NCBI GenBank assembly: GCA_945883815.1
Contig: CAMCYJ010000001.1
Location: forward strand, 23,618 to 87,617
DNA from: Akkermansia muciniphila
Lineage (GTDB): Bacteria; Verrucomicrobiota; Verrucomicrobiia; Limisphaerales; UBA9464
Reading direction: 5' to 3'
Length of the DNA stretch: 64,000 nt
The notes beneath the pieces are model-generated. The model made no database searches. It saw only the letters and a program-made list of their open reading frames with translations, and had not been told where the DNA came from. Position numbers and translations under genes: made by a program. Positions 1 through 64,000 of this stretch are shown one piece after another. How positions within the stretch are numbered: position 1 is the stretch's first letter; the number at the start of each line of letters is the position of its first letter.

Positions 1-2
1 CT

Positions 3-851
3 TTGGGACTGGCCGTCGCGCTCTACAACCGGGCCACAGTTGGCCGCCGGAGCGACCGACGCGTCGAGATCACTTCCCCGATCGCTGATGATGCGCGGGC
101 CGGAGCCCTGGCCATGCTGGAGGAGGCTGCCGCTGCGTTCTTCAAGAAGACCCGCGCCCCACGCTTCGGAGTGGATCTTCACCTAGCCGGCGAGGTGCCG
201 ATCGCTCGAGGGCTCGGGTCCAGCGTGACCGCCCGACTCGGCTGCGTGGCCGGACTCAACGCCCTGGCGGGGAGCCCTTTGGATCGACAGGGATTGCTGG
301 AAGTCGTCGCGGCTCTGGAAGGCCATCCCGACAATGCAGCGCCTGCGGTTTTTGGCGGATTCACGGCCGCGGGTTTCGTGGGCTCCGAGGTCCGATGCAT
401 CCGGGTGCCTCTCCCGAGTCAAATCCGCTTGGTGACCTTGATTCCCGACTTCGAGGTCAGCACGCCGGAGGCTCGCAAGCGGGTGCCGCAGACTTTTTCC
501 AAGGCCGACACCATACACATTCTCAATCGCGCTTCACTGGTCACGGCGGCCTTCGCCACCGGACGATTGGAGAGTTTACGCGGCTGCTTCGATGACCGCA
601 TCCACCAACCCTATCGGGCTCCGCTCATCCCAGGCATGGACGCCATTCTGGCGGCCGGCGTGAAAGCCGGAGCCATCGGCGGCTGGCTCAGCGGCAGCGG
701 CTCGACCCTGATGTGCCTGGCCTTGGAAAACCCGGAGGCGGTGGCAACGGCCATGCAGCGGAAAATGCCCAAGGCCGCAGTCCACATCCTCAAGCCTGAC
801 AATGCGGGACTGAAGGTGAGTTTGAAGGAAGGCGCAAAAAAACTGACGTGA
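3..851 (+). CDS. thrB: Homoserine kinase (GHMP kinase family), 5' end possibly truncated by the window
   Basis: GHMP motif VPIARGLGSSVTARLGCVAGLNAL, then EGHPDNAAPAVFGGF and C-terminal GGWLSGSGSTLM, typical of ThrB. Confidence 0.9.
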   Translation: MGLAVALYNRATVGRRSDRRVEITSPIADDARAGALAMLEEAAAAFFKKTRAPRFGVDLHLAGEVPIARGLGSSVTARLGCVAGLNALAGSPLDRQGLLEVVAALEGHPDNAAPAVFGGFTAAGFVGSEVRCIRVPLPSQIRLVTLIPDFEVSTPEARKRVPQTFSKADTIHILNRASLVTAAFATGRLESLRGCFDDRIHQPYRAPLIPGMDAILAAGVKAGAIGGWLSGSGSTLMCLALENPEAVATAMQRKMPKAAVHILKPDNAGLKVSLKEGAKKLT

Positions 852-869
852 TGTCCCGCCGGCGCTGGC

Positions 870-2216
870 TCAGATTTGTTCGAAATAGCGCTGCTTTTCC
901 CAGTCGGTCACCGCGTCGCTGAAGGCCTGATGCTCAAGGCGGGCATGGTGGACCGAGAAGTCGACCACGGCATCGCCGAAAGCCTCGCGAGCCAGGCGCG
1001 AGCCGTTGAACAGTTCCGCGGCAGAAATCAGGCTCGAGGGCAGGCGTGGCAACTTCGGATCGAGATAGGCGTTGCCGGTGTAGGGCTCACCGCAATCGAG
1101 CTTCTCATCGATGCCGGCCAACCCAGCGGCAATCATGGCCGCAAAGGCCAAGTACGGATTGGCATCGGCCCCAGGCATCCGGTTCTCCGGGCGGTATCCG
1201 TTGCCGTGACCGACCACACGGAATCCCGTGGTGCGATTGTCTTGGGCCCAAGCCATGCGGGTCGGGGCCCAGCTTCCGGCCTGATAGCGTTTGTAGCTGT
1301 TGATCGTCGGACCGTAAAAGAGGCACAGCTCCGGCGAGTACTTCATGAGCCCGCCCAGGAACTGTCGGAACATCGTGGATCCGCTCTTGGCCTTCGGGTC
1401 CCAGAACAAGTTGCGCCCGCCCTTCCACAAACTCATGTGGATGTGGCAGGAGTTGCCCGCCTCGGTCGGCGCGACCTTGGCCATGAAGCTCACCGACTTG
1501 CCGTGTTGTCCGGCGATTTCCTTGACCCCCTGCTTGAAGATCACGTGCCGGTCGGCCATTTCCATGGCCTCGCCGTAGGTGAAATTGATTTCGTGCTGAC
1601 CCCGGCTCCATTCGCCCTTGCTGCTTTCGATGGGCACGCCGGCGGCGGTCAGGCCATTGCGGATGGCGCGCATCAGCGGCTCATCACGACCGGGCTGCAT
1701 GAGGTGATAATCGATGCGGTAATCGCTCGACGGCTTGAGGTTGCGATATCCGGCTTCGAAGGCGGCTCCGTAGGTTTGCTCGTAGAGGTAGAACTCGAGC
1801 TCGCTCGCGCAGAAACAAGTGAGGCCACGTTCCTGGAGCCGGTCCAACTGACGTCGCAGCACCGAGCGCGGGGCTTCGGCCACCGGAGCGCCGCCCGCAT
1901 GTCGGAAATCGCACAAGACCAACGCCGAGCCCGGGAGCCACGGCATCAAACGGAATGTGGCTTGGTCGGGAACCATTTCAAAATCGCCGAACCCAGTGTC
2001 CCAATTGGCCACACCGAAGCCATCCAGCGGGTCCATGTCGAGATTGACGGTCAGCAAATAACTGCACCCGTGGGTGCCGTGGGAAACCACCGACTCCAGA
2101 AAATGGCCGGCGTGAAAGCGCTTCCCCACCAAGCGACCGAAGGGGTCAGGAATGGCGACCAGAACCGTGTCGACGGCGCCCGACTTCACCTGGGCCTTGA
2201 GTTGTTGGAGAGTCAT
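870..2216 (-). CDS. Glutamine synthetase family protein (GlnA-like / gamma-glutamylamine synthetase type)
   Basis: 448 aa; GS catalytic motifs (CASELEFYLYE, GQHEINFTYG, KVAPTEAGNSCHIHMSLW, NSYKRYQAGSWAPTRMAWAQDNRTTGFR, ENRMPGADANPYLAFAAMIAAGLAGI). Confidence 0.9.
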   Translation of the reverse strand: MTLQQLKAQVKSGAVDTVLVAIPDPFGRLVGKRFHAGHFLESVVSHGTHGCSYLLTVNLDMDPLDGFGVANWDTGFGDFEMVPDQATFRLMPWLPGSALVLCDFRHAGGAPVAEAPRSVLRRQLDRLQERGLTCFCASELEFYLYEQTYGAAFEAGYRNLKPSSDYRIDYHLMQPGRDEPLMRAIRNGLTAAGVPIESSKGEWSRGQHEINFTYGEAMEMADRHVIFKQGVKEIAGQHGKSVSFMAKVAPTEAGNSCHIHMSLWKGGRNLFWDPKAKSGSTMFRQFLGGLMKYSPELCLFYGPTINSYKRYQAGSWAPTRMAWAQDNRTTGFRVVGHGNGYRPENRMPGADANPYLAFAAMIAAGLAGIDEKLDCGEPYTGNAYLDPKLPRLPSSLISAAELFNGSRLAREAFGDAVVDFSVHHARLEHQAFSDAVTDWEKQRYFEQI

Positions 2217-2262
2217 GAGGAATGGAGTGCGATGGCGTTGGAAGAGGGTTCGGCCGCGGACA

Positions 2263-3690
2263 TTATTCGGCCACGTAGACGTTCTTCACTTCCGAGTAGC
2301 CTTCCATCGCGGCCATACCCAGATCGCGGCCGAGGCCACTTTGCTTAAATCCACCGAACGGAGCCTCAACGTGAACGCTGCTGTGGCTGTTGATGGACAA
2401 CACACCGCTCTGGACCGCGCGTGAAACCCGGAGTGCGCGCGAGAGGTTTTGGGTCCACACCGATCCGCTGAGTCCGTAAGGAGACGCGTTCACGTCGCGC
2501 AGCATTTCTGCTTCGTCGTCGAAGGGGACGACCGCCGCGACGGGGCCGAAGATTTCCTCGCGCCAGCAGCGGTGTTCTGGGGCGACACCGGTGAGAATCG
2601 CGGGCTCGAGGTAGAAACCCGCCGAAGGCAGGCGTCCGCCGCCGCACACCACCGTGCTGCCATTGCGTCGGGCGTCGGCCAGGTAGTCTTCGACCGTCTG
2701 CCGCTGCGACGACGACACCATGGGCCCGAGTTGGGTGGCTTCGTTGTTGGGATCGCCCACGATGAGTTTGCGCGTGGCCGCCGCAAAGCGTTCGACAAAC
2801 TTCTCGAAGACAGGCCGCTCGACATAAACACGGCTTCGGGCGCAGCAATCTTGGCCCGTGTTGGCGAAGACAGACATCGGCGCCGCATCGGCGGCCTTTT
2901 CCCAATCGGCGTCGGCAAAGACGATGTTGGGGGACTTGCCGCCCAGTTCGAGCGACACCCGCGTGAGGTTGCGCGCGGCCAATTCCATGATCCGGCGGCC
3001 CACTTCGGTGGAACCCGTGAACGACACCTTGCGAATCAACGGGTGGGTGACCAGCGCGTCGCCCAGCGTACCGCCGGGGCCGGTGATGACTTGCAAGATG
3101 CCAGCGGGCAATCCGGCTGCGTGGGCAAGTTCACCCAATTTGAGCGCGGTGAGCGGGGAGATCGAGGCCGGCTTGAGCAGCACGGCATTTCCGGCGGCCA
3201 GCGCTGGCGCCACCTTCCAGCAGGCGATGGCGAAGGGGAAATTCCACGGAACGATGGCCGAGACGACACCGAGCGGTTGGCGCAAGGTGAAGTCGAGCCC
3301 GCCACGCGCCACCGGAATCGTCTGACCGAAGAACCGGCTGATGCCGCCTGCGTAGTATTCGAAGACCCGGGCTCCGAGCGCGACTTCGTCCCGGGCGTCG
3401 GCCAGCGGCTTGCCCACGTGCATCACTTCGAGGCGAGCCAACTCCTCGGCGTTTTCGCGGATCACGGCGGCGATCTTGAACAACACCGCCGCCCGCTTCC
3501 CGGGGGCGAGATCACGCCAGCCATTTTCAAAGGCGCTGTGGGCCGAAACCACGGCCGCATCGACTTCCTTCACGGTGGCCGCGTCGATCTCGGCGAACAC
3601 CTCGGCCGTGGCCGGATTGACCAAGCGGGTCTTCGGCGTGCCATCGACACCGGTGTAGCGACCGTCCAAGAACAATTGGTGGGGAATCAT
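2263..3690 (-). CDS. NAD(P)-dependent aldehyde dehydrogenase
   Basis: PWNFPFAIACWKVAPALAAGN, VSFTGSTEVGRRIMELAA, LELGGKSPNIVFADAD, NTGQDCCARSRVYV; start set at MIPHQLFLDGRYTG rather than the longer ORF start. Confidence 0.92.
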   Translation of the reverse strand: MIPHQLFLDGRYTGVDGTPKTRLVNPATAEVFAEIDAATVKEVDAAVVSAHSAFENGWRDLAPGKRAAVLFKIAAVIRENAEELARLEVMHVGKPLADARDEVALGARVFEYYAGGISRFFGQTIPVARGGLDFTLRQPLGVVSAIVPWNFPFAIACWKVAPALAAGNAVLLKPASISPLTALKLGELAHAAGLPAGILQVITGPGGTLGDALVTHPLIRKVSFTGSTEVGRRIMELAARNLTRVSLELGGKSPNIVFADADWEKAADAAPMSVFANTGQDCCARSRVYVERPVFEKFVERFAAATRKLIVGDPNNEATQLGPMVSSSQRQTVEDYLADARRNGSTVVCGGGRLPSAGFYLEPAILTGVAPEHRCWREEIFGPVAAVVPFDDEAEMLRDVNASPYGLSGSVWTQNLSRALRVSRAVQSGVLSINSHSSVHVEAPFGGFKQSGLGRDLGMAAMEGYSEVKNVYVAE

Positions 3691-3776
3691 GGTTGGGGAA
3701 ACTGGAGAGAAATGGAAATCGGGGGACTCGTGAGCGACGTGGGAAATGTGGGCAATGCGGCCAAAGTCGGGGGCTA

Positions 3777-4931
3777 TCAGAGCACTTCGAGGTAGAGAGC
3801 ACGCAAGTCGGCAACGGTGACCGGAACGGCATTGGTCTGATGGCAGGGGTCTTCCCAGGCTTGGGCTACGAGTGCATCGAGGTGCTCGGGTTTCACGCCA
3901 AACTGCGAGAGCTTTTTGTTCAGACCCAGGCCCGCGAGGAACGATTCCACAAACGCGATCGTCACCCGGTCGGCCTCGGCGTCGGAGAGTTGAATAACCT
4001 CCAGGCCTGCGGCTTGTCCCACGCGTCGATACAGTCCCGGACGGCGCGCGCTGCACAGCCGCATGCTGGCCACCAAACACAGCGCATTGGCCAATCCATG
4101 GTGCATTCCGCAAATGGAAGACAGCGGGTGTGCCAGTGAATGAACCACTCCCAAATCTTTCTGAAAAGCCACGGCACCCATGGCCGCCGCCACCAGCATG
4201 TGACCGCGGGCCGTCAGGTCCTTGCCATCGCGATAGGCTTTGGGCAGGGCATCAAAAATCAGCCGGGCTCCTTCGAGAGCGATGCCATCGCACATCGGAT
4301 GGAACGACGGGCACGTGAAGCTCTCGATGCAGTGCGTAAGCGCATCGGCCCCGGTTGCGGCCGTGAGGTGCGGAGGCAATCCCACGGTCAGAACGGGATC
4401 GAGAATGACCAATTTGGCCAGCATCTCCGGATTGAAGAGCACCGCCTTGCGATGCGTGGCGTCGAGGGTGATCACCGAACTGCGTCCCACTTCGCTGCCG
4501 GTTCCGGCCGTTGTGGGAATTGCTACCAGCGGCAGCAGGCCACTCCAGTCGGACTCATCGTAGAACTTGGCGAGATCGAATCCGGGGCGGCGGGCCAGGA
4601 GTCGGGCGGCCTTGCCGGCGTCGAGAGGGCTTCCGCCACCGATGGCGACCACGCCGTCACACTGGTTTTCCCGCAGGGCCGCTGCTGCTTGGCGCACGTC
4701 TTCCTCGATGGGGTTCGGATGCACTCCGTCGAAGACAAACCAGGTCTTGCCTTGATTGCTGGCACCCAGCACTGAAGCAAGTTGCGCGAATGCCTCGGTC
4801 TTCACCAAACCACCGTCGGTCACCACGAGCGGACGAGACACGCCCAGCTTGGTCATTGCGGCGGGCAATTCGGCCAGCGCTCCGGCGCCGTAGATTGTTC
4901 GAGTCGGGAAGGAAAAGGCAGTCAGGCTCAT
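3777..4931 (-). CDS. Iron-containing (group III) alcohol dehydrogenase
   Basis: VVAIGGGSPLDAGKAARLL, PTTAGTGSEVGRSSVIT, TGADALTHCIESF, HSLAHPLSSICGMHHGLANAL. Confidence 0.93.
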   Translation of the reverse strand: MSLTAFSFPTRTIYGAGALAELPAAMTKLGVSRPLVVTDGGLVKTEAFAQLASVLGASNQGKTWFVFDGVHPNPIEEDVRQAAAALRENQCDGVVAIGGGSPLDAGKAARLLARRPGFDLAKFYDESDWSGLLPLVAIPTTAGTGSEVGRSSVITLDATHRKAVLFNPEMLAKLVILDPVLTVGLPPHLTAATGADALTHCIESFTCPSFHPMCDGIALEGARLIFDALPKAYRDGKDLTARGHMLVAAAMGAVAFQKDLGVVHSLAHPLSSICGMHHGLANALCLVASMRLCSARRPGLYRRVGQAAGLEVIQLSDAEADRVTIAFVESFLAGLGLNKKLSQFGVKPEHLDALVAQAWEDPCHQTNAVPVTVADLRALYLEVL

Positions 4932-4980
4932 GTTTGTTTGGTGGGAAGAGAATGGTTCAATCGCGCCGAAGGTCCAAGGG

Positions 4981-5724
4981 TCATCCTCGGACGAAATGAT
5001 GCAGAAAGTTGTGCAGGATGAGTCGTCCAGCCGGTGTGGGCTTCAGGTTGTCCAACACCTGGTCTAGGTCGAAGCGAACGCGGGGGCGCCAGAGATCGCG
5101 CCGCGGATTCCAGATGAGGCGGAGCGTGTCGGGATCTGTCTCCGGGTGGAACTGCACACCATGGAGCAGCCCTGTGGAATCGTGCATGCCCTGGATCGCA
5201 GCGAACGTCCCCGCTACGGTGTGAATCAACCCTGCGGGAAGATCGGAGACCACGTCCGAGTGACTCGAGAGCGCGTCGAATGCGTCGGGGATTCCGTCGA
5301 AAAGCTTCGAGGATCGACCGGCGGGAGTCAGCGTGACCGGAGTATTGCCCAACTCCAACCCCTGAGGGTGCGGTGCCACCTTGGCTCCCAAAACCCGGCC
5401 CATGAGTTGGTGTCCATAGCACACACCGAGGACCGGCACACCGGCGTCGCGGCAGCGCAGGATCCACTCGCCGACCTGGAGATTCACCGCATCATCATTC
5501 CAGGCGTCGCGCGGCGAACCGCTCAGAATCACCCCATCCCAATCACCGGGGGAATAGGTGCGGTTGATGTCGTTGTCGACCCCGGCGCGGCACCACTCCA
5601 CGGGGAGCGATTTCGGGGTCCACCGGCTGAACCAACCGCAGACATCGCGTCGCGGATCCGGATCCAAACCCGGCGGCCAAATGACTGAATCCACCAGCAG
5701 CACCCGTCTTTTTCGCATCGCCAT
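4981..5724 (-). CDS. Type 1 glutamine amidotransferase
   Basis: Class I GATase: DGVILSGSPRDAW, nucleophile GVPVLGVCYGHQLMGRVLG, catalytic GVQFHPE. Confidence 0.88.
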   Translation of the reverse strand: MAMRKRRVLLVDSVIWPPGLDPDPRRDVCGWFSRWTPKSLPVEWCRAGVDNDINRTYSPGDWDGVILSGSPRDAWNDDAVNLQVGEWILRCRDAGVPVLGVCYGHQLMGRVLGAKVAPHPQGLELGNTPVTLTPAGRSSKLFDGIPDAFDALSSHSDVVSDLPAGLIHTVAGTFAAIQGMHDSTGLLHGVQFHPETDPDTLRLIWNPRRDLWRPRVRFDLDQVLDNLKPTPAGRLILHNFLHHFVRG

Positions 5725-5825
5725 CGTCGGTGTTGAGCAAACGGCAGTCGATCAGCCCATGGCGAGCGGATTTTGAGAGAAGGTCACGGAAGCTGGCTTT
5801 ACGAGACGAACAGAGACTCAGTCTT

Positions 5826-6860
5826 TCAGAGTATTTCTGGTAATCCCACGGCATCGACCCGCAGGTCTCGCAGCGTAGAAAGATTCGTCCAGGGAGTTCC
5901 GCGAATGGGCCGGGCTCCATCTTTGCGTTTCGCGCCAAAAAGCGAGCGGTACCGGTGAAAAACCCCGTTCACAAACTCTCGAGACCCCAACGCCACCCCA
6001 TCCGTCAGGTGCCGAACGCGCAGCCGCAAGACTTCGGCCTCACTCAACCGCCCGCCCTGGCTCATCACCCGTCGAATAGCCTCCCGATCCAGTGCTTGCT
6101 TCGAGCTGTGCCCGCTGACACCTCCCTGAGCGAACAGCAGTTCACGGTATTGCGCCGCAGCAGCGATCCAACGGCGCTCTGAGAAGGCACTCATCAGCCC
6201 GTGTTGGATCTCCTTCTGGCCCACCAAAGCGGCCGCATATCCGCAGAATCGGTAATGCTTCGGATCGCTCACCAAGCCAGCGCGGACCGGATTCAGGTCG
6301 ATATAGGCGGCCACAGCCCGCAGAGCCTCCGGAGAATCCTCCACCAGAACACTTTTAAAACGCTCCGCCCACAAAGTGCCGAATCGACCTGTTTGACGGT
6401 TATACCAACGACTGAAGCGCTGCTTGAACTCCTTCATGAACACCGACACATCTCCCATTCGGCCCAGAAGCGTTTCCCGGACATGGACTGGCATTCGCCC
6501 GTGTTCCTTCATCGAATCCCGGGCCAAAACCACCAAAATCCCGTTCCGCCCATAGAAATCTTCGGCTCTGCGGAACACCTCCCCATCGCTCAGAGGCACC
6601 GCCAGCGGCACGCGCACCAGCACATGGAAATGGTTCCCCATCATGCAATACGTAATCACCTCCATCCCGCAAAACCGAGCCAAGCGCATCAACAGCGCAG
6701 CCAGCCTCTCCTTGCATGCCTCATCCAGCAGCAACTGCCCCCCCACCGTCCTGGAAACACAGTGATAAACAGCCCCACCCACCCCTTTGATCCGTGCCAA
6801 CCGCATGCCCAACACCTTACCCATCAAAATACTCATGTCTACAAATATTGAACCTGTCAC
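5826..6860 (-). mobile_element. REP-associated tyrosine (Y1_Tnp, IS200-like) transposase / RAYT
   Basis: RIKGVGGAVYHCVSRTVGG, HUH-type MMGNHFHVLVRVP, FKQRFSRWYNRQTGRFGTLWAERFKSVLVED, AAYIDLNPVRAGLVSDPKHYRFCGYA. Confidence 0.9.
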
Positions 6861-6915
6861 TTTATATTTATTTTGGTTTGACTGGGGGGTGGGGTTGTTT
6901 TATCGAAGTGAAGTT

Positions 6916-8157
6916 ATGGCGATTCGCAGATCTTGGTTGGCTTGTTCCTTGGGGGCGCTGGCGGCGGTTTCTGCCTGGGGGGCGGATTGGCCTCAGTGGC
7001 GGGGGGAAGCGCGCCGGGATCATTCTCCGGACAAGGGCCTACTGACTCAGTGGCCTCAGGAGGGGCCCAAGCGGCTTTGGCTCTTCGAAAACGCGGGGCT
7101 GGGCTATGCGGGCTATTCGATCGCGAGGGGTTCTCTGTTCACGATGGGACTCCGGGAGGGTCAGGAGTTCCTGATCGCGCTGGATGCTTCGAGTGGCAAG
7201 GAATTGTGGAGCTCCCCCGCTGGGACGCGGTACCCGAACGACTGGGGCGACGGCCCTCGAATGACTCCCACGGTGGACGGTGACCGCGTCTTCGCCATCG
7301 GCGGTCAGGGGTTGTTGATCTGCGTCCATGCGAAGGACGGAAAACAAATCTGGTCAAAGAATCTGGTGACCGATCTGGGCGGGAAACTCCAGGACTGGGG
7401 GTACACCGAGTCCCCCTTGGTGGTCGGCGATATGGTGATTTGTTCGCCCGGCGGATCTCAGGGAACTCTGGCAGCCTTGGACAAATCCTCTGGCGCCGTC
7501 CGGTGGCGCTCCAAGGACATCACCGAAAATGCCCAGTATTCGTCCCCTATCCTGATCCAACACGAAGGCCAATCTCAGGTGGTGCAATTGGTGATGAACC
7601 AGTTCTTCGGAGTTTCACCCAAGGACGGTTCGGTGCTCTGGAAGAAGAATTTTCCGGGACGAGTTGCCGTGATTCCGACGCCTATTTATGAGGACGGGAT
7701 CGTTTATGTGACGGCTGGCTATGGTGTCGGTTGCGAGGCCATTGGCTTGGGCAAGGGCAACACGGTCGAGCCTCTCTACTCGAACAAGGTGATGAAGAAC
7801 CACCACGGCGGCGTGGTCTGCGTCGATGGTCACTTGTACGGCCATTCCGATGGCGCCGGCTGGGTTTGCCAGGAATTGAAGACGGGCAAAGAAGTCTGGT
7901 CGCACAAAGGATTTGGAAAGGGTTCGGTCACCTACGCCGATGGCAAATTGATCTGCTTGGATGAGCGCAGCGGAGATGTCGCTCTAGTTGAAGCCAGCAC
8001 TCAGGGTTGGAAGGAAATCAGCCGCTTCAAACTCAACCCGCTGACCTCAAAACGCAGCCCGCAAGGCGGCATCTGGCCACACCCCGTGATCGTCAATGGT
8101 CGACTCTACCTGCGGGATCAGGAGTTGCTCCACTGCTTCGATGTGAAGTCGAAGTAG
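6916..8157 (+). CDS. PQQ-binding-like beta-propeller repeat protein, secreted
   Basis: Signal peptide MAIRRSWLACSLGALAAVSAWGADWPQWRG; repeated blades (ALDASSGKELWSS, HAKDGKQIWSKN, GKEVWSHKG). ATG at 6916 preferred over the ORF start at 6787. Confidence 0.88.
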   Translation: MAIRRSWLACSLGALAAVSAWGADWPQWRGEARRDHSPDKGLLTQWPQEGPKRLWLFENAGLGYAGYSIARGSLFTMGLREGQEFLIALDASSGKELWSSPAGTRYPNDWGDGPRMTPTVDGDRVFAIGGQGLLICVHAKDGKQIWSKNLVTDLGGKLQDWGYTESPLVVGDMVICSPGGSQGTLAALDKSSGAVRWRSKDITENAQYSSPILIQHEGQSQVVQLVMNQFFGVSPKDGSVLWKKNFPGRVAVIPTPIYEDGIVYVTAGYGVGCEAIGLGKGNTVEPLYSNKVMKNHHGGVVCVDGHLYGHSDGAGWVCQELKTGKEVWSHKGFGKGSVTYADGKLICLDERSGDVALVEASTQGWKEISRFKLNPLTSKRSPQGGIWPHPVIVNGRLYLRDQELLHCFDVKSK

Positions 8158-8297
8158 GATCGCCTACAACCAACGACAGCGGTCCGGATGTTTGTCGAGG
8201 GGCTTTGCGGGGGCGCATGGTGACAGGCGCGGTCCTCGCGACATTCTAGCGTTGTCCGCCTGTGAATCAGGCTCTTTGCGGAGACCTTTGCACCATC

Positions 8298-9221
8298 TCA
8301 ATCCCGACTGGCGTGGAGATCGCACCAGAACTCCCTGCCGTGCGAGGTCCAGTGGCGGTAGTGGCGGTGCCACAGGGCTTTGACCGCATCACCGGATACC
8401 CACGTCCCGGTCAGGTTCGATCCAAAATCGCCGGAGGATCCGATGGGAAAATCACGCCCCGGAAACCGTCGGGATCGCTGACCCAAGGCGCGGATCCGCT
8501 GATAACCCACCAGCTTGCGGATCAATCGATACGGCCAGGCCCGATGCGCCGTCAGGATTCTCGGAAATTGCGCCGTCCAACCCAGCGGCCCAGACCAATC
8601 GTCGATCGGTAGCAGGGAACTTTGCTCCACCAGCATGAATCGTCGGTAGCCCAGCGCCTCACAGGCAACAACCAAAGCCACATCGGAGACCTCCACCGAC
8701 AGGTAATCGGGCAAGCCCACTTCGCGGACCCCGTCGAGGCAGAAATGATCCGCACTTTCGATATCCACTTTCAGGTAGTGGGGAACGCCGTATCGCCGCA
8801 GTAAATCACTGAAGCGAACCGCAGGAACCGTGACCTTTCGATGCCGATGCCCACCCCGGGCCGCGCTGGCCACGTCGAGAGCACTCCATTCTGGGTGATC
8901 CTCATTGATCCAAAACTCCACCTCTCCCGGTTCTCCCGCGACTGCCACGTTGAGTATTGTCAATCGCCCCGCGCGAACCGCATCCGGGAAACGGGTCGCC
9001 ACTTGCCGGCAGAAGGCGTCGTTCGCCTCAATGGCCACCACCTGGAATCCGCACTCCAGATAATAGCCGGTGTCGTCCCCATTGTTCATCCCCACGTCGA
9101 AGATGAGGTTGGATGTGGATGACTTGATCATGCGCGAGACTTTAATGTCGCCCACTTTCGGGGAACAGGTTTTTGGCAAAGGATCGGCAAATTGCGCCAA
9201 AAGTCCTGTTATCGCCGCCAA
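8298..9221 (-). CDS. FkbM family methyltransferase
   Basis: SNLIFDVGMNNGDDTGYYLECGFQVVAIEANDAFCRQ ... HYLKVDIESADHFCLDGV ... DYLSVEVSD. True start probably internal (MIKSSTSN). Confidence 0.85.
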   Translation of the reverse strand: MAAITGLLAQFADPLPKTCSPKVGDIKVSRMIKSSTSNLIFDVGMNNGDDTGYYLECGFQVVAIEANDAFCRQVATRFPDAVRAGRLTILNVAVAGEPGEVEFWINEDHPEWSALDVASAARGGHRHRKVTVPAVRFSDLLRRYGVPHYLKVDIESADHFCLDGVREVGLPDYLSVEVSDVALVVACEALGYRRFMLVEQSSLLPIDDWSGPLGWTAQFPRILTAHRAWPYRLIRKLVGYQRIRALGQRSRRFPGRDFPIGSSGDFGSNLTGTWVSGDAVKALWHRHYRHWTSHGREFWCDLHASRD

Positions 9222-9244
9222 TATGGACCAATCGATGAGTTCTG

Positions 9245-9592
9245 GGGCACGACAAGGAGGTGTTGAGGAAGCTGCGACGGTGCTACCAAGATGCAGGAGC
9301 CGAGCATCGCAAGAAGCTTATTGATCAGACGATTGAACTGCTGGGCTACCATCGCAAGTCTGGGATCCGGGCGCTGAGTTTCGTTCAGACAGAACGAGGA
9401 AGGCGGACCAATGCAGGGCGCCCGACGCTCTCGCTCAACCGCACCGGCGATGCGATCACGGTCACCTTCACCGGCAACCTGCAGTCCTCCACCTCGATCA
9501 GAGGAGCGTTCTCGAAGGTGACTGGAGGGGCGAGCCCCGATGCGGTGCCCGCCCCGACCGGCGGCAGCCGGTTCTACCGCAGCATCAAGTGA
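9245..9592 (+). pseudogene. Chimeric remnant: transposase (integrase-like DDE family) N-terminus joined to the C-terminal tail of a secreted protein
   Basis: HDKEVLRKLRRCYQDAGAEHRKKLIDQTIELLGYHRKSGIRAL resembles the N-terminus of GYHRK-type DDE transposases; after about 9390 it switches to PTLSLNRTGDAITVTFTGNLQSSTSIRGAFSKVTGGAS...GGSRFYRSIK. Confidence 0.55.
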
Positions 9593-9792
9593 TCTAGCGG
9601 ATTCAACGATTCGAAGCCCGGGAAGGTTCCTCCTTCCTGGGTCTTTTTGTTGCCCGAAGACCCTGGCCTGGCCAACCGCATCACCTCGAAGTGGATATCC
9701 GATGGATTCCTTTCCCGGACTCTCAAATCCCGGACAATCCCGGACTCCCAGTTGCCGACCCGATTGAGGCGAGTCATCCTCCGGATCGCGAC

Positions 9793-10443
9793 ATGATGAC
9801 CACCTCACCTGAGCAACTCCTCGGCGCCCTGAATTGGCGCTACGCCACCAAGAAATTCAAGGCATCGACCCCCATACCGGCCGACCTCTGGAAAACCTTG
9901 GAAACAGCCCTCGTCCTCGCTCCTTCCAGCTTTGGCTTGCAGCCGTGGAAATTTGTCGTGGTCACCGATCCCCAGGTCAAAGCCCAGCTGGTGCCCCAAT
10001 CGTGGGGACAATCCCAACCCGCCGACTGTTCCCACATGGTGGTTTTTGCGGTCAAGACCGGTCTGGATCAGGCCCATGTGGATCACTTTCTGGCCCGCCA
10101 AATTGAGGTCCGCGGCGGATCCTTGGAGGCCTTGGCCGGCTACCGCGGCATGATGTTGGGAAGCCTTCAAAAGGCGACCGACGCCGGATACCTCGACGTC
10201 TGGCAAACCCATCAATTGTACATCGCCCTGGGTCAGTTCATGACGGCGGCGGCCTTGCTGGGCGTGGATACCTGCCCGATGGAAGGCATAGTTCCGGTGG
10301 AATATGACCGAATCCTCGGGCTCACCGGTTCCGGCTACAAAACCGTGGTCGCCTGCGCCGCCGGATACCGCGCGGATGACGACAAATACGCTTCCCAGCA
10401 AAAGGTCCGCTTCCCTGCCTCTGAGGTGGTGAAGCACATTTGA
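9793..10443 (+). CDS. NAD(P)H-dependent oxidoreductase, nitroreductase family
   Basis: NWRYATKKFKASTPIPADLWKTLETALVLAPSSFGLQPWKFVVVTDP ... YIALGQFMTAAALLGVDTCPMEG. Confidence 0.92.
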   Translation: MMTTSPEQLLGALNWRYATKKFKASTPIPADLWKTLETALVLAPSSFGLQPWKFVVVTDPQVKAQLVPQSWGQSQPADCSHMVVFAVKTGLDQAHVDHFLARQIEVRGGSLEALAGYRGMMLGSLQKATDAGYLDVWQTHQLYIALGQFMTAAALLGVDTCPMEGIVPVEYDRILGLTGSGYKTVVACAAGYRADDDKYASQQKVRFPASEVVKHI

Positions 10444-10549
10444 GTGTTTCGGGCAGCGGGTGACCCTCCGACCCCGCCGGAAGGTCACCGCTGCGGCTCG
10501 GGCTTGCCCCCACCCGCCGACCTTCCTTCACGAGAGCTTCGTTGTTTGC

Positions 10550-10650
10550 TCCTTACGGGCCTACAATCGGCACGCGCCTCGCGCTCGCCTCGTCTTGCGA
10601 AAGAATCCGCAGCCAAGGCGACCGATCCAATTGAATCGTTCCGGCCAAGG
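10550..10650 (+). repeat. Dispersed degenerate repeat, copy 1 (core CGATCCAATTGAATCG at 10623-10638, followed by TTCCGGC)
   Basis: Core shared with 14149-14164; the core is itself a 7-of-8-pair palindrome. Outer boundaries are approximate. Confidence 0.5.
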
Positions 10651-11002
10651 ATCCCATCGCCATTCCCTCGGTCTTTTCGATCAAGCAGGACGTGCCAAAT
10701 GACCGGATCCCACTCCAATCCGTATCCAAGCGTGCTCGTGCTGCGGGGGCGATACAAGGTGTTGGAATTCTAACCCATCCCAACGTTCAACCCTTGCCAG
10801 ATTCTCAATGAAGGCAGGGGTAATCCCAGCCTTGAATGCCGACCAATTCGTTCCCGATATCCCACCGGTAGCGAATCCTCATCCCAAGACGCACCCCAAA
10901 GACGCGACCCATGCTGAAAGAAGCCAGTTGTGCCGTTTTTTTCGCCCTCCCAACTTCTGCGTGGCAAGACCCCCAAGATCGCTACCATCATTCTAACTAC
11001 GA

Positions 11003-12256
11003 ATGCGCAGACACGTGGCCATTGTGGGGGGCGGAGTCATCGGACTGAGCACCGCTTATTATTGTGCCAAGGCCGGTTACTCGGTGACGGTCATTGATCG
11101 GAATCCACCGGCCCGCAACGGCTGTTCCTTCGGCAACGCCGGCATGGTGGTGCCCAGCCATTTCATCCCGTTGGCCGCGCCGGGCATGGTGGCCCTGGGT
11201 CTCAAGTGGATGTGGAATCCGGAATCCCCCTTCTACATCCGCCCACGCTTCGACGCGCAACTCTTCGAGTGGGGATGGCGCTTCTGGCGAGCCAGCACCG
11301 CCGAACGGGTCCAGAAGGCCGCGCCACTGCTGCGGGACATCAGCCTGGCCAGCCGAGCGGCTTTTGAAGAACTGGCCGCCCTGCCCCAACTCGACTTCGG
11401 CCTCGTGAAGAAGGGTCTTCTCATGCTGTGCCGCAGCCAGCACGCCCTCGACGAAGAAGCCCACACGGCGGCCCAAGCCCGCGCCTTGGGTATCCCGGCC
11501 GATGTGCTGGATGCCCGGCAAACCGCGGCTCTGGACCCGGCCATTACGATGTCTGTCGCCGGATCGGTTCATTTTCCCCAGGACTGCCACCTGAGCCCCG
11601 ACCGCTTCATGGCCGGCCTTCAGAGTGAGCTAGAGCTCCTGGGATGCCGCTTCCGTTGGAATGCCGAAGTGCGCGGCTGGCAAACCGAACACGGTCGGGT
11701 CCGGGCAGCCTGGGTCGATGGAGAAGCCCTGGAGGCCGATGAGTTTGTGCTGTGCGGCGGATCTTGGTCGCCCGAGACCGCCCCTCAACTCGGTCTCAAC
11801 CTGCCCATCCAGGCGGGCAAGGGCTACAGCCTGACCCTCCGACAACCCCGGGAATTGCCCCAACTGTGCTCCATTTTCACCGAAGCCCGGGTGGCCATCA
11901 CGCCAATGGGCGACACCCTGCGCTTCGGTGGAACCATGGAAATTGGGGGCCTCAACGAGACCATCAATCCGGTCCGGGTGCGGGGCATCATCAAGTCGGT
12001 GCCAAAGTATTTCCCGCGATTTGAGGAGAGCGATTTCGCCGGCATCGAACCGTGGTTCGGATTACGACCCGTTCCTCCCGACGGGCTGCCTTACATCGGC
12101 CGGACGAAACGACTCGCCAATCTCTGTCTGGCCACGGGCCATGGCATGATGGGCATTAGTTTGGCCCCGATCACCGGCCAACTCGTCGCCGACACACTGA
12201 CTGGGGCCCGCCCTCGCTTCGATCTCTCGCTACTCTCGCCCGATCGGCATTCTTGA
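11003..12256 (+). CDS. FAD-dependent D-amino-acid dehydrogenase-like oxidoreductase (DadA-like)
   Basis: VAIVGGGVIGLSTAYYCAKAGYSVTVIDR (Rossmann), CSFGNAGMVVPSHFIPLAAPGM, WFGLRPVPPDGLPYIGRT, LATGHGMMGISLAPITGQLVAD. Confidence 0.9.
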   Translation: MRRHVAIVGGGVIGLSTAYYCAKAGYSVTVIDRNPPARNGCSFGNAGMVVPSHFIPLAAPGMVALGLKWMWNPESPFYIRPRFDAQLFEWGWRFWRASTAERVQKAAPLLRDISLASRAAFEELAALPQLDFGLVKKGLLMLCRSQHALDEEAHTAAQARALGIPADVLDARQTAALDPAITMSVAGSVHFPQDCHLSPDRFMAGLQSELELLGCRFRWNAEVRGWQTEHGRVRAAWVDGEALEADEFVLCGGSWSPETAPQLGLNLPIQAGKGYSLTLRQPRELPQLCSIFTEARVAITPMGDTLRFGGTMEIGGLNETINPVRVRGIIKSVPKYFPRFEESDFAGIEPWFGLRPVPPDGLPYIGRTKRLANLCLATGHGMMGISLAPITGQLVADTLTGARPRFDLSLLSPDRHS

Positions 12257-12337
12257 GCGCCTGTGCGAAATGGCGAATCCACCGGGTCTCAGCCGATATC
12301 GAGGGCACCCACTCCCAAAGCTCCGACGGACTCCCAG

Positions 12338-12438
12338 TTTTGAGATAGGAGCCTCAAAATGGGCGCCTTTGAAACGGACGGCGATGAAAAGGGACGGCGA
12401 TGAAAACGGACGGGGGTCGGCTTTTTGAGCCGACCCCC
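12338..12438. repeat. REP-like hairpin element: IR TTTTGAG...CTCAAAA, 16-bp tandem GGACGGCGATGAAAA, then hairpin GGGGGTCGGCT-TTTTG-AGCCGACCCCC
   Basis: Read directly: units start at 12376, 12392 and (partial) 12408; perfect 11-bp stem 12412-12422 / 12428-12438. Could also act as a terminator. Confidence 0.7.
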
Positions 12439-12645
12439 AAGTGATGGAAACAATTACGCCTTCACTTCAGGCGCCATAAACCCGACGGGACAAACACCCA
12501 ACCCCTACCCGCATGCCCCGCCGCATGCACGCTTCCTTTGCCAACCTTTAGCGGATAGTAACCAACCACCTACTCCGACTTCGAAACTTCCGGATTGCTC
12601 AAAGTATTTTAAGAAATCTCTGCCGGAGCCCAATGCGCCGGAAAA

Positions 12646-13269
12646 TTAGGGAGCAACCGGCTCCGTCACCCGCAGCATGACCTCATTGCGGCGGAAGATC
12701 GAAGGCGTCCAAGGAGGATCGAAGTAGCCGTAGATCGGCACAGGATCGGCCACGGACAGCCCACGGGCCGCCACCCAAGCCCTCAACTCCCCCAAGAACT
12801 CCTCCTCCCGTTCCAATGAACGGCCACCACTGAATCGCCGGACCGCAAAGCGCCCCGCCGGCACTTCGCGACGGCGAACCGAGGCATCGCTGGGGGCCGG
12901 AACCGCCGTGGCGACCATGTCTTTGGGCATCACAAACGCCATGACTCGTTGGGTGGAGTTCCCGGGCGTCGCTGTCGACGTCATATAAACCGGAGTGGTC
13001 ATCGCGATCTTCTGCTGAGCCTGGTTGCCCCCGGTGATAAACCGGAACAGACGACCAAAACTACCATCCGAATCGCCCGAGGGTGATGCCATGGACGTCT
13101 CGACCCACTGCAATGTGGGATACTCTCGCAGTTGGAAGGACCCGTCGGACTGGATCACCCGGTACGATGCCGTTTCGTAACCGGCACGGATCGCTTGGCA
13201 ACCGCCAGCCGCAACCAGAATCGCCACCAAAACCACAGCAGATCCAATCGCGATTACCTGAGTCTTCAT
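12646..13269 (-). CDS. SOUL family heme-binding protein, putative lipoprotein
   Basis: Lipobox-like LVAILVAAGGCQAIRAGYE; YRVIQSDGSFQLREYPTLQWVET, KIAMTTPVYM, VMAFVMPKDM, GYFDPPWTPSIFRRNEVML. Confidence 0.9.
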   Translation of the reverse strand: MKTQVIAIGSAVVLVAILVAAGGCQAIRAGYETASYRVIQSDGSFQLREYPTLQWVETSMASPSGDSDGSFGRLFRFITGGNQAQQKIAMTTPVYMTSTATPGNSTQRVMAFVMPKDMVATAVPAPSDASVRRREVPAGRFAVRRFSGGRSLEREEEFLGELRAWVAARGLSVADPVPIYGYFDPPWTPSIFRRNEVMLRVTEPVAP

Positions 13270-13343
13270 GGCATAAACCATCGACTCGATGGATCTCATT
13301 GCAACTATCAACTTGCCTTACCCCGTCGTGCCATTAGGCGCAA

Positions 13344-13982
13344 TCAGGCCAAAACCGCCCGAATTACCTCCCCATGGACATCGGTCAAACGGCGATTGGC
13401 CCCCTGGTGGAGGACATTGAGTCGCTCGTGGTCCAGACCCAACAGATGCAACGCCGTGGCGTGGAAATCGTAGGTGGTGGAGATATCGCGTGCAGCCTTC
13501 CAAGACCACTCATCGCTTTGACCGTGAGCAACCCCGGGTCGCACCCCCGCTCCAGCCATCCAACCCACGAAGGTGCCGCCATTGTGGTCCCGACCTTCGC
13601 TGCTCTGGGCAAACGGCATCCGTCCAAACTCCGTGTTCCAGAGGACCAAGGTATCTTCGAGCAGCCCACAGGCCCTGAGGTCCTGAAGCAGTCCGGCGAT
13701 CGGAAGATCTGTCGCCGCGCACATCGGCGGGAGTTCCTTGGCCATATTGGCATGGTTGTCCCAATTGCCCGTCGGCCCCCCGGCACCACTCCAGACTTGG
13801 ACGAAGCGGACCCCGCGCTCCAACAACCGGCGGGCCATCAGGCAACGGCGCCCAAAATCTTCGGATTCGGGACGATCGAGACCGTACAGCCGACGGGTAG
13901 CCGGACTTTCCGCGCTCAAATCGAAGGCCTCCGGTGCACCCAATTGCATGCGGGCGGCCAACTCGTAGGCCTGGATCCGCAC
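13344..13982 (-). pseudogene. C-terminal fragment of a DUF1501 protein (N-terminal half missing)
   Basis: Aligns by eye to the C-terminal half of the intact DUF1501 at 43402-44865 (ATRRLYGLDRPESEDFGRRCLMARRLLERGVRFVQVWSG / LEDTLVLWNTEFGRMPFAQ / HATALHLLGLDHERL ... RRLTDVHGEVIRAVLA). Confidence 0.8.
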
Positions 13983-13984
13983 AC

Positions 13985-14170
13985 TGGAACCGGGACGATT
14001 CAGTTGGGAGGAAAGCGATGGCGAGCGAGGCGAATTCTCTCGCAGGACGCGAAGAGAGCGAGGCTCGGGCTATGCTGATGCCCGTGCTTGAGGCCCGTAA
14101 CGAACGCCCAACGACGCTCTTGAAACAGAAGACGCCGGCCAGCACGACCGATCCAATGGAATCGTTCCGG
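13985..14170. repeat. Possible MITE-like element: two inverted copies of the dispersed repeat facing each other (left end 13985-14010 on minus, right end 14149-14170 on plus)
   Basis: Left CCGGGACGATTCAGTTGG versus reverse complement of the right end CCGGAACGATTCCATTGG (3 mismatches in 18); abuts the truncated end of the DUF1501 fragment. Confidence 0.45.
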
Positions 14171-14515
14171 CTGAGCATTCTCCGGGAAGCTTCCTGGGGT
14201 AGGGCTATTTTCTCAGAAAGCGCAGCGTCTACGGTGCCGGACCGCTCGGAGATCGCTCCCTACCTCGGAGGTCTTCAGGTGATAGCTGGGGGGCGATGGG
14301 ATTGGGATTCTCTAGGGAGGGCTGTAGACCGATGGACCAGAAATGCCGACGCGCCAGATCGGTGGCGGTGAGATGTTGGTCGGTGAACCCAAACCAGATG
14401 GGCGAGGGACCTGCGGTAGCGTCCAATTCCAGCCGCACTGTTGGGTCTGCCTCCTGTGGGTGCATCGAGGTATTGTTTTTGTCCTTACAACCAACGCCGC
14501 CAGACAGCGCTCTCA

Positions 14516-14540
14516 TTTTCCAACTGAATTGTTCCGGCAA
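14516..14540 (+). repeat. Dispersed degenerate repeat, copy 3 (TTTTCCAACTGAATTGTTCCGGCAA)
   Basis: Similar to CGATCCAATTGAATCGTTCCGGCCAA at 10623; lies about 50 bp upstream of bamD. Confidence 0.4.
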
Positions 14541-14588
14541 AGAGTTCCACCGTTGACCCCTGCGCCGGCTTACTTAGCCTCAGGACCC

Positions 14589-15665
14589 GTGAGCCGATTT
14601 TCCGTGCGTCTGTTGCTGGTGATGACCTGCCTGTGGATCGGGGTGATGAATTGCCCCGCGCCCTTGATCTATCGACCCGGTGAAGGTTGGACCTACGAGG
14701 CCGTCGGCGCCGGGGCTGCCTGGCAACGCAAGCGGGCCAAAGACCAATTGGTCGTGGCTCAGGAGGCCTTCGACGCCGGCCAGTACCGACTCGCCCTCAA
14801 AGCAGCCCGATACACCACCAAGACCTGGCCGCTTTCCGATTCGTCCGGCCGCGCCCAGTACCTGATCGGCCGCTGCTATGAAGCCCGGAAAATGGATGAA
14901 CGGGCCTTCAAGGAGTACCAGAAGGCCCTGACCAAATATCCCAAGCTGGACAACTACTCGGAGATCCAACAGCGCCAGTTCGAAATCGCCAATCGCTACC
15001 TCGGCGGGCAGTGGTTCAAACTGTGGGGCTACATCCCCTTCTTTCCGTCAATGGACCGGACCGCCAAACTCTTCGATGATGTCAACAAAAACGGCCCCTA
15101 CAGTGACCTCGGGCCCAAGGCCTTGATGAACATCGGTGCCGCCCGTGAAAAACAGAAGAACTACCGCCTTGCGGTGAGGGCCTACGAGCGTGCCGCCGAC
15201 AAATATTATGACCGCCCCAAGGTGGCAGCCGACGCGATGTATGCCGCGGGTATCGCTTGGAACCGACTGGCCCGGCGTGCCGAGTACGACCAGTCCATCG
15301 CAGGGAACGCCATCAACTTCCTCAACGACTTCAAGGCTCTCTATCCCGATGATCAGCGCTCCGAAGAAGCCACGAAGATCGTCTCCACATTGAAGACCGA
15401 ACAGGCTCGGGGCGCTCTGAAGACCGCCGAGTTCTACGAGAAGTACAAGCGCTATCAGGGTGCGTTGGTCTACTACAACGAGGTGCTCGTGAAAGACCCC
15501 AATTCCACGTTCGCCGCCCAGGCCCGCGAACGGATTGAATTCCTCAAACCCAAGGCACAACGGCAGGTGCGTCGGTGGTCGGAGGTTGACGCCCGCCAAC
15601 TGGAGCGTGAGCGCATCAATGCGACCAACGCCCCGGCTGGCAAGACCCCGAAAAAATCCCAATGA
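14589..15665 (+). CDS. bamD: Outer membrane protein assembly factor BamD-like, TPR protein
   Basis: Tetratricopeptide repeats (AQEAFDAGQYRLALKAARYTTKTWPLSDSSGRAQYLIGRCYEA..., FLNDFKALYPDDQRSEEA). GTG start at 14589 gives a signal-like N-terminus; the ORF track starts further upstream. Confidence 0.75.
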   Translation: MSRFSVRLLLVMTCLWIGVMNCPAPLIYRPGEGWTYEAVGAGAAWQRKRAKDQLVVAQEAFDAGQYRLALKAARYTTKTWPLSDSSGRAQYLIGRCYEARKMDERAFKEYQKALTKYPKLDNYSEIQQRQFEIANRYLGGQWFKLWGYIPFFPSMDRTAKLFDDVNKNGPYSDLGPKALMNIGAAREKQKNYRLAVRAYERAADKYYDRPKVAADAMYAAGIAWNRLARRAEYDQSIAGNAINFLNDFKALYPDDQRSEEATKIVSTLKTEQARGALKTAEFYEKYKRYQGALVYYNEVLVKDPNSTFAAQARERIEFLKPKAQRQVRRWSEVDARQLERERINATNAPAGKTPKKSQ

Positions 15666-16198
15666 GACCCGCCGCCAACCGCACTCGCTGGCCGGCTGTG
15701 GCCTCGCTGCTCGCCTTGACCGTGGGTCTGTTGGTCGGTTGTGGGGGATACTCCCTGGGGCCCAGCAACGGGCAATCGGCCGGTGTTCGAGCCATCCGCG
15801 TGGGCCACGTCGCCAACGGCACCGATGAGCCCCGCCTGGCCGACACGGTCAGCCACGCCCTCCGCGCCCAAGTCCATGTCGATGGCACGTTCCGCTTGGC
15901 CACCCAAGACGACGGCGACATCGTCATCACCACCGCGCTTCAAAAATTCGAGCGGAATCCCCTCACCTTCCAGGCCAGAGACATCATCGCCACCCGCGAC
16001 TATGACGTGATCCTCACGGCCCACGTCAAAGCCATCGAGGTGGGGAGCGGCAAGGTGTTGCTCGATCAGGAAATCATCGGACGGACCACCATCCGCAACA
16101 CGGCCGACCTGGGTTCTGCCGAACGTCAGGCTGCCCCGCTTCTGGCCGAAAACCTCGCACGCAACATCATCAGCCGCCTCTCCGAAGGTTCCTGGTAA
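15662..16198 (+). CDS. lptE: LptE family LPS-assembly lipoprotein
   Basis: Lipobox LLVGCGGYSLGP; VRAIRVGHVANGTDEPRLADTVSHALR; 4-bp overlap with the upstream bamD stop. Confidence 0.8.
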   Translation: MRPAANRTRWPAVASLLALTVGLLVGCGGYSLGPSNGQSAGVRAIRVGHVANGTDEPRLADTVSHALRAQVHVDGTFRLATQDDGDIVITTALQKFERNPLTFQARDIIATRDYDVILTAHVKAIEVGSGKVLLDQEIIGRTTIRNTADLGSAERQAAPLLAENLARNIISRLSEGSW

Positions 16199-16209
16199 CC
16201 CTTGCTCCC

Positions 16210-17499
16210 ATGATGGCCGTCACTCCGTTCCGTGCGTTGACTCTCACTCTGGCGGGCACCGCTTTCGGGGCCGCCCTGTTGCTGGGTTCACCGACACAGG
16301 CCGCCGGAACTCCGTCCAATGACTGGCCGGGGTGGCGGGGTCGGGGTCGTGATGGTCACGCTGCCAACCCCTTGCCTGTGCGGCTCGATTCCGCCCCGAA
16401 ACCGCTCTGGCGCAAATCCATTGGCCATGGGTATTCCGGAGTCGTCGTATCGGGCCAGCACCTGGTTTTCCTGGATGATTCCAGCGGTCAGGAAACCGCC
16501 CGTTGCCTGGATGCGGCGACCGGCCGGGAATTGTGGTCTCAGCCCTTCGCCGAACAATACTCCGACGAATTCGAAGCAGGCCCCCGATGCACGCCGCTGA
16601 TCGATGGCAACCGGATCTACGTGCAAAGCTGCTTCGGTGAGTTCGCCTGTCTTTCTCTCGACGACGGCAAGAAGCAGTGGGGGTTTCATTTTCGCGACTA
16701 CGGAATGTTCTGGGTCAAGGACCGCTCGGGTGGTCCGGGGGCCGCCAACCGACGGGGCAATTCCGGATCGGCGGCCATCTCGGGCGATCGCATCTTCATC
16801 CAAATCGGCTCGACCAACGGGGCGAGTATCGCCGCGTTCGACAAAGCGCAGGGCCGGTTGCTCTGGAAATCCCAGAACGACCTGACCAGCTATGCGTCGC
16901 TGATGACCGGAACCTTGGGCAATCGCCACCAGGTCATCGGCGTGACCTGCGAGGGACTGCTGGGATTGGAGGCCGCCTCCGGAGAAGCTTTGTGGCGGAT
17001 CCCCTTCAAGACCGGAGCCAACCGCAACGTCCTAACCCCAGTGCTCGACGGCAACGGCATCTTGTTTGCCAGCTACACCACCGGACTGCGACGGGTCACC
17101 CTCGAAGCCGATGGATCGAAGGTCCGGGCCACGCAGTCCTGGCTCAATCCAGACCTCAAGATCAACTTGTCCACGCCCGTTCTGGTGGGACGCCACCTTT
17201 ATGGCCATGGCCCCGACAAGGATTTCGTCTGCGTCGATGCCTCCACCGGAGCCATTCAGTGGCGACAAACCGGCTTCAACCAATACGCCTCAACTTTGGC
17301 TTCGGGTTCCCGATTGCTGGTCTTGAACGATATGGGTGAAGTCATCCTTCTGGAGGCCAGCCCCGCTCGATACACAGAACTCGGCCGCTTTCAGGCTTGT
17401 GGCAAGACCTTCAGCCATCCGGCCTACGCCCACGGCGTCCTCTACACCCGAGATAGTCGCGAGCTGGTGGCCTGGCCGCTCCAGTCCCCGGCGCGCTGA
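16210..17499 (+). CDS. PQQ-binding-like beta-propeller repeat protein, secreted
   Basis: Signal peptide; NDWPGWRGRGRDGHA; blades ARCLDAATGRELWSQP, SLDDGKKQWGFH, GLEAASGEALWRIPF, CVDASTGAIQWRQTG. Confidence 0.88.
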   Translation: MMAVTPFRALTLTLAGTAFGAALLLGSPTQAAGTPSNDWPGWRGRGRDGHAANPLPVRLDSAPKPLWRKSIGHGYSGVVVSGQHLVFLDDSSGQETARCLDAATGRELWSQPFAEQYSDEFEAGPRCTPLIDGNRIYVQSCFGEFACLSLDDGKKQWGFHFRDYGMFWVKDRSGGPGAANRRGNSGSAAISGDRIFIQIGSTNGASIAAFDKAQGRLLWKSQNDLTSYASLMTGTLGNRHQVIGVTCEGLLGLEAASGEALWRIPFKTGANRNVLTPVLDGNGILFASYTTGLRRVTLEADGSKVRATQSWLNPDLKINLSTPVLVGRHLYGHGPDKDFVCVDASTGAIQWRQTGFNQYASTLASGSRLLVLNDMGEVILLEASPARYTELGRFQACGKTFSHPAYAHGVLYTRDSRELVAWPLQSPAR

Positions 17500-17527
17500 G
17501 TCCAGCCCTCCAGAGCTTCCCCCAAAA

Positions 17528-18322
17528 TTGAAACCGATCCTCCTCGAACTCGGCAGCTTCAAGCTCCACTCCTTTGGCCTGCTGGTAGCCCTGGGGTTCT
17601 TGGCTGGCTCGTGGATCGCCAGTCGTCGGGGTCGGGCCATGGGCCTGGATCCTCAGGCCATCCAAGACATCGTATTCCCCTGGCTGCTGGTGGGCGGCCT
17701 GATCGGCGCGCGCATCCTTTACGTCCTGAGCTATTGGCAGCGGGATTTCGCCGGTCAGCCACTCACTGAGGTGCTGGCCATTTGGAAGGGGGGCCTCGTG
17801 TTCTACGGAGGCCTGATCGGAGCCACGATCGCCGGTGCCATCGGAATTCGCGGCAAAGGCCTGCCGCTCTGGGCCACGGCAGACTGCTTGGCCATCGGTG
17901 TCTCCCTGGGGCACGTCTTTGGACGACTGGCATGCCTGCTCAACGGTTGCTGCTTCGGGCGGTCGTGCACCCTTCCCTGGGGAATCCGCTTCCCGGCGGA
18001 TCACGCCACCGGGGGCGTCTCGGTGCATCCCTCCCAACTGTACGAAGCGGGTCTCAACCTCCTGCTCTGCGGAGGCCTGATCGCCTGGCAATCCCGACGT
18101 CCACATGGCCGCGGACAAATCTTCGCCCTGTACCTGATGGCCTATGCGGGAGTCCGGTCGTTCACCGAATATTTTCGCGGCGATTACGGCATCCAGAGCG
18201 CCCCCACCGCCGGCGTGTTCACTCCGGGCCAGTCCACCAGCCTGTTGATTTTCGGCGCCGGACTGGCCCTGTGGTTTCTGCGACGGACCCGCTCCGATTC
18301 CGCCCGTCCGCAGGTCGCCTGA
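17528..18322 (+). CDS. lgt: Prolipoprotein diacylglyceryl transferase
   Basis: GLVFYGGLIGATIAG, GHVFGRLACLLNGCCFGRSCTLPWGIRFP, HPSQLYEAGLNLLL, RSFTEYFRGDYG; TTG start at 17528 (LKPILLELGSFKLHSFG). Confidence 0.93.
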   Translation: MKPILLELGSFKLHSFGLLVALGFLAGSWIASRRGRAMGLDPQAIQDIVFPWLLVGGLIGARILYVLSYWQRDFAGQPLTEVLAIWKGGLVFYGGLIGATIAGAIGIRGKGLPLWATADCLAIGVSLGHVFGRLACLLNGCCFGRSCTLPWGIRFPADHATGGVSVHPSQLYEAGLNLLLCGGLIAWQSRRPHGRGQIFALYLMAYAGVRSFTEYFRGDYGIQSAPTAGVFTPGQSTSLLIFGAGLALWFLRRTRSDSARPQVA

Positions 18323-18327
18323 CCGAA

Positions 18328-19983
18328 TCACAGTCGGTTCAGAGCACTGATCACCGCCTGAATCGAAGCCAATTCGATATTGGTGTTCACGCCCGCTCCC
18401 CAGCGGGTCATGCCTTCAGCGGTGCGAATCTGGATGTAGGCGATGGCGCTGGCGGCCTCCCCCTCGGAGAGCGAGTGCTGCTTGAACTGGGTGACCTCGA
18501 ACCGAGGAACGCCCGCCTCGGCCAAGGCATGGACAAAGGCCGCGATCGGACCGTTGCCACGCCCACGCACCGCGACCTCCTGCCCCCCGCGTTTCATCGA
18601 TGCCCGACATTCAAAGAGACCATCCACGCCATCGGCATGGAAATGGATGAGCGACCAAGGCTCCGTCCGCTGGACGTACTCTTTCCAGAACATGGCCTTC
18701 AGTTCCTCACCGCGGACTTCCCGACCCAACGCATCCACCTGATCGTTGGCGATGGGACCAAACTCCCGCTGCAGGTCCTTGGGCAATTCGATGCCGAACT
18801 CCGTCTCCAGCAAGTAGGCCACGCCCCCTTTGCCCGACTGACTGTTGACCCGGATCACCTCGCGGTACTCGCGACCGATGTCCGCAGGATCCAGGGTGAG
18901 GTAGGGGACATCCCAATGGCTGCGCGAGCCGGTCTCCCATTCGGCCAAGCCTTTCTTGATGGCATCCTGATGGGATCCGCTGAACGCCGTGAAAACCAAT
19001 TCACCCGCGTAAGGCTGCCGCGGCGGCACCGTCAAGCCCGTGCAACGCTCATAGACCTCGCGGATCTTCCCCAGATTGGAGAAGTCGAGATTCGGATGGA
19101 TTCCGAGCATGTAGAAGTTCAGGGCCACTGCGACCACATCGAGATTGCCCGTGCGCTCACCGTTGCCGAAGAGAGTCCCCTCCACGCGGTCGGCACCGGC
19201 CAACAAACCCAACTCCGTTGCTGCCACACCGGTGCAACGGTCGTTGTGGGTGTGCAAGCTGACAATCAGGCTATTCCGATCGCGGATGTTGCGGCACATC
19301 CATTCGATCTGATCAGCGTACACATTCGGAGTCGCCACCTCCACCGTGCAAGGCAGGTTCAAGATCATCTTCCGCTGCGGCGTCGGCTGCCACACGCCCA
19401 TCACCGCCTCGGAAATCTCCAACGCGAAATCGAGTTCGGTGGCGCTGAAACTTTCCGGAGAATACTGCAATCGGACGTCCGTGCCCTCCAGTCGATGCAT
19501 CCGTTCCTGGATCCAACGCGCCCCCTGCACCGCGATGGCTTTGATCTCGTCACGGCTCTTCCCGAACACCACGCGGCGTTGGGCCGGAGACGTGGAGTTG
19601 TAGAGGTGGATGATCACCCGTTTGGCACCCACCAACGATTCGATCGTCCGCTCGATCAAATCTTCACGGGCCTGTACCAGGACCTGAATGGTCACATCTT
19701 CCGGGATGCGATTTTCTTCGATGAGCCGCCGATTGAACGCGAACTCCGTGTTCGACGCCGACGGGAATCCAACCTCGATCTCCTTGAAGCCGCAGTTCAC
19801 CAGCGTCTGGAACAGCTCCAGCTTTTGGGCCACGTTCATGGGCACCGCCAGCGCCTGATTGCCGTCGCGAAGGTCCACACTGCACCAGATGGGAGGCGCG
19901 CTGAGCGTGCGCGCAGGCCATTGACGGTCGCGTAAGTCCACCGCCGGAGCGGGGCGATACTTCGTGGCAGGATTCTTCAACAT
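18328..19983 (-). CDS. leuA: 2-isopropylmalate synthase
   Basis: YRPAPAVDLRDRQWPARTLSAPPIWCSVDLRDGNQAL, CGFKEIEVGFPSAS, VSLHTHNDRCTGVAATELGLLAGADRVEGTLFGNGERTGN. Confidence 0.95.
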   Translation of the reverse strand: MLKNPATKYRPAPAVDLRDRQWPARTLSAPPIWCSVDLRDGNQALAVPMNVAQKLELFQTLVNCGFKEIEVGFPSASNTEFAFNRRLIEENRIPEDVTIQVLVQAREDLIERTIESLVGAKRVIIHLYNSTSPAQRRVVFGKSRDEIKAIAVQGARWIQERMHRLEGTDVRLQYSPESFSATELDFALEISEAVMGVWQPTPQRKMILNLPCTVEVATPNVYADQIEWMCRNIRDRNSLIVSLHTHNDRCTGVAATELGLLAGADRVEGTLFGNGERTGNLDVVAVALNFYMLGIHPNLDFSNLGKIREVYERCTGLTVPPRQPYAGELVFTAFSGSHQDAIKKGLAEWETGSRSHWDVPYLTLDPADIGREYREVIRVNSQSGKGGVAYLLETEFGIELPKDLQREFGPIANDQVDALGREVRGEELKAMFWKEYVQRTEPWSLIHFHADGVDGLFECRASMKRGGQEVAVRGRGNGPIAAFVHALAEAGVPRFEVTQFKQHSLSEGEAASAIAYIQIRTAEGMTRWGAGVNTNIELASIQAVISALNRL

Positions 19984-20096
19984 ATCCGAAACGACCGACA
20001 GCATACGATGCCGGGGCCCCTTGCGGCAGAAAAAAAGGTTCCCGGTGATTCCCGGGCGACGCCGGCTCCAAAAACCAACAACGCGCTCGCCCGAAA

Positions 20097-20765
20097 TCAC
20101 TCCGGACCCCGGATGCGAAAAAAACGCGTCCCGGGATCAGCAGCGACACTCACCCGGGAAGTTCCATCCTGAGGCTGAGCGCCGACCTCTTGGACCAGCT
20201 CGAAGGGCTTCCGAAGATCCTCCGCAGCTTCCAGTTGGTAGCGCTGCCCTGCCAAGGCCATCCATTGAATTTGCACACGCCCTTCCGATTCCAAGGCGGC
20301 TTTCAGCTTCAACGCCGGAGCCTCCGGCAACCGGATGGATACCCCAGAGAACACGGGGCTTTCTCCCGCGGCCATCGGGCCCGCCGTACCAATGAATCCG
20401 GCATCGAACCTACGGGCCTTGGATCTAGCGCCCACCTCCAACCCGACCCCGGCGGCGATGCGCAGGGTCTGCCCATGGCGCAACTCGCCCAGTTGGCTGC
20501 GGGGGATCGAGATCTGGACGGCATCGGCACTGCTCACTCCCGGTGTCACCACGCCGCGAACCGAATCCGGATTCCAGGCACGGATCCGGACATCCGGCAC
20601 AGAACTCAGCGCCGCATCCAAACGGAACACCCCCTGCCCCAGAGCCACCTCCGACCGCAGGCGCCGAAACCGGCGATCTTGCTGCTGGGCCAGCAAAACG
20701 CTTACGACGATTCCCAGCGCAGGGCGAAACCCGTCCGCAACGCTCACGCCTTCGGCGAGACCCAA
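20097..20765 (-). CDS. Hypothetical protein with N-terminal hydrophobic segment and FFR-type C-terminus
   Basis: PALGIVVSVLLAQQQ near the N-terminus; C-terminal YQLEAAEDLRKPFELV...GTRFFRIRGPE. TTG start uncertain. Confidence 0.6.
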   Translation of the reverse strand: MGLAEGVSVADGFRPALGIVVSVLLAQQQDRRFRRLRSEVALGQGVFRLDAALSSVPDVRIRAWNPDSVRGVVTPGVSSADAVQISIPRSQLGELRHGQTLRIAAGVGLEVGARSKARRFDAGFIGTAGPMAAGESPVFSGVSIRLPEAPALKLKAALESEGRVQIQWMALAGQRYQLEAAEDLRKPFELVQEVGAQPQDGTSRVSVAADPGTRFFRIRGPE

Positions 20766-21017
20766 CCCATCGACTCCTTCCGCAGCGGCTCCCCGGCCAG
20801 AACATGCGGCCTGTCTCCCAATCCCGCCAAGGACGCCACCCCTGGCAACCCAAGCACATCGAAGCGCCCGAACGTGCGGCTGGAGCGGCAGAAAAAAATC
20901 CTCAATTCGTGAAAGGTCTCAGCCGATCGCAACGAAAACCCTCATGACACCTGAATCGGGCAAACGGCAAACGCCGCCCCAGCCCTTCAGGAAAAACAAT
21001 CCAAGCCACCTCAAACC

Positions 21018-21902
21018 ATGCACAGCCATCGCCGCCTCCAACGCCACCGCCATTGCCTCTTCGTGATGCTCACCCTCCTCGCCACCACGCTGACCACGTC
21101 GGAGGCGTACGCCGCGAAGAGCTCCTCCAGCAAACCCAAACCCAAACCAGCACCTCAATCGCCAGGGAAAGATTTGAGCCCACTGGAGAAAGTCGAGAAG
21201 ATCGTCAGCATTGGGCAAAATGTCTTCAGTGCCGCCAACGCGGTCTGGGGAACAGAAGATTATGCCTATTACACGGCGTCACTGGAGTTGGTGAACTATC
21301 GAGACGAAACAGTTATCACCAGAAACAAAATCAGAACAAGAATAGTTCGAACTCATTGGTTAAACGTGAAAACCGGAACCGAGCAATATAAAACTGATCG
21401 AACAAACACCTACGACGATGGCCGTGAAGATATGTCTATAACTGACGCCCCATTTCCGCATGGATGGGGCCATATAAATTCAATACAGCTTGATCATTAC
21501 TACGACCCGGGCAAAAATTTCAAAGAAGAGATAACCTATTCAATGCCTGCAACTCAATACAAGATACTACTCCACCTAGAAAATGCTCCTTCGAGCAGGA
21601 TTAACCTCATCGATTCAGCGCGAATCACAGAAACACTGAACTATCAAGAAATTCAACCCAACGAAACATACGATAACTATCGCAAAATTAGTTCCAGCAG
21701 TTTCATTGACAATCGGCCTGTCAAAACGGAGAATTTTGATACTCGAGAAGCTCGCATCACCATGAGTTCTGCCCAACTCATCAGTTATCCCAAAGTCAAC
21801 GCAGTGACCGTTTTTGGGGACCATACGATTCATTTTCTGGCCCCGAGAAAAGCTCACTACATCATCTCTCCCACTCCAGAAGACTCTACCGAGAACCCCT
21901 GA
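21018..21902 (+). CDS. Hypothetical secreted protein (low-GC gene)
   Basis: Signal peptide ending SEAYA; visibly more AT-rich than flanks; no recognisable domain. Confidence 0.65.
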   Translation: MHSHRRLQRHRHCLFVMLTLLATTLTTSEAYAAKSSSSKPKPKPAPQSPGKDLSPLEKVEKIVSIGQNVFSAANAVWGTEDYAYYTASLELVNYRDETVITRNKIRTRIVRTHWLNVKTGTEQYKTDRTNTYDDGREDMSITDAPFPHGWGHINSIQLDHYYDPGKNFKEEITYSMPATQYKILLHLENAPSSRINLIDSARITETLNYQEIQPNETYDNYRKISSSSFIDNRPVKTENFDTREARITMSSAQLISYPKVNAVTVFGDHTIHFLAPRKAHYIISPTPEDSTENP

Positions 21903-21913
21903 ATTTGGCTTTC

Positions 21914-22639
21914 ATGAAACGCTTTTCTACCGTCTTTCTGCTGTTTGCAGGGTTTTTAGCTTTGGTGTTTTGGGTGCTTATCGGATTACCGCAGAAACCA
22001 CAAGATCCCGAAGCAGCCAAAATCTCGCCGCCTGAAACTACCACGCAAACTGCAGAGACCTCCAAGGCACCTCCTCTTTCATTCCGCGATTTAATTCCAA
22101 TACCAAAAGAAGGCGCAAACCGGTCTGGTACTGGAACTCGAAAAGTCCACCAAAGGTTAGTTCCATTCCGCCCCAAATCTGAACTACCCCAAGTTTTGCA
22201 CGGTAACTTGCATGCTCAACAGTTATTAATCGTATTAGAGGAAGCACAAGTCAACCCAGCCATCATTCAATTGGAGTTCAAGAATATTTATAACAACCTG
22301 GGTTCCATCAAAGATCTGCAAGTGCGTATCGCTGAAAACATGGTTGAGCTGCATGGAAGAATCGGCGATATTATGCAAACGAACAGCAAAGACACCGATG
22401 CGATAGATCGTGAATTGAGAGGTTTGGATACTGCTGAGTGGAGTAGCACCGAATCTGATGGCGATCTGATCGAAGAACACCGCCAGGCAATCCTTTCGGC
22501 ACTTGCCGGAACGAAGATTGCCTCTGACCCTGAACTCCAAAAGAAGCTCTTCGACATCAAGGTTCGTTTGGTCCTGTCGCCTGAAGCCAGTGAGTTCATG
22601 AAATCCTACAGTCCGGTCACCACCGCCAAGGCGCCGTGA
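21914..22639 (+). CDS. Hypothetical protein with N-terminal TM/signal anchor (low-GC gene)
   Basis: MKRFSTVFLLFAGFLALVFWVLIGLPQ; close downstream of the preceding gene; no recognisable family. Confidence 0.65.
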   Translation: MKRFSTVFLLFAGFLALVFWVLIGLPQKPQDPEAAKISPPETTTQTAETSKAPPLSFRDLIPIPKEGANRSGTGTRKVHQRLVPFRPKSELPQVLHGNLHAQQLLIVLEEAQVNPAIIQLEFKNIYNNLGSIKDLQVRIAENMVELHGRIGDIMQTNSKDTDAIDRELRGLDTAEWSSTESDGDLIEEHRQAILSALAGTKIASDPELQKKLFDIKVRLVLSPEASEFMKSYSPVTTAKAP

Positions 22640-22679
22640 CGGAGACACCGAATCGTCCCGAAGTGAGTCGGAGGGATGG

Positions 22680-22730
22680 ACTTGCAGGCTTGGGTTAAAA
22701 ACTCCAATTCCGTTACCCGAGCCTGCAAGT
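22680..22730 (+). terminator. Long hairpin (inverted repeat), putative terminator after the low-GC pair
   Basis: ACTTGCAGGCTTGGGTTA ... TTACCCGAGCCTGCAAGT, 18-bp arms with about 2 mismatches; no long T-tract. Confidence 0.6.
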
Positions 22731-22985
22731 TTCGGTCTAGCTAAACCGTCTGTGAGCTGTGGCCAGGAGGCGGAGAGTTCCGGGACCGAGCCGGAAACTC
22801 GAAAAACCACTTTTTTAGCGGCGGATCCCCAACTCCATACCGGAGATCCCCAGTATTGGGAGACCAAAACGAGATATCCTCCAAGCCGCCAAGGAGCGAG
22901 CCATGTTCTCGATCCCCGGCGAGGGTCGGCCTCTACTGTCCATCGACAGGTTGGACGCCGAGAAAGCGCCGGTTTTGCCGTACCT

Positions 22986-23025
22986 TCCAACACTTGATTT
23001 TTACCTCCAACACTCGATTTTTACC
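22986..23025 (+). repeat. Tandem 20-bp direct duplication
   Basis: TCCAACACTTGATTTTTACC followed by TCCAACACTCGATTTTTACC (one mismatch). Confidence 0.8.
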
Positions 23026-23073
23026 CTCCAGAAGTCAGAACGCAGGGTCGGGAGACCTGGCCTCCGGGAGAAG

Positions 23074-24207
23074 CTAGTGGCGCTCGTAGCGGCGCCAGCC
23101 GGGGGTTTCACGGACTTCAACAGGACCGCGGGGCGCGTGCATGAGGAATGCCTCGACGGGATAACGTCGAAGGCGATCGAAACCTGGGTCTGGTCCCAAC
23201 ACGCTCAAGACCTTGGACAGAGCGTCTGTGCTCATTGCCTCCGCGCCAATCAAGGTCACCTGACTGGGATGAGTTAGCGCCCATCCGGTCCGCGGATCCA
23301 ACAGGTGCGAGTAGCGAATCCCGCCCAGTTCCACCCGTTGGAATCGGTCGCCGGAGGTCACCAAGGCTCGATCCTTGAGCCAAACCACTCGACCCGGCGG
23401 CGCATTCGTCACATCCAGTTCTCCGATCTCAACCTTCCAGCCCGACTGTCCCGGCGGCGATCCAGCAGCGAACAGGTCTCCTCCGCCGGACACCAGCGAG
23501 CAGCGGACTCCCCTCGCCTTCAGCACGCGAGTCGCCTCATCCAACGCATATCCTTTGGCAATCCCGCCTAAATCGAGGCGCATCCCCGGCACCACGAGGC
23601 GCGCTGTGCGTCGACCCGTAGCATCGGTGCCCAGCACCACGTGCTGCCACCCCGTGGCTGCTCGCGCCGCGGTCACCTTGGACTCTTCGGGCAACACCCG
23701 CTGACGCCGCGCCCGTTTCCACACGTCCACCAGAGGGCCCACGGTGATGTCAAAAGCCCCGCCGCTCATGCGAGACACCTCCTGCGCCCGCTCTAGAACC
23801 CGGGCCAGATCGGTACTCAAAGGCACCACCGCACCCGTGCCGGAGGTCTTGGACAAGCGGCTCAACTCCGAGTCGGCCTCGTAGTCGCTGAGGATGCGGT
23901 TCAGGTCGGAAATCCGCTGGAAGGCCGCGGCCGCTGCCACATCGCCCGAGGCCTGATCGGCCGCATAGAGCACGACTCGAAAGGGCATCCCCATGTGCGT
24001 CTGGCGGTATTCACAGCGAATCTGCGGGACCGGACGGGTCTGGCAGCCGGTCCCGATGCCCGTGAGCAACAGCGCCAGACATCCGAAGGCGATCACGGTT
24101 GACCAGCTCCATCGAGCCCGCTGCACCCCCCCATGGCTGGACATCGGGATCCACGATGCAACCCTTGGGAATCCTTCGGCTCGTGCCGTCTTCCCGGATG
24201 GGTTCAT
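23074..24207 (-). CDS. apbE: FAD:protein FMN transferase (ApbE)
   Basis: GMPFRVVLYAAD, GGAFDITVGPLVDVWKRARR, RLDLGGIAKGYALDEATRVL, SLVSGGGDLFAAG, HLLDPRTGWAL. Confidence 0.92.
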   Translation of the reverse strand: MNPSGKTARAEGFPRVASWIPMSSHGGVQRARWSWSTVIAFGCLALLLTGIGTGCQTRPVPQIRCEYRQTHMGMPFRVVLYAADQASGDVAAAAAFQRISDLNRILSDYEADSELSRLSKTSGTGAVVPLSTDLARVLERAQEVSRMSGGAFDITVGPLVDVWKRARRQRVLPEESKVTAARAATGWQHVVLGTDATGRRTARLVVPGMRLDLGGIAKGYALDEATRVLKARGVRCSLVSGGGDLFAAGSPPGQSGWKVEIGELDVTNAPPGRVVWLKDRALVTSGDRFQRVELGGIRYSHLLDPRTGWALTHPSQVTLIGAEAMSTDALSKVLSVLGPDPGFDRLRRYPVEAFLMHAPRGPVEVRETPGWRRYERH

Positions 24208-24635
24208 GGACGTCCCTGCTGCACCGCAGTGGTCGGCTCGGATCGGGGCTTCACCTTCTCGGTGTAGGTGATGACTCCAGCACCCAAGACAATGAGGCAG
24301 ACACCCAGCCACCGAAGAGGGCTGACCGTCTCGTGCAGGACAAACCGCGCCGCCAATGTCGTGAGCACAAAACCGAGCGAGGTCAGGGGCCACACAAAGC
24401 TCACGTCACCCTGAGACATCAGGTACAGCAGGCACCCAAAGAACGCCGCCTCGAAACCCACGCCGACCAACAGCGGGATATTGGTGAAACCGGAGCGGAT
24501 GAGTCGCAAAATCTCCGACACACTCACGCGGTCCATCTCACCGATCTCCTTCAAGCCTCGGCTCAAGAACACCACCCCGATGGCCTCCATGCAGAGACCG
24601 GCCAGCAAAACCAAGATCAGGCGACTCATAAACAA
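24204..24635 (-). CDS. DMT/EamA-like small membrane protein
   Basis: Four hydrophobic segments; LMSQGDVSFVWPLTSLGFVLTTLAARFVLHETVSPLRWLGVCLIVLGAGVI; 4-bp overlap with apbE. Confidence 0.8.
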   Translation of the reverse strand: MFMSRLILVLLAGLCMEAIGVVFLSRGLKEIGEMDRVSVSEILRLIRSGFTNIPLLVGVGFEAAFFGCLLYLMSQGDVSFVWPLTSLGFVLTTLAARFVLHETVSPLRWLGVCLIVLGAGVITYTEKVKPRSEPTTAVQQGRP

Positions 24636-25462
24636 TCAGAATAACGGCACAATTGGATCCCCCGCGACTCGATCACCTCGCGCACCCGGGGGCTGAGCAA
24701 CGCCTCCAACTCATGCCGGTGGGCGTCCTCGTCGGCATGACAGTACAACTCCCAGGTCCCAGGCTGAAGCTCCGGCAAGAGCCGCAGCAAATAGTCTTCG
24801 GTCACCCGGCTGTTCTGCAGCAAACCGTAGGTGCAGGCGGCGTGACGCAACCCGTGACGGGCCAACAACGGCTCGCAACGACGCGACAAGGCCCCGAAAA
24901 CCCCAGCATGCGACAGCCGGTACAAGTACTCCCCGGACGCCATGCGCAAGTTCTGGATCAACGGATCCCGAGTCAGGCGAACCGAGCGGATTCCCAGCGC
25001 ATTCGCATGATCCAACAGCACGCGGAACACCCCGGGATGGAGGTGAAAGTTCAGGTGCCCGTTGACGTGATCCAAGGCCAGGCCGGTGGCGCGGAATCGT
25101 TCAAATTGAGCCATAAGTTCCCGGCGCACTTGTTCCTGCAAGCCCGGCACAAAAAAGTAACGCAACCCGGCCACCACCGGTCGATCGGTGAATCGACCCT
25201 GTTCATCCACCAACCCAGGAATCTCCGTCGGGGGCAACACCGACCGTCCACAGACCAGCACCGAATGCAGACCCACGCCGAGTTGGGGATTGGCCCTGGC
25301 AATCCGCACGGCTGCCTCGGCGGCATCGCCAGCCACCATGAGGCTGGCCGAGGCGAGGATTCCTTCCCGATGGGCGCGTTCGATCGCCCGGTTGGCGCTA
25401 TCGGAGATTCCGAAATCGTCGGCATTGACGATGAGCCGGATGGGAGCGTGTCTCGAAATCAT
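24626..25462 (-). CDS. hpnK: ChbG/HpnK family deacetylase (hopanoid-associated HpnK-like)
   Basis: RLIVNADDFGISDSANRAIERAHREGILASASLMV, VGLHSVL, LDHVNGHLNFHLHPGVF, WELYCHADED. Confidence 0.85.
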   Translation of the reverse strand: MISRHAPIRLIVNADDFGISDSANRAIERAHREGILASASLMVAGDAAEAAVRIARANPQLGVGLHSVLVCGRSVLPPTEIPGLVDEQGRFTDRPVVAGLRYFFVPGLQEQVRRELMAQFERFRATGLALDHVNGHLNFHLHPGVFRVLLDHANALGIRSVRLTRDPLIQNLRMASGEYLYRLSHAGVFGALSRRCEPLLARHGLRHAACTYGLLQNSRVTEDYLLRLLPELQPGTWELYCHADEDAHRHELEALLSPRVREVIESRGIQLCRYSDCL

Positions 25463-25491
25463 GAGCGATGCTCCTCGCGGTCCGGCAACCC

Positions 25492-26364
25492 CTAGGCACC
25501 ATAGCCGGTGACCCGAAGCCCCAATCGGGAGCGCAGGACCGCGTTCAGGATGATCCCGATCTTCCGGGCCCGGGTCAGCCGAAGTGGTGTCTCCTCCAAC
25601 ACATGGAAACGGGATTTCTCCAATCGCTCCAAAAGGCGCCAGTAGACATTGCCCATCAACTCCGCAGACACCATCGAAGCGCGCTCTGAAACCGGGAGCA
25701 CGTCGCGGGCTTTCTGGTAATAACGACGGGCTCGCCCATCAATTTCCAAGGCCAACTGATGGAAGCGCTCCGACCATTCGCAGCGCAGAATCTCCTCGGG
25801 ATTCACCCGGAATCGCTGCATATCCGACAGCGGCAGATAAATGCGGCCCCGGGCGGCATCATTGCCCACATCGCGCAGGATGTTGGTCAATTGCAACGCC
25901 TTGCCCAACGCATCGGCATAAGCTCGGCACGCCGGGTCGGTGTAACCGAAGATCTCAATGCTCAACAAACCCACGACGCTCGCGACACGGTAGCAATACA
26001 ACTCCAACTCGGCCGGGTCTTGGTAGCGAGTCTGGACGAGGTCGGTCTCGACCCCGAGGATCAGCTCGTCAAACAAGCGGAAGGGCAACCGGTAGGTTTG
26101 GATGTGAGGGGCCAATTCGCGGTTCACCTCCATCGAGGGTTCGCGCCCCTCACAGGCGGCTGCGATGTCAGCACGCCACGCTTCGAGGGTTTTCCGCCGC
26201 TGATCCACCGGGATGGAATCCTCGTCGGCCGCGTCATCCACCTGACGGCAGAACGCATACAACGCCGACATGGCTGCACGCTTCTCAGGCGTCAATAAAA
26301 TGAAGGCCAGCGCCAGGTTGGAGGCGCTTTTCCGCGTGATCTGCTCCGAGACACCAGAATTCAC
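25492..26364 (-). CDS. hpnD: Squalene/phytoene synthase family protein (presqualene diphosphate synthase HpnD-like)
   Basis: AMSALYAFCRQVDDAADE, LQLTNILRDVGNDAARGRIYLPLSDMQRF, trans-isoprenyl synthase signatures. Confidence 0.85.
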   Translation of the reverse strand: MNSGVSEQITRKSASNLALAFILLTPEKRAAMSALYAFCRQVDDAADEDSIPVDQRRKTLEAWRADIAAACEGREPSMEVNRELAPHIQTYRLPFRLFDELILGVETDLVQTRYQDPAELELYCYRVASVVGLLSIEIFGYTDPACRAYADALGKALQLTNILRDVGNDAARGRIYLPLSDMQRFRVNPEEILRCEWSERFHQLALEIDGRARRYYQKARDVLPVSERASMVSAELMGNVYWRLLERLEKSRFHVLEETPLRLTRARKIGIILNAVLRSRLGLRVTGYGA

Positions 26365-26696
26365 AAATCCGTCGGATTAAGATTCCCAGAACCCTTGGCA
26401 GGGAGCCCACCCGTGTCGGACAAAGTCGGATTGCGTGGGCGATCCTTGCTATGGCGACGACGGCGGCGACGGCCAGAACCCTTGGAATCGTTGATCACCC
26501 CTCGCCCTTTTTGCTTCTCGGACTTCCGAAAAAATACGGCCCAGATCACCCCAATGGCCAGAACCACCAACCCGGCGAAAATGGCAACCGTGGAGCCACT
26601 GAAGGCCTTCTGGGTTTCAGAATTAAAGCCCGACGGCAATTGCGACGCTGTGGAGTCAGCCAGCATTAGCATCGAATGGGTGAACAGTGAACTCAT
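26361..26696 (-). CDS. Small single-TM protein with basic RRRRRRH tail
   Basis: AIFAGLVVLAIGVIWAVFF then GRRRRRRHSKDRPRN; 4-bp overlaps on both sides. Confidence 0.6.
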   Translation of the reverse strand: MSSLFTHSMLMLADSTASQLPSGFNSETQKAFSGSTVAIFAGLVVLAIGVIWAVFFRKSEKQKGRGVINDSKGSGRRRRRRHSKDRPRNPTLSDTGGLPAKGSGNLNPTDL

Positions 26697-28120
26697 CGAA
26701 CAGCAGAGCCTGTTCCGGTGTCCACGTCTTCGTCAACGCCGCCGTCCACACCCAACCCGAGCCGGCCCATGCGATACCGCAATGAATGCCGCGACAAATC
26801 CAACGCCGACGCGGCCTTGGACAAGCTGCCGTCACTGGCCTCCAAGGCATCGAGGATCATTTCCTTTTCGAAGCGCAGAAGTGCCTCCGGCAACGAGCCG
26901 CCCTTGGAAACACCGTTCCTCTCGAGCAGACCATCGCGCAAGCGGGACTCCACTTCGAAGTCCGGGAGACTCGCTGGCTGAATGAGTTCGGAAGGTTCGA
27001 GAATCACGGCCCGTTCAATCACATTGCGCAATTCGCGTACGTTGCCCGGCCAACTGTGGGCCTGCAGTGCAAGCATGGCCAATGGCGAGATATCCTTAAC
27101 GGTGCGGCTCAGCTTGAGGGCAAACACCCGAAGGAAATTCCGGGCCAACAGTGCTATGTCCGCTCCCCGTTCGCGCAGCGGGGGAGGCCGAAACTGCATG
27201 ACATTGAGACGATGGAAGAGGTCTTCGCGGAACTCCCCCTTTTTGATGGCCTCGACGATGTTGCGATTGGTCGCGGCGATGAGACGCACCTGGACTCTCA
27301 GCTCCTGAGTGCCGCCCACGCGAGTGAAGGAACCATCCTCGAGGAAACGCAACAGCTTGGCCTGAAGCGGACGACTCATGTCGCCGATCTCGTCCAGGAA
27401 GATCGTGCCGCCGTCGGCCTCCTCCACATACCCCCGCTTGGTCCGATGGGCACCGGTGAAGGCTCCGCGTTCGTAGCCGAAGAGCTCCGACTCGAGGAGG
27501 GTCTCCGGAATGGCTGCGCAATTGAGCCTTATGTAATTGGCCGTGGCCCGACGGCTGTGGAAGTGGATGGCCCCGGCGATGAGCTCCTTGCCCGTCCCAC
27601 TTTCGCCCAAGATCAACACGGTGGCATCCGTCGGCGCCACTGTCTGGATCAGTTGCCGCAATTCCTGCATCTTCGGCGATTCACCAACAATGTTCTCAAT
27701 TCGGATGCCACTGCCGGCGCGGGCCTTGAGGGCCGCATTCTCGGTCAACAACCGATGCCGCTCCGCGCAACGGCCAACCGCGTGCAAAAGTTCATCCGGC
27801 TCGAAGGGCTTGGCCAGATAGTCGGTCGCTCCCGATTTGATGGCCTCGACGGCCAGCTTGGGCGTGGCGTAGGCCGTGATCATGATCACCGGCAGATCGG
27901 GGCGCTTTTCGGCCACCATCTTGAGAAACTCATAGCCACTCATGCCGCCCAATCGGGCGTCGGTGATGACCATGAAAAAGTTCTCCTGCTGAATGAGCTT
28001 CAGCCCCGCTTCGGCAGAATCGGCCAGGCGAACCTCGTACGACTCCCCTTCGAGCACCGTCTGGAGCGACAGGCGCATGTTCTTCTCATCATCGACAACC
28101 AACAAAGGCGGCAATTTCAT
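26693..28120 (-). CDS. Sigma-54-dependent NtrC-family response regulator
   Basis: Receiver domain LLVVDDEKNMRLSLQTVLEG, VMITAYATPKLAVEAIKSGATDYLAKP; AAA+ ILGESGTGKELIAGAIH, GAFTGAH, C-terminal HTH LSKAASALDLSRHSLRYRMGRLGL. Confidence 0.95.
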   Translation of the reverse strand: MKLPPLLVVDDEKNMRLSLQTVLEGESYEVRLADSAEAGLKLIQQENFFMVITDARLGGMSGYEFLKMVAEKRPDLPVIMITAYATPKLAVEAIKSGATDYLAKPFEPDELLHAVGRCAERHRLLTENAALKARAGSGIRIENIVGESPKMQELRQLIQTVAPTDATVLILGESGTGKELIAGAIHFHSRRATANYIRLNCAAIPETLLESELFGYERGAFTGAHRTKRGYVEEADGGTIFLDEIGDMSRPLQAKLLRFLEDGSFTRVGGTQELRVQVRLIAATNRNIVEAIKKGEFREDLFHRLNVMQFRPPPLRERGADIALLARNFLRVFALKLSRTVKDISPLAMLALQAHSWPGNVRELRNVIERAVILEPSELIQPASLPDFEVESRLRDGLLERNGVSKGGSLPEALLRFEKEMILDALEASDGSLSKAASALDLSRHSLRYRMGRLGLGVDGGVDEDVDTGTGSAVR

Positions 28121-29589
28121 CGGAGTCTCATTAGGGTGCGTGCAGGAAGGGTGATGGTAAAGGTGGCGCCCTTGCCAAGATCGGATTCAACCCGGACACG
28201 GCCTCCGTACATTTCACTGGTGTGCTTGACAATGGTCAGGCCCAGACCGGTCCCACGATCCTTGGTGGTGAAGTACGATTCCCAGATCCGACCAATCACC
28301 TCGGCCGGGATCCCTGGCCCCGAATCCCGGACGGTGACTTGAATCGCATAATCTGGGGCCGGACGCGCCGTGATCCAGATCTGACCTTTCTGCCCCATGG
28401 CTTCACGGGCGTTCACCAAGAGATTGGTGAAGATCTCCATGAAATGCCCACGCTGTCCCAAGAGAACCGGCAACGCCGGCGGAATGTCGAGATGCACCTG
28501 GATAGGAAAACCGGCTCCCAGCGGGAGTGCGATGGCCAAGGATTGTTCCAGGATCTCGGCAATGGTTAGCCGCTCCACGCGCCCCTCCACCAACCGAGCG
28601 TAGCCCATCAAATCGGTGATGATCCGATCGGAGCGGGCCACTTCTTCACGGATGATGGCGATTTGCTGGGTGATGGTCTTCCCCTCGCGGACCGTCTTCT
28701 GCAGCGTGTAGGCAGCGTTATTGATGATCCCGAGCGGATTCTTCAATTGATGAGCGATCTCTGCGGCCAGACGACCGGCGGCTTCCAATTGCTCCTGCTT
28801 CAAGGCGAACTCCTGGGTCTCGGCCTCCCGTTGACGCTGGCGGTCGATCAAGATCTGAAGACCCAGACAGACCACCGTCATGAGCAGTAGCAAGAGCACC
28901 CGGAGCACCAACGACTCAAACGGCTCGCTCACCGCCTCGGGGAGCCCACCGCTGGATTCGAGCTTGGGCGTATAACTGTCGAGAACTTGTGTTTCCACCA
29001 AGCCCAGCCGCATTTCCAAGACACCTGAGAGCACGTAAAGCGCGCAGACAAACAGGTTCACCAACACCTGGACTTCGGAACGCGGGATGATGGCGGCGTT
29101 CCGGATGACCAAGCCGAGGAAGACCCAATACAGGATGCTGTCAAAGCCTCCGCAAAAGAGGGTCAACGCCGCGAGGAATGCGGTGTCCAAGAGGGAGGTC
29201 ATCGACACGACCCGTTCCAGGATCGGCGTGGAGATTTCGTCCATGCCCCACAGCAGAATCCCGGAACCGATGTTCACCGCAGTCATCATCAAGGTGAAGG
29301 TCTGCAGGTAAGCCAAGACATCCTCCCGGGGCACTGAGACGCTGCCGAATGCATGGGGATTGAACAAGAACCAGTAGATCACCGGCGCAAGCATCAACTT
29401 CACCCAGATACCGATGTTGCGCTCGACGAAACGGATGCGCTTCCGGAAGAGAGTCGGATCCGCTGGGGGGGCCTGAAAGACCTCGAAAAGGCCACGCCAC
29501 CGCTGACTCAAGGCATCTGCTGAGGTGGGTTCAGGCATAGGCTGGACGAGGGCTTGGTGTTGGGTGGAACCAGCGGACCGTTCCGCCAA
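28117..29589 (-). CDS. Membrane sensor histidine kinase
   Basis: N-terminal TM segments; H-box AGRLAAEIAHQLKNPLGIINNAAYTLQ; ATPase RDSGPGIPAEVIGRIWESYFTTKDRGTGLGLTIVKH. Confidence 0.94.
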   Translation of the reverse strand: MAERSAGSTQHQALVQPMPEPTSADALSQRWRGLFEVFQAPPADPTLFRKRIRFVERNIGIWVKLMLAPVIYWFLFNPHAFGSVSVPREDVLAYLQTFTLMMTAVNIGSGILLWGMDEISTPILERVVSMTSLLDTAFLAALTLFCGGFDSILYWVFLGLVIRNAAIIPRSEVQVLVNLFVCALYVLSGVLEMRLGLVETQVLDSYTPKLESSGGLPEAVSEPFESLVLRVLLLLLMTVVCLGLQILIDRQRQREAETQEFALKQEQLEAAGRLAAEIAHQLKNPLGIINNAAYTLQKTVREGKTITQQIAIIREEVARSDRIITDLMGYARLVEGRVERLTIAEILEQSLAIALPLGAGFPIQVHLDIPPALPVLLGQRGHFMEIFTNLLVNAREAMGQKGQIWITARPAPDYAIQVTVRDSGPGIPAEVIGRIWESYFTTKDRGTGLGLTIVKHTSEMYGGRVRVESDLGKGATFTITLPARTLMRLR

Positions 29590-29597
29590 CTGCGATC

Positions 29598-30134
29598 TTA
29601 GTCGGGCAACACGCCCACCTCCCGGAGAATCTCTTCAATGGGTGCCAGGCGGCCGAGACCCTCATAGCCGCAGGAAAGCATCCCCTCACCGGGTCCGACC
29701 CACTGGACACCCCGGGATTCGAGGAGAGCCACATTGGCCTGGGTGGCCGGGTGCAACCACATCTTGCCATTCATGGCCGGGGCGATGAGTACTCGAGCCT
29801 CGGGGCGCAACGCCAACGCAATGCAGGTGAGCGCATCATCGGCCAATCCATGCGCCAACTTGGCCAGGCAATTGGCCGTCGCTGGCGCGATCAAGAGCAG
29901 GTCGGCCTCATCGGCCAAACGGATGTGGGTCGGCTTCCACCCTTCCTCCTCGTCATAAAGATCGGTGATCACCGGTTGGCGAGTCAGCGTCTTGAAGGGC
30001 AACGGGGTGACAAATCGTTGGGCATCGGCAGTCAGCACCACGTGCACACGATGCCCGGCGTGGGTCAACTGGCTGGCCAAATCGATGGACTTGTGGGCGG
30101 CGATCGATCCGGTGACTCCGAGGACGATGTTCAT
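29598..30134 (-). CDS. coaC: Phosphopantothenoylcysteine decarboxylase-type flavoprotein (CoaC domain only)
   Basis: NIVLGVTGSIAAHKSIDLASQL, LLIAPATANCLAKLAHGLADD, LIAPAMNGKMWLHPATQANV; no CoaB domain. Confidence 0.88.
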   Translation of the reverse strand: MNIVLGVTGSIAAHKSIDLASQLTHAGHRVHVVLTADAQRFVTPLPFKTLTRQPVITDLYDEEEGWKPTHIRLADEADLLLIAPATANCLAKLAHGLADDALTCIALALRPEARVLIAPAMNGKMWLHPATQANVALLESRGVQWVGPGEGMLSCGYEGLGRLAPIEEILREVGVLPD

Positions 30135-30143
30135 GGTTCAGGA

Positions 30144-30791
30144 TCAGAGGCTGACCACAGGAACCGACTGCGGATGGTCCCAATGGAAGGTTTGTCGGGA
30201 AGCCCGGGCGCATTCGGCCTCATAAATCGATTGCAGCGACCGCAAGTCCTCCTCACGGCTGCGGCTCACCAAGAGATAGTCGAACTCTGCCCAACGAGCG
30301 ATCTCCGGTTCGGCCATTTCCAACCGACGGTCAATGGCCTCGGGCGCATCGGCATCCCGACCGCGAAGCCGAGACTCCAATTGTTCGCGGGAGGCCGGTG
30401 TGATGAACACCGTCACCAATCGACCTGCCAGAGCCGGATCAGAGGCCACCACCCGGCGGACCGTTTCGGCACCCTGGACATCCACGCTGAGCAGAGCGTC
30501 TTTGCCTGTGGCCCAATGGGCTCGCACGGACTCTTTGAGGATGCCTTTCCAATCCCCGTACACATTTGCGTACTCCAGGAATTCTCCGGCGGCGATCCGC
30601 GCTTCGAATTCGGACCGGGAGAAGAAGTGGTAGTCCACCCCATGAACCTCACCCGGGCGCGGAGCCCGACTGGCGCAGGTGATGATCCGGCCGATGCGCG
30701 GATTGGCGCTCATCAGGCCTTGGCTCACCGTGGTTTTTCCGGCTCCCGAGGGAGCCGAGATGAGGAGCAGAAACGGGGCGCAAGCGTGCAT
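30144..30791 (-). CDS. gmk: Guanylate kinase
   Basis: LLLISAPSGAGKTTVSQGL, SRAPRPGEVHGVDYHFFSRSEFEARIAAGEFLEYANVYGDWKG. Confidence 0.95.
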   Translation of the reverse strand: MHACAPFLLLISAPSGAGKTTVSQGLMSANPRIGRIITCASRAPRPGEVHGVDYHFFSRSEFEARIAAGEFLEYANVYGDWKGILKESVRAHWATGKDALLSVDVQGAETVRRVVASDPALAGRLVTVFITPASREQLESRLRGRDADAPEAIDRRLEMAEPEIARWAEFDYLLVSRSREEDLRSLQSIYEAECARASRQTFHWDHPQSVPVVSL

Positions 30792-30811
30792 GGATTCGAA
30801 CAGCGAAACGA

Positions 30812-31699
30812 TTACTCGATATTCTGGACCTGTTCGCGGAAGCGTTCCAGTTCTGTCTTCATGAGCACCACCTCGGCGGCGATCCGGGCGTCATTGGCCT
30901 TGGAGCCGATGGTATTGATCTCGCGGTGGAACTCCTGAGCCAAAAAATCCAGCTTGCGACCGACGGCTTCCCGACTTTTCCGACAGTCCTCATATTGCTG
31001 GAAGTGACTCTCCAACCGGGCGATTTCTTCTGAAATATCCGAACGATCGGCAAACACCACCACTTCCCGCAGGATGCGTTCGTCATCGACCGTAATTCCT
31101 TCGAGGCCGGCTGATTGCAAACGTTGTGCCAACTGCTGGCGATAGCGGGTCAACACCTCGGGAGCCAATATGCGCACACGATCGAGCGCCGAACGGATGA
31201 GGGCGATGCGACTCTCCAGATCCCGCTCCAGCGCCTCCCCTTCCCGGCGGCGCATGGCATCCATGGATTCGAGGGCCAAAGCGAGTGCCGCGGAGGTTCC
31301 GGGCCAAGCGGCCTCGGGATCCACCACCCGGGTCTCGGATTGCATCACCCCGGGGCATCGCGCCAGCAACTCCAAGCTCACCTGTGCCGCGGCTCCAGAA
31401 AGCCCCAACTCGGCGGCCACCTCAGACCATTCCCGCGAGTAGGCTTGAACCACAGCGCGGTTGATTCGATTCCCCGTGCACTCCCCATCGGGAACATCCA
31501 GCGAGACCCGGATTTCACACCGCCCTCGCGACACCATCCGCGCCACCGACTCACGGATTCGAGTCTCCAGCGATTCCCAATCCGGCGGCAGCATCACCAC
31601 CAATTCGGATTGTTTCCGGTTCACCGACTTCAACTCCACCACCACCTTCGCCTCGGCCGCCGAGGATTCCCCCCGACCATACCCCGTCATCGATTTCAT
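30812..31699 (-). CDS. yicC: YicC/YloC family endoribonuclease
   Basis: MKSMTGYGRGES start, C-terminal RKLDFLAQEFHREINTIGSKANDARIAAEVVLMKTELERFREQVQNIE. Confidence 0.95.
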   Translation of the reverse strand: MKSMTGYGRGESSAAEAKVVVELKSVNRKQSELVVMLPPDWESLETRIRESVARMVSRGRCEIRVSLDVPDGECTGNRINRAVVQAYSREWSEVAAELGLSGAAAQVSLELLARCPGVMQSETRVVDPEAAWPGTSAALALALESMDAMRRREGEALERDLESRIALIRSALDRVRILAPEVLTRYRQQLAQRLQSAGLEGITVDDERILREVVVFADRSDISEEIARLESHFQQYEDCRKSREAVGRKLDFLAQEFHREINTIGSKANDARIAAEVVLMKTELERFREQVQNIE

Positions 31700-31704
31700 T
31701 CCGA

Positions 31705-32196
31705 AGTGTCGGGGACAGGTCCGCCGGTTTGCCAATGGAATTCCCGGATCGGCCCACCGTTCGAAAGCCCCCCATTGGTTAGCCAGAGCGAATGAAGAGC
31801 GGCCGAGGATCGGAACCACCACAGCCTGTCCCTAGACCACCACAGCCTGTCCCTAGACCACCCTAGGAGCAGCCTCTCTGCCCCAGCAGCCGGTTCCCCA
31901 ATGTACCCCCAGTGTGCCCCACCCCGTAGCCTGTCCCCCAAAGTGTCCCAGAAGCCTGTCCCCTGACGCAGATATCACCCACGCACCCCAGCAGCGTCAG
32001 CGGGATCGGGCCGGAGCGAGCATTGAAGGCAAACACCCCAAGCCCCTCGCGCGCAGCGCGAAAACCCATACCCTCCTGCGCCTTCCTGCGAGCGCAGTCC
32101 AGGTCCCGCGTAAGCCAACCCCAGGCCCGTGCCCACGAGTCCGTCCCCACAACACAACACAGCCTGTCCCCAGCAGCCTGTCCCCTGAAGCATCCC
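31705..32196. repeat. GCCTGTCCC array A (intergenic, divergent yicC / esterase)
   Basis: AGCCTGTCCC at 31823, 31844, 31928, 31953, 32161 and 32175, plus degenerate forms (GGGGACAGGTCC near 31711, GTCCGTCCCC near 32139); the first two are in a 21-bp tandem repeat. Confidence 0.85.
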
Positions 32197-32287
32197 TTGG
32201 CAGAAATTGGCGACCCCAAACAAGCCCCCCAATCAGAACGGACCGAATTTCGCTTGAGTCAGAAGGCCTTTGGCGAGACCCAGAACC

Positions 32288-33358
32288 ATGTCTTTCACCA
32301 GCCGATTACAATTGTGGTCCCCTTCCCGGGTGATGCCGGTACTGATCCTGAGCCTGCTAACGGGTGCCGGTTGCCTCCTTGGAACCCGCTCCGAAAATCC
32401 CGGCTCCAAGGGCGATGGCCACCACGTCGTCGGCCCGAGCTATCCCATCGACCCGGACCTCACTGATCGGGGCAATCCCAAGGGCCGGCAGTTCGAATTC
32501 AAGATGCGACTGGCCAACAGCAAACTCTTCCGCGGTGACGACACCACGCTGGAGCCCACGAAAAAAGCCGTTCGGACCGAGCGGAAAATCTTCGTTTACA
32601 TCCCTGCGGCCTACCGCGATGGCACCCCGGCTCCCGTCCTGGTGACCCACGACGGCCCGAGCCAACTCAAGCTCGTGCGCAACGCTCTCGATAACCTGAC
32701 GATCTCGAAGAACCCCGAGCGAAGCCTGCCTCCCTTCATCGTGGTCGCGATCGAAAACGGCGGAAACGACGGCAAGAACAGCGAGCGCGGCCTCGAATAC
32801 GACACCATGTCCGACCGCTTCGCGCGATTCATCAACGACGAGGTCTTCCCCGCGGTGCTGGCCGACCCGGCCATCCATGCCGCCTATCCCAAGCTAGCCA
32901 TCACCAGCAACCCCTGGGGCCGCGCCACCATGGGATGCAGTTCGGGCGGCGCCGCCGCGATGACCATGGCCTGGTTCCGCCCGGATTTGTTCCGACGTGT
33001 CATCGCCTATTCGGGCACCTTCGTGGATCAGCAAGACGACGACGCCCCAGAAGAGGCCAAATTCCCGCTGGGAGCCTGGGAATACCACTCCAGCCTGAAG
33101 CTCATCGCCAACAGCCCCAAGAAGCCGCTACGCCTCTTCACCCATGTCTCGGAGAACGACAACCGGGCCAAAGACCCCGAAGAGACTTATCACAATTGGG
33201 TCATGGCTGGTGAACGCACCGCCGCCGCCTTGAAGGACAAAGGCTATCACTACCGCTACGTCTTCAGCCGGGCCACAGGCCACTGCGACTCCAAGGTCTT
33301 TGAACTCACCCTGGCCGACACCCTCGTCTGGACCTGGCAGGGCTATCGCCCGGAATAA
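32288..33358 (+). CDS. Alpha/beta-hydrolase esterase (enterochelin-esterase/EsteraseD-like), putative lipoprotein
   Basis: ILSLLTGAGCLLG lipobox-like; RKIFVYIPAAYRDGTPAPVLVTHDG, ATMGCSSGGAAAMTMAWFRPDLFRRVIAYSG, GHCDSKVFE. Confidence 0.88.
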   Translation: MSFTSRLQLWSPSRVMPVLILSLLTGAGCLLGTRSENPGSKGDGHHVVGPSYPIDPDLTDRGNPKGRQFEFKMRLANSKLFRGDDTTLEPTKKAVRTERKIFVYIPAAYRDGTPAPVLVTHDGPSQLKLVRNALDNLTISKNPERSLPPFIVVAIENGGNDGKNSERGLEYDTMSDRFARFINDEVFPAVLADPAIHAAYPKLAITSNPWGRATMGCSSGGAAAMTMAWFRPDLFRRVIAYSGTFVDQQDDDAPEEAKFPLGAWEYHSSLKLIANSPKKPLRLFTHVSENDNRAKDPEETYHNWVMAGERTAAALKDKGYHYRYVFSRATGHCDSKVFELTLADTLVWTWQGYRPE

Positions 33359-33440
33359 CCGAACCTCTTCCAACGGAGAACCCCGACGGAGAACCGTCCG
33401 AGGAACTGCCTCTTGAGGCGACTCCGAAGCGGATGAGACA

Positions 33441-33470
33441 AACAGGCCGCCCGACAAGGCGGCCTGTTTT
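33441..33470 (+). terminator. Rho-independent terminator
   Basis: AACAGGCCGCC-CGACAA-GGCGGCCTGTTTT, perfect stem followed by T-tract; lies between convergent genes. Confidence 0.9.
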
Positions 33471-33491
33471 CGTATCCACTGATCCGAAGTG

Positions 33492-34430
33492 TCAAGGTTG
33501 GTACCACTTCAGCGTGTCCCTCAGGCCCTCTTCCCAGCCCACCTTGGGGTTGTAACCAAACGCATCGCGTGCCGCGGAGATATCCGCCAGCGAATGGCGC
33601 ACATCCCCTACGCGCGGCTCCCGATGGCCTGGGACAATTTGTTGCCCGGTGATGGCATTCAAACTCCCCATCAGCCGGAGCAAACTGATGCCTTCACCAC
33701 AGGCGATGTTGAAAAACCGCCCTGCCACCGCGGATTCTGGGGCCTCGGCCACGGCGATGTTCGCTTCCACCACATTGGACACATGGACGAAATCGCGAGT
33801 CTGAAGACCATCGCCGAAAATGACCGGTGTTTCCCCGCGAAGGGCCTGCGTGCAGAAACGCGCGATCACTCCCGAGTAAGGCGAGTTGAAGGACTGCCGC
33901 GGCCCGAAGACATTGAAGTAGCGCAGCGACACCGTCGGCAATCCATGGAACTGATGGAACATCCGGCCATAGGTTTCCGACGCATACTTTTGCAACGCGT
34001 ACGGCGAGAGCGGCTCGGGCGGCAAACCCTCGTGTTTGGCCGGGGTTTCATTGTTGCCGTAGATAGCCGAAGACGATGCGAACACCCATCGGCGCACCCC
34101 TGCAGCTCGGGATGCCTCCAGCAATTGGACCGCCGCGGTGAGATTGGTGTGATTCGAAGACACCGGCTCGGCAATGGACCGCGGCACACTGGGCATGGCC
34201 GCCTCATGGAACACCCAATCGCAACCTTGAACGGCGCGCCGCACCAATGCCTCGTCACCAACATCGCCTTCGATGACCTCCACCGGATCGCCCGCGCGGA
34301 TCCAGGCCAGATTATCGCGAGAACCGAGCGAAAAATCGTCCAATACCACCACCTGATGCCCCCGACGGACCAAGGCCTCCGACAAATGCGATCCGATGAA
34401 CCCGGCACCGCCGGTGACCAATGCTTTCAT
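33492..34430 (-). CDS. NAD-dependent epimerase/dehydratase (UDP-glucose 4-epimerase-like SDR)
   Basis: KALVTGGAGFIGSHLSEALVRRGHQVVVLDDFSLG, SSSAIYGNNE, SPYALQKYASETYGRMF, RYFNVFGPRQ. Confidence 0.94.
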   Translation of the reverse strand: MKALVTGGAGFIGSHLSEALVRRGHQVVVLDDFSLGSRDNLAWIRAGDPVEVIEGDVGDEALVRRAVQGCDWVFHEAAMPSVPRSIAEPVSSNHTNLTAAVQLLEASRAAGVRRWVFASSSAIYGNNETPAKHEGLPPEPLSPYALQKYASETYGRMFHQFHGLPTVSLRYFNVFGPRQSFNSPYSGVIARFCTQALRGETPVIFGDGLQTRDFVHVSNVVEANIAVAEAPESAVAGRFFNIACGEGISLLRLMGSLNAITGQQIVPGHREPRVGDVRHSLADISAARDAFGYNPKVGWEEGLRDTLKWYQP

Positions 34431-34550
34431 GAGCCGCCACCTAATCGTCTGCCAAAAACCGGGTCAAGGACCGAGCCGTGCAAGCAACCCGAAGTTGAGG
34501 GTGATCAGGCCTAACGGTTCGTAGCCCACCGTGTAGGCCGCGCCCCCGGA

Positions 34551-35723
34551 TCATCCCACGAGTTCCCGATGCAGGTGATGAACGAGCGTGGCGTTGTCGC
34601 ACTGCAAGTACTGCATGGACCCGCCCATCCGAGAGAAACTCTTGCAGAACCTCAGGTAGTAGGCCGGGTTCGTCTTGGGAGGTTCCCCTTGGGTCCAGTC
34701 CCAACCGCCCCCGTCCTGAAGGTCCACCACATAAATACTGTGCCCGGACACCGGGCCCTTGCCCTGTTGGAACCGCAAATTGTGGGCGCAGCTCAAGCTC
34801 TTTTCGAAGACTTGCGGAGCCATGATGGCCGAACCGATGGACAAAACCACGCCCCCGTCCAGCGACTCCACCGCTCCGGCGAAGGACCGAAAATCTTGAG
34901 CAGCCGCCCGCCCAATCACCGCCCCGTTGAACATGGGATGGCAGGAAATGATGTCATATCCGATCCCGGGATGCACCGTCACCGGCACACCCAACCGCCA
35001 CGCCTGAGCCAACAAACTCGCATGCTTCCAGGCATGCGTCACCGAGTGGTGACCAGAGGGCAACTCATGTCGGGCCATGGCCGAAAGCAGTTCGCAACAC
35101 GCCCCGGCCATCGGATCGGACGGAAACTGGCCCACCACCTGCGCCAACGTTTCCGGATCCGGCAAATCGCATCCGTCTTCATGAATGAATTTGCCCAAGG
35201 CCTGACCGTAGCCCAGGCCTTGCAGTGCCCCAGCCATCAAGGCCAAGTGGATGTTCCGCCCCGTCTCATCCCACGTTCCAAAGGTCCCCGCGGCGACGTT
35301 TTCCTCCACCCCCTCCGTGGAGCGTCCCAACCACGCGTATTCCCAATCGTGGATGGTCCCAGCTCCGTTGGTGGCCAAGTGCTGAATGAAACCACCCTCC
35401 ATCAAGCCTGTGAGCAGGGGCACCGCCCCATTGCGAATCAAGTGGGCCCCATACATCAGGATCACCGGTGCTCCCGATTTCCGGGCCGAGCGGATGGCTT
35501 CCACCATGTTGCCCACCGTGTCGGACTGAGCCGAAGACAAGGGAGCCGGGGGGCGATCGGTGGGAATGAGAATGTCCTCCACCCGGGTCAAACTGCGTCG
35601 TTCCTCCAACGGTCGAACCTTCAAGCGCAACAAATCAATCGGCCCCATAGTTTGGGCCATTGGAAAACCCGCCTCCCGCAAAAGAAAGCCCGCAATTCCC
35701 GAGTTGCGCCAATCCAACCTCAT
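34551..35723 (-). CDS. Conserved bacterial deoxyhypusine-synthase-like protein
   Basis: SGAPVILMYGAHLIRNGAVPLLTGLMEGGFIQHLATNGAGTIHDWEYAWLG resembles the NAD-binding fold of DHS-like proteins; assignment from memory of the family. Confidence 0.5.
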   Translation of the reverse strand: MRLDWRNSGIAGFLLREAGFPMAQTMGPIDLLRLKVRPLEERRSLTRVEDILIPTDRPPAPLSSAQSDTVGNMVEAIRSARKSGAPVILMYGAHLIRNGAVPLLTGLMEGGFIQHLATNGAGTIHDWEYAWLGRSTEGVEENVAAGTFGTWDETGRNIHLALMAGALQGLGYGQALGKFIHEDGCDLPDPETLAQVVGQFPSDPMAGACCELLSAMARHELPSGHHSVTHAWKHASLLAQAWRLGVPVTVHPGIGYDIISCHPMFNGAVIGRAAAQDFRSFAGAVESLDGGVVLSIGSAIMAPQVFEKSLSCAHNLRFQQGKGPVSGHSIYVVDLQDGGGWDWTQGEPPKTNPAYYLRFCKSFSRMGGSMQYLQCDNATLVHHLHRELVG

Positions 35724-35780
35724 GTTCAGACGAAAGATGAGACCGTTGCTACGCCATCGACGGCGGAGAGCCTCAAAAGA

Positions 35781-36071
35781 TCATTGCTCGGCCCACGGAC
35801 GGCTGGGAGGCGGGGGCGGCGGTTCTTTCCAACGCCACGAGGAGGAGTAGGACCAGTTCAACCAGGGAGTCTCCAATCGCCGCCCACCCGGCAGCCCGGA
35901 CTGAAGCAAGGCATCCAACAACCCGCTGGTCATCAACGTACGGTCCACTCTCCAAGTCGGTTTGCCATCCAGCATCATGCGTTCGATGCCATTCAAAAGC
36001 AGAGTGAAGTGAGCCGCCGGCCGATATTCGGGATCTCCGAGGTTGCACGATACACGGGTCATCCCCGGCAC
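35781..36071 (-). CDS. Hypothetical protein
   Basis: Short ORF between two coding genes on the same strand; a second frame (35773-36048) overlaps, so the frame is uncertain. Confidence 0.4.
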   Translation of the reverse strand: MPGMTRVSCNLGDPEYRPAAHFTLLLNGIERMMLDGKPTWRVDRTLMTSGLLDALLQSGLPGGRRLETPWLNWSYSSSWRWKEPPPPPPSRPWAEQ

Positions 36072-36130
36072 GCTCCCAATCTATTCCTCAACCCGGACGC
36101 AGGAAACCCAGCCAGCCGTCTGTCATTGCA

Positions 36131-37159
36131 TCACACATTGCCCCGAGGGCCGCCGGGAGCCGTTGGCGGCTTGAAGGGCCAGGCCCCAAGAGGAGACACC
36201 GATGGAACAGCCGATGTTGCTTCAGCAAGAGCAACCCCACCCGCGGCAGGCACCATGTTTGCGGCAGGCACCCCGTCCACTTCGGCCGCCAGCGATTGTT
36301 CCAACAGAGGATGTCCCGGCGGGATGAGAGTAATGCGCCCATTCCCAGCGAGAGCCTTTTGTGTCTCGAGAATGGAAAACAGCGCAGAGGCCACCTCGGG
36401 ATCGCGGGAAACCTCATTCAGCGCGGCGCCCACGAGCTGCGGACGAATGGCCGAAGCCTTCGCGAATTCAATGGCGGCCCGCCGTTCCGCGGTGCTGGTG
36501 ATGATGCTCACCTGATTAGCCCCATCCTGCTTGATGGCCGAAGTCACCTGGCGCAATCGATTGACCACCTTGCTCTCAATTTGCCGGATCATCGCCACAT
36601 CCCGGAAATGCACTTTGCGGATGTAGACCGAACCCAAGCGATACCCCCACTCGTGCGACTTGGGCGAAACCTCATCCCGAACGGTGGAACTCATGCTGTG
36701 CCGATTGATGAGCATCGCATTCAGCGGAAGGTTGCTCAGGCAACGCACCGTGGAATTGCTGACATTGGCACCCAGAGATCCCCGCGGATCGGCGTTCTTG
36801 AACAAGTAGGCGACCGGATCGCTAATGAACATCTCGAACCAAATGCCAATACCCATCGGAGCCCCCTCCTCGGAATTGACCGGCTGACTGCGCTGGTATT
36901 GCTGGTCGAGCCGCATGTCGATCACATGACGAGTGCCCAGCCAATTGACGATGAAGGCGCTCAACCCCAGACGCGGCAAGAGGAAGTGAATTCCGGGTTC
37001 ATCAATGGTGGCCAGGACCTTGCCGAACAGCACGTACACAACGCACTGGCGCTCTGGAACGATGACGTAAACGCCCAGCAGGCGCGCCAGCGCAAAGGCC
37101 ATCGGCACCAAGACCCAGCAACCGATGAATGATAGCAGGAAGGCGATGAGGAAGGTCAT
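36131..37159 (-). CDS. SPFH/band 7 domain membrane protein
   Basis: N-terminal TM; PERQCVVYVLFGKVLATIDEPGIHFLLPRLG; WGYRLGSVYIRKVHFRDVAMIRQIESKVVNRLRQVTSAIKQDGANQVSIITSTAERRAAIEFAKA. Confidence 0.85.
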   Translation of the reverse strand: MTFLIAFLLSFIGCWVLVPMAFALARLLGVYVIVPERQCVVYVLFGKVLATIDEPGIHFLLPRLGLSAFIVNWLGTRHVIDMRLDQQYQRSQPVNSEEGAPMGIGIWFEMFISDPVAYLFKNADPRGSLGANVSNSTVRCLSNLPLNAMLINRHSMSSTVRDEVSPKSHEWGYRLGSVYIRKVHFRDVAMIRQIESKVVNRLRQVTSAIKQDGANQVSIITSTAERRAAIEFAKASAIRPQLVGAALNEVSRDPEVASALFSILETQKALAGNGRITLIPPGHPLLEQSLAAEVDGVPAANMVPAAGGVALAEATSAVPSVSPLGAWPFKPPTAPGGPRGNV

Positions 37160-38178
37160 GGGCGGGTCTCCAGAAAAATGCGTTGAGCGCGCTCATACAG
37201 GGCCAAATGCACATTGCGGACATAAGCCGCAAGCACCCTGGATCCGTTGCGTTTGAGTTCGGTCAACTGAGCCACCTGACTGGTGATGGGTTCGACCTCA
37301 GCCAGTGCCCGAAGTGTCTCGATTTCGACCGCACGCCGGGATTGCACGATCTTTTGATCAGCCGATGCCTGAGCCAAGCTGATGTCCGAAGAGACGTGGT
37401 TGTAGGCGGTGTTGATGGCCGCCAGCGCTGAATCAACTTCCGGTGGCGGATCAATGCCAGTGATCAACGACGCATCGAGCGTGATGCCGTACCGCGCAGC
37501 AGAGGTGCGGCATTCGTTGTCCATGTGCTCGTTCAGATCTCGCAGGTTTTTCCGGATGTCGTTGATGGAAATCCCGGAAACAATGGTGGCATCCGGACCA
37601 CCGGTCACGACTTCGGGAGGATTTTGGGGGGAAACCGGCGGCGCGGCCGGCGCCTCGAAGTTGGCTATCCTCTCCCGCAACACGGAGACGAAATAACCCA
37701 TGACATGGACTATGGGGTGCTTCACGCCAAAGAGGTAGGCGTAGAGATTTCGCTCGGAGACTTGGTATCGGATCTGACCGGTCAGACCGGTGTTGAGCTG
37801 GTCCTTGGTGACCGCCTCCAGGATGGTGCCGTTCTGATTGGCAGAAGGATCTTCGGGATCCCAGGCCATGTTCACCGTCTGGGTGGCAATGGACACCTTG
37901 TACACCCGCTCCCAAGGCCATCTGAAATAGGGCCCACCGGGCTGGATGACTCGAACCAGCGGGTAGTTGTAGCGGGATTTCTCCTCACTGTTGAGCGATT
38001 CGGAAATGGCGTCGCCGCTGGTGGTCAAATCTCCCATTCGCTGCGCCCGGCCAAAGGATGTTTTTACGGCGCGCTCGTTCTGGTTCACGGTGTAAAGACC
38101 CGCGACCAGATACCGAACCAGAAACCACACAACGAAGCCGGAAGCGGCACCGAAGATTATCGAGGTGAGTTCGAACAT
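37156..38178 (-). CDS. SPFH/band 7 domain membrane protein (HflK-like)
   Basis: N-terminal TM; LYTVNQNERAVKTSFGRAQRMG; GPYFRWPWERVYKVSIATQTVNM; overlaps the following gene by 4 bp. Confidence 0.87.
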   Translation of the reverse strand: MFELTSIIFGAASGFVVWFLVRYLVAGLYTVNQNERAVKTSFGRAQRMGDLTTSGDAISESLNSEEKSRYNYPLVRVIQPGGPYFRWPWERVYKVSIATQTVNMAWDPEDPSANQNGTILEAVTKDQLNTGLTGQIRYQVSERNLYAYLFGVKHPIVHVMGYFVSVLRERIANFEAPAAPPVSPQNPPEVVTGGPDATIVSGISINDIRKNLRDLNEHMDNECRTSAARYGITLDASLITGIDPPPEVDSALAAINTAYNHVSSDISLAQASADQKIVQSRRAVEIETLRALAEVEPITSQVAQLTELKRNGSRVLAAYVRNVHLALYERAQRIFLETRP

Positions 38179-38545
38179 GGCCTCTTTTTTCAAACATTAG
38201 CTGAATCAATCACCAAACGCAAATCCTGGCATAGACCCGCTGATCGCCGCACCCGAAAGCGTCCCCAATGGCGCACCGTCCCGAGGGATGGCGTGCAGGT
38301 GTCCGATTCTCTCGGTCACGCCAAGGCCGTAAAAGCTCAAGAAAGGCCGATCTCAGGGTGGCGGCAATTGAACCCCAAACCAAACACTTCGCATCTGTCG
38401 GCCCGCCGCAATCGACTGCATCAGGCGGTGGGCGCGGCGGGCACGGTCGGGGCCGGCTTGCTCTTGCAATCGGGGGCTGTCCCTGTTCCGACCTTCACGG
38501 ACCGGAGCCCGTCACCGACGATCCCACATGCCCTGGCCGCCCGAA

Positions 38546-39682
38546 TCAACGGGGCAACACCTCAGCCACCGGCGGAGCCGCCTGAGGACTGGCAGCATTG
38601 AAGTCTTCACCCAGCAGCGCGGCCACGGTCGCGGCCACCTGAGCCTGGCGAACCAATGGTACACCCTTGCGCTCACCCAGAGCCGGGGTATCAGGCCCGA
38701 TGACCGCCATCCACAGGTAGGCCGAGTCGGTGATTTCCCGACCGTGATTCTTCCATGCCACAGGCGCAGGACCCCGACCGTGGTCAGCTGTGATCACCAG
38801 GCTGGTCTTGCCGCGGTATCGCTGCGTGGATTGCACCCGCCTCCACAAGTCCGCCAAAAAGCGGTCGAATCCCTGAGCAGATCGCAAGTACCGCTCGTAG
38901 TTCCCCTCGTGAGCCCAGTCGTCGGTCTCGCCGTAAGAAACGTAGAGGGCGCGCGGTTGGAGGGTGTCGATCGCATGGAACGCAGCGTACCGGACGAAGG
39001 TATCCAACAAGACTCCCGACCAGAGCGTCTTGCTGTGCTCCACCATTTCGTCCAAAGCCCGAGGCACCGGCAGTCGGCGGGTTCCGGGCGGAACATCGAA
39101 CCCGCTCCAAATTGGAAAACCCGCCCGAGGCCCATTCAAGACCCACGGCAGCACATCCCAATTGACCACCGCAGCCACCTTGCCCCGGTATCCCGGCCGG
39201 GTGTTCAGCCACTCGAAAACATTGGTGTTGGCGTTGAGCACCTTGTCATTGCTGTCGATCTTCGGATCGGCAATGCCGGTCAGGAATTCGTTGTAGCCCG
39301 GATACGAGAAATTGCGGCCATTGGTCACCCGGACCTCGGAACCCAGCGCCCGATTGCCCAAAAGCTGACCCTGCCGGGCCACCGTCCCCCACAAGAAGGG
39401 AAAGAGCACCTCGCGGCTTTGTTTGGGATCCGGCCTCCAGAACTCGGCCTTGAGTTCATTGGTTTTGCCGACATTGCCATATTGCTTGGAGATTAGGATT
39501 TCTTCGGCCCCTTGGAATACTTCCTCCTGCCGCAGACCATCGGTGGTCACGAGAATCACATAGCGCGTCTTGTTCGCGGCTTGGGCCGAGAGCAAGAGTC
39601 CCATCACGCTCAAAACGCACAGCGCGAGGCGGAAATGAAGACCCGGAAGGGTTGGGGTTCGAGGCAAGGCGAAGGCAGTCAC
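38546..39682 (-). CDS. Alkaline-phosphatase/sulfatase-superfamily phosphodiesterase-like protein, secreted
   Basis: YVILVTTDGLRQEEVFQGAE, YPGYNEFLTG, YVSYGETDDWAHEGNYERYLRSAQGFDRFLADLW, LVITADHGRGP; signal-like LALCVLSVMGLLLSAQA. Start codon uncertain. Confidence 0.85.
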   Translation of the reverse strand: MTAFALPRTPTLPGLHFRLALCVLSVMGLLLSAQAANKTRYVILVTTDGLRQEEVFQGAEEILISKQYGNVGKTNELKAEFWRPDPKQSREVLFPFLWGTVARQGQLLGNRALGSEVRVTNGRNFSYPGYNEFLTGIADPKIDSNDKVLNANTNVFEWLNTRPGYRGKVAAVVNWDVLPWVLNGPRAGFPIWSGFDVPPGTRRLPVPRALDEMVEHSKTLWSGVLLDTFVRYAAFHAIDTLQPRALYVSYGETDDWAHEGNYERYLRSAQGFDRFLADLWRRVQSTQRYRGKTSLVITADHGRGPAPVAWKNHGREITDSAYLWMAVIGPDTPALGERKGVPLVRQAQVAATVAALLGEDFNAASPQAAPPVAEVLPR

Positions 39683-39896
39683 AGCGAACCGAATCGTGCG
39701 CACACCCCAACCATCGGTCAACCGACCGTCCGCAGGTGCAACTCTGGGGACAAAATTCCCAGCCGCCCCCTTCTTGAAACCGACTCGACCCACGACACCG
39801 CCGACCCAACACCGGCCCGCCTCCGAGCGAGCGGTTCGTTTTCGCTTTGGCACTGACAAATCGGGTCCATAGTCTCCGAGTAACCACCGCGTTTCC

Positions 39897-42800
39897 ATGG
39901 GCTCAAGAATTCCAACTCCGAACGGCATCCGCTGGGGACTCGCCGGCCTCTTCATTCCTGGCTTGATGGCGGCCCTAGGGCTGAACGCGGCCTCTCCGAG
40001 TCTGGAGTTCAATCGGGACATCCGACGCATTCTTTCGGAGAACTGCTTCCAGTGCCACGGACCTGACGCGGGTGGCGGCAAAGCCGGCAAGAAAACCCTG
40101 CGCTTGGATTTGCCCGAGGCGGCCTACGCCCCGAGAGACGGGCATCCGGCCATCGTCCCCGGGCGACCGGAGCAAAGTGAAGTCATGCGCCGCATCGTCT
40201 CGACCGATCCGGATGACAAGATGCCGCCGCCCGATTCGGGCAAGACCCTGTCGGCCACCGATCGGGCCACTTTGCAAGAGTGGATCCGTCAGGGTGCTAC
40301 GTACTCTCGGCACTGGGCCTATGTCCCGCCGGTTCGTCCCCCGTTGCCGGCCATCGAAGCCCGGACGTGGCCCCGAAATCCCATCGATCAGTTCGTCTTG
40401 GCCCGACTGGAGCAAGAACGTCTGAAGCCCAGTCCGGAGGCCGATTCAATGGCCTTGGAACGCCGCGCCAGCCTCGACTTGACCGGGTTGCCTCCCAAAG
40501 CCATCGAAGCTGGCGACGGCCTAAGCTCTGACTACGAGCGATACGTCGACCAACTGCTGGCGTCGCGGGCCTATGGCGAACACTGGGCCCGTCTGTGGCT
40601 CGATCTGGCGCGTTACGCCGATTCGAGCGGGTATGCCGACGATCCCGCCCGAACGATCTGGGCCTACCGCGACTACGTCACCCGCTCTTTCAACGCCAAC
40701 AAACCATTTGATGTCTTCACCGTGGAACAGCTCGCGGGAGACCTGCTCCCGGAGCCCACCGAAGAACAGCAAATCGCCACCGCGTTCCATCGGAACACGA
40801 TGACCAACAATGAGGGTGGCACCAGCGACGAAGAGTTCCGCAACGTGGCCCTGGTCGATCGGGTCAACACCACTCTGGCGGTTTGGATGGGCACCACCGT
40901 GGCCTGCGCCCAGTGCCACAACCACAAGTACGACCCCATTAGTCAGGAAGACTATTTCCGGTTGTTCGCCATCCTCAACAACACCGCCGACGCGGACCGG
41001 GGCGATGAAAGCCCGGTGATACCGCTCTTCACCGACGAGCAGAAGCGAGCCAAAGCGCAGGCGGAGTCCGAGATCCGCCAAGTCGAGGCGACGCTCGCAC
41101 GGTCCACCCCAGAATTGGCCGAAGACCAAAACCTCTGGGAGGCACGCTGCTCGAAGCCCATCTCCTGGCAAACGATGATCCCGGGCCCGGTTTCCTCCCG
41201 CGCCGGGGCTGAGATCCGCTCGCGAAACGACGGCATTGTGCAGGTGGGGCGTTCCGGAAAAACCGATTCCTACCGGCTGGAACTGTCCTCCAACGAGACG
41301 CAACCCGTTCAGGCCCTCCGCATGGAGGTGTTCCCCGAGGGTGGCACACCCGAGGGTCGCGTGGGACACGCCGAGGGCGACTTCGTTCTCACGCGAGTCC
41401 AAGCCCGCATCGTCCCGGCCAAGCCCCTCGTACCCCAGGCCCGCTTCGTCCGAATCGAACTTCCCGGCAAGGAACGCATCCTGTCCTTGGCCGAGGTGCA
41501 GGTCTTTCAGGGCGACAAAAACCTGGCGCAGTCGGGCGAGGCTCGCCAGAGCACCACTGCCTTCGATGGACCCGCCCGACTGGCCATCGATGGCAACACC
41601 AATGGCGATTTCAACGGCGCCCACTCCACCACCCACACTGAGACCTCCAACAGCCCGTGGTGGGAAGTGGACCTGAAGACCTCGGTGTCCATCGACCGCT
41701 TGACGATTTGGAATCGCACCGACGGATCCCAGGAACGCCTCAGCGGCTTCCGCGTGGTGCTGCTGGATGAGAATCGGGCCCCCGTGTGGGACCAAGTGGT
41801 GGCCGAGCCTCCCAAGCCGAGCAAAGATATGCGGCCTGATGCCTCCCGCTCGGTGGAATTCCGCCTCGCGTCGGCCGACTTCGAGTCCCCGGGATTCGAG
41901 GCATCCCTGGTGCTGACCAATTCCGATCCGTCCAAAAAAGGCTGGTCCGTCGCCCCCCGATTGACCGAACAGCACCACCTGACTCTGGTGCCCACACACC
42001 CCTTCTTGGTGGGGCCCGGCTCCAACCTGGTCATCACGCTCGATCACCTCTCCCAGCGCGAGCACGCCTCCTTGGCCGCCTTCCGGGTCTCCCAAACCTC
42101 CGACCCGCGCGCCGCGGAGATCGCCCAAATCCCGGCCCCGGTGCTGGCCGCCTTGAGCCGACCGGCTCCTCAGCGTTCGCCCGCGGAGAAGTCCATAATT
42201 GCCGCGCATCACCTCTCCGTAGCCCCGCGCCTCCAACCCCAACGGACGCGGTTGGCCGAACTGAAACGCCAACAGTCCGAACGTCGACCGAACACAACGG
42301 TCCCCGTGCTTCGGGAACTGGCGGGCAAGGAACGCCGCAAGACCTTCATTCAACTCCGCGGCAACTACCTGAACCCAGGGCTTGAGGTCCATGAAGGCCT
42401 GCCCCCCGCCCTGGGACCGTCACCCGAAACGGCAGTCCCCGGACGTCTCGAACTGGCCCGGTGGCTGGTGGACCGCCGGAATCCCCTGACCGCACGGGTG
42501 GTGGCCAACCGACTGTGGGAATCGGTTTTCGGCATTGGCTTGGTCCGAACCAGCGAAGAATTCGGCTCCCAGGGAGAACCCCCTTCCCACCCCGAGCTCC
42601 TCGATTGGCTCGCCGTCGAACTCATGGACAGCGGCTGGGACCTGAAGCACCTACTGCGACTCATGGTGACCTCGGCCGCCTACCGGCAATCCTCCAAGAT
42701 CACCCCGGAGCATCTGGCCCGAGACCCAGAGAACCGATGGCTGGCCCGCGGGCCCCGTTTCCGCCTGTCGGCCGAGATGATTCGCGATCAGGCCATGGCC

Positions 42801-43379
42801 GTCAGTGGACTGCTCAGTGCCCGCATGCACGGCCCGCCCGTGAAGCCGGCCCAACCCAAATCGGGACTGAGCGCGGCCTTCGGCAGTGGCACCGACTGGG
42901 AGACGAGCAGTGGCGAAGACCGATTCCGCCGGGGCTTGTACACGACTTGGCGACGCTCAAACCCCTACCCTTCAATGGCCACCTTCGACGCACCCAACCG
43001 CGAGGTCTGCCAGGTGCGTCGTGAACGCTCCAACACCCCGCTCCAAGCGTTGGTGACACTCAACGACCCCGTCTACGTGGAAGCAGCCCAAGCCCTGGGC
43101 CGCCAAATGGCGCTGGCGTCCGGCACGACCACCGACCGCTTGCAAAGCGGATTCCGTCAGTGCCTGCATCGAGCGGCCTCCGCCGATGAATTGACCTCCC
43201 TCAATAGCCTTCTGGAACGCAGTCGGCAGCGATTCCAAGCCAACCCCACCAAGGCTCGCAGCCTGGCCACCGAACCCATCGGGGAGCTCCCCCGCGGTCT
43301 GGAGGCTCCGGAGGCAGCCGCCTGGACCTCAGTGGCCAACGTGCTGATGAACCTGGACGAATTCCTGATGAAACGGTGA
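39897..43379 (+). CDS. DUF1549/DUF1553 protein with PSD1-type cytochrome c domain
   Basis: [95 protein letters not shown]-type C-terminus. Confidence 0.95.
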   Translation: [1160 protein letters not shown]

Positions 43380-43401
43380 CGCGGATCCTCCCTATCGCCC
43401 T

Positions 43402-44865
43402 ATGAATCCACAGATCGAAGCCCTGCAGTCCCTCACGCGGCGACACTTCCTCGGCCGCACCGCACACGGCCTCGGAGCCATCGCCTTGGGATCCCTCCTC
43501 AAGGGAAGCCTCCCGGCGGCCGCCGCCGCGGCGACGCCCCCCGTTGCTCCCGTACTGGCAGCGCATAGCCCACGGTTTCCGGGCCGGGCCAAGCGGGTGA
43601 TCTACCTGCACCTGACCGGGTCGCCGCCGCACCTGGACCTCTTCGACTACAAGCCCGAATTGGTGAAGCGCAACGGTCAGGACTGCCCGGATGCCTTCCT
43701 GAAAGGCAAGCGCTTCGCCTTCACCTCCGGCACCCCCAAGCTCCTGGGAACGCCCCGCACCTTTGCCCGTCACGGACAGGGCGGCGTCTGGCTCTCCGAC
43801 GCGATTCCGCACCTCCACACCGTGGCCGACGAACTGTGCGTCATCCGTTCGATGACCACCGACCAGTTCAACCACGCTCCTGCTGAGTTGCTCGTGTACA
43901 CCGGTTCCCCGCGTCCGGGTCGCCCGTCCATCGGCTCTTGGGTCACTTACGGACTGGGCACCGAAAACCAGAATCTCCCGGGCTTCGTCGTGCTCATCTC
44001 CAGCGGAGTGCAGCCCAACGGCGGGAAGAACTCTTTCGGCAACGGCTTCCTCCCCTCCGTCTACCAGGGGGTTCAGTGCCGATCCAAGGGCGACCCGGTG
44101 CTCTATGCCTCAGACCCCGCTGGCATGGACCGCGATGTGCGTCGCATGGGTCTGGACACGCTGCGCGAACTCAACGAGTTGCAGTCCCAGGAGTTGGGAC
44201 ATCCGGAGACCGCCACGCGAATCGCCCAGTACGAGCTGGCCTTCCGAATGCAGATGTCGGTGCCGGAGGTGATGGACATCACCCGTGAAACGCCGGCCAC
44301 CCTGGAGGCCTACGGTGCCAAACCCGGCGACTCGAGCTTCGCCAACAACTGCCTTTTGGCGCGGCGACTGATCGAGCAAGGCGTCCGGTATGTCCAACTT
44401 TTCGACTGGGGTTGGGATTTCCATGGCACGGGTCCGTCGGAAGACATCCGCGATGGTCTCACCAACAAATGCCGGACCATGGACCGCCCGGTTGCGGCCT
44501 TGCTGAAAGACCTTCGTCAGCGGGGATTGCTCGACGACACGCTCGTCGTGCTCGGGGGCGAGTTCGGACGCACCCCCTTCCGTGAAGGGCGCACCGCTCA
44601 GGGTGGCATTCTGGGCCGCGACCATTTCCCGGACTGCTACACCATGGTCATGGCCGGCAGCGGAATCCGAGGCGGCACCATGTATGGAGAATCCGACGAA
44701 CTCGGTTTCTCGGTGGCCCGCGACAAGGTGAGCGTCCACGATTTGCAGGCCACCTTGCTGCACCAACTAGGTTTCGATCACGAGCGGCTCACCTTCCGAT
44801 TCCAAGGCCGCGACTACCGCCTGACCGACGTGGAAGGTGAAGTGATCAAGGGGATCATCAGCTGA
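43402..44865 (+). CDS. DUF1501 domain protein, Tat-type N-terminus
   Basis: TRRHFLGRTAHGLGAIALGSLL; VIYLHLTGSPPHLDLFDYKP; LLDDTLVVLGGEFGRTPF; GRDHFPDCYTMVMAGSGIRGG. Confidence 0.96.
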   Translation: MNPQIEALQSLTRRHFLGRTAHGLGAIALGSLLKGSLPAAAAAATPPVAPVLAAHSPRFPGRAKRVIYLHLTGSPPHLDLFDYKPELVKRNGQDCPDAFLKGKRFAFTSGTPKLLGTPRTFARHGQGGVWLSDAIPHLHTVADELCVIRSMTTDQFNHAPAELLVYTGSPRPGRPSIGSWVTYGLGTENQNLPGFVVLISSGVQPNGGKNSFGNGFLPSVYQGVQCRSKGDPVLYASDPAGMDRDVRRMGLDTLRELNELQSQELGHPETATRIAQYELAFRMQMSVPEVMDITRETPATLEAYGAKPGDSSFANNCLLARRLIEQGVRYVQLFDWGWDFHGTGPSEDIRDGLTNKCRTMDRPVAALLKDLRQRGLLDDTLVVLGGEFGRTPFREGRTAQGGILGRDHFPDCYTMVMAGSGIRGGTMYGESDELGFSVARDKVSVHDLQATLLHQLGFDHERLTFRFQGRDYRLTDVEGEVIKGIIS

Positions 44866-45029
44866 CCCATGAGCGGACCCATGCATTGGATTTGAATTCG
44901 TCCATCGCCCTGGACCCTCGAACTCGCGGCGCTCGCCGTGGTCAGCATCTGGACCCTGTCCGTGCAGCCCGGCAATTCGTCGGTTCTTCGGGATCATCGC
45001 GCTGCAATCTGACTCACGTTCAACGGCTC

Positions 45030-45401
45030 ATGAACAAACCCAAACAGGTGCAATGGTTCGATGAACCGGAAGAGCACAACTACCCCGCGGCTCAATCTTA
45101 CCTGCGTCTGCTCTATCCCGATACAGATGCCAATCGCTTGGTGGATCAACTTCGAGCAGCAGACATGGTTTCCTTCAAAGCGAAGGATATTTTCCGGGCA
45201 TCCGGTCTTTCGCTGCTCGGCGTGAGCAACAGCCACGTCTCCAAGAACGACGACAAGATCCAGAACGGGGTTTCGTTATCGCCCCTGCTGCTGGTGCGAT
45301 CCCGCATCCGGGATTCGGTGATCGTGGCCGATGGTTACCACCGACTGTGTGCGGTCTACCGCCACAACGAAGACGCTTGGATCCCCTGCAAAATCACCTA
45401 A
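45030..45401 (+). CDS. Conserved hypothetical protein (ParB-nuclease-like signature)
   Basis: LSPLLLVRSRIRDSVIVADGYHRLCAVYRHNEDAWIPCKI resembles ParB-like DGxHR motif. Confidence 0.65.
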   Translation: MNKPKQVQWFDEPEEHNYPAAQSYLRLLYPDTDANRLVDQLRAADMVSFKAKDIFRASGLSLLGVSNSHVSKNDDKIQNGVSLSPLLLVRSRIRDSVIVADGYHRLCAVYRHNEDAWIPCKIT

Positions 45402-45410
45402 CGTTTTGTC

Positions 45411-45665
45411 ATGCCACTCCCCCGAGAGACCGCTTGGTTTTATACAAAATCCTATGGTTGGGGCTGGGGACTGCCGGCGCGCTGGCAGGGATGGGTGAGT
45501 CTCCTGACCTATGTGGCCGCGATCGCCATGAGCGCTGCCTGGAGACTGCCCGAAAACCCAATCCTCTTCGGCACCACCACTGGCGTTCTATCCGCGATCT
45601 TCATCGGGATTTGCTACTGGAAGGGGGAACCCCCGAAGTGGCGCTGGGGCGGGAAGCCCTTGTGA
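45411..45665 (+). CDS. Small membrane protein, hypothetical
   Basis: 84 aa with two hydrophobic segments; directly follows 45030-45401. Confidence 0.65.
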   Translation: MPLPRETAWFYTKSYGWGWGLPARWQGWVSLLTYVAAIAMSAAWRLPENPILFGTTTGVLSAIFIGICYWKGEPPKWRWGGKPL

Positions 45666-45701
45666 CAAACTGCAATCCCCCTCCGACTCTGCCGTCATTC
45701 A

Positions 45702-46829
45702 ATGACTCCCTCTGCCCCGTCCCAACCCCTCGTCCAAACCGCACAACCCCGGCTCATGTCTCTCGATGCCCTGCGGGGGTTCGACATGTTCTGGATCGTT
45801 GGAGCTGAAGAATTGATCCGCGGGCTTCAGAAGTTTTCCAGCGGCGGTCTCCTGGGGCTGATTGCCGAGCAACTGCACCACAAAGCCTGGGCGGGGTTCC
45901 ATTTCGAGGACCTGATCTTTCCGCTCTTCGTCTTCATCGCCGGGGTTTCCTTGGTGTTTTCGCTTGGGAAAACCCTGCAGCAAACCGACCGGCAAACCAC
46001 CGCGGTCCGAATCCTCAAGCGGTCCGCCTTGCTGTACTTCATCGGGATCCTGTATTACGGCGGATTTTCCACTCCGTTTGAAGAAATTCGTCTGCTCGGT
46101 GTCCTCCAACGCATCGCCCTGTGTTACCTCTTCTCGGGCCTGCTGTTCTGTTATCTCAAGCCCAGGGCACTCATCGGCGCCTGCGCGGGGCTGCTATTGG
46201 GCTATTGGGCGATGATGTCGTGGATTCCGGTGCCCGGACATGGAGCCGGCAACTTTGCCGAGGGAGCCAATTTGGCCAATTACGTGGATCAACAGTTCTT
46301 GCCGCTGCGAAAGAATGATGGGGATCACGATCCGGAAGGGTTGCTCAGCACGCTGCCGGCCATCGCCAGTTGTCTCTTGGGGGTCTTTGCAGGACTCATT
46401 CTCCAGAACCACGCACTCTCCGATCGGAAACGGGTGCACCGGTTGGTGGTGCTGGGCTTGGCTTGCCTGGCCGTCGGTTGGGTTTGGCACCTGAATTTCC
46501 CCGTCATCAAAAAGATTTGGACCTCGTCGTTCGTGCTGGTGGCTGGCGGATACAGCTACCTGCTATTGGCCGCATTCTATCAGGTGATCGATGTCTGGAA
46601 GTTCCAGAAATGGGCGATGCCACTGGTATGGATCGGCGTGAACCCCATCACCCTCTATTTTGGCGGGCGCTTCATTGACTTCGAAGCCATGGCCAAATTG
46701 TTTTTCGGCGGCCCGATCGGCGCGGCATTGGGCCCCTATCAAGAACTGGTGATGGCCCTGACCACCCTCGGTTTCGGCTTCGCCTTCCTGCGCTACCTCT
46801 ACCAGCGCCGCATTTTCCTGCGGGTTTGA
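45702..46829 (+). CDS. DUF5009 / heparan-alpha-glucosaminide N-acetyltransferase-like membrane protein (NagX-like)
   Basis: RLMSLDALRGFDMFWIVGAEELIRGL, LIFPLFVFIAGVSLVFSLGK, GVLQRIALCYLFSGLL, multi-TM. Confidence 0.92.
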   Translation: MTPSAPSQPLVQTAQPRLMSLDALRGFDMFWIVGAEELIRGLQKFSSGGLLGLIAEQLHHKAWAGFHFEDLIFPLFVFIAGVSLVFSLGKTLQQTDRQTTAVRILKRSALLYFIGILYYGGFSTPFEEIRLLGVLQRIALCYLFSGLLFCYLKPRALIGACAGLLLGYWAMMSWIPVPGHGAGNFAEGANLANYVDQQFLPLRKNDGDHDPEGLLSTLPAIASCLLGVFAGLILQNHALSDRKRVHRLVVLGLACLAVGWVWHLNFPVIKKIWTSSFVLVAGGYSYLLLAAFYQVIDVWKFQKWAMPLVWIGVNPITLYFGGRFIDFEAMAKLFFGGPIGAALGPYQELVMALTTLGFGFAFLRYLYQRRIFLRV

Positions 46830-46856
46830 TCAACCCACTACCAAACCTAGAGCCCA

Positions 46857-46954
46857 GGGACAGGCTCCTCGGATGAGGGACAGGCTCCTCGGATGAGGGA
46901 CAGGCTCCTCGGGCAAGGGACAGGTTCCTCGGACTGGGGACAGGCCGGTGACCA
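46857..46954. repeat. GGGACAGGC array B (20-bp tandem units)
   Basis: GGGACAGGCTCCTCGGATGA at 46857 and 46877, GGGACAGGCTCCTCGGGCAA at 46897, GGGACAGGTTCCTCGGACTG at 46917, partial GGGACAGGCCGG at 46937. Confidence 0.9.
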
Positions 46955-47003
46955 GATTGTCTGTGGTCGTTTTGTCCTGCCTTCTTTCCGGGCTTGGGTT
47001 TTG

Positions 47004-49445
47004 ATGCGGTCAATGCTTCCCAGGGCCGACCACTCGCATCGGAGAAATTTCACTGCCGTTCTATGGATTCAACTGCTGGCACTGCTGTTGATGGGCTTAC
47101 CGGCCGTTTCAGCGGACGACGCAACGGGGCCTTCACCGCTGGTCCAACTGCAGACCGAGTCAGCGACTCTGAGCATCGGATCCAATGGGTCCCTCATCGC
47201 GTTCTCGCGCCGCTCCGACGCACTGGATTATTTGGCCAAAAACCAACCCGCCCCGCTCCTGAGCTTGCGGTCGAACGGCACCTTGCATGCGCCGGACCAA
47301 GCGACCTGGGATGCCACCGCCCAACGGTTGACACTCCGATTCGCCAAACCCGGTCTCTCGGCCCAAATCCTGGTAGTCTCCAAGCCCAGCCACCTGAGTT
47401 TCGAACTCGTTGATGTTTCTCCAGCGGGCAGCGCCGATTGGGCTGTGTGGGGCCCGTATCCGACGAGCATCCGCAAGACGGTGGGCGAAGTGGTCGGCGT
47501 GGTTCGGGACGGGACGTTCGCCCTGGGGTTGCAAGCCCTCAACGTCAAGACGCTCGGTGGTTACCCGGAAAACGACGAAGGCAGCGCGGACCGTCCGTAT
47601 GGTGCCCGGCAAACCGATTTCGGCAGCGTCTTGCAGGCCTATTCCATGGATCGCTCCCGGCCCCGGTCCATCGCCGTGTGGAACAAACGGGCCCCCAATA
47701 TGCCCGTGCCCGCCGTGCCCGGCGAAACGGTCTTGGGATCCAAAATCGCGCTCTTCGGGTGCCCTGAGCCGCAAGCCCTCGAAACACTGGGTAAGATCGA
47801 GGTAGCCGAGGGCCTGCCCCATCCGCTCATCGATGGAGTCTGGGCCAAGATGTCCCAGGAACGCGGGCGCTCGTACCTCATCGCCAACTTCTCCGAATCC
47901 ACCATCGACGAGATGCTGGGCTACGTGAAGCAGGCCAATCTCATGAGCTTGTACCATGAGAACGCCTTCAAGAGCTGGGGCCACTTCGAACCCAATCCCA
48001 AGTTCTTTCCTGGTGGCATGGCCGGACTCAAGGCCTGCGCCGACAAAGCCAAGGCCTCGGGCATCCGCCTGGGAGCCCACACGCTGTCGAACTTCATCCA
48101 AACGCAAGACCCCTACATCACACCGGAGCCCGACGCGCGCCTGGCCAAGACCGGCGAAAGCACCCTGACCGAAGCGGTCGATGCCACGACCCAAACGATC
48201 TCAGTGGCCTCGCCTGAATACTTCACCAACCGCCTGGGCAACGAATTGCAAACCGTGGTCATCGGCAAGGAATTGGTCCGGTATCGATCTGTTTCGACCA
48301 ATGCCCCTTGGAAGCTTCTGGACTGCCAGCGCGGAGCTTATGGCACCACGGCCAGCGAGCACCCACGGGGATCCGCCGCCGGCAAGCTCATGGACCACGC
48401 CTACAAGGTGTTCTTCCCGAACTTTGAGCTTCAGCGGGAAATAGCTCGGAACTTGGCGCGGGTCTTCAACGCCTCCGGCTTGAGCCACATGGACTTCGAC
48501 GGCCACGAAGGTTGCTTAGCCCCCGGCGAGGGCACCTATGGCAATGAAGTCTTCGCTAAGGAGTTCTACGACCGCCTCGACCACACGGTAATTAACGGCA
48601 CCAGCCCGCCTTTGTCGCACTTCTACTGGCACATCAACAGCTACTGCAATTGGGGTGAGCCTTGGTACGGCGGTTTCCGCGACAGCATGCAGGAGTACCG
48701 CATCAACAATCAGGCCTTCTGCGAGCGCAATTTCATCCCCAAGATGCTCGGCTGGTACTTGCTGCGGACTTCCACCTGCCTGTCCGACATGGAGTGGATG
48801 CTGGCCCGCTCGGCAGGCTTTGATTCGGGGTTCGCGCTGGCCACCTCCCTCGACGCCCTGCGCAAGAATAAGGAGACCGGCCCGATTCTCGACGCCTTGC
48901 GGGAATGGGAAAAAGCCCGGCGTGCCGGCGTGTTCACACACGAGCAGCGTGAGGCACTGCGCAACCCCAAGCGGGAGTTCCATTTGCAAACCGTCTCCGG
49001 AGGCGGCTGGGATTTGTTCCCCTTCCACGACTCAGCCGATTTCCAGCACGAGCAACTCACCCGCCAACCCGGCGAGCCGACCTCGGCGGCCTGGGAATTG
49101 AAGAATCCAGATGCCCGCCAACCGATGCAGCTCAAGCTGCGGGTCGTCGGGACGTCTGGGTCGATCCGCAACCCGACGCTGGAGATTCACCGTTCGGCCA
49201 CGGTGACGCTTCCGGTGGAGATCTTGGCCGGCCAGTCACTGCTCCTCGAGGCCGACGCCATCGTCCGGCTCTACGATGCCAAGGGGAATCCGCTCCAGTC
49301 ATTCCCGCTCAAGACCGCCCTACCCGAGGTGCACCCGGGAGGCAATCCCGTCACCTTCGACTGCGAATTCGTCGGCGACGCTCCCCCGAAGGTGACGGTC
49401 ACCTTCAAGACCCGCGGTGCCCCGACGCGGGTGGCTCGTCAGTGA
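47004..49445 (+). CDS. Large secreted protein, putative glycoside-hydrolase-like
   Basis: Signal peptide IQLLALLLMGLPAVSADD; HTLSNFIQTQDPYITPEPDARL, LSHMDFDGHEGC, FYWHINSYCNWGEPWYGG suggest a TIM-barrel-like domain; family not identified. Confidence 0.7.
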   Translation: MRSMLPRADHSHRRNFTAVLWIQLLALLLMGLPAVSADDATGPSPLVQLQTESATLSIGSNGSLIAFSRRSDALDYLAKNQPAPLLSLRSNGTLHAPDQATWDATAQRLTLRFAKPGLSAQILVVSKPSHLSFELVDVSPAGSADWAVWGPYPTSIRKTVGEVVGVVRDGTFALGLQALNVKTLGGYPENDEGSADRPYGARQTDFGSVLQAYSMDRSRPRSIAVWNKRAPNMPVPAVPGETVLGSKIALFGCPEPQALETLGKIEVAEGLPHPLIDGVWAKMSQERGRSYLIANFSESTIDEMLGYVKQANLMSLYHENAFKSWGHFEPNPKFFPGGMAGLKACADKAKASGIRLGAHTLSNFIQTQDPYITPEPDARLAKTGESTLTEAVDATTQTISVASPEYFTNRLGNELQTVVIGKELVRYRSVSTNAPWKLLDCQRGAYGTTASEHPRGSAAGKLMDHAYKVFFPNFELQREIARNLARVFNASGLSHMDFDGHEGCLAPGEGTYGNEVFAKEFYDRLDHTVINGTSPPLSHFYWHINSYCNWGEPWYGGFRDSMQEYRINNQAFCERNFIPKMLGWYLLRTSTCLSDMEWMLARSAGFDSGFALATSLDALRKNKETGPILDALREWEKARRAGVFTHEQREALRNPKREFHLQTVSGGGWDLFPFHDSADFQHEQLTRQPGEPTSAAWELKNPDARQPMQLKLRVVGTSGSIRNPTLEIHRSATVTLPVEILAGQSLLLEADAIVRLYDAKGNPLQSFPLKTALPEVHPGGNPVTFDCEFVGDAPPKVTVTFKTRGAPTRVARQ

Positions 49446-49473
49446 GGCCGACCTCGCGCGCAGACCGCGGGTC

Positions 49474-51945
49474 TCACGATCCGACCTGGCGACGACGACG
49501 AATGAACCCGCGCACGGTCAAAAAGCCGACGATCACAGGAACGGCACCCATCACGCCCAAAATGAAGCCCCGCAGTTCGTCTTGGCGGGACGAATGAGGT
49601 GGCTGTTCCTCGTCTGGCCGGGCCGGCTGCAGCTCCAAGGACAAGGATTGGCCGGGCTGCAACTCGAGCCCATGGATGGTTCTGGAGGTCCAGGACCCAC
49701 GCTCCATCGAATCAGGAATCAGCTGCAGGATCTCCAAACGCCCCGGAGGCGCCGGATCGAAGGAGAACCGGCCCTCGGCATCCGTCACCGTGCGCAATTC
49801 GAGATTTCGAAACCAAGTATCGAAGGACGCGGATCGGGCGAACCCGAGGTGCAACTGCTGATCGGCGATGCGATCAGGGGGACCCACGAGACGTCCGGTG
49901 ATCCGGCCATAGCGGCCCAACGTGACCACCGGGTTGGTCGCCAGGTCCCGGACCGCACGGAGAGCGAAGCCTTGGGTGGACGCCATGAACACTGTTCCGC
50001 CTCCCCAGAGGGCCGGCAACTCGAAGCGTCCCGACGCATCGGTGGCAAACTTCAGGTGTTCGTAAGGATAGGCGACGGACAACAGGCCGTGCGACGGGTC
50101 GAACTCGAGACGATTCAACGGATCCCCCCAGGTGCCGTTCATCCGGGCCACCGACACGCCGGCGGCCGGTCGGCCCTCCGGATCCCGGACCTCTCCCTGG
50201 GGTCCTGATCCCCGCGTCAGGAGCAGGTCCTCCGAACCGGAGTCCGCGGCCTTCAGCGCCCGGGTTTCGGGCAGGTAACCCGGAGCCTCGACCACCAATA
50301 GGGAGCCGACCAGGGTCTTGCCGACACGCACCGAATACCCCCCGTTCGTGCCGGAGCGTCGGCTGTCGACCGACCATTCCTGCATCATCCCCTCGGGAGA
50401 TCCCGGAGGGCGCAGCACGCTCGCGAAAAACGAAGGAATCGGAGCCCGGGTGTCCCGGTCGAGAGCACGCCCCGAAATCTTCCAGTACGGCCGATCGGTC
50501 CAGGGAGTCTCGATGCCCCGCAGCGGGTTGTTCGCCGGGTGCTCCTTATGGGGTAGGCTGGAGAGATCAGATTCTAGCTGAGGACCTTTCTCGATCAGGA
50601 AGACGAGATTCGTGAGATCCTTTTCCACACGGCCCACGAGCCGGAACGGGTTCCAGGGTTCCAGGCTCGGGTTGCGGTCAGACAGTCGATACCCCGGGGC
50701 ACCGAAGGAGAGCTCGACCTCGCCCGACGGGATGCCCCGAACCTCGAATGCCCCGCGGGGGTCGAGCTTCAGTTGGACCCGATCCGGGCGATCTGAAACC
50801 GACATCTGAAGGTGGATCCCCTCGGGCGGTTTCGCCCCACCCGGCAATACCACCCGACCTGCCAATCGATGAGCCCGTTCCACCGCGACATCGCCCATGT
50901 CGATGGAGAGTCCGTCCTTCGGTGTGTGCAACCGGAGTTCAGGGATGGCGCCGACGGAACTGACGCTCTCTATCTCGCCGATGAACGAGAATGCGGTTAC
51001 CGGTGGCAGGTTCTGAAATGAATACCGACCCTGCGAATCGGTGCGGATCCACACCGACTTAGGCGGCAAGTCGAGAAGACGGTCGCTCGACCAGAGACCC
51101 AAAACCACTCCGGGCACCGGCCTCCCCTGGTGCAAGACCCTTCCCGTGAGCGAAGCTCCCGGAGTCATCACCAGGTTGGCCACCGGAAGGCCGCCCCGCA
51201 GTTGGGTGAAGAACCGCGCTGCGAAGGACGGGCAAACCACCTGGACATCGACCGAGCGAAACGGTTCTGTGGCATTGAGTGCGAATTCTCCCTGGGCATC
51301 CGTGACCGCCAACCCATCAAACGAATCGCCTCCATACTGGTGACCACCATCCATCTGTTGGACGCGGTGGCGACGGATGACGGCGCCCGGGATGGGCCTC
51401 CCCGCGGTGTCCACCACTCGCCCGCGGACCCGCTGCTCCGGCACGGCGACCTGAGGAGGAGGCTCCACTTTCACCTGGATGGGCCCGCGTCCGGGATCGA
51501 CGTCGTACAGGAGCTTTGGCGCACAACCCGGCCCGTGGATCAGAACGTCGAATCGTAGGGTAGGATCCAGCGCCTCGATCCGGAACCGGCCGTCAGAGTC
51601 CGTCGTGGCAGACTTCCGGCAATCCGGCGGGCAGGATGGACAGACGGTGCCTGGCCCGTTGGTCGGGGATGCCGAGAAAAGCGACACATGGACCCCGGGC
51701 ACAGAACGGTTTGCTGACACCACCACGCCAACCAGCGCGGAACGTGAGATACCGACCTGTTGATCTCCGGCCAATACGGGAGGCTGCCGCCCTGCCCCAT
51801 CAGCGACCGGCGCCACCGCCGAAGGACTGGAAGCCGTTACCCGGACAACACGGGTCACCACCACCAGGAGGCACACGGCGCGGAGCACGGCAAAAAATCG
51901 CCCCCCTAACCAGGGGATGAGAACCAAAGTTCGACGGCGTTTCAT
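49474..51945 (-). CDS. Large secreted protein with repeated carboxypeptidase-regulatory-like (CnaB/Ig-like) domains
   Basis: Recurrent VRGRVVDTAGRPIPGAVIRR, LTGRVLHQGRPVPGVVLGLW, SGRALDRDTRAPIPSFFASV, GRFRIEALDPTLR; C-terminal TM before RRRRQVGS. Confidence 0.85.
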   Translation of the reverse strand: MKRRRTLVLIPWLGGRFFAVLRAVCLLVVVTRVVRVTASSPSAVAPVADGAGRQPPVLAGDQQVGISRSALVGVVVSANRSVPGVHVSLFSASPTNGPGTVCPSCPPDCRKSATTDSDGRFRIEALDPTLRFDVLIHGPGCAPKLLYDVDPGRGPIQVKVEPPPQVAVPEQRVRGRVVDTAGRPIPGAVIRRHRVQQMDGGHQYGGDSFDGLAVTDAQGEFALNATEPFRSVDVQVVCPSFAARFFTQLRGGLPVANLVMTPGASLTGRVLHQGRPVPGVVLGLWSSDRLLDLPPKSVWIRTDSQGRYSFQNLPPVTAFSFIGEIESVSSVGAIPELRLHTPKDGLSIDMGDVAVERAHRLAGRVVLPGGAKPPEGIHLQMSVSDRPDRVQLKLDPRGAFEVRGIPSGEVELSFGAPGYRLSDRNPSLEPWNPFRLVGRVEKDLTNLVFLIEKGPQLESDLSSLPHKEHPANNPLRGIETPWTDRPYWKISGRALDRDTRAPIPSFFASVLRPPGSPEGMMQEWSVDSRRSGTNGGYSVRVGKTLVGSLLVVEAPGYLPETRALKAADSGSEDLLLTRGSGPQGEVRDPEGRPAAGVSVARMNGTWGDPLNRLEFDPSHGLLSVAYPYEHLKFATDASGRFELPALWGGGTVFMASTQGFALRAVRDLATNPVVTLGRYGRITGRLVGPPDRIADQQLHLGFARSASFDTWFRNLELRTVTDAEGRFSFDPAPPGRLEILQLIPDSMERGSWTSRTIHGLELQPGQSLSLELQPARPDEEQPPHSSRQDELRGFILGVMGAVPVIVGFLTVRGFIRRRRQVGS

Positions 51946-52119
51946 TTTGGGGAATCAAAAAAGTCACAGCGCCCAAAGCAGATCCGGTAGGACTATATGA
52001 TTGTTCTATAAATACGCATTCAAATAAACACAAACTTTAATTAACCCATCTATTATTGGTTGAAAAATAATTATCCATACTAAAATTTTACAACAACTTC
52101 CCCAACCGGTTCCTGATAC

Positions 52120-52270
52120 CGGCTTGCCTGTCCCCAATAGCTCATGTCCCCACTCGCTCAGCCTGTCCCCAGCTTGTTCCCGATCCTGGCTAGCCTGTCC
52201 CTGATACTGACTAGCCTGTCCCCACTAGCTCTGGCTAGCCTGTCCCCACTAGCTGGTTTAGGCTGTCCGC
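52120..52270. repeat. GCCTGTCCC array C (intergenic, divergent genes)
   Basis: GCCTGTCCC at about 52126, 52161, 52193, 52214, 52238 and GGCTGTCC at 52261, interleaved with CTAGC/ACTAGCT spacers. Confidence 0.85.
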
Positions 52271-52285
52271 ATTCTTCCAAACATC

Positions 52286-53338
52286 ATGAACTGGGCTCCA
52301 CGCTCCCGGCGGTCTTTTCTGCGGAATGGATCCATCGCAACAGTTACCGCGCTGACCCAATCGGTGGGTTTCCCGTACGTCCAAGCCGCTGATTCGGTGC
52401 TTTTGGGGCAAGGGGCGTTCCGCTACCGGGTGGTTCCCGGATGGGGGGATCTCGGACCTTCCACGCCGGTCAATGACTGCCATGGACTCGTCGTCGACCG
52501 TGAGGGGCACCTCATCCTCTTCACCAACGAGACGAAGAACAACGTCATCGTGTACGACCGGAAAGGACGGCTAGTCCACAAGTGGGGCACGCGATTTCCC
52601 GGAGCCCATGGCCTGTCGCTGGTGACCGAGGCCGGACGGGAGGTGCTCTACCTGACCGACCTCCAGCGGCATCAGGTCATCAAGGCCACTCCGGACGGCA
52701 AGATCCTTCAGGAATGGTCGCTGCCGCAAAATACCGGCAAGTATCCCAAGCCCGACGAATACCGTCCGTCCTGGACCTTGCACCTGCCCAACGGCGAGTT
52801 CTTCGTCCTCGATGGCTATGGACGCGATTACATTCTCCACTACGGGGCCGACGGGGAGTTCAAAAAGGTCTTTGGGGGAGCCGAAGGCGGCATCGTCCAC
52901 TGGGGGCCCCACGGCGGAATGATCGAGGCCCCGCGTTCGGGCGAACCAACCTTGCTCATCGCCATGAGCGACCAACAACACCTGCTGCGCATGAGCACCG
53001 ACGGCCGTGCTTTGGGAACCATCCCCTTGCCCGGCGGCAATCCCCGGCAAATCCGTCGCGTGGGCGATCACTATTTCGTAGCGCACCTCGGCGACAATTG
53101 GCCCAAGGACCGCAACTGCCGCGGCTTCGTCTCCGTCTTGGATGCCTCACTGCGCGTGGTGTCCAACGTCGGCGGCACTGCCCCGGAATATGACTCCGAC
53201 GGTAAACTCCGCCCCATGGCCCACCGCGAGGAACTCTTCCAGCACCCGCACGACTTGGCCGTCGACGCCGAGGGCAGCCTGTACGTGGCTCAATTCGCCT
53301 CCGGCCGCACCTACCCGATCAAGCTGGAGCGGGTGTAG
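52286..53338 (+). CDS. NHL/6-bladed beta-propeller protein with Tat-like signal
   Basis: SRRSFLRNGSIATVTALTQSVGFPYVQA; repeats DCHGLVVDREGHLILFTNE, WTLHLPNGEFFVLDGYGRDYILHYGADGEF, HDLAVDAEGSLYVAQFASG. Confidence 0.85.
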   Translation: MNWAPRSRRSFLRNGSIATVTALTQSVGFPYVQAADSVLLGQGAFRYRVVPGWGDLGPSTPVNDCHGLVVDREGHLILFTNETKNNVIVYDRKGRLVHKWGTRFPGAHGLSLVTEAGREVLYLTDLQRHQVIKATPDGKILQEWSLPQNTGKYPKPDEYRPSWTLHLPNGEFFVLDGYGRDYILHYGADGEFKKVFGGAEGGIVHWGPHGGMIEAPRSGEPTLLIAMSDQQHLLRMSTDGRALGTIPLPGGNPRQIRRVGDHYFVAHLGDNWPKDRNCRGFVSVLDASLRVVSNVGGTAPEYDSDGKLRPMAHREELFQHPHDLAVDAEGSLYVAQFASGRTYPIKLERV

Positions 53339-53374
53339 GCAGGTAGAGAAACCCAACGCCAAATTCGGCGAAAA

Positions 53375-54328
53375 TCACCGAGTCACTTCGCCCGCTGAAA
53401 GTGCGAGACGAATTCTTGCGGCATCACGGCGGCCCGGAAGTCTGACGCTCACGGCATCGTCTTTGGATTCGACCAGCGAACGAAGGTCGATCCGAGAAGC
53501 AGCCAGTCCACGGCCGTCCTTGTCCTCGAGGCGAAGCCAGATAGGGTCACCGCCAGAAACGACGTCGACAGCCACCCGCCGCGCCGGTTGGCCGGCGGTT
53601 TGTCGCAGGCGCTCGATGTCATCCAAGGTCAGCGGATAGGATCGACCACGGCGAAGACTCACAACGTAGTCGCCCCAAGAACCCTTCACCTCGAAGGACA
53701 AAAGATCACCAAACACCGACGTGTCGGTGCGGACATTCGCTGCATCCGCCGAGAACCCCCGGTCGATCCATCCGCCGGTCCACGCCAGCAATCCGGTGGC
53801 AACGATGACAAGCGCGACCAGCATCACCATCAAGCTCTTGGGCAAGGCCGTGCGAATTACTCGATCGCCAGGGTTCAAGGAATGATCCTGCGCGGTCACC
53901 GGACGCTCTCGTGTCCACGCGCGGAGGCTTCGTTCGCCCGGATCTGTCAGGAATAACGTCTCACGGACGACAAGGTCGAACACCTCGGTGCATCGCAGCG
54001 TGGATTCGGCGGGTCCATCGCAGGCGGCCACAAAATCGCGAAGCCCCTTAAAGAAGGCAGCGCGCCGAGCGTCGGTCATCTGCCCCGCTGGAATCCGGGC
54101 GGCATCGGGCAGGATCGAGAAACGTCCGCCATCCACCTCGAGGCTCAACCGGACGTACCCTGATTCATTGGCTTTCCGCACCGCAGCCTGCGCGGCAGCC
54201 ACATCACCGACACGTCCGTCGACGATGCCGTCCATTCGACCGAATCGCGGAGCGAGCGCGAGCGTGCCGGATGAATCGTCTGGGCTCGAACCCTTCGGCC
54301 CCATCGAAAACGGTTCCGAATCAGTCAC
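53375..54328 (-). CDS. Hypothetical protein with one internal TM segment
   Basis: LMVMLVALVIVATGLLAWTGGW; coding-like, overlaps the upstream gene by 8 bp. Confidence 0.65.
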   Translation of the reverse strand: MTDSEPFSMGPKGSSPDDSSGTLALAPRFGRMDGIVDGRVGDVAAAQAAVRKANESGYVRLSLEVDGGRFSILPDAARIPAGQMTDARRAAFFKGLRDFVAACDGPAESTLRCTEVFDLVVRETLFLTDPGERSLRAWTRERPVTAQDHSLNPGDRVIRTALPKSLMVMLVALVIVATGLLAWTGGWIDRGFSADAANVRTDTSVFGDLLSFEVKGSWGDYVVSLRRGRSYPLTLDDIERLRQTAGQPARRVAVDVVSGGDPIWLRLEDKDGRGLAASRIDLRSLVESKDDAVSVRLPGRRDAARIRLALSAGEVTR

Positions 54329-54878
54329 TCAAAGCCTCCAGCAAATGCGGGAGAACTTCGATCGTGGCCCAATCGGGCATTCCCATTGTCCAGACTCGTG
54401 TCGAGCGATGGATCACGCCCTGCTGCCACAGCGTCCGCAACTGGGTAAAACTGCGAGGTCCGTGACGCATTTCCTCCTCGAAATACCACCACTGACAGCC
54501 CCCCGGATCCATGGGCTCCGGTCGGGGTTGCTCCGCGTCCAACTCTCTTGGCTGCACGTTGGACACCGCATTGCTGGTATCCATCGAGAGGGCGTTGTCA
54601 TGAGCATCCAACCGCCGTCGCACCTGCAGATCCCGTTGATCGGCAATCATCCGATCCTTCCGCACCTGCTCCTTGAGCCGGCGATTTTCATCCAGAAGCC
54701 GCTGCTCTCGTTCGTTTTGCTCCCTCAAATCAGGCAAAACCAGGACCAGGATGAAGGCGAGGCAAAAGAAAAAAACACCCAGGAAGAACCAGCCATAAAC
54801 ATTCCGGCCGCGGTGTTGGGCAATGATTGCCACAATCACACCCCCAAACAATATCAGCAGTATCTGGAACCAAACCAT
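54321..54878 (-). CDS. GYF_2-domain membrane protein
   Basis: Two N-terminal TMs; WWYFEEEMRHGPRSFTQLRTLWQQGVIHRSTRVWTMGMPDWATIEVLPHL. Confidence 0.75.
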   Translation of the reverse strand: MVWFQILLILFGGVIVAIIAQHRGRNVYGWFFLGVFFFCLAFILVLVLPDLREQNEREQRLLDENRRLKEQVRKDRMIADQRDLQVRRRLDAHDNALSMDTSNAVSNVQPRELDAEQPRPEPMDPGGCQWWYFEEEMRHGPRSFTQLRTLWQQGVIHRSTRVWTMGMPDWATIEVLPHLLEALSD

Positions 54879-55148
54879 GGTTTTGTCGGGTTTATTGCCA
54901 CCAGAACACTAGGAAATACTCAGTTTTGCATAAGTTTAAACTAAATTTCTTCAAATATTCGATGAATGCGTAGTCTTTTTTAAAACAACCTAGACTTAAT
55001 GTTACGGGTTCACTTCTGCAAATCAGCACCGCTCGGTTCGGTGTTTGCACCCTCCCAAAGGAGCCCTGAAAAGATCTGGGGGGGGCTGGAATCCAGGGAA
55101 AGCCAGCCTCAGGGCGGAAGTCGGGTTGAAAATCTAGGGAAAAGTTCC

Positions 55149-55182
<34 letters not shown>

Positions 55183-55214
55183 TGCGGCCTCTATGGGATC
55201 GCTATGCTTGAGAA

Positions 55215-57944
55215 TCACGAATTCGCCGGCGTCTTCACGCATCGGGCGTGGGCGGAGTCTTCGAGGCAGCCGATGACCAGCGCAGTCCAGCCGGTCTGGT
55301 GGTCGGCGCCGCAGCCGCGTCCGGTCTCGGCATGGAAGAACTCGTGGAACCGCACCAACTCGGTGCCACGGGTGTCCACCGACGGTCCCGGGTCCGCGCC
55401 CTCGCAAGGGCGTCGCCCCGCCGGGTCCGGAAGGAAGATGCGCGAAAGGCGCGTTTCGAGGTCCCAGGCGATATCCTGGAGCGAGCACATGCGGCCGCTG
55501 CCGGTCGGGAACTCGACGCGGAATTCGTCGCCGTAGAACAGGTGGTAGCGTTCGAGGGCCTCAATGAGCAGGTGGTTGGTGGGGAACCAGATGGGGCCGC
55601 GCCAGTTGGAGTTGCCGCCGAAGAGGTGGGTGTTGGATTCCCCGGGCACGTAGTCCACGCGGTGTGTCCGTCCTTCGGCCTCGAAGAGGAAGGGATGACG
55701 TTCGTGGTGCCGCGAGAGCGACCGGATGCCGAAGGGGGAGAGGAACTCTTCCTCGGAGCCCAGCACGGCGATCAGGCGGCGGAGGCGCTCGCGGGTCGGG
55801 ATGGCGAGGAGGAGCTTCCGCCGGCTGTTGGATCGGCCGAGTGCGATGCCGCGGGTCAGCGAATGCTTGTTGCGGACGAACCAGTCCAGCCGCCGTGCGA
55901 AGCCGGGAAGGCGGCGGAGCAGGTCCTCGTCGAAGACCTCGACGGCGATCAACGGCAGCAGGCCGACGAGCGATCGGGTGCGCAGCGGTTCGGACGATTC
56001 CCCGCGAACCAGATGGTCGTAGTAGAAGCCGTCCGCCTCGTCCCACAGGCCGGTTCCTCCGTGGGTGTTCATCGCCTCGGCGATCTGGACGAAGTGCTCG
56101 AGGAACTTGCTCGCCATGTCCTCGTACGCCGGGACAACGCGGTCGCCGTCCTGGGCCAGCTCGAGCGACATCGCCAGCATGGTGGAGGCGTAGAAGGCCA
56201 TCCACGAGGTACCGTCTGCCTGGAACAGGGCACCTCCGCCGGGCAGGGGCTGGGAGCGGTCGAACACGCCGATGTTGTCCAGTCCGAGGAAGCCGCCGGA
56301 GAAAAGGTTGTTGCCGGCCGCGTCCTTGCGGTTCACCCACCAGGTGAAGTTCAGGAGGAGCTTCTGGAACGCGCTCTCGAGGAAGGAGCGGTCGCGGTGT
56401 CCGCGTCCGCCGGTGATCTTGTAGACACGCCACACGGCCCATGGGAGGACGGGCGGGTTGACGTCCCCGAAGGCGAACTCGTAGGCGGGCACCTGTCCGT
56501 TGGGGTGCATGTACCATTCGCGTAAGAACAGCTGGAGCTGGGACTTGGCGAACTCGCCGTCGATCCGGGCAAACGGGATCATGTGGAACGCGGAATCCCA
56601 CGACGCGAACCAGGGGTACTCCCACTTGTCGGGCATCGAGAGGATGTCGCGCGCGTGCAAGTGCCGCCATTCGCGGTTGCGGCCCTTCCGACGTGCGGCG
56701 GGCGGCGCCGGCGTGGCGGGATCGCCGAGCAGCCAATCCTCGACGACGTAATGGTAGAACTGCTTGGACCAGAGCAGGCCGGCGTAGGCGCGCCGGGAGA
56801 CGAGGCGTTCACGGTCGGAAAGCTCGGGGGACAGGAGGGCCTCGTAGAACGCGTCGCACTCCGCTCGACGCTGGGCGAAGACCTGCTCGAAGCCGGCGAC
56901 GTCGACGGAGCCGACCTGGTCCGAACGCTTCAGCCGCAGGCGGAACACGCGCGAACCGCCCGAGGGAAGCACGACCTGGAACCATGCCGCCGACTTCGTC
57001 CCGACGAGCTCGGGGTTCACCGCCTCGGTCCTTCCGCCGACCACCCGCTCGTGGAAGGCATCCTTCACGTAAGGGCCGGCGTTGGGCGTCCCATGCAGGC
57101 GGACATGGTTGGTCTCGTTCTCGGTGAAGAGCAGCGGCGGAGCGGTCGGCTCGCCGAGAATTTCCCACCGGTAACGTCCGAGGGTCTGATGCTCGCAGTC
57201 GACCTCGACCTCCGAGACCGCCCGCATCCGCGGCCGTGGTGTGCAGCCTTCGTGGGTGCAGTCCCAGGTCCAGGTATTGCGGAACCAGAACGTCGGCAGG
57301 AAATGGATCGCCGATTCCTCCGGCCCGGCGTTGACGATCTCGACGCGGATGAGCAGTTCCTCCACGTCGGCCTTGGCGTACTCCACGGTCACGTCGAAGC
57401 GGCGGTCGCCGTCGAAGACCCCGGTGTCGGCGAGTTCGAACTCCGGGGCGTCCTTGCCGCGGCGCCGGTTCTCTTCAACAAGGCGGGCGTAGGGGAACTC
57501 CGCCTGCGGATACCGGTAGAGGGCGCTGGCGTAGGAATGGGTAGGGGTGGAGTCGAGGTGGAACCAGGATTCCTTGGCGTCCTCGCCGTGGTTGCCTTCG
57601 GCGTTGGTGAGGCCGAAGAGCCGTTCCTTGAGGATCGGGTCGCGGCCGTTCCAAAAGGTCGGGGCGAAGCATAGCCGGCACTGACGGTCGGTGAACCCGA
57701 GCAGGCCGTCCTCGCCCCAGCGATAGGCGCGGCTGCGGGCATGGTCGTGCGGGAAGTACTCCCAGCAGGTGCCGTGTTCCGAATAGTCTTCGCGGACGGT
57801 GGACCACTGGCGGTCGGCCAGATAGGGGCCCCAGCGCTGCCAGTTCGCGGAGCGAAGGGCGTTCTCGGCGAGACGTTGGCCCTCGGCGGTCTGACGCAGG
57901 CGTTCCTGGCGGTCGGTTGAAGCACCTTCGGGAGAGGAACTCAT
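55215..57944 (-). CDS. GH63/MGH1-like glucosidase
   Basis: WEYFPHDHARSRAYRWGEDGLLGFTD, PDKWEYPWFASWDSAFHMIPFARIDGEFAKSQLQLFLREWYMHPNGQVPAYEFAFGDVNPPV, GGFLGLDNIGVFDRS. Confidence 0.9.
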   Translation of the reverse strand: MSSSPEGASTDRQERLRQTAEGQRLAENALRSANWQRWGPYLADRQWSTVREDYSEHGTCWEYFPHDHARSRAYRWGEDGLLGFTDRQCRLCFAPTFWNGRDPILKERLFGLTNAEGNHGEDAKESWFHLDSTPTHSYASALYRYPQAEFPYARLVEENRRRGKDAPEFELADTGVFDGDRRFDVTVEYAKADVEELLIRVEIVNAGPEESAIHFLPTFWFRNTWTWDCTHEGCTPRPRMRAVSEVEVDCEHQTLGRYRWEILGEPTAPPLLFTENETNHVRLHGTPNAGPYVKDAFHERVVGGRTEAVNPELVGTKSAAWFQVVLPSGGSRVFRLRLKRSDQVGSVDVAGFEQVFAQRRAECDAFYEALLSPELSDRERLVSRRAYAGLLWSKQFYHYVVEDWLLGDPATPAPPAARRKGRNREWRHLHARDILSMPDKWEYPWFASWDSAFHMIPFARIDGEFAKSQLQLFLREWYMHPNGQVPAYEFAFGDVNPPVLPWAVWRVYKITGGRGHRDRSFLESAFQKLLLNFTWWVNRKDAAGNNLFSGGFLGLDNIGVFDRSQPLPGGGALFQADGTSWMAFYASTMLAMSLELAQDGDRVVPAYEDMASKFLEHFVQIAEAMNTHGGTGLWDEADGFYYDHLVRGESSEPLRTRSLVGLLPLIAVEVFDEDLLRRLPGFARRLDWFVRNKHSLTRGIALGRSNSRRKLLLAIPTRERLRRLIAVLGSEEEFLSPFGIRSLSRHHERHPFLFEAEGRTHRVDYVPGESNTHLFGGNSNWRGPIWFPTNHLLIEALERYHLFYGDEFRVEFPTGSGRMCSLQDIAWDLETRLSRIFLPDPAGRRPCEGADPGPSVDTRGTELVRFHEFFHAETGRGCGADHQTGWTALVIGCLEDSAHARCVKTPANS

Positions 57945-58159
57945 CGCGGGCCAGTGTCGCCCAAGATGCCCGGAGCGCCAGTGGGGGGGCCGGATTTTTG
58001 ATTCCCGATTCTTGATTTCCTGATTTTGCCCGCTCCCAGTCGTCTCGGCTGTCGAGCTGCGGATTCGTCCGTCCGGACGCCATCGACCATCCCGAATTGG
58101 GAATCACAGCCGATCTATAGAGGGAAGAATTTCCTGGGTGGGTGGGAGATTGTGGACGA

Positions 58160-58330
58160 GGAGTTGGCGCGGGTAACCCAGTGGACGCCAGGTCCCGAGA
58201 GGTCGTGCAAGTAGACGAAGTCCACGTAGGCCCGGTCGAAGAGCACAATCTCGCCATCGCGGAGGCCGAAGCGCCTGAAAATCACCTCGGGGAACTGATA
58301 GTCTTCGCGTCGAAGACCGCCGACTGAGAG
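58160..58330 (-). pseudogene. IS4-type transposase relic
   Basis: Minus-strand QFPEVIFRRFGLRDGEIVLFDRAYVDFVYLHDLSGPGVHWVTRAN resembles the DRGYVDF...VTR block of IS4 transposases; no remaining N- or C-terminal parts. Confidence 0.65.
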
Positions 58331-58423
58331 GCAAACTCGACCCCAGGCACGTTGCAATACTTCGACAACGCTCCCGGACCTTTCCACCATGTCATCCAAT
58401 ACCTTCGTCATCGGTCCTTCGAC

Positions 58424-61400
58424 ATGAGATCCTCCTTCCTTCATTGGATTTGCCTCGCCCTGGCCGCGATGCTGACCACCCGCTCGATCCGGTCCGACGA
58501 ACCTGCTGCCAAGTCGGTTACCGCCGAGGGTTTGAGCCTCTCCCTTTGGGCCCGAGAGCCTCAGGTCATGGATCCGGTCGCTCTGAGTTTCGACGATCAG
58601 GGCGTGCTCTATGTGGCCGAGACGGCGCGACGCGGCACGGTGGACATCGACATCCGCGGCCACCGGGAATGGTTGGTGGAAGACTTGGCCAACCAATCCG
58701 TGGGAGACCTTCGCAACGCCTTCCGCCGCTGGATGGCCCCGGAACGGAGTCAGGAGAATGCGCCCTGGCTGCGGGACCTCAATGGAGACGGGGTCCACGA
58801 TTGGCACGATCTGGAACCGGTGAAGGAACGCATTCGGCGCCTGGAAGACACCCGAAACACCGGGCATGCCGACCGCTCACAAGTCTTCGCCGAGGGTTTC
58901 AACGAGGAGATCTCCGGAGTCGTCGCCGGAGTGTTGCCCTGGGATGGATCGGTGTTCGTCACGGGCTATCCGGAGCTGAAGCGATTCCGCGACACCAATC
59001 ACGATGGAATCGCGGACACCCAGCAAACCGAATTCCGCGGGTTTGGTGTCCATGCCGCTTTCGATGGTCACGACCTCCATGGTCTCATCCTCGGGCCGGA
59101 CGGAAAACTCTACTTCTCCTGCGGTGACAACGGGTTTTGTGTGACCAACCGCGACGGTCGAATCCTGCGCCATCCAAACACCGGAGGTGTGCTGCGAATG
59201 AACACCGACGGATCGGATCTGGAGGTCTATGCCACCGGCCTGCGCAATCCTCAGGAAATCGCCTTCGACGACGACGGCAACTTCTTCGCCGTGGACAACG
59301 ATGGCGACCTGCGGGATGAGCGGGAACGCTTCGTCCACATCGCTGAGGGCAGTGATTCCGGCTGGCGACTGAATTGGCAATTCCGCGATCCCGGCTGGAA
59401 AGCCATCACTCGGCAACCCGACTACAACCCCTGGATGGACGAGCACCTGTGGGTGCCGACTCATCCGGACCAACCGGCCTACATCACACCTCCGATCACC
59501 AACTATTCGGTGGGTCCCGGAAGCCTGGTCCACAATCCCGGCACTGCCTTGAGTGACGACTATCGGGATCACTTCTTCTTGATCCAATTCCCCGTGAAGA
59601 AGGTGACCACCTTCCAGGCGCGCGCGCGCGGAGCCGGCTTCGAAATGGTGGCCGAGCGGCCGGTACTGACCGGCATGATGGCCAGCTGTCTGGCCTTCAG
59701 CCCCGATGGTTCGCTGTTCGTCGGCGACTGGGATGGCATGTGGAACCCGGACGGAAAAGGGTCCATCTGGGTGTTGGACGACCCAAAAAGCAGCGGATCT
59801 CCGCTACGACGCGAGGTGAAGGAACTGCTTCGGGACGGATTGAAAGGGCACACAGCCGAGTCCTTGACCCGTCTGCTCGGTCACGCCGATCAACGCATCC
59901 GCCTGCGGTCCCAGTTCGAATGGGTCGGCCGGGGAGGCTCCGAACCACTGCTGAAAATCGCCCAAGCCACAAACTTGCCCACCTTGGCTCGCATTCATGC
60001 CCTCTGGGGATTGGGCCAGTTGAGAACCCCTCTCCAGGCACGGCAGTTGCCCTTGGCAGACCCGGATCCACGAGTACGAGCCCAGGCCGCGAAGGTGGCG
60101 GGCGATTTACGCGTGCAGGATTCGGCGGCCGCGCTCATCCCTCGACTGCGCGACGACAATGCCCGGGTTCGGTTCCAGGCGGCTGTGGCTCTGGGCAAGG
60201 TCGGAGACGTCTTGGCCTTCGACGCCTTGGTCTCCCTACTGCAGGACAATTCGGATCAGGATCCCTTCTTACGTCATGCCGCCACGTTGGGTCTGTCGGG
60301 CCTTCGAAGTCCCGACCGGTTGGCCTCATTGGAACAGCATCGCTCCGTGGCCGTCCGGATTGGCGCCGTCGTGGCCCTGAGGCGGCTGGCTTCACCACTC
60401 TTGGCGGGCTTCTTGAAGGACTCGCACCCTCGGGTGCGTCGCGAGGCGGCCATAGCCATCCATGATGACGAATCCGTGCCGCAGGCCCTGCCGGCACTGG
60501 CCGAGTGTTTGGACGCCATCGGCGACAACCCGGATGAAGCCGTCCTGCGACGCGTCCTCAGCGCCAATTTACGCCTCGGCACCGAGGTCTCCGGACGTCG
60601 CCTCAGTGCTTACGCCCAGCGGTCCACAGCACCTGAGCCGCTCCGAGTCGAAGCCCTGGATTCGCTGGCCGCTTGGAATGCCTCACCCTTTTTGGATCGG
60701 GTGGAGGGCCGAGTCCGATCGCTGCCGTCACGCGCGCCAGATTGGGGCCGCCAACTTCTCACGGAGGCCATTAAACCCCTTTGGCTCCAGGCCAGTCCTG
60801 CCCTGCGGCTGGAGCTGGCGCGGTTGGTCTTCGAACAACAACTCGCCGCGCCCACGACCCTCTTTGTCGACTGCGTTCGCTCCCCAGCTCACCCCGTCGC
60901 TCTCAGGGCCCAAGCTCTCAAGGCGCTGGCACGAGCCAAGGCTCCGGAGCTTCCAGAGTTGATCCAAAGCCTGACGCAATCGGCTCCGGGGGAATTGCGG
61001 CAAGCGGCTCTGGAAATCCAGGCCGAGCGATCCCCTGCGAAGTTCATCGAGTACGCCCGCAACCACTGGGGCTCAGCCACCGTAGGCGAAGAGCAATGGC
61101 TCTTGCGCCTCGTGGCCCAGCGATCCGAACGTGACGCCACGACCCTGCTGTCTCAACAACTCGACCGCCTGGCTGCCGGGACGCTGCCGCAAGCGTTGAT
61201 CCTCGATGTGCAAGAAGCCCTCCGCCAGCACGGCAACGCGGACCTGGTCGCCCGAACCGCGGCCTGGGAACATGCACATCCCGAACACCGTACTCGCTCA
61301 CTGCTGGCTGGTGGAAACCCCGAAGCAGGACGACGCCTTTTCCAGGGCTCCGTCCAAGGGCAATGCGGGCGTTGCCACAATGCCGGCGGCGAAGGGCAAC

Positions 61401-61729
61401 AGGCGGGTCCGGTTCTTCAGGGCATTGGCCAGCGCGCCACGCCCGAATACCTCCTGGAATCCTTGCTCAATCCCAGCGCCCGTATCGCTGAAGGATACGC
61501 CACGGTGAGCCTGTCCCTGCAAAACGGGGAGTCCCTGGACGGGTTGCTGTTGCAAGAAACCGACGGACGCCTACGCCTCCGATTGTCTACCGGAGAAGTT
61601 CGGACCATCCCGAAGTCGGACATTGCCACCCGCTCGGCCAACCCCCAGTCGGTCATGCCTCCCATGGGGGACGTCTTGAGCCAACGCGAACTGCGGGACT
61701 TGGTCGCCTTCCTGTCTTCCTGGCGATGA
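58424..61729 (+). CDS. PVC-type membrane-bound dehydrogenase with HEAT repeats and C-terminal CxxCH cytochrome
   Basis: VTAEGLSLSLWAREPQVMDPVALSFDDQGVLYVAETARRG; VEDLA...; HEAT-like repeats; RLFQGSVQGQCGRCHNAGGEGQQAGPVLQGIGQR. Confidence 0.95.
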   Translation: MRSSFLHWICLALAAMLTTRSIRSDEPAAKSVTAEGLSLSLWAREPQVMDPVALSFDDQGVLYVAETARRGTVDIDIRGHREWLVEDLANQSVGDLRNAFRRWMAPERSQENAPWLRDLNGDGVHDWHDLEPVKERIRRLEDTRNTGHADRSQVFAEGFNEEISGVVAGVLPWDGSVFVTGYPELKRFRDTNHDGIADTQQTEFRGFGVHAAFDGHDLHGLILGPDGKLYFSCGDNGFCVTNRDGRILRHPNTGGVLRMNTDGSDLEVYATGLRNPQEIAFDDDGNFFAVDNDGDLRDERERFVHIAEGSDSGWRLNWQFRDPGWKAITRQPDYNPWMDEHLWVPTHPDQPAYITPPITNYSVGPGSLVHNPGTALSDDYRDHFFLIQFPVKKVTTFQARARGAGFEMVAERPVLTGMMASCLAFSPDGSLFVGDWDGMWNPDGKGSIWVLDDPKSSGSPLRREVKELLRDGLKGHTAESLTRLLGHADQRIRLRSQFEWVGRGGSEPLLKIAQATNLPTLARIHALWGLGQLRTPLQARQLPLADPDPRVRAQAAKVAGDLRVQDSAAALIPRLRDDNARVRFQAAVALGKVGDVLAFDALVSLLQDNSDQDPFLRHAATLGLSGLRSPDRLASLEQHRSVAVRIGAVVALRRLASPLLAGFLKDSHPRVRREAAIAIHDDESVPQALPALAECLDAIGDNPDEAVLRRVLSANLRLGTEVSGRRLSAYAQRSTAPEPLRVEALDSLAAWNASPFLDRVEGRVRSLPSRAPDWGRQLLTEAIKPLWLQASPALRLELARLVFEQQLAAPTTLFVDCVRSPAHPVALRAQALKALARAKAPELPELIQSLTQSAPGELRQAALEIQAERSPAKFIEYARNHWGSATVGEEQWLLRLVAQRSERDATTLLSQQLDRLAAGTLPQALILDVQEALRQHGNADLVARTAAWEHAHPEHRTRSLLAGGNPEAGRRLFQGSVQGQCGRCHNAGGEGQQAGPVLQGIGQRATPEYLLESLLNPSARIAEGYATVSLSLQNGESLDGLLLQETDGRLRLRLSTGEVRTIPKSDIATRSANPQSVMPPMGDVLSQRELRDLVAFLSSWR

Positions 61730-61861
61730 CCACCAGAGGCTTCCCTCACCCTGCACTGGCTTCAGAAACGCTTCGCCGCGTTGACGCCAGACACAAACTG
61801 GCCACTCTCAAAGCAATCACACGGACATCGCCATCGCTCTGCCCATCCATCTTGCATTCCC

Positions 61862-62635
61862 ATGTCTGAATCACTTCCCGCTTCCTTCTCGCTCGCCGGC
61901 CGCGTTGCCCTCGTGACGGGCAGCACCACCGGTCTCGGACGCTGCATGGCCAAGGCCTTGGGACAAGCCGGGGCCAAGGTGGCCCTCAATTACGCCAACA
62001 ATGCCCAGCGGGCCCAGGAAGCCTTCGCGGAGTTTCAGGCAGCCGGCCATCAGGGAGCCCTCTTCCAGGCGGATGTGACTGATGAGACCCAGGTCCAACG
62101 CATGATCGCCGAGATCACGGCCACGCTGGGACCGGTCGACATCATGGTGCTGAATGCCACTTGCGACCAACCGCAGAAGCCCATCGAAGAGTACGACTGG
62201 GCCTTCTACCAGCGGATGCTCGACTTCTTCATCAAGAGCCCGGTGCTCCTTACCAAGGCCACCGTCGGCCACATGAAGGCGCAGCGCTGGGGCCGGATCA
62301 TCAACATCGGCTCCGAAGTCGTGGCGCGGGGTGTGCCCAATTTCACGGCCTACGTTGCGGCCAAGGGCGGCCAGAATGGTTTCCACCGCAGCTTGGCTGG
62401 GGAACTCGCCCCACACGGCATCACCGTCAACATGATCGCGCCGGGATGGATCCCCGTTGAGAGGCACGAGAACGACCCGCAAGAACTCAAGGACGGCTAC
62501 CGGTCCCTCATCCCGGTCAACCGCTGGGGCGTTCCGTCCGACCTCGACGGCACGGTCGTGTATTTGGCAAGCAACGCTTCGTCCTTCGTCACGGGCCAAA
62601 CGCTGCACGTCAACGGGGGAATGACCGTCTGCTGA
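61862..62635 (+). CDS. SDR family oxidoreductase
   Basis: RVALVTGSTTGLGRCMAKALGQAGAKVALNYANN, INIGSEVVARGVPNFTAYVAAKGGQNGFHRSLAGELAPHGITVNMIAPGWI. Confidence 0.95.
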   Translation: MSESLPASFSLAGRVALVTGSTTGLGRCMAKALGQAGAKVALNYANNAQRAQEAFAEFQAAGHQGALFQADVTDETQVQRMIAEITATLGPVDIMVLNATCDQPQKPIEEYDWAFYQRMLDFFIKSPVLLTKATVGHMKAQRWGRIINIGSEVVARGVPNFTAYVAAKGGQNGFHRSLAGELAPHGITVNMIAPGWIPVERHENDPQELKDGYRSLIPVNRWGVPSDLDGTVVYLASNASSFVTGQTLHVNGGMTVC

Positions 62636-62680
62636 CCTTGTTTTTCCATCCCATTGTCCTTATTCCCTAAACTCTCTCCC

Positions 62681-63736
62681 ATGAATCGAATCCTCTCCCT
62701 CTCGGTGTGGACCGCGCTGCTGCTCGGGCTCACTGCCTGCAACAAGCCGGCTGATTCGGCCTCCTCCAGCACTGCCGACAGCGCCACCGGAGCCGCAGCC
62801 GGCGGCGGCAAGAAGCGCAAGATCGCCTTCGTCTCCAACGGTGTGGCCTCGTTTTGGACCATCGCCTCGGCCGGCGTGAAGACCGCCGGAGAAAAGTTTG
62901 GGGTGGATGCCCAGACCTTGATGCCCGTGGAAGGCATCAGCGACCAAAAGCGCATGATCGAGGACCTGCTCACCAAGGGCGTAGACGGCATCGCAGTCAG
63001 CCCCATCGATCCGGCCAACCAGACTGATTTGCTCAACACCGCAGCGCGCCGGGCCAAGCTGCTGACCCACGATTCCGATGCGCCGAACAGCGAACGCTTG
63101 GTGTACATCGGCATGGACAACTACAAGGCCGGCCGCATGTGCGGAGATCTGGTCCGCGAGGCCATGCCAAAGGGTGGCACCGTGATGATCTTCATCGGCC
63201 GTCTGGAGCAGGACAATTCCAAGCGCCGCCGCCAGGGCACCATCGACGCCATCTTGGGACGCCCCGAAAACCCTGCCAATTACGACGCCCCCGGCACCGT
63301 GTTGGAGGGCAATGGCTTCAAGATCCTCGGCACGCTCACCGACCAGTTCGACCGCGCCAAGGGCAAGGCCAATGCCGAGGATGCCCTGGCGAAACACCCC
63401 GACCTGGGCTGCATGGTGGGCCTCTTCGCCTACAACCCTCCCCTGCTCCTTGAGGCTCTATCCCAGGCCGGCAAGCTCAACCAGGTGAAGGTCGTCGCCT
63501 TCGATGAAGACGACGCCACGCTCGACGGCATCCAGAAGGGCACCGTGCACGGCACCGTCGTCCAGAACCCCTACATGTACGGCTACAAGTCGGTGGAAGT
63601 GCTCAACGACGTGCTCTTGGGTAAACCCGGAGCCATCCCCGCCAGCAAGTTCATCGACATCCCGGCCCGGCAAATCCGCAAGGACACGGTCGACGCCTTT
63701 TGGACTGACTTGAAGTCGAAGGTTGGCGGCAAGTAA
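62681..63736 (+). CDS. Sugar ABC transporter substrate-binding lipoprotein
   Basis: [13 protein letters not shown] lipobox; [56 protein letters not shown]. Confidence 0.94.
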
Positions 63737-63764
63737 TCCGCGCAATCGACCGCCCGCACCGACC

Positions 63765-64000
63765 ATGCCCCCTGCCTTGCTGGAAGCCTGCGCGCTGACC
63801 AAGTCGTTCCCCGGCGTGCGGGCGCTCAAGGGCGTGAGCCTGACCGTGGGCCGGGGCGAAGTCGTGGCCGTCATCGGTGAGAACGGGGCCGGCAAGAGCA
63901 CCCTGATGAAGATCCTCGCCGGGGTGCAAACCGCCGACACGGGCGAGATCCGGATCGACGGGGTTCCAGCGCCCCTGCGGTCCGTCGAGGAAGCCCTCGG
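63765..64000 (+). CDS. Sugar ABC transporter ATP-binding protein (partial, runs off window)
   Basis: [66 protein letters not shown]: Walker [10 protein letters not shown]. Translated by eye; not in the ORF track. Confidence 0.93.

Follow-up and report, generated by a model that had tools for sequence, protein, structure and literature searches.

In the window, the 64,000-nucleotide stretch of Akkermansia muciniphila DNA analysed here, a gap of 587 bp separates a yicC-like gene (30812-31699, minus strand) from an esterase-like gene (32288-33358, plus strand), both named in the preliminary description. The gap contains six exact copies of AGCCTGTCCC, all on the plus strand (31823-31832, 31844-31853, 31928-31937, 31953-31962, 32161-32170 and 32175-32184), while its dinucleotide composition predicts 0.0009 copies. 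The first two copies, starting at 31823 and 31844, lie 21 bp apart. We could thus confirm the earlier claims of six exact copies in a gap of about 590 bp and of a 21-bp tandem within it. Together with degenerate copies the six make up array A (31705-32196, plus strand). A degenerate copy on the opposite strand, GGGACAGGT (31712-31720, minus strand), is located at the 5' end of yicC, where GGGGACAGGT is retained in the sister species G001, G002 and G003 and degenerate in G005, G010 and G011. Between copies 4 and 5 lies an imperfect palindrome of ~112 bp (31999-32110, plus strand) which belongs to a second repeat family. Members of this family are ~115 bp long, have the ends GCGGGATCGGTCC...GGACCGATCCCGC and were also found at L019 (11093-18136) and L024 (11649-13251). 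At the sister-genome loci L063, L066, L074 and L075, genes of a second RAYT family (Y-V-H-L-N-P) have this repeat directly upstream.

The core of the word recurs in two further distant gaps of the window, as had been described. Array B (46857-46945, minus strand) is a 20-bp tandem of GAGCCTGTCCC-like units with four copies of GCCTGTCCC and one variant. Array C (52126-52246, plus strand) has five GCCTGTCCC copies, four of which are exact AGCCTGTCCC. Across the genome, a Verrucomicrobiota MAG, AGCCTGTCCC occurs 237 times, compared to 19 occurrences of the same word read backwards, which gives over 200 copies in 4 Mb. We then looked at the placement of the copies in 447 kb of own-genome DNA, picked partly for motif presence and with genes from a home-made caller. 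Called intergenic DNA, 15% of this sample, held 52 copies and called coding DNA held 49, the latter count being inflated by over-extended gene starts; 60 shuffled 9-mers averaged 0.9 and 5.7 copies, respectively. AGCCTGTCCC was also the most frequent intergenic 10-mer of the sample. These counts against reversed and shuffled backgrounds (237 vs 19 genome-wide, 52 vs 0.9 intergenic), a check which the preliminary description had proposed, show that the word is found genome-wide, not at this locus alone, and at a density above that expected from composition.

AGCCTGTCCC is not strictly intergenic, since 30 copies lie deep in genes (299 kb of gene cores) where synonymous codon shuffling predicts 1.1. 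About half of these gene-core copies read Gly-Gln-Ala. Several copies encoding Gly-Gln-Ala lie in a large gene with RCC1-like repeats (L009, 13932-18581), and a predicted gene of 1585 aa (L021, 6894-11648) carries the in-frame motif array SKGQATSKGQAPVVFKGQAP. The orthologous stretch of the latter gene in G014 is shorter by one 30-bp unit.

Alignment of 109 copies showed that only A-GCCTGTCCC-[T/C] is conserved, while the flanks are variable; ATGACCTGTCCC is a variant of AGCCTGTCCC. Neighbouring copies no more than 300 bp apart have the same orientation in 47 cases and the opposite one in 5. The spacings cluster at 18, 20, 21 and 24 bp, and the spacer is particular to each tandem array. The word is not palindromic and its consensus contains no 5' GT[AG]G tetranucleotide. 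We observed no excess of hairpin pairing between the flanks of copies (2.81 in real and 2.81 in shuffled flanks), and hairpin models in three geometries, applied to 219 distinct copies, were not consistently above shuffles. A search of Rfam gave no match up to E=1. When the literature was searched for the motif as a string of letters, the matches listed came only from unrelated contexts, mainly human genes and primers.

The genome carries Y1_Tnp genes of more than one clade. The one in the window (5829-6838, minus strand) belongs to a different clade, 43% identical to the cognate transposase described below, and was rejected as the cognate gene as its flanks contain no CTGTCCC. The cognate transposase has 340 aa and matches PF01797 (E=4e-11). 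It shows the motifs NH-hydrophobic-H, WE and Y[IV]DLNP with extra residues after the HUH, and H62, H64 and Y174 are invariant in 13 aligned proteins. A search of solved structures by sequence gave only weak matches (E 0.12-0.63), four of six being IS200-type transposases. In the flanks examined, homologues at least 62% identical to P0001 are preceded by GGGACAGGCT, in most cases by two copies, and/or followed by AGCCTGTCCC, the downstream flank of L112 lying outside this comparison. In full-length relatives from sister genomes the upstream GGGACAGGCT pair is ~21 bp apart, and one to four copies of AGCCTGTCCC follow downstream. The word is present on both sides of the gene in inverted orientation. 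At loci with a single flank, such as L110 and L114, the examined flank carries the word. The four copies of the cognate gene in the own genome (G000; contigs C8, C11, C128 and C98) are all partial and cut by contig ends; on C8 the word stands next to the gene, and on C11 it does so in a degenerate form. The copies at the different loci L030 and L031 agree as far as the outer motif, itself still shared, and diverge beyond it, which sets the end of the transposase element at this motif. Relatives with ~40% identity are flanked by another word (GGACGTGTCCC in L116 and L117) or by none. Taken together, flanks and counts show that the word is the terminal inverted repeat (TIR) of the transposase gene, amplified across the genome.

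The flanks of a transposase clade at 52-57% identity carry ATSACCTGTCCC, and we used this word as a prediction test in 59 genomes. It was read from the flanks in G019, G028 and G034, and G032 and G022 played no part in its choice. We found 98 copies in G019, 45 in G032, 32 in G028, 19 in G034 and 14 in G022, with none of the reversed control in any of the five, and 0-8 copies in each of the other 54 genomes. AGCCTGTCCC was at background in the same five genomes in which ATSACCTGTCCC was abundant, and this comparison shows the word and the transposase clade changing together. The exception was G026, from the same genus as G019, which has many homologues but one copy of ATSACCTGTCCC.

Within the genus of the own genome, all nine genomes with a homologue of at least 65% identity or a 90% fragment have at least 73 copies of the word, and all six genomes with no more than 24 copies are without a close homologue; the chance of such a split is ~0.008 (hypergeometric, with shared ancestry uncorrected). 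No intact close homologue was found in the copy-rich genomes G001, G011, G014 and G017 of the genus or in G024. Assembly loss is the likely but unproven reason, because contig C22 of G014 breaks off within the region upstream of the transposase and the copies in G000 are all cut by contig ends. G024 belongs to another genus; it has 349 copies (L089-L098) with the extended consensus GGAGCCTGTCCC, and a close homologue was not found there.

The yicC-like orthologue adjoins the array site in G001, G002, G003, G005, G010 and G011, and with the esterase-like gene as the orthology anchor we compared gap A between sister species. Its length and copy number are 587 bp with six copies in G000, 561 bp with five in G002, 419 bp with three in G005, 389 bp with two in G010, 190 bp with one in G001, 176 bp with none in G011 and 531 bp with 14 in G003. 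The copies have one orientation throughout. The gap of G001 equals the left and right flanks of the G010 gap joined exactly at the motif, without the intervening palindrome; the difference, taken as unpolarised, consists of one copy together with the whole stretch separating two direct copies (~200 bp). Four genomes (G000, G002, G003 and G005) have array B and three (G010, G014 and G015) lack it, and the five copies of array C in G000 correspond to one at the orthologous site in G014. The comparison shows arrays differing between sister species in steps delimited by the motif.

Most likely, AGCCTGTCCC serves as a transposase recognition site and not as a regulatory element or an RNA element. 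More specifically, we consider it probable that it is the cognate site of a RAYT/TIRYT-type Y1/HUH single-strand transposase, because of its TIR position, its genome-wide amplification, its co-variation with the clade, the motif-delimited steps and a like architecture in Photobacterium. The partial state of the own-genome transposase copies, the five copy-rich genomes in which no intact close homologue was found and the undetected hairpin speak against it. The enzyme would recognise AGCCTGTCCC on single-stranded DNA, cut beside the word and treat two same-strand copies as both ends of a segment. A single copy would remain after excision, and each insertion at an existing copy would add another; arrays could therefore grow at fixed sites with all copies in the same direction and carry other DNA along, for example the palindrome of array A. 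Part of the expansion at short periods (11-31 bp) is probably due to replication slippage.

Direct repeats can also be gained and lost by slippage or by recombination independent of RecA. For the short-period expansion the main rival is a passive one, in which single copies were seeded by the transposase in the distant past and almost all subsequent growth and loss of the arrays came from replication slippage, or from short-homology recombination between direct repeats of 10 bp. The short periods of 18, 20, 21 and 24 bp, the locally unit-specific spacers and the 30-bp unit by which G000 and G014 differ would all be explained by this. However, slippage alone accounts neither for the spread to hundreds of sites nor for arrays at sites which are empty in sister species, and the ~200-bp difference between G010 and G001 is long for a 10-bp repeat. 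We regard this passive reading as rather unlikely.

The other readings fare worse. The preliminary description named a REP-like element as one possibility, and this holds as far as the word is a dispersed, mostly extragenic repeat linked with a Y1 transposase gene of the RAYT type. A canonical REP (REPtron), though, needs a hairpin palindrome and a 5' GTAG or GTGG, and a REPIN needs inverted pairs, while here neighbours are direct (47 vs 5), pairing equals that of shuffles and no helix geometry stands consistently above them. Both were rejected, and a GTAG-tagged hairpin element is highly improbable. An array bound by a regulator or by a nucleoid protein, also suggested earlier, would agree with direct copies clustered near the starts of genes. 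The turnover is at odds with a fixed regulatory role, because copy numbers at gap A and in arrays B and C vary between species, with 0 to 14 copies in the same promoter gap and the orthologous sites of array B empty in three sister genomes. Copies also lie inside genes and the word variant tracks the transposase clade, so we consider such an array very unlikely. As for a structured RNA element, the word is repeated and intergenic, but neither an Rfam family nor base-pair covariation was found and spacers and copy number are unconserved, which leaves this idea scarcely credible.

Among known systems, the closest kind is TIRYT/TIRtron, where a Y1 gene is flanked by GGGGWSAS TIRs; these may also make up repeat families, as single units or in groups, which are described as only moderately abundant (PMC3733652). 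Here too, a Y1 tyrosine transposase with HUH and catalytic Tyr has inverted repeats on both sides, and the TIR is dispersed as a repeat family (237 copies). GGGGACAG, the start of the word on the other strand (GGGGACAGGCT), fits GGGGWSAS. It arises when the word is followed by C, in about one third of copies; otherwise the form is mostly AGGGACAG, one base off GGGGWSAS. The present family differs in its abundance of more than 200 copies in 4 Mb, its 10-11 bp core, its direct-repeat arrays and its clade-specific word variants tracked across genomes. TIRYT were placed mostly in TnpAY1 subclass 2.1 (PMC6006769). We considered this subclass, but by length and motifs the cognate enzyme looks closer to subclass 2.3, which has a median of 325 aa and in which no REP-like sequence was found (PMC6006769). 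The long protein, NH-hydrophobic-H, WE, Y[IV]DLNP and the extra residues after HUH would agree with subclass 2.3, whereas the cognate enzyme is without the ~10-residue N-terminal insertion of its gammaproteobacterial relatives and has a clear, non-hairpin cognate repeat.

With IS200/IS605 the enzyme shares the Y1/HUH chemistry. There both ends are recognised on one strand, which would fit the same-strand direct copies. Unlike in IS200/IS605, subterminal hairpins were not detected and no tnpB was seen. The TnpA_REP enzymes studied so far need a hairpin. REP/RAYT and REPIN systems likewise pair a dispersed repeat with a co-varying Y1 transposase (PMC2817692, PMC3116915, PMC8266576), whereas here the palindrome and the GTAG guide are lacking and pairs are direct instead of inverted.

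RAYT-type Y1 transposases are common and many are without a known substrate. Sequence comparison gives a putative cognate word for one clade, a variant for a second one and states with and without copies at orthologous loci. This makes the hairpin need of such enzymes and their role in repeat turnover testable. Tentatively, we propose as a possibility that a widespread Y1 branch, from Verrucomicrobiota to Gammaproteobacteria and reported without a cognate repeat, may use a short non-hairpin word whose same-strand copies serve as ends and landing site, and that intergenic pads would thereby grow, shrink and capture DNA.

Distant homologues in Gammaproteobacteria (~29-33% identical) are accompanied by a similar word arrayed in direct orientation, which reads TGTGYCTGTCC for Photobacterium sp. 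GJ3 and GGTGTGTGTCC for Vibrio tritonius. A combined pattern was found 57 times in the Photobacterium record (2 in the control), which includes a tandem array with a period of 21 bp at 926974-927152, 7 times in the Vibrio record (0 in the control) and 15 times in an Aeromonas record (12 in the control), the last with no clear enrichment. The exact word was not seen in the Pseudoalteromonas and Shewanella relatives. The array-bearing, sequenced Photobacterium strain is a possible experimental host. Repeats of GGGGACAG and GGGGTCAG were also observed at a Pseudomonas plasmid gene and a Rhodospirillum gene.
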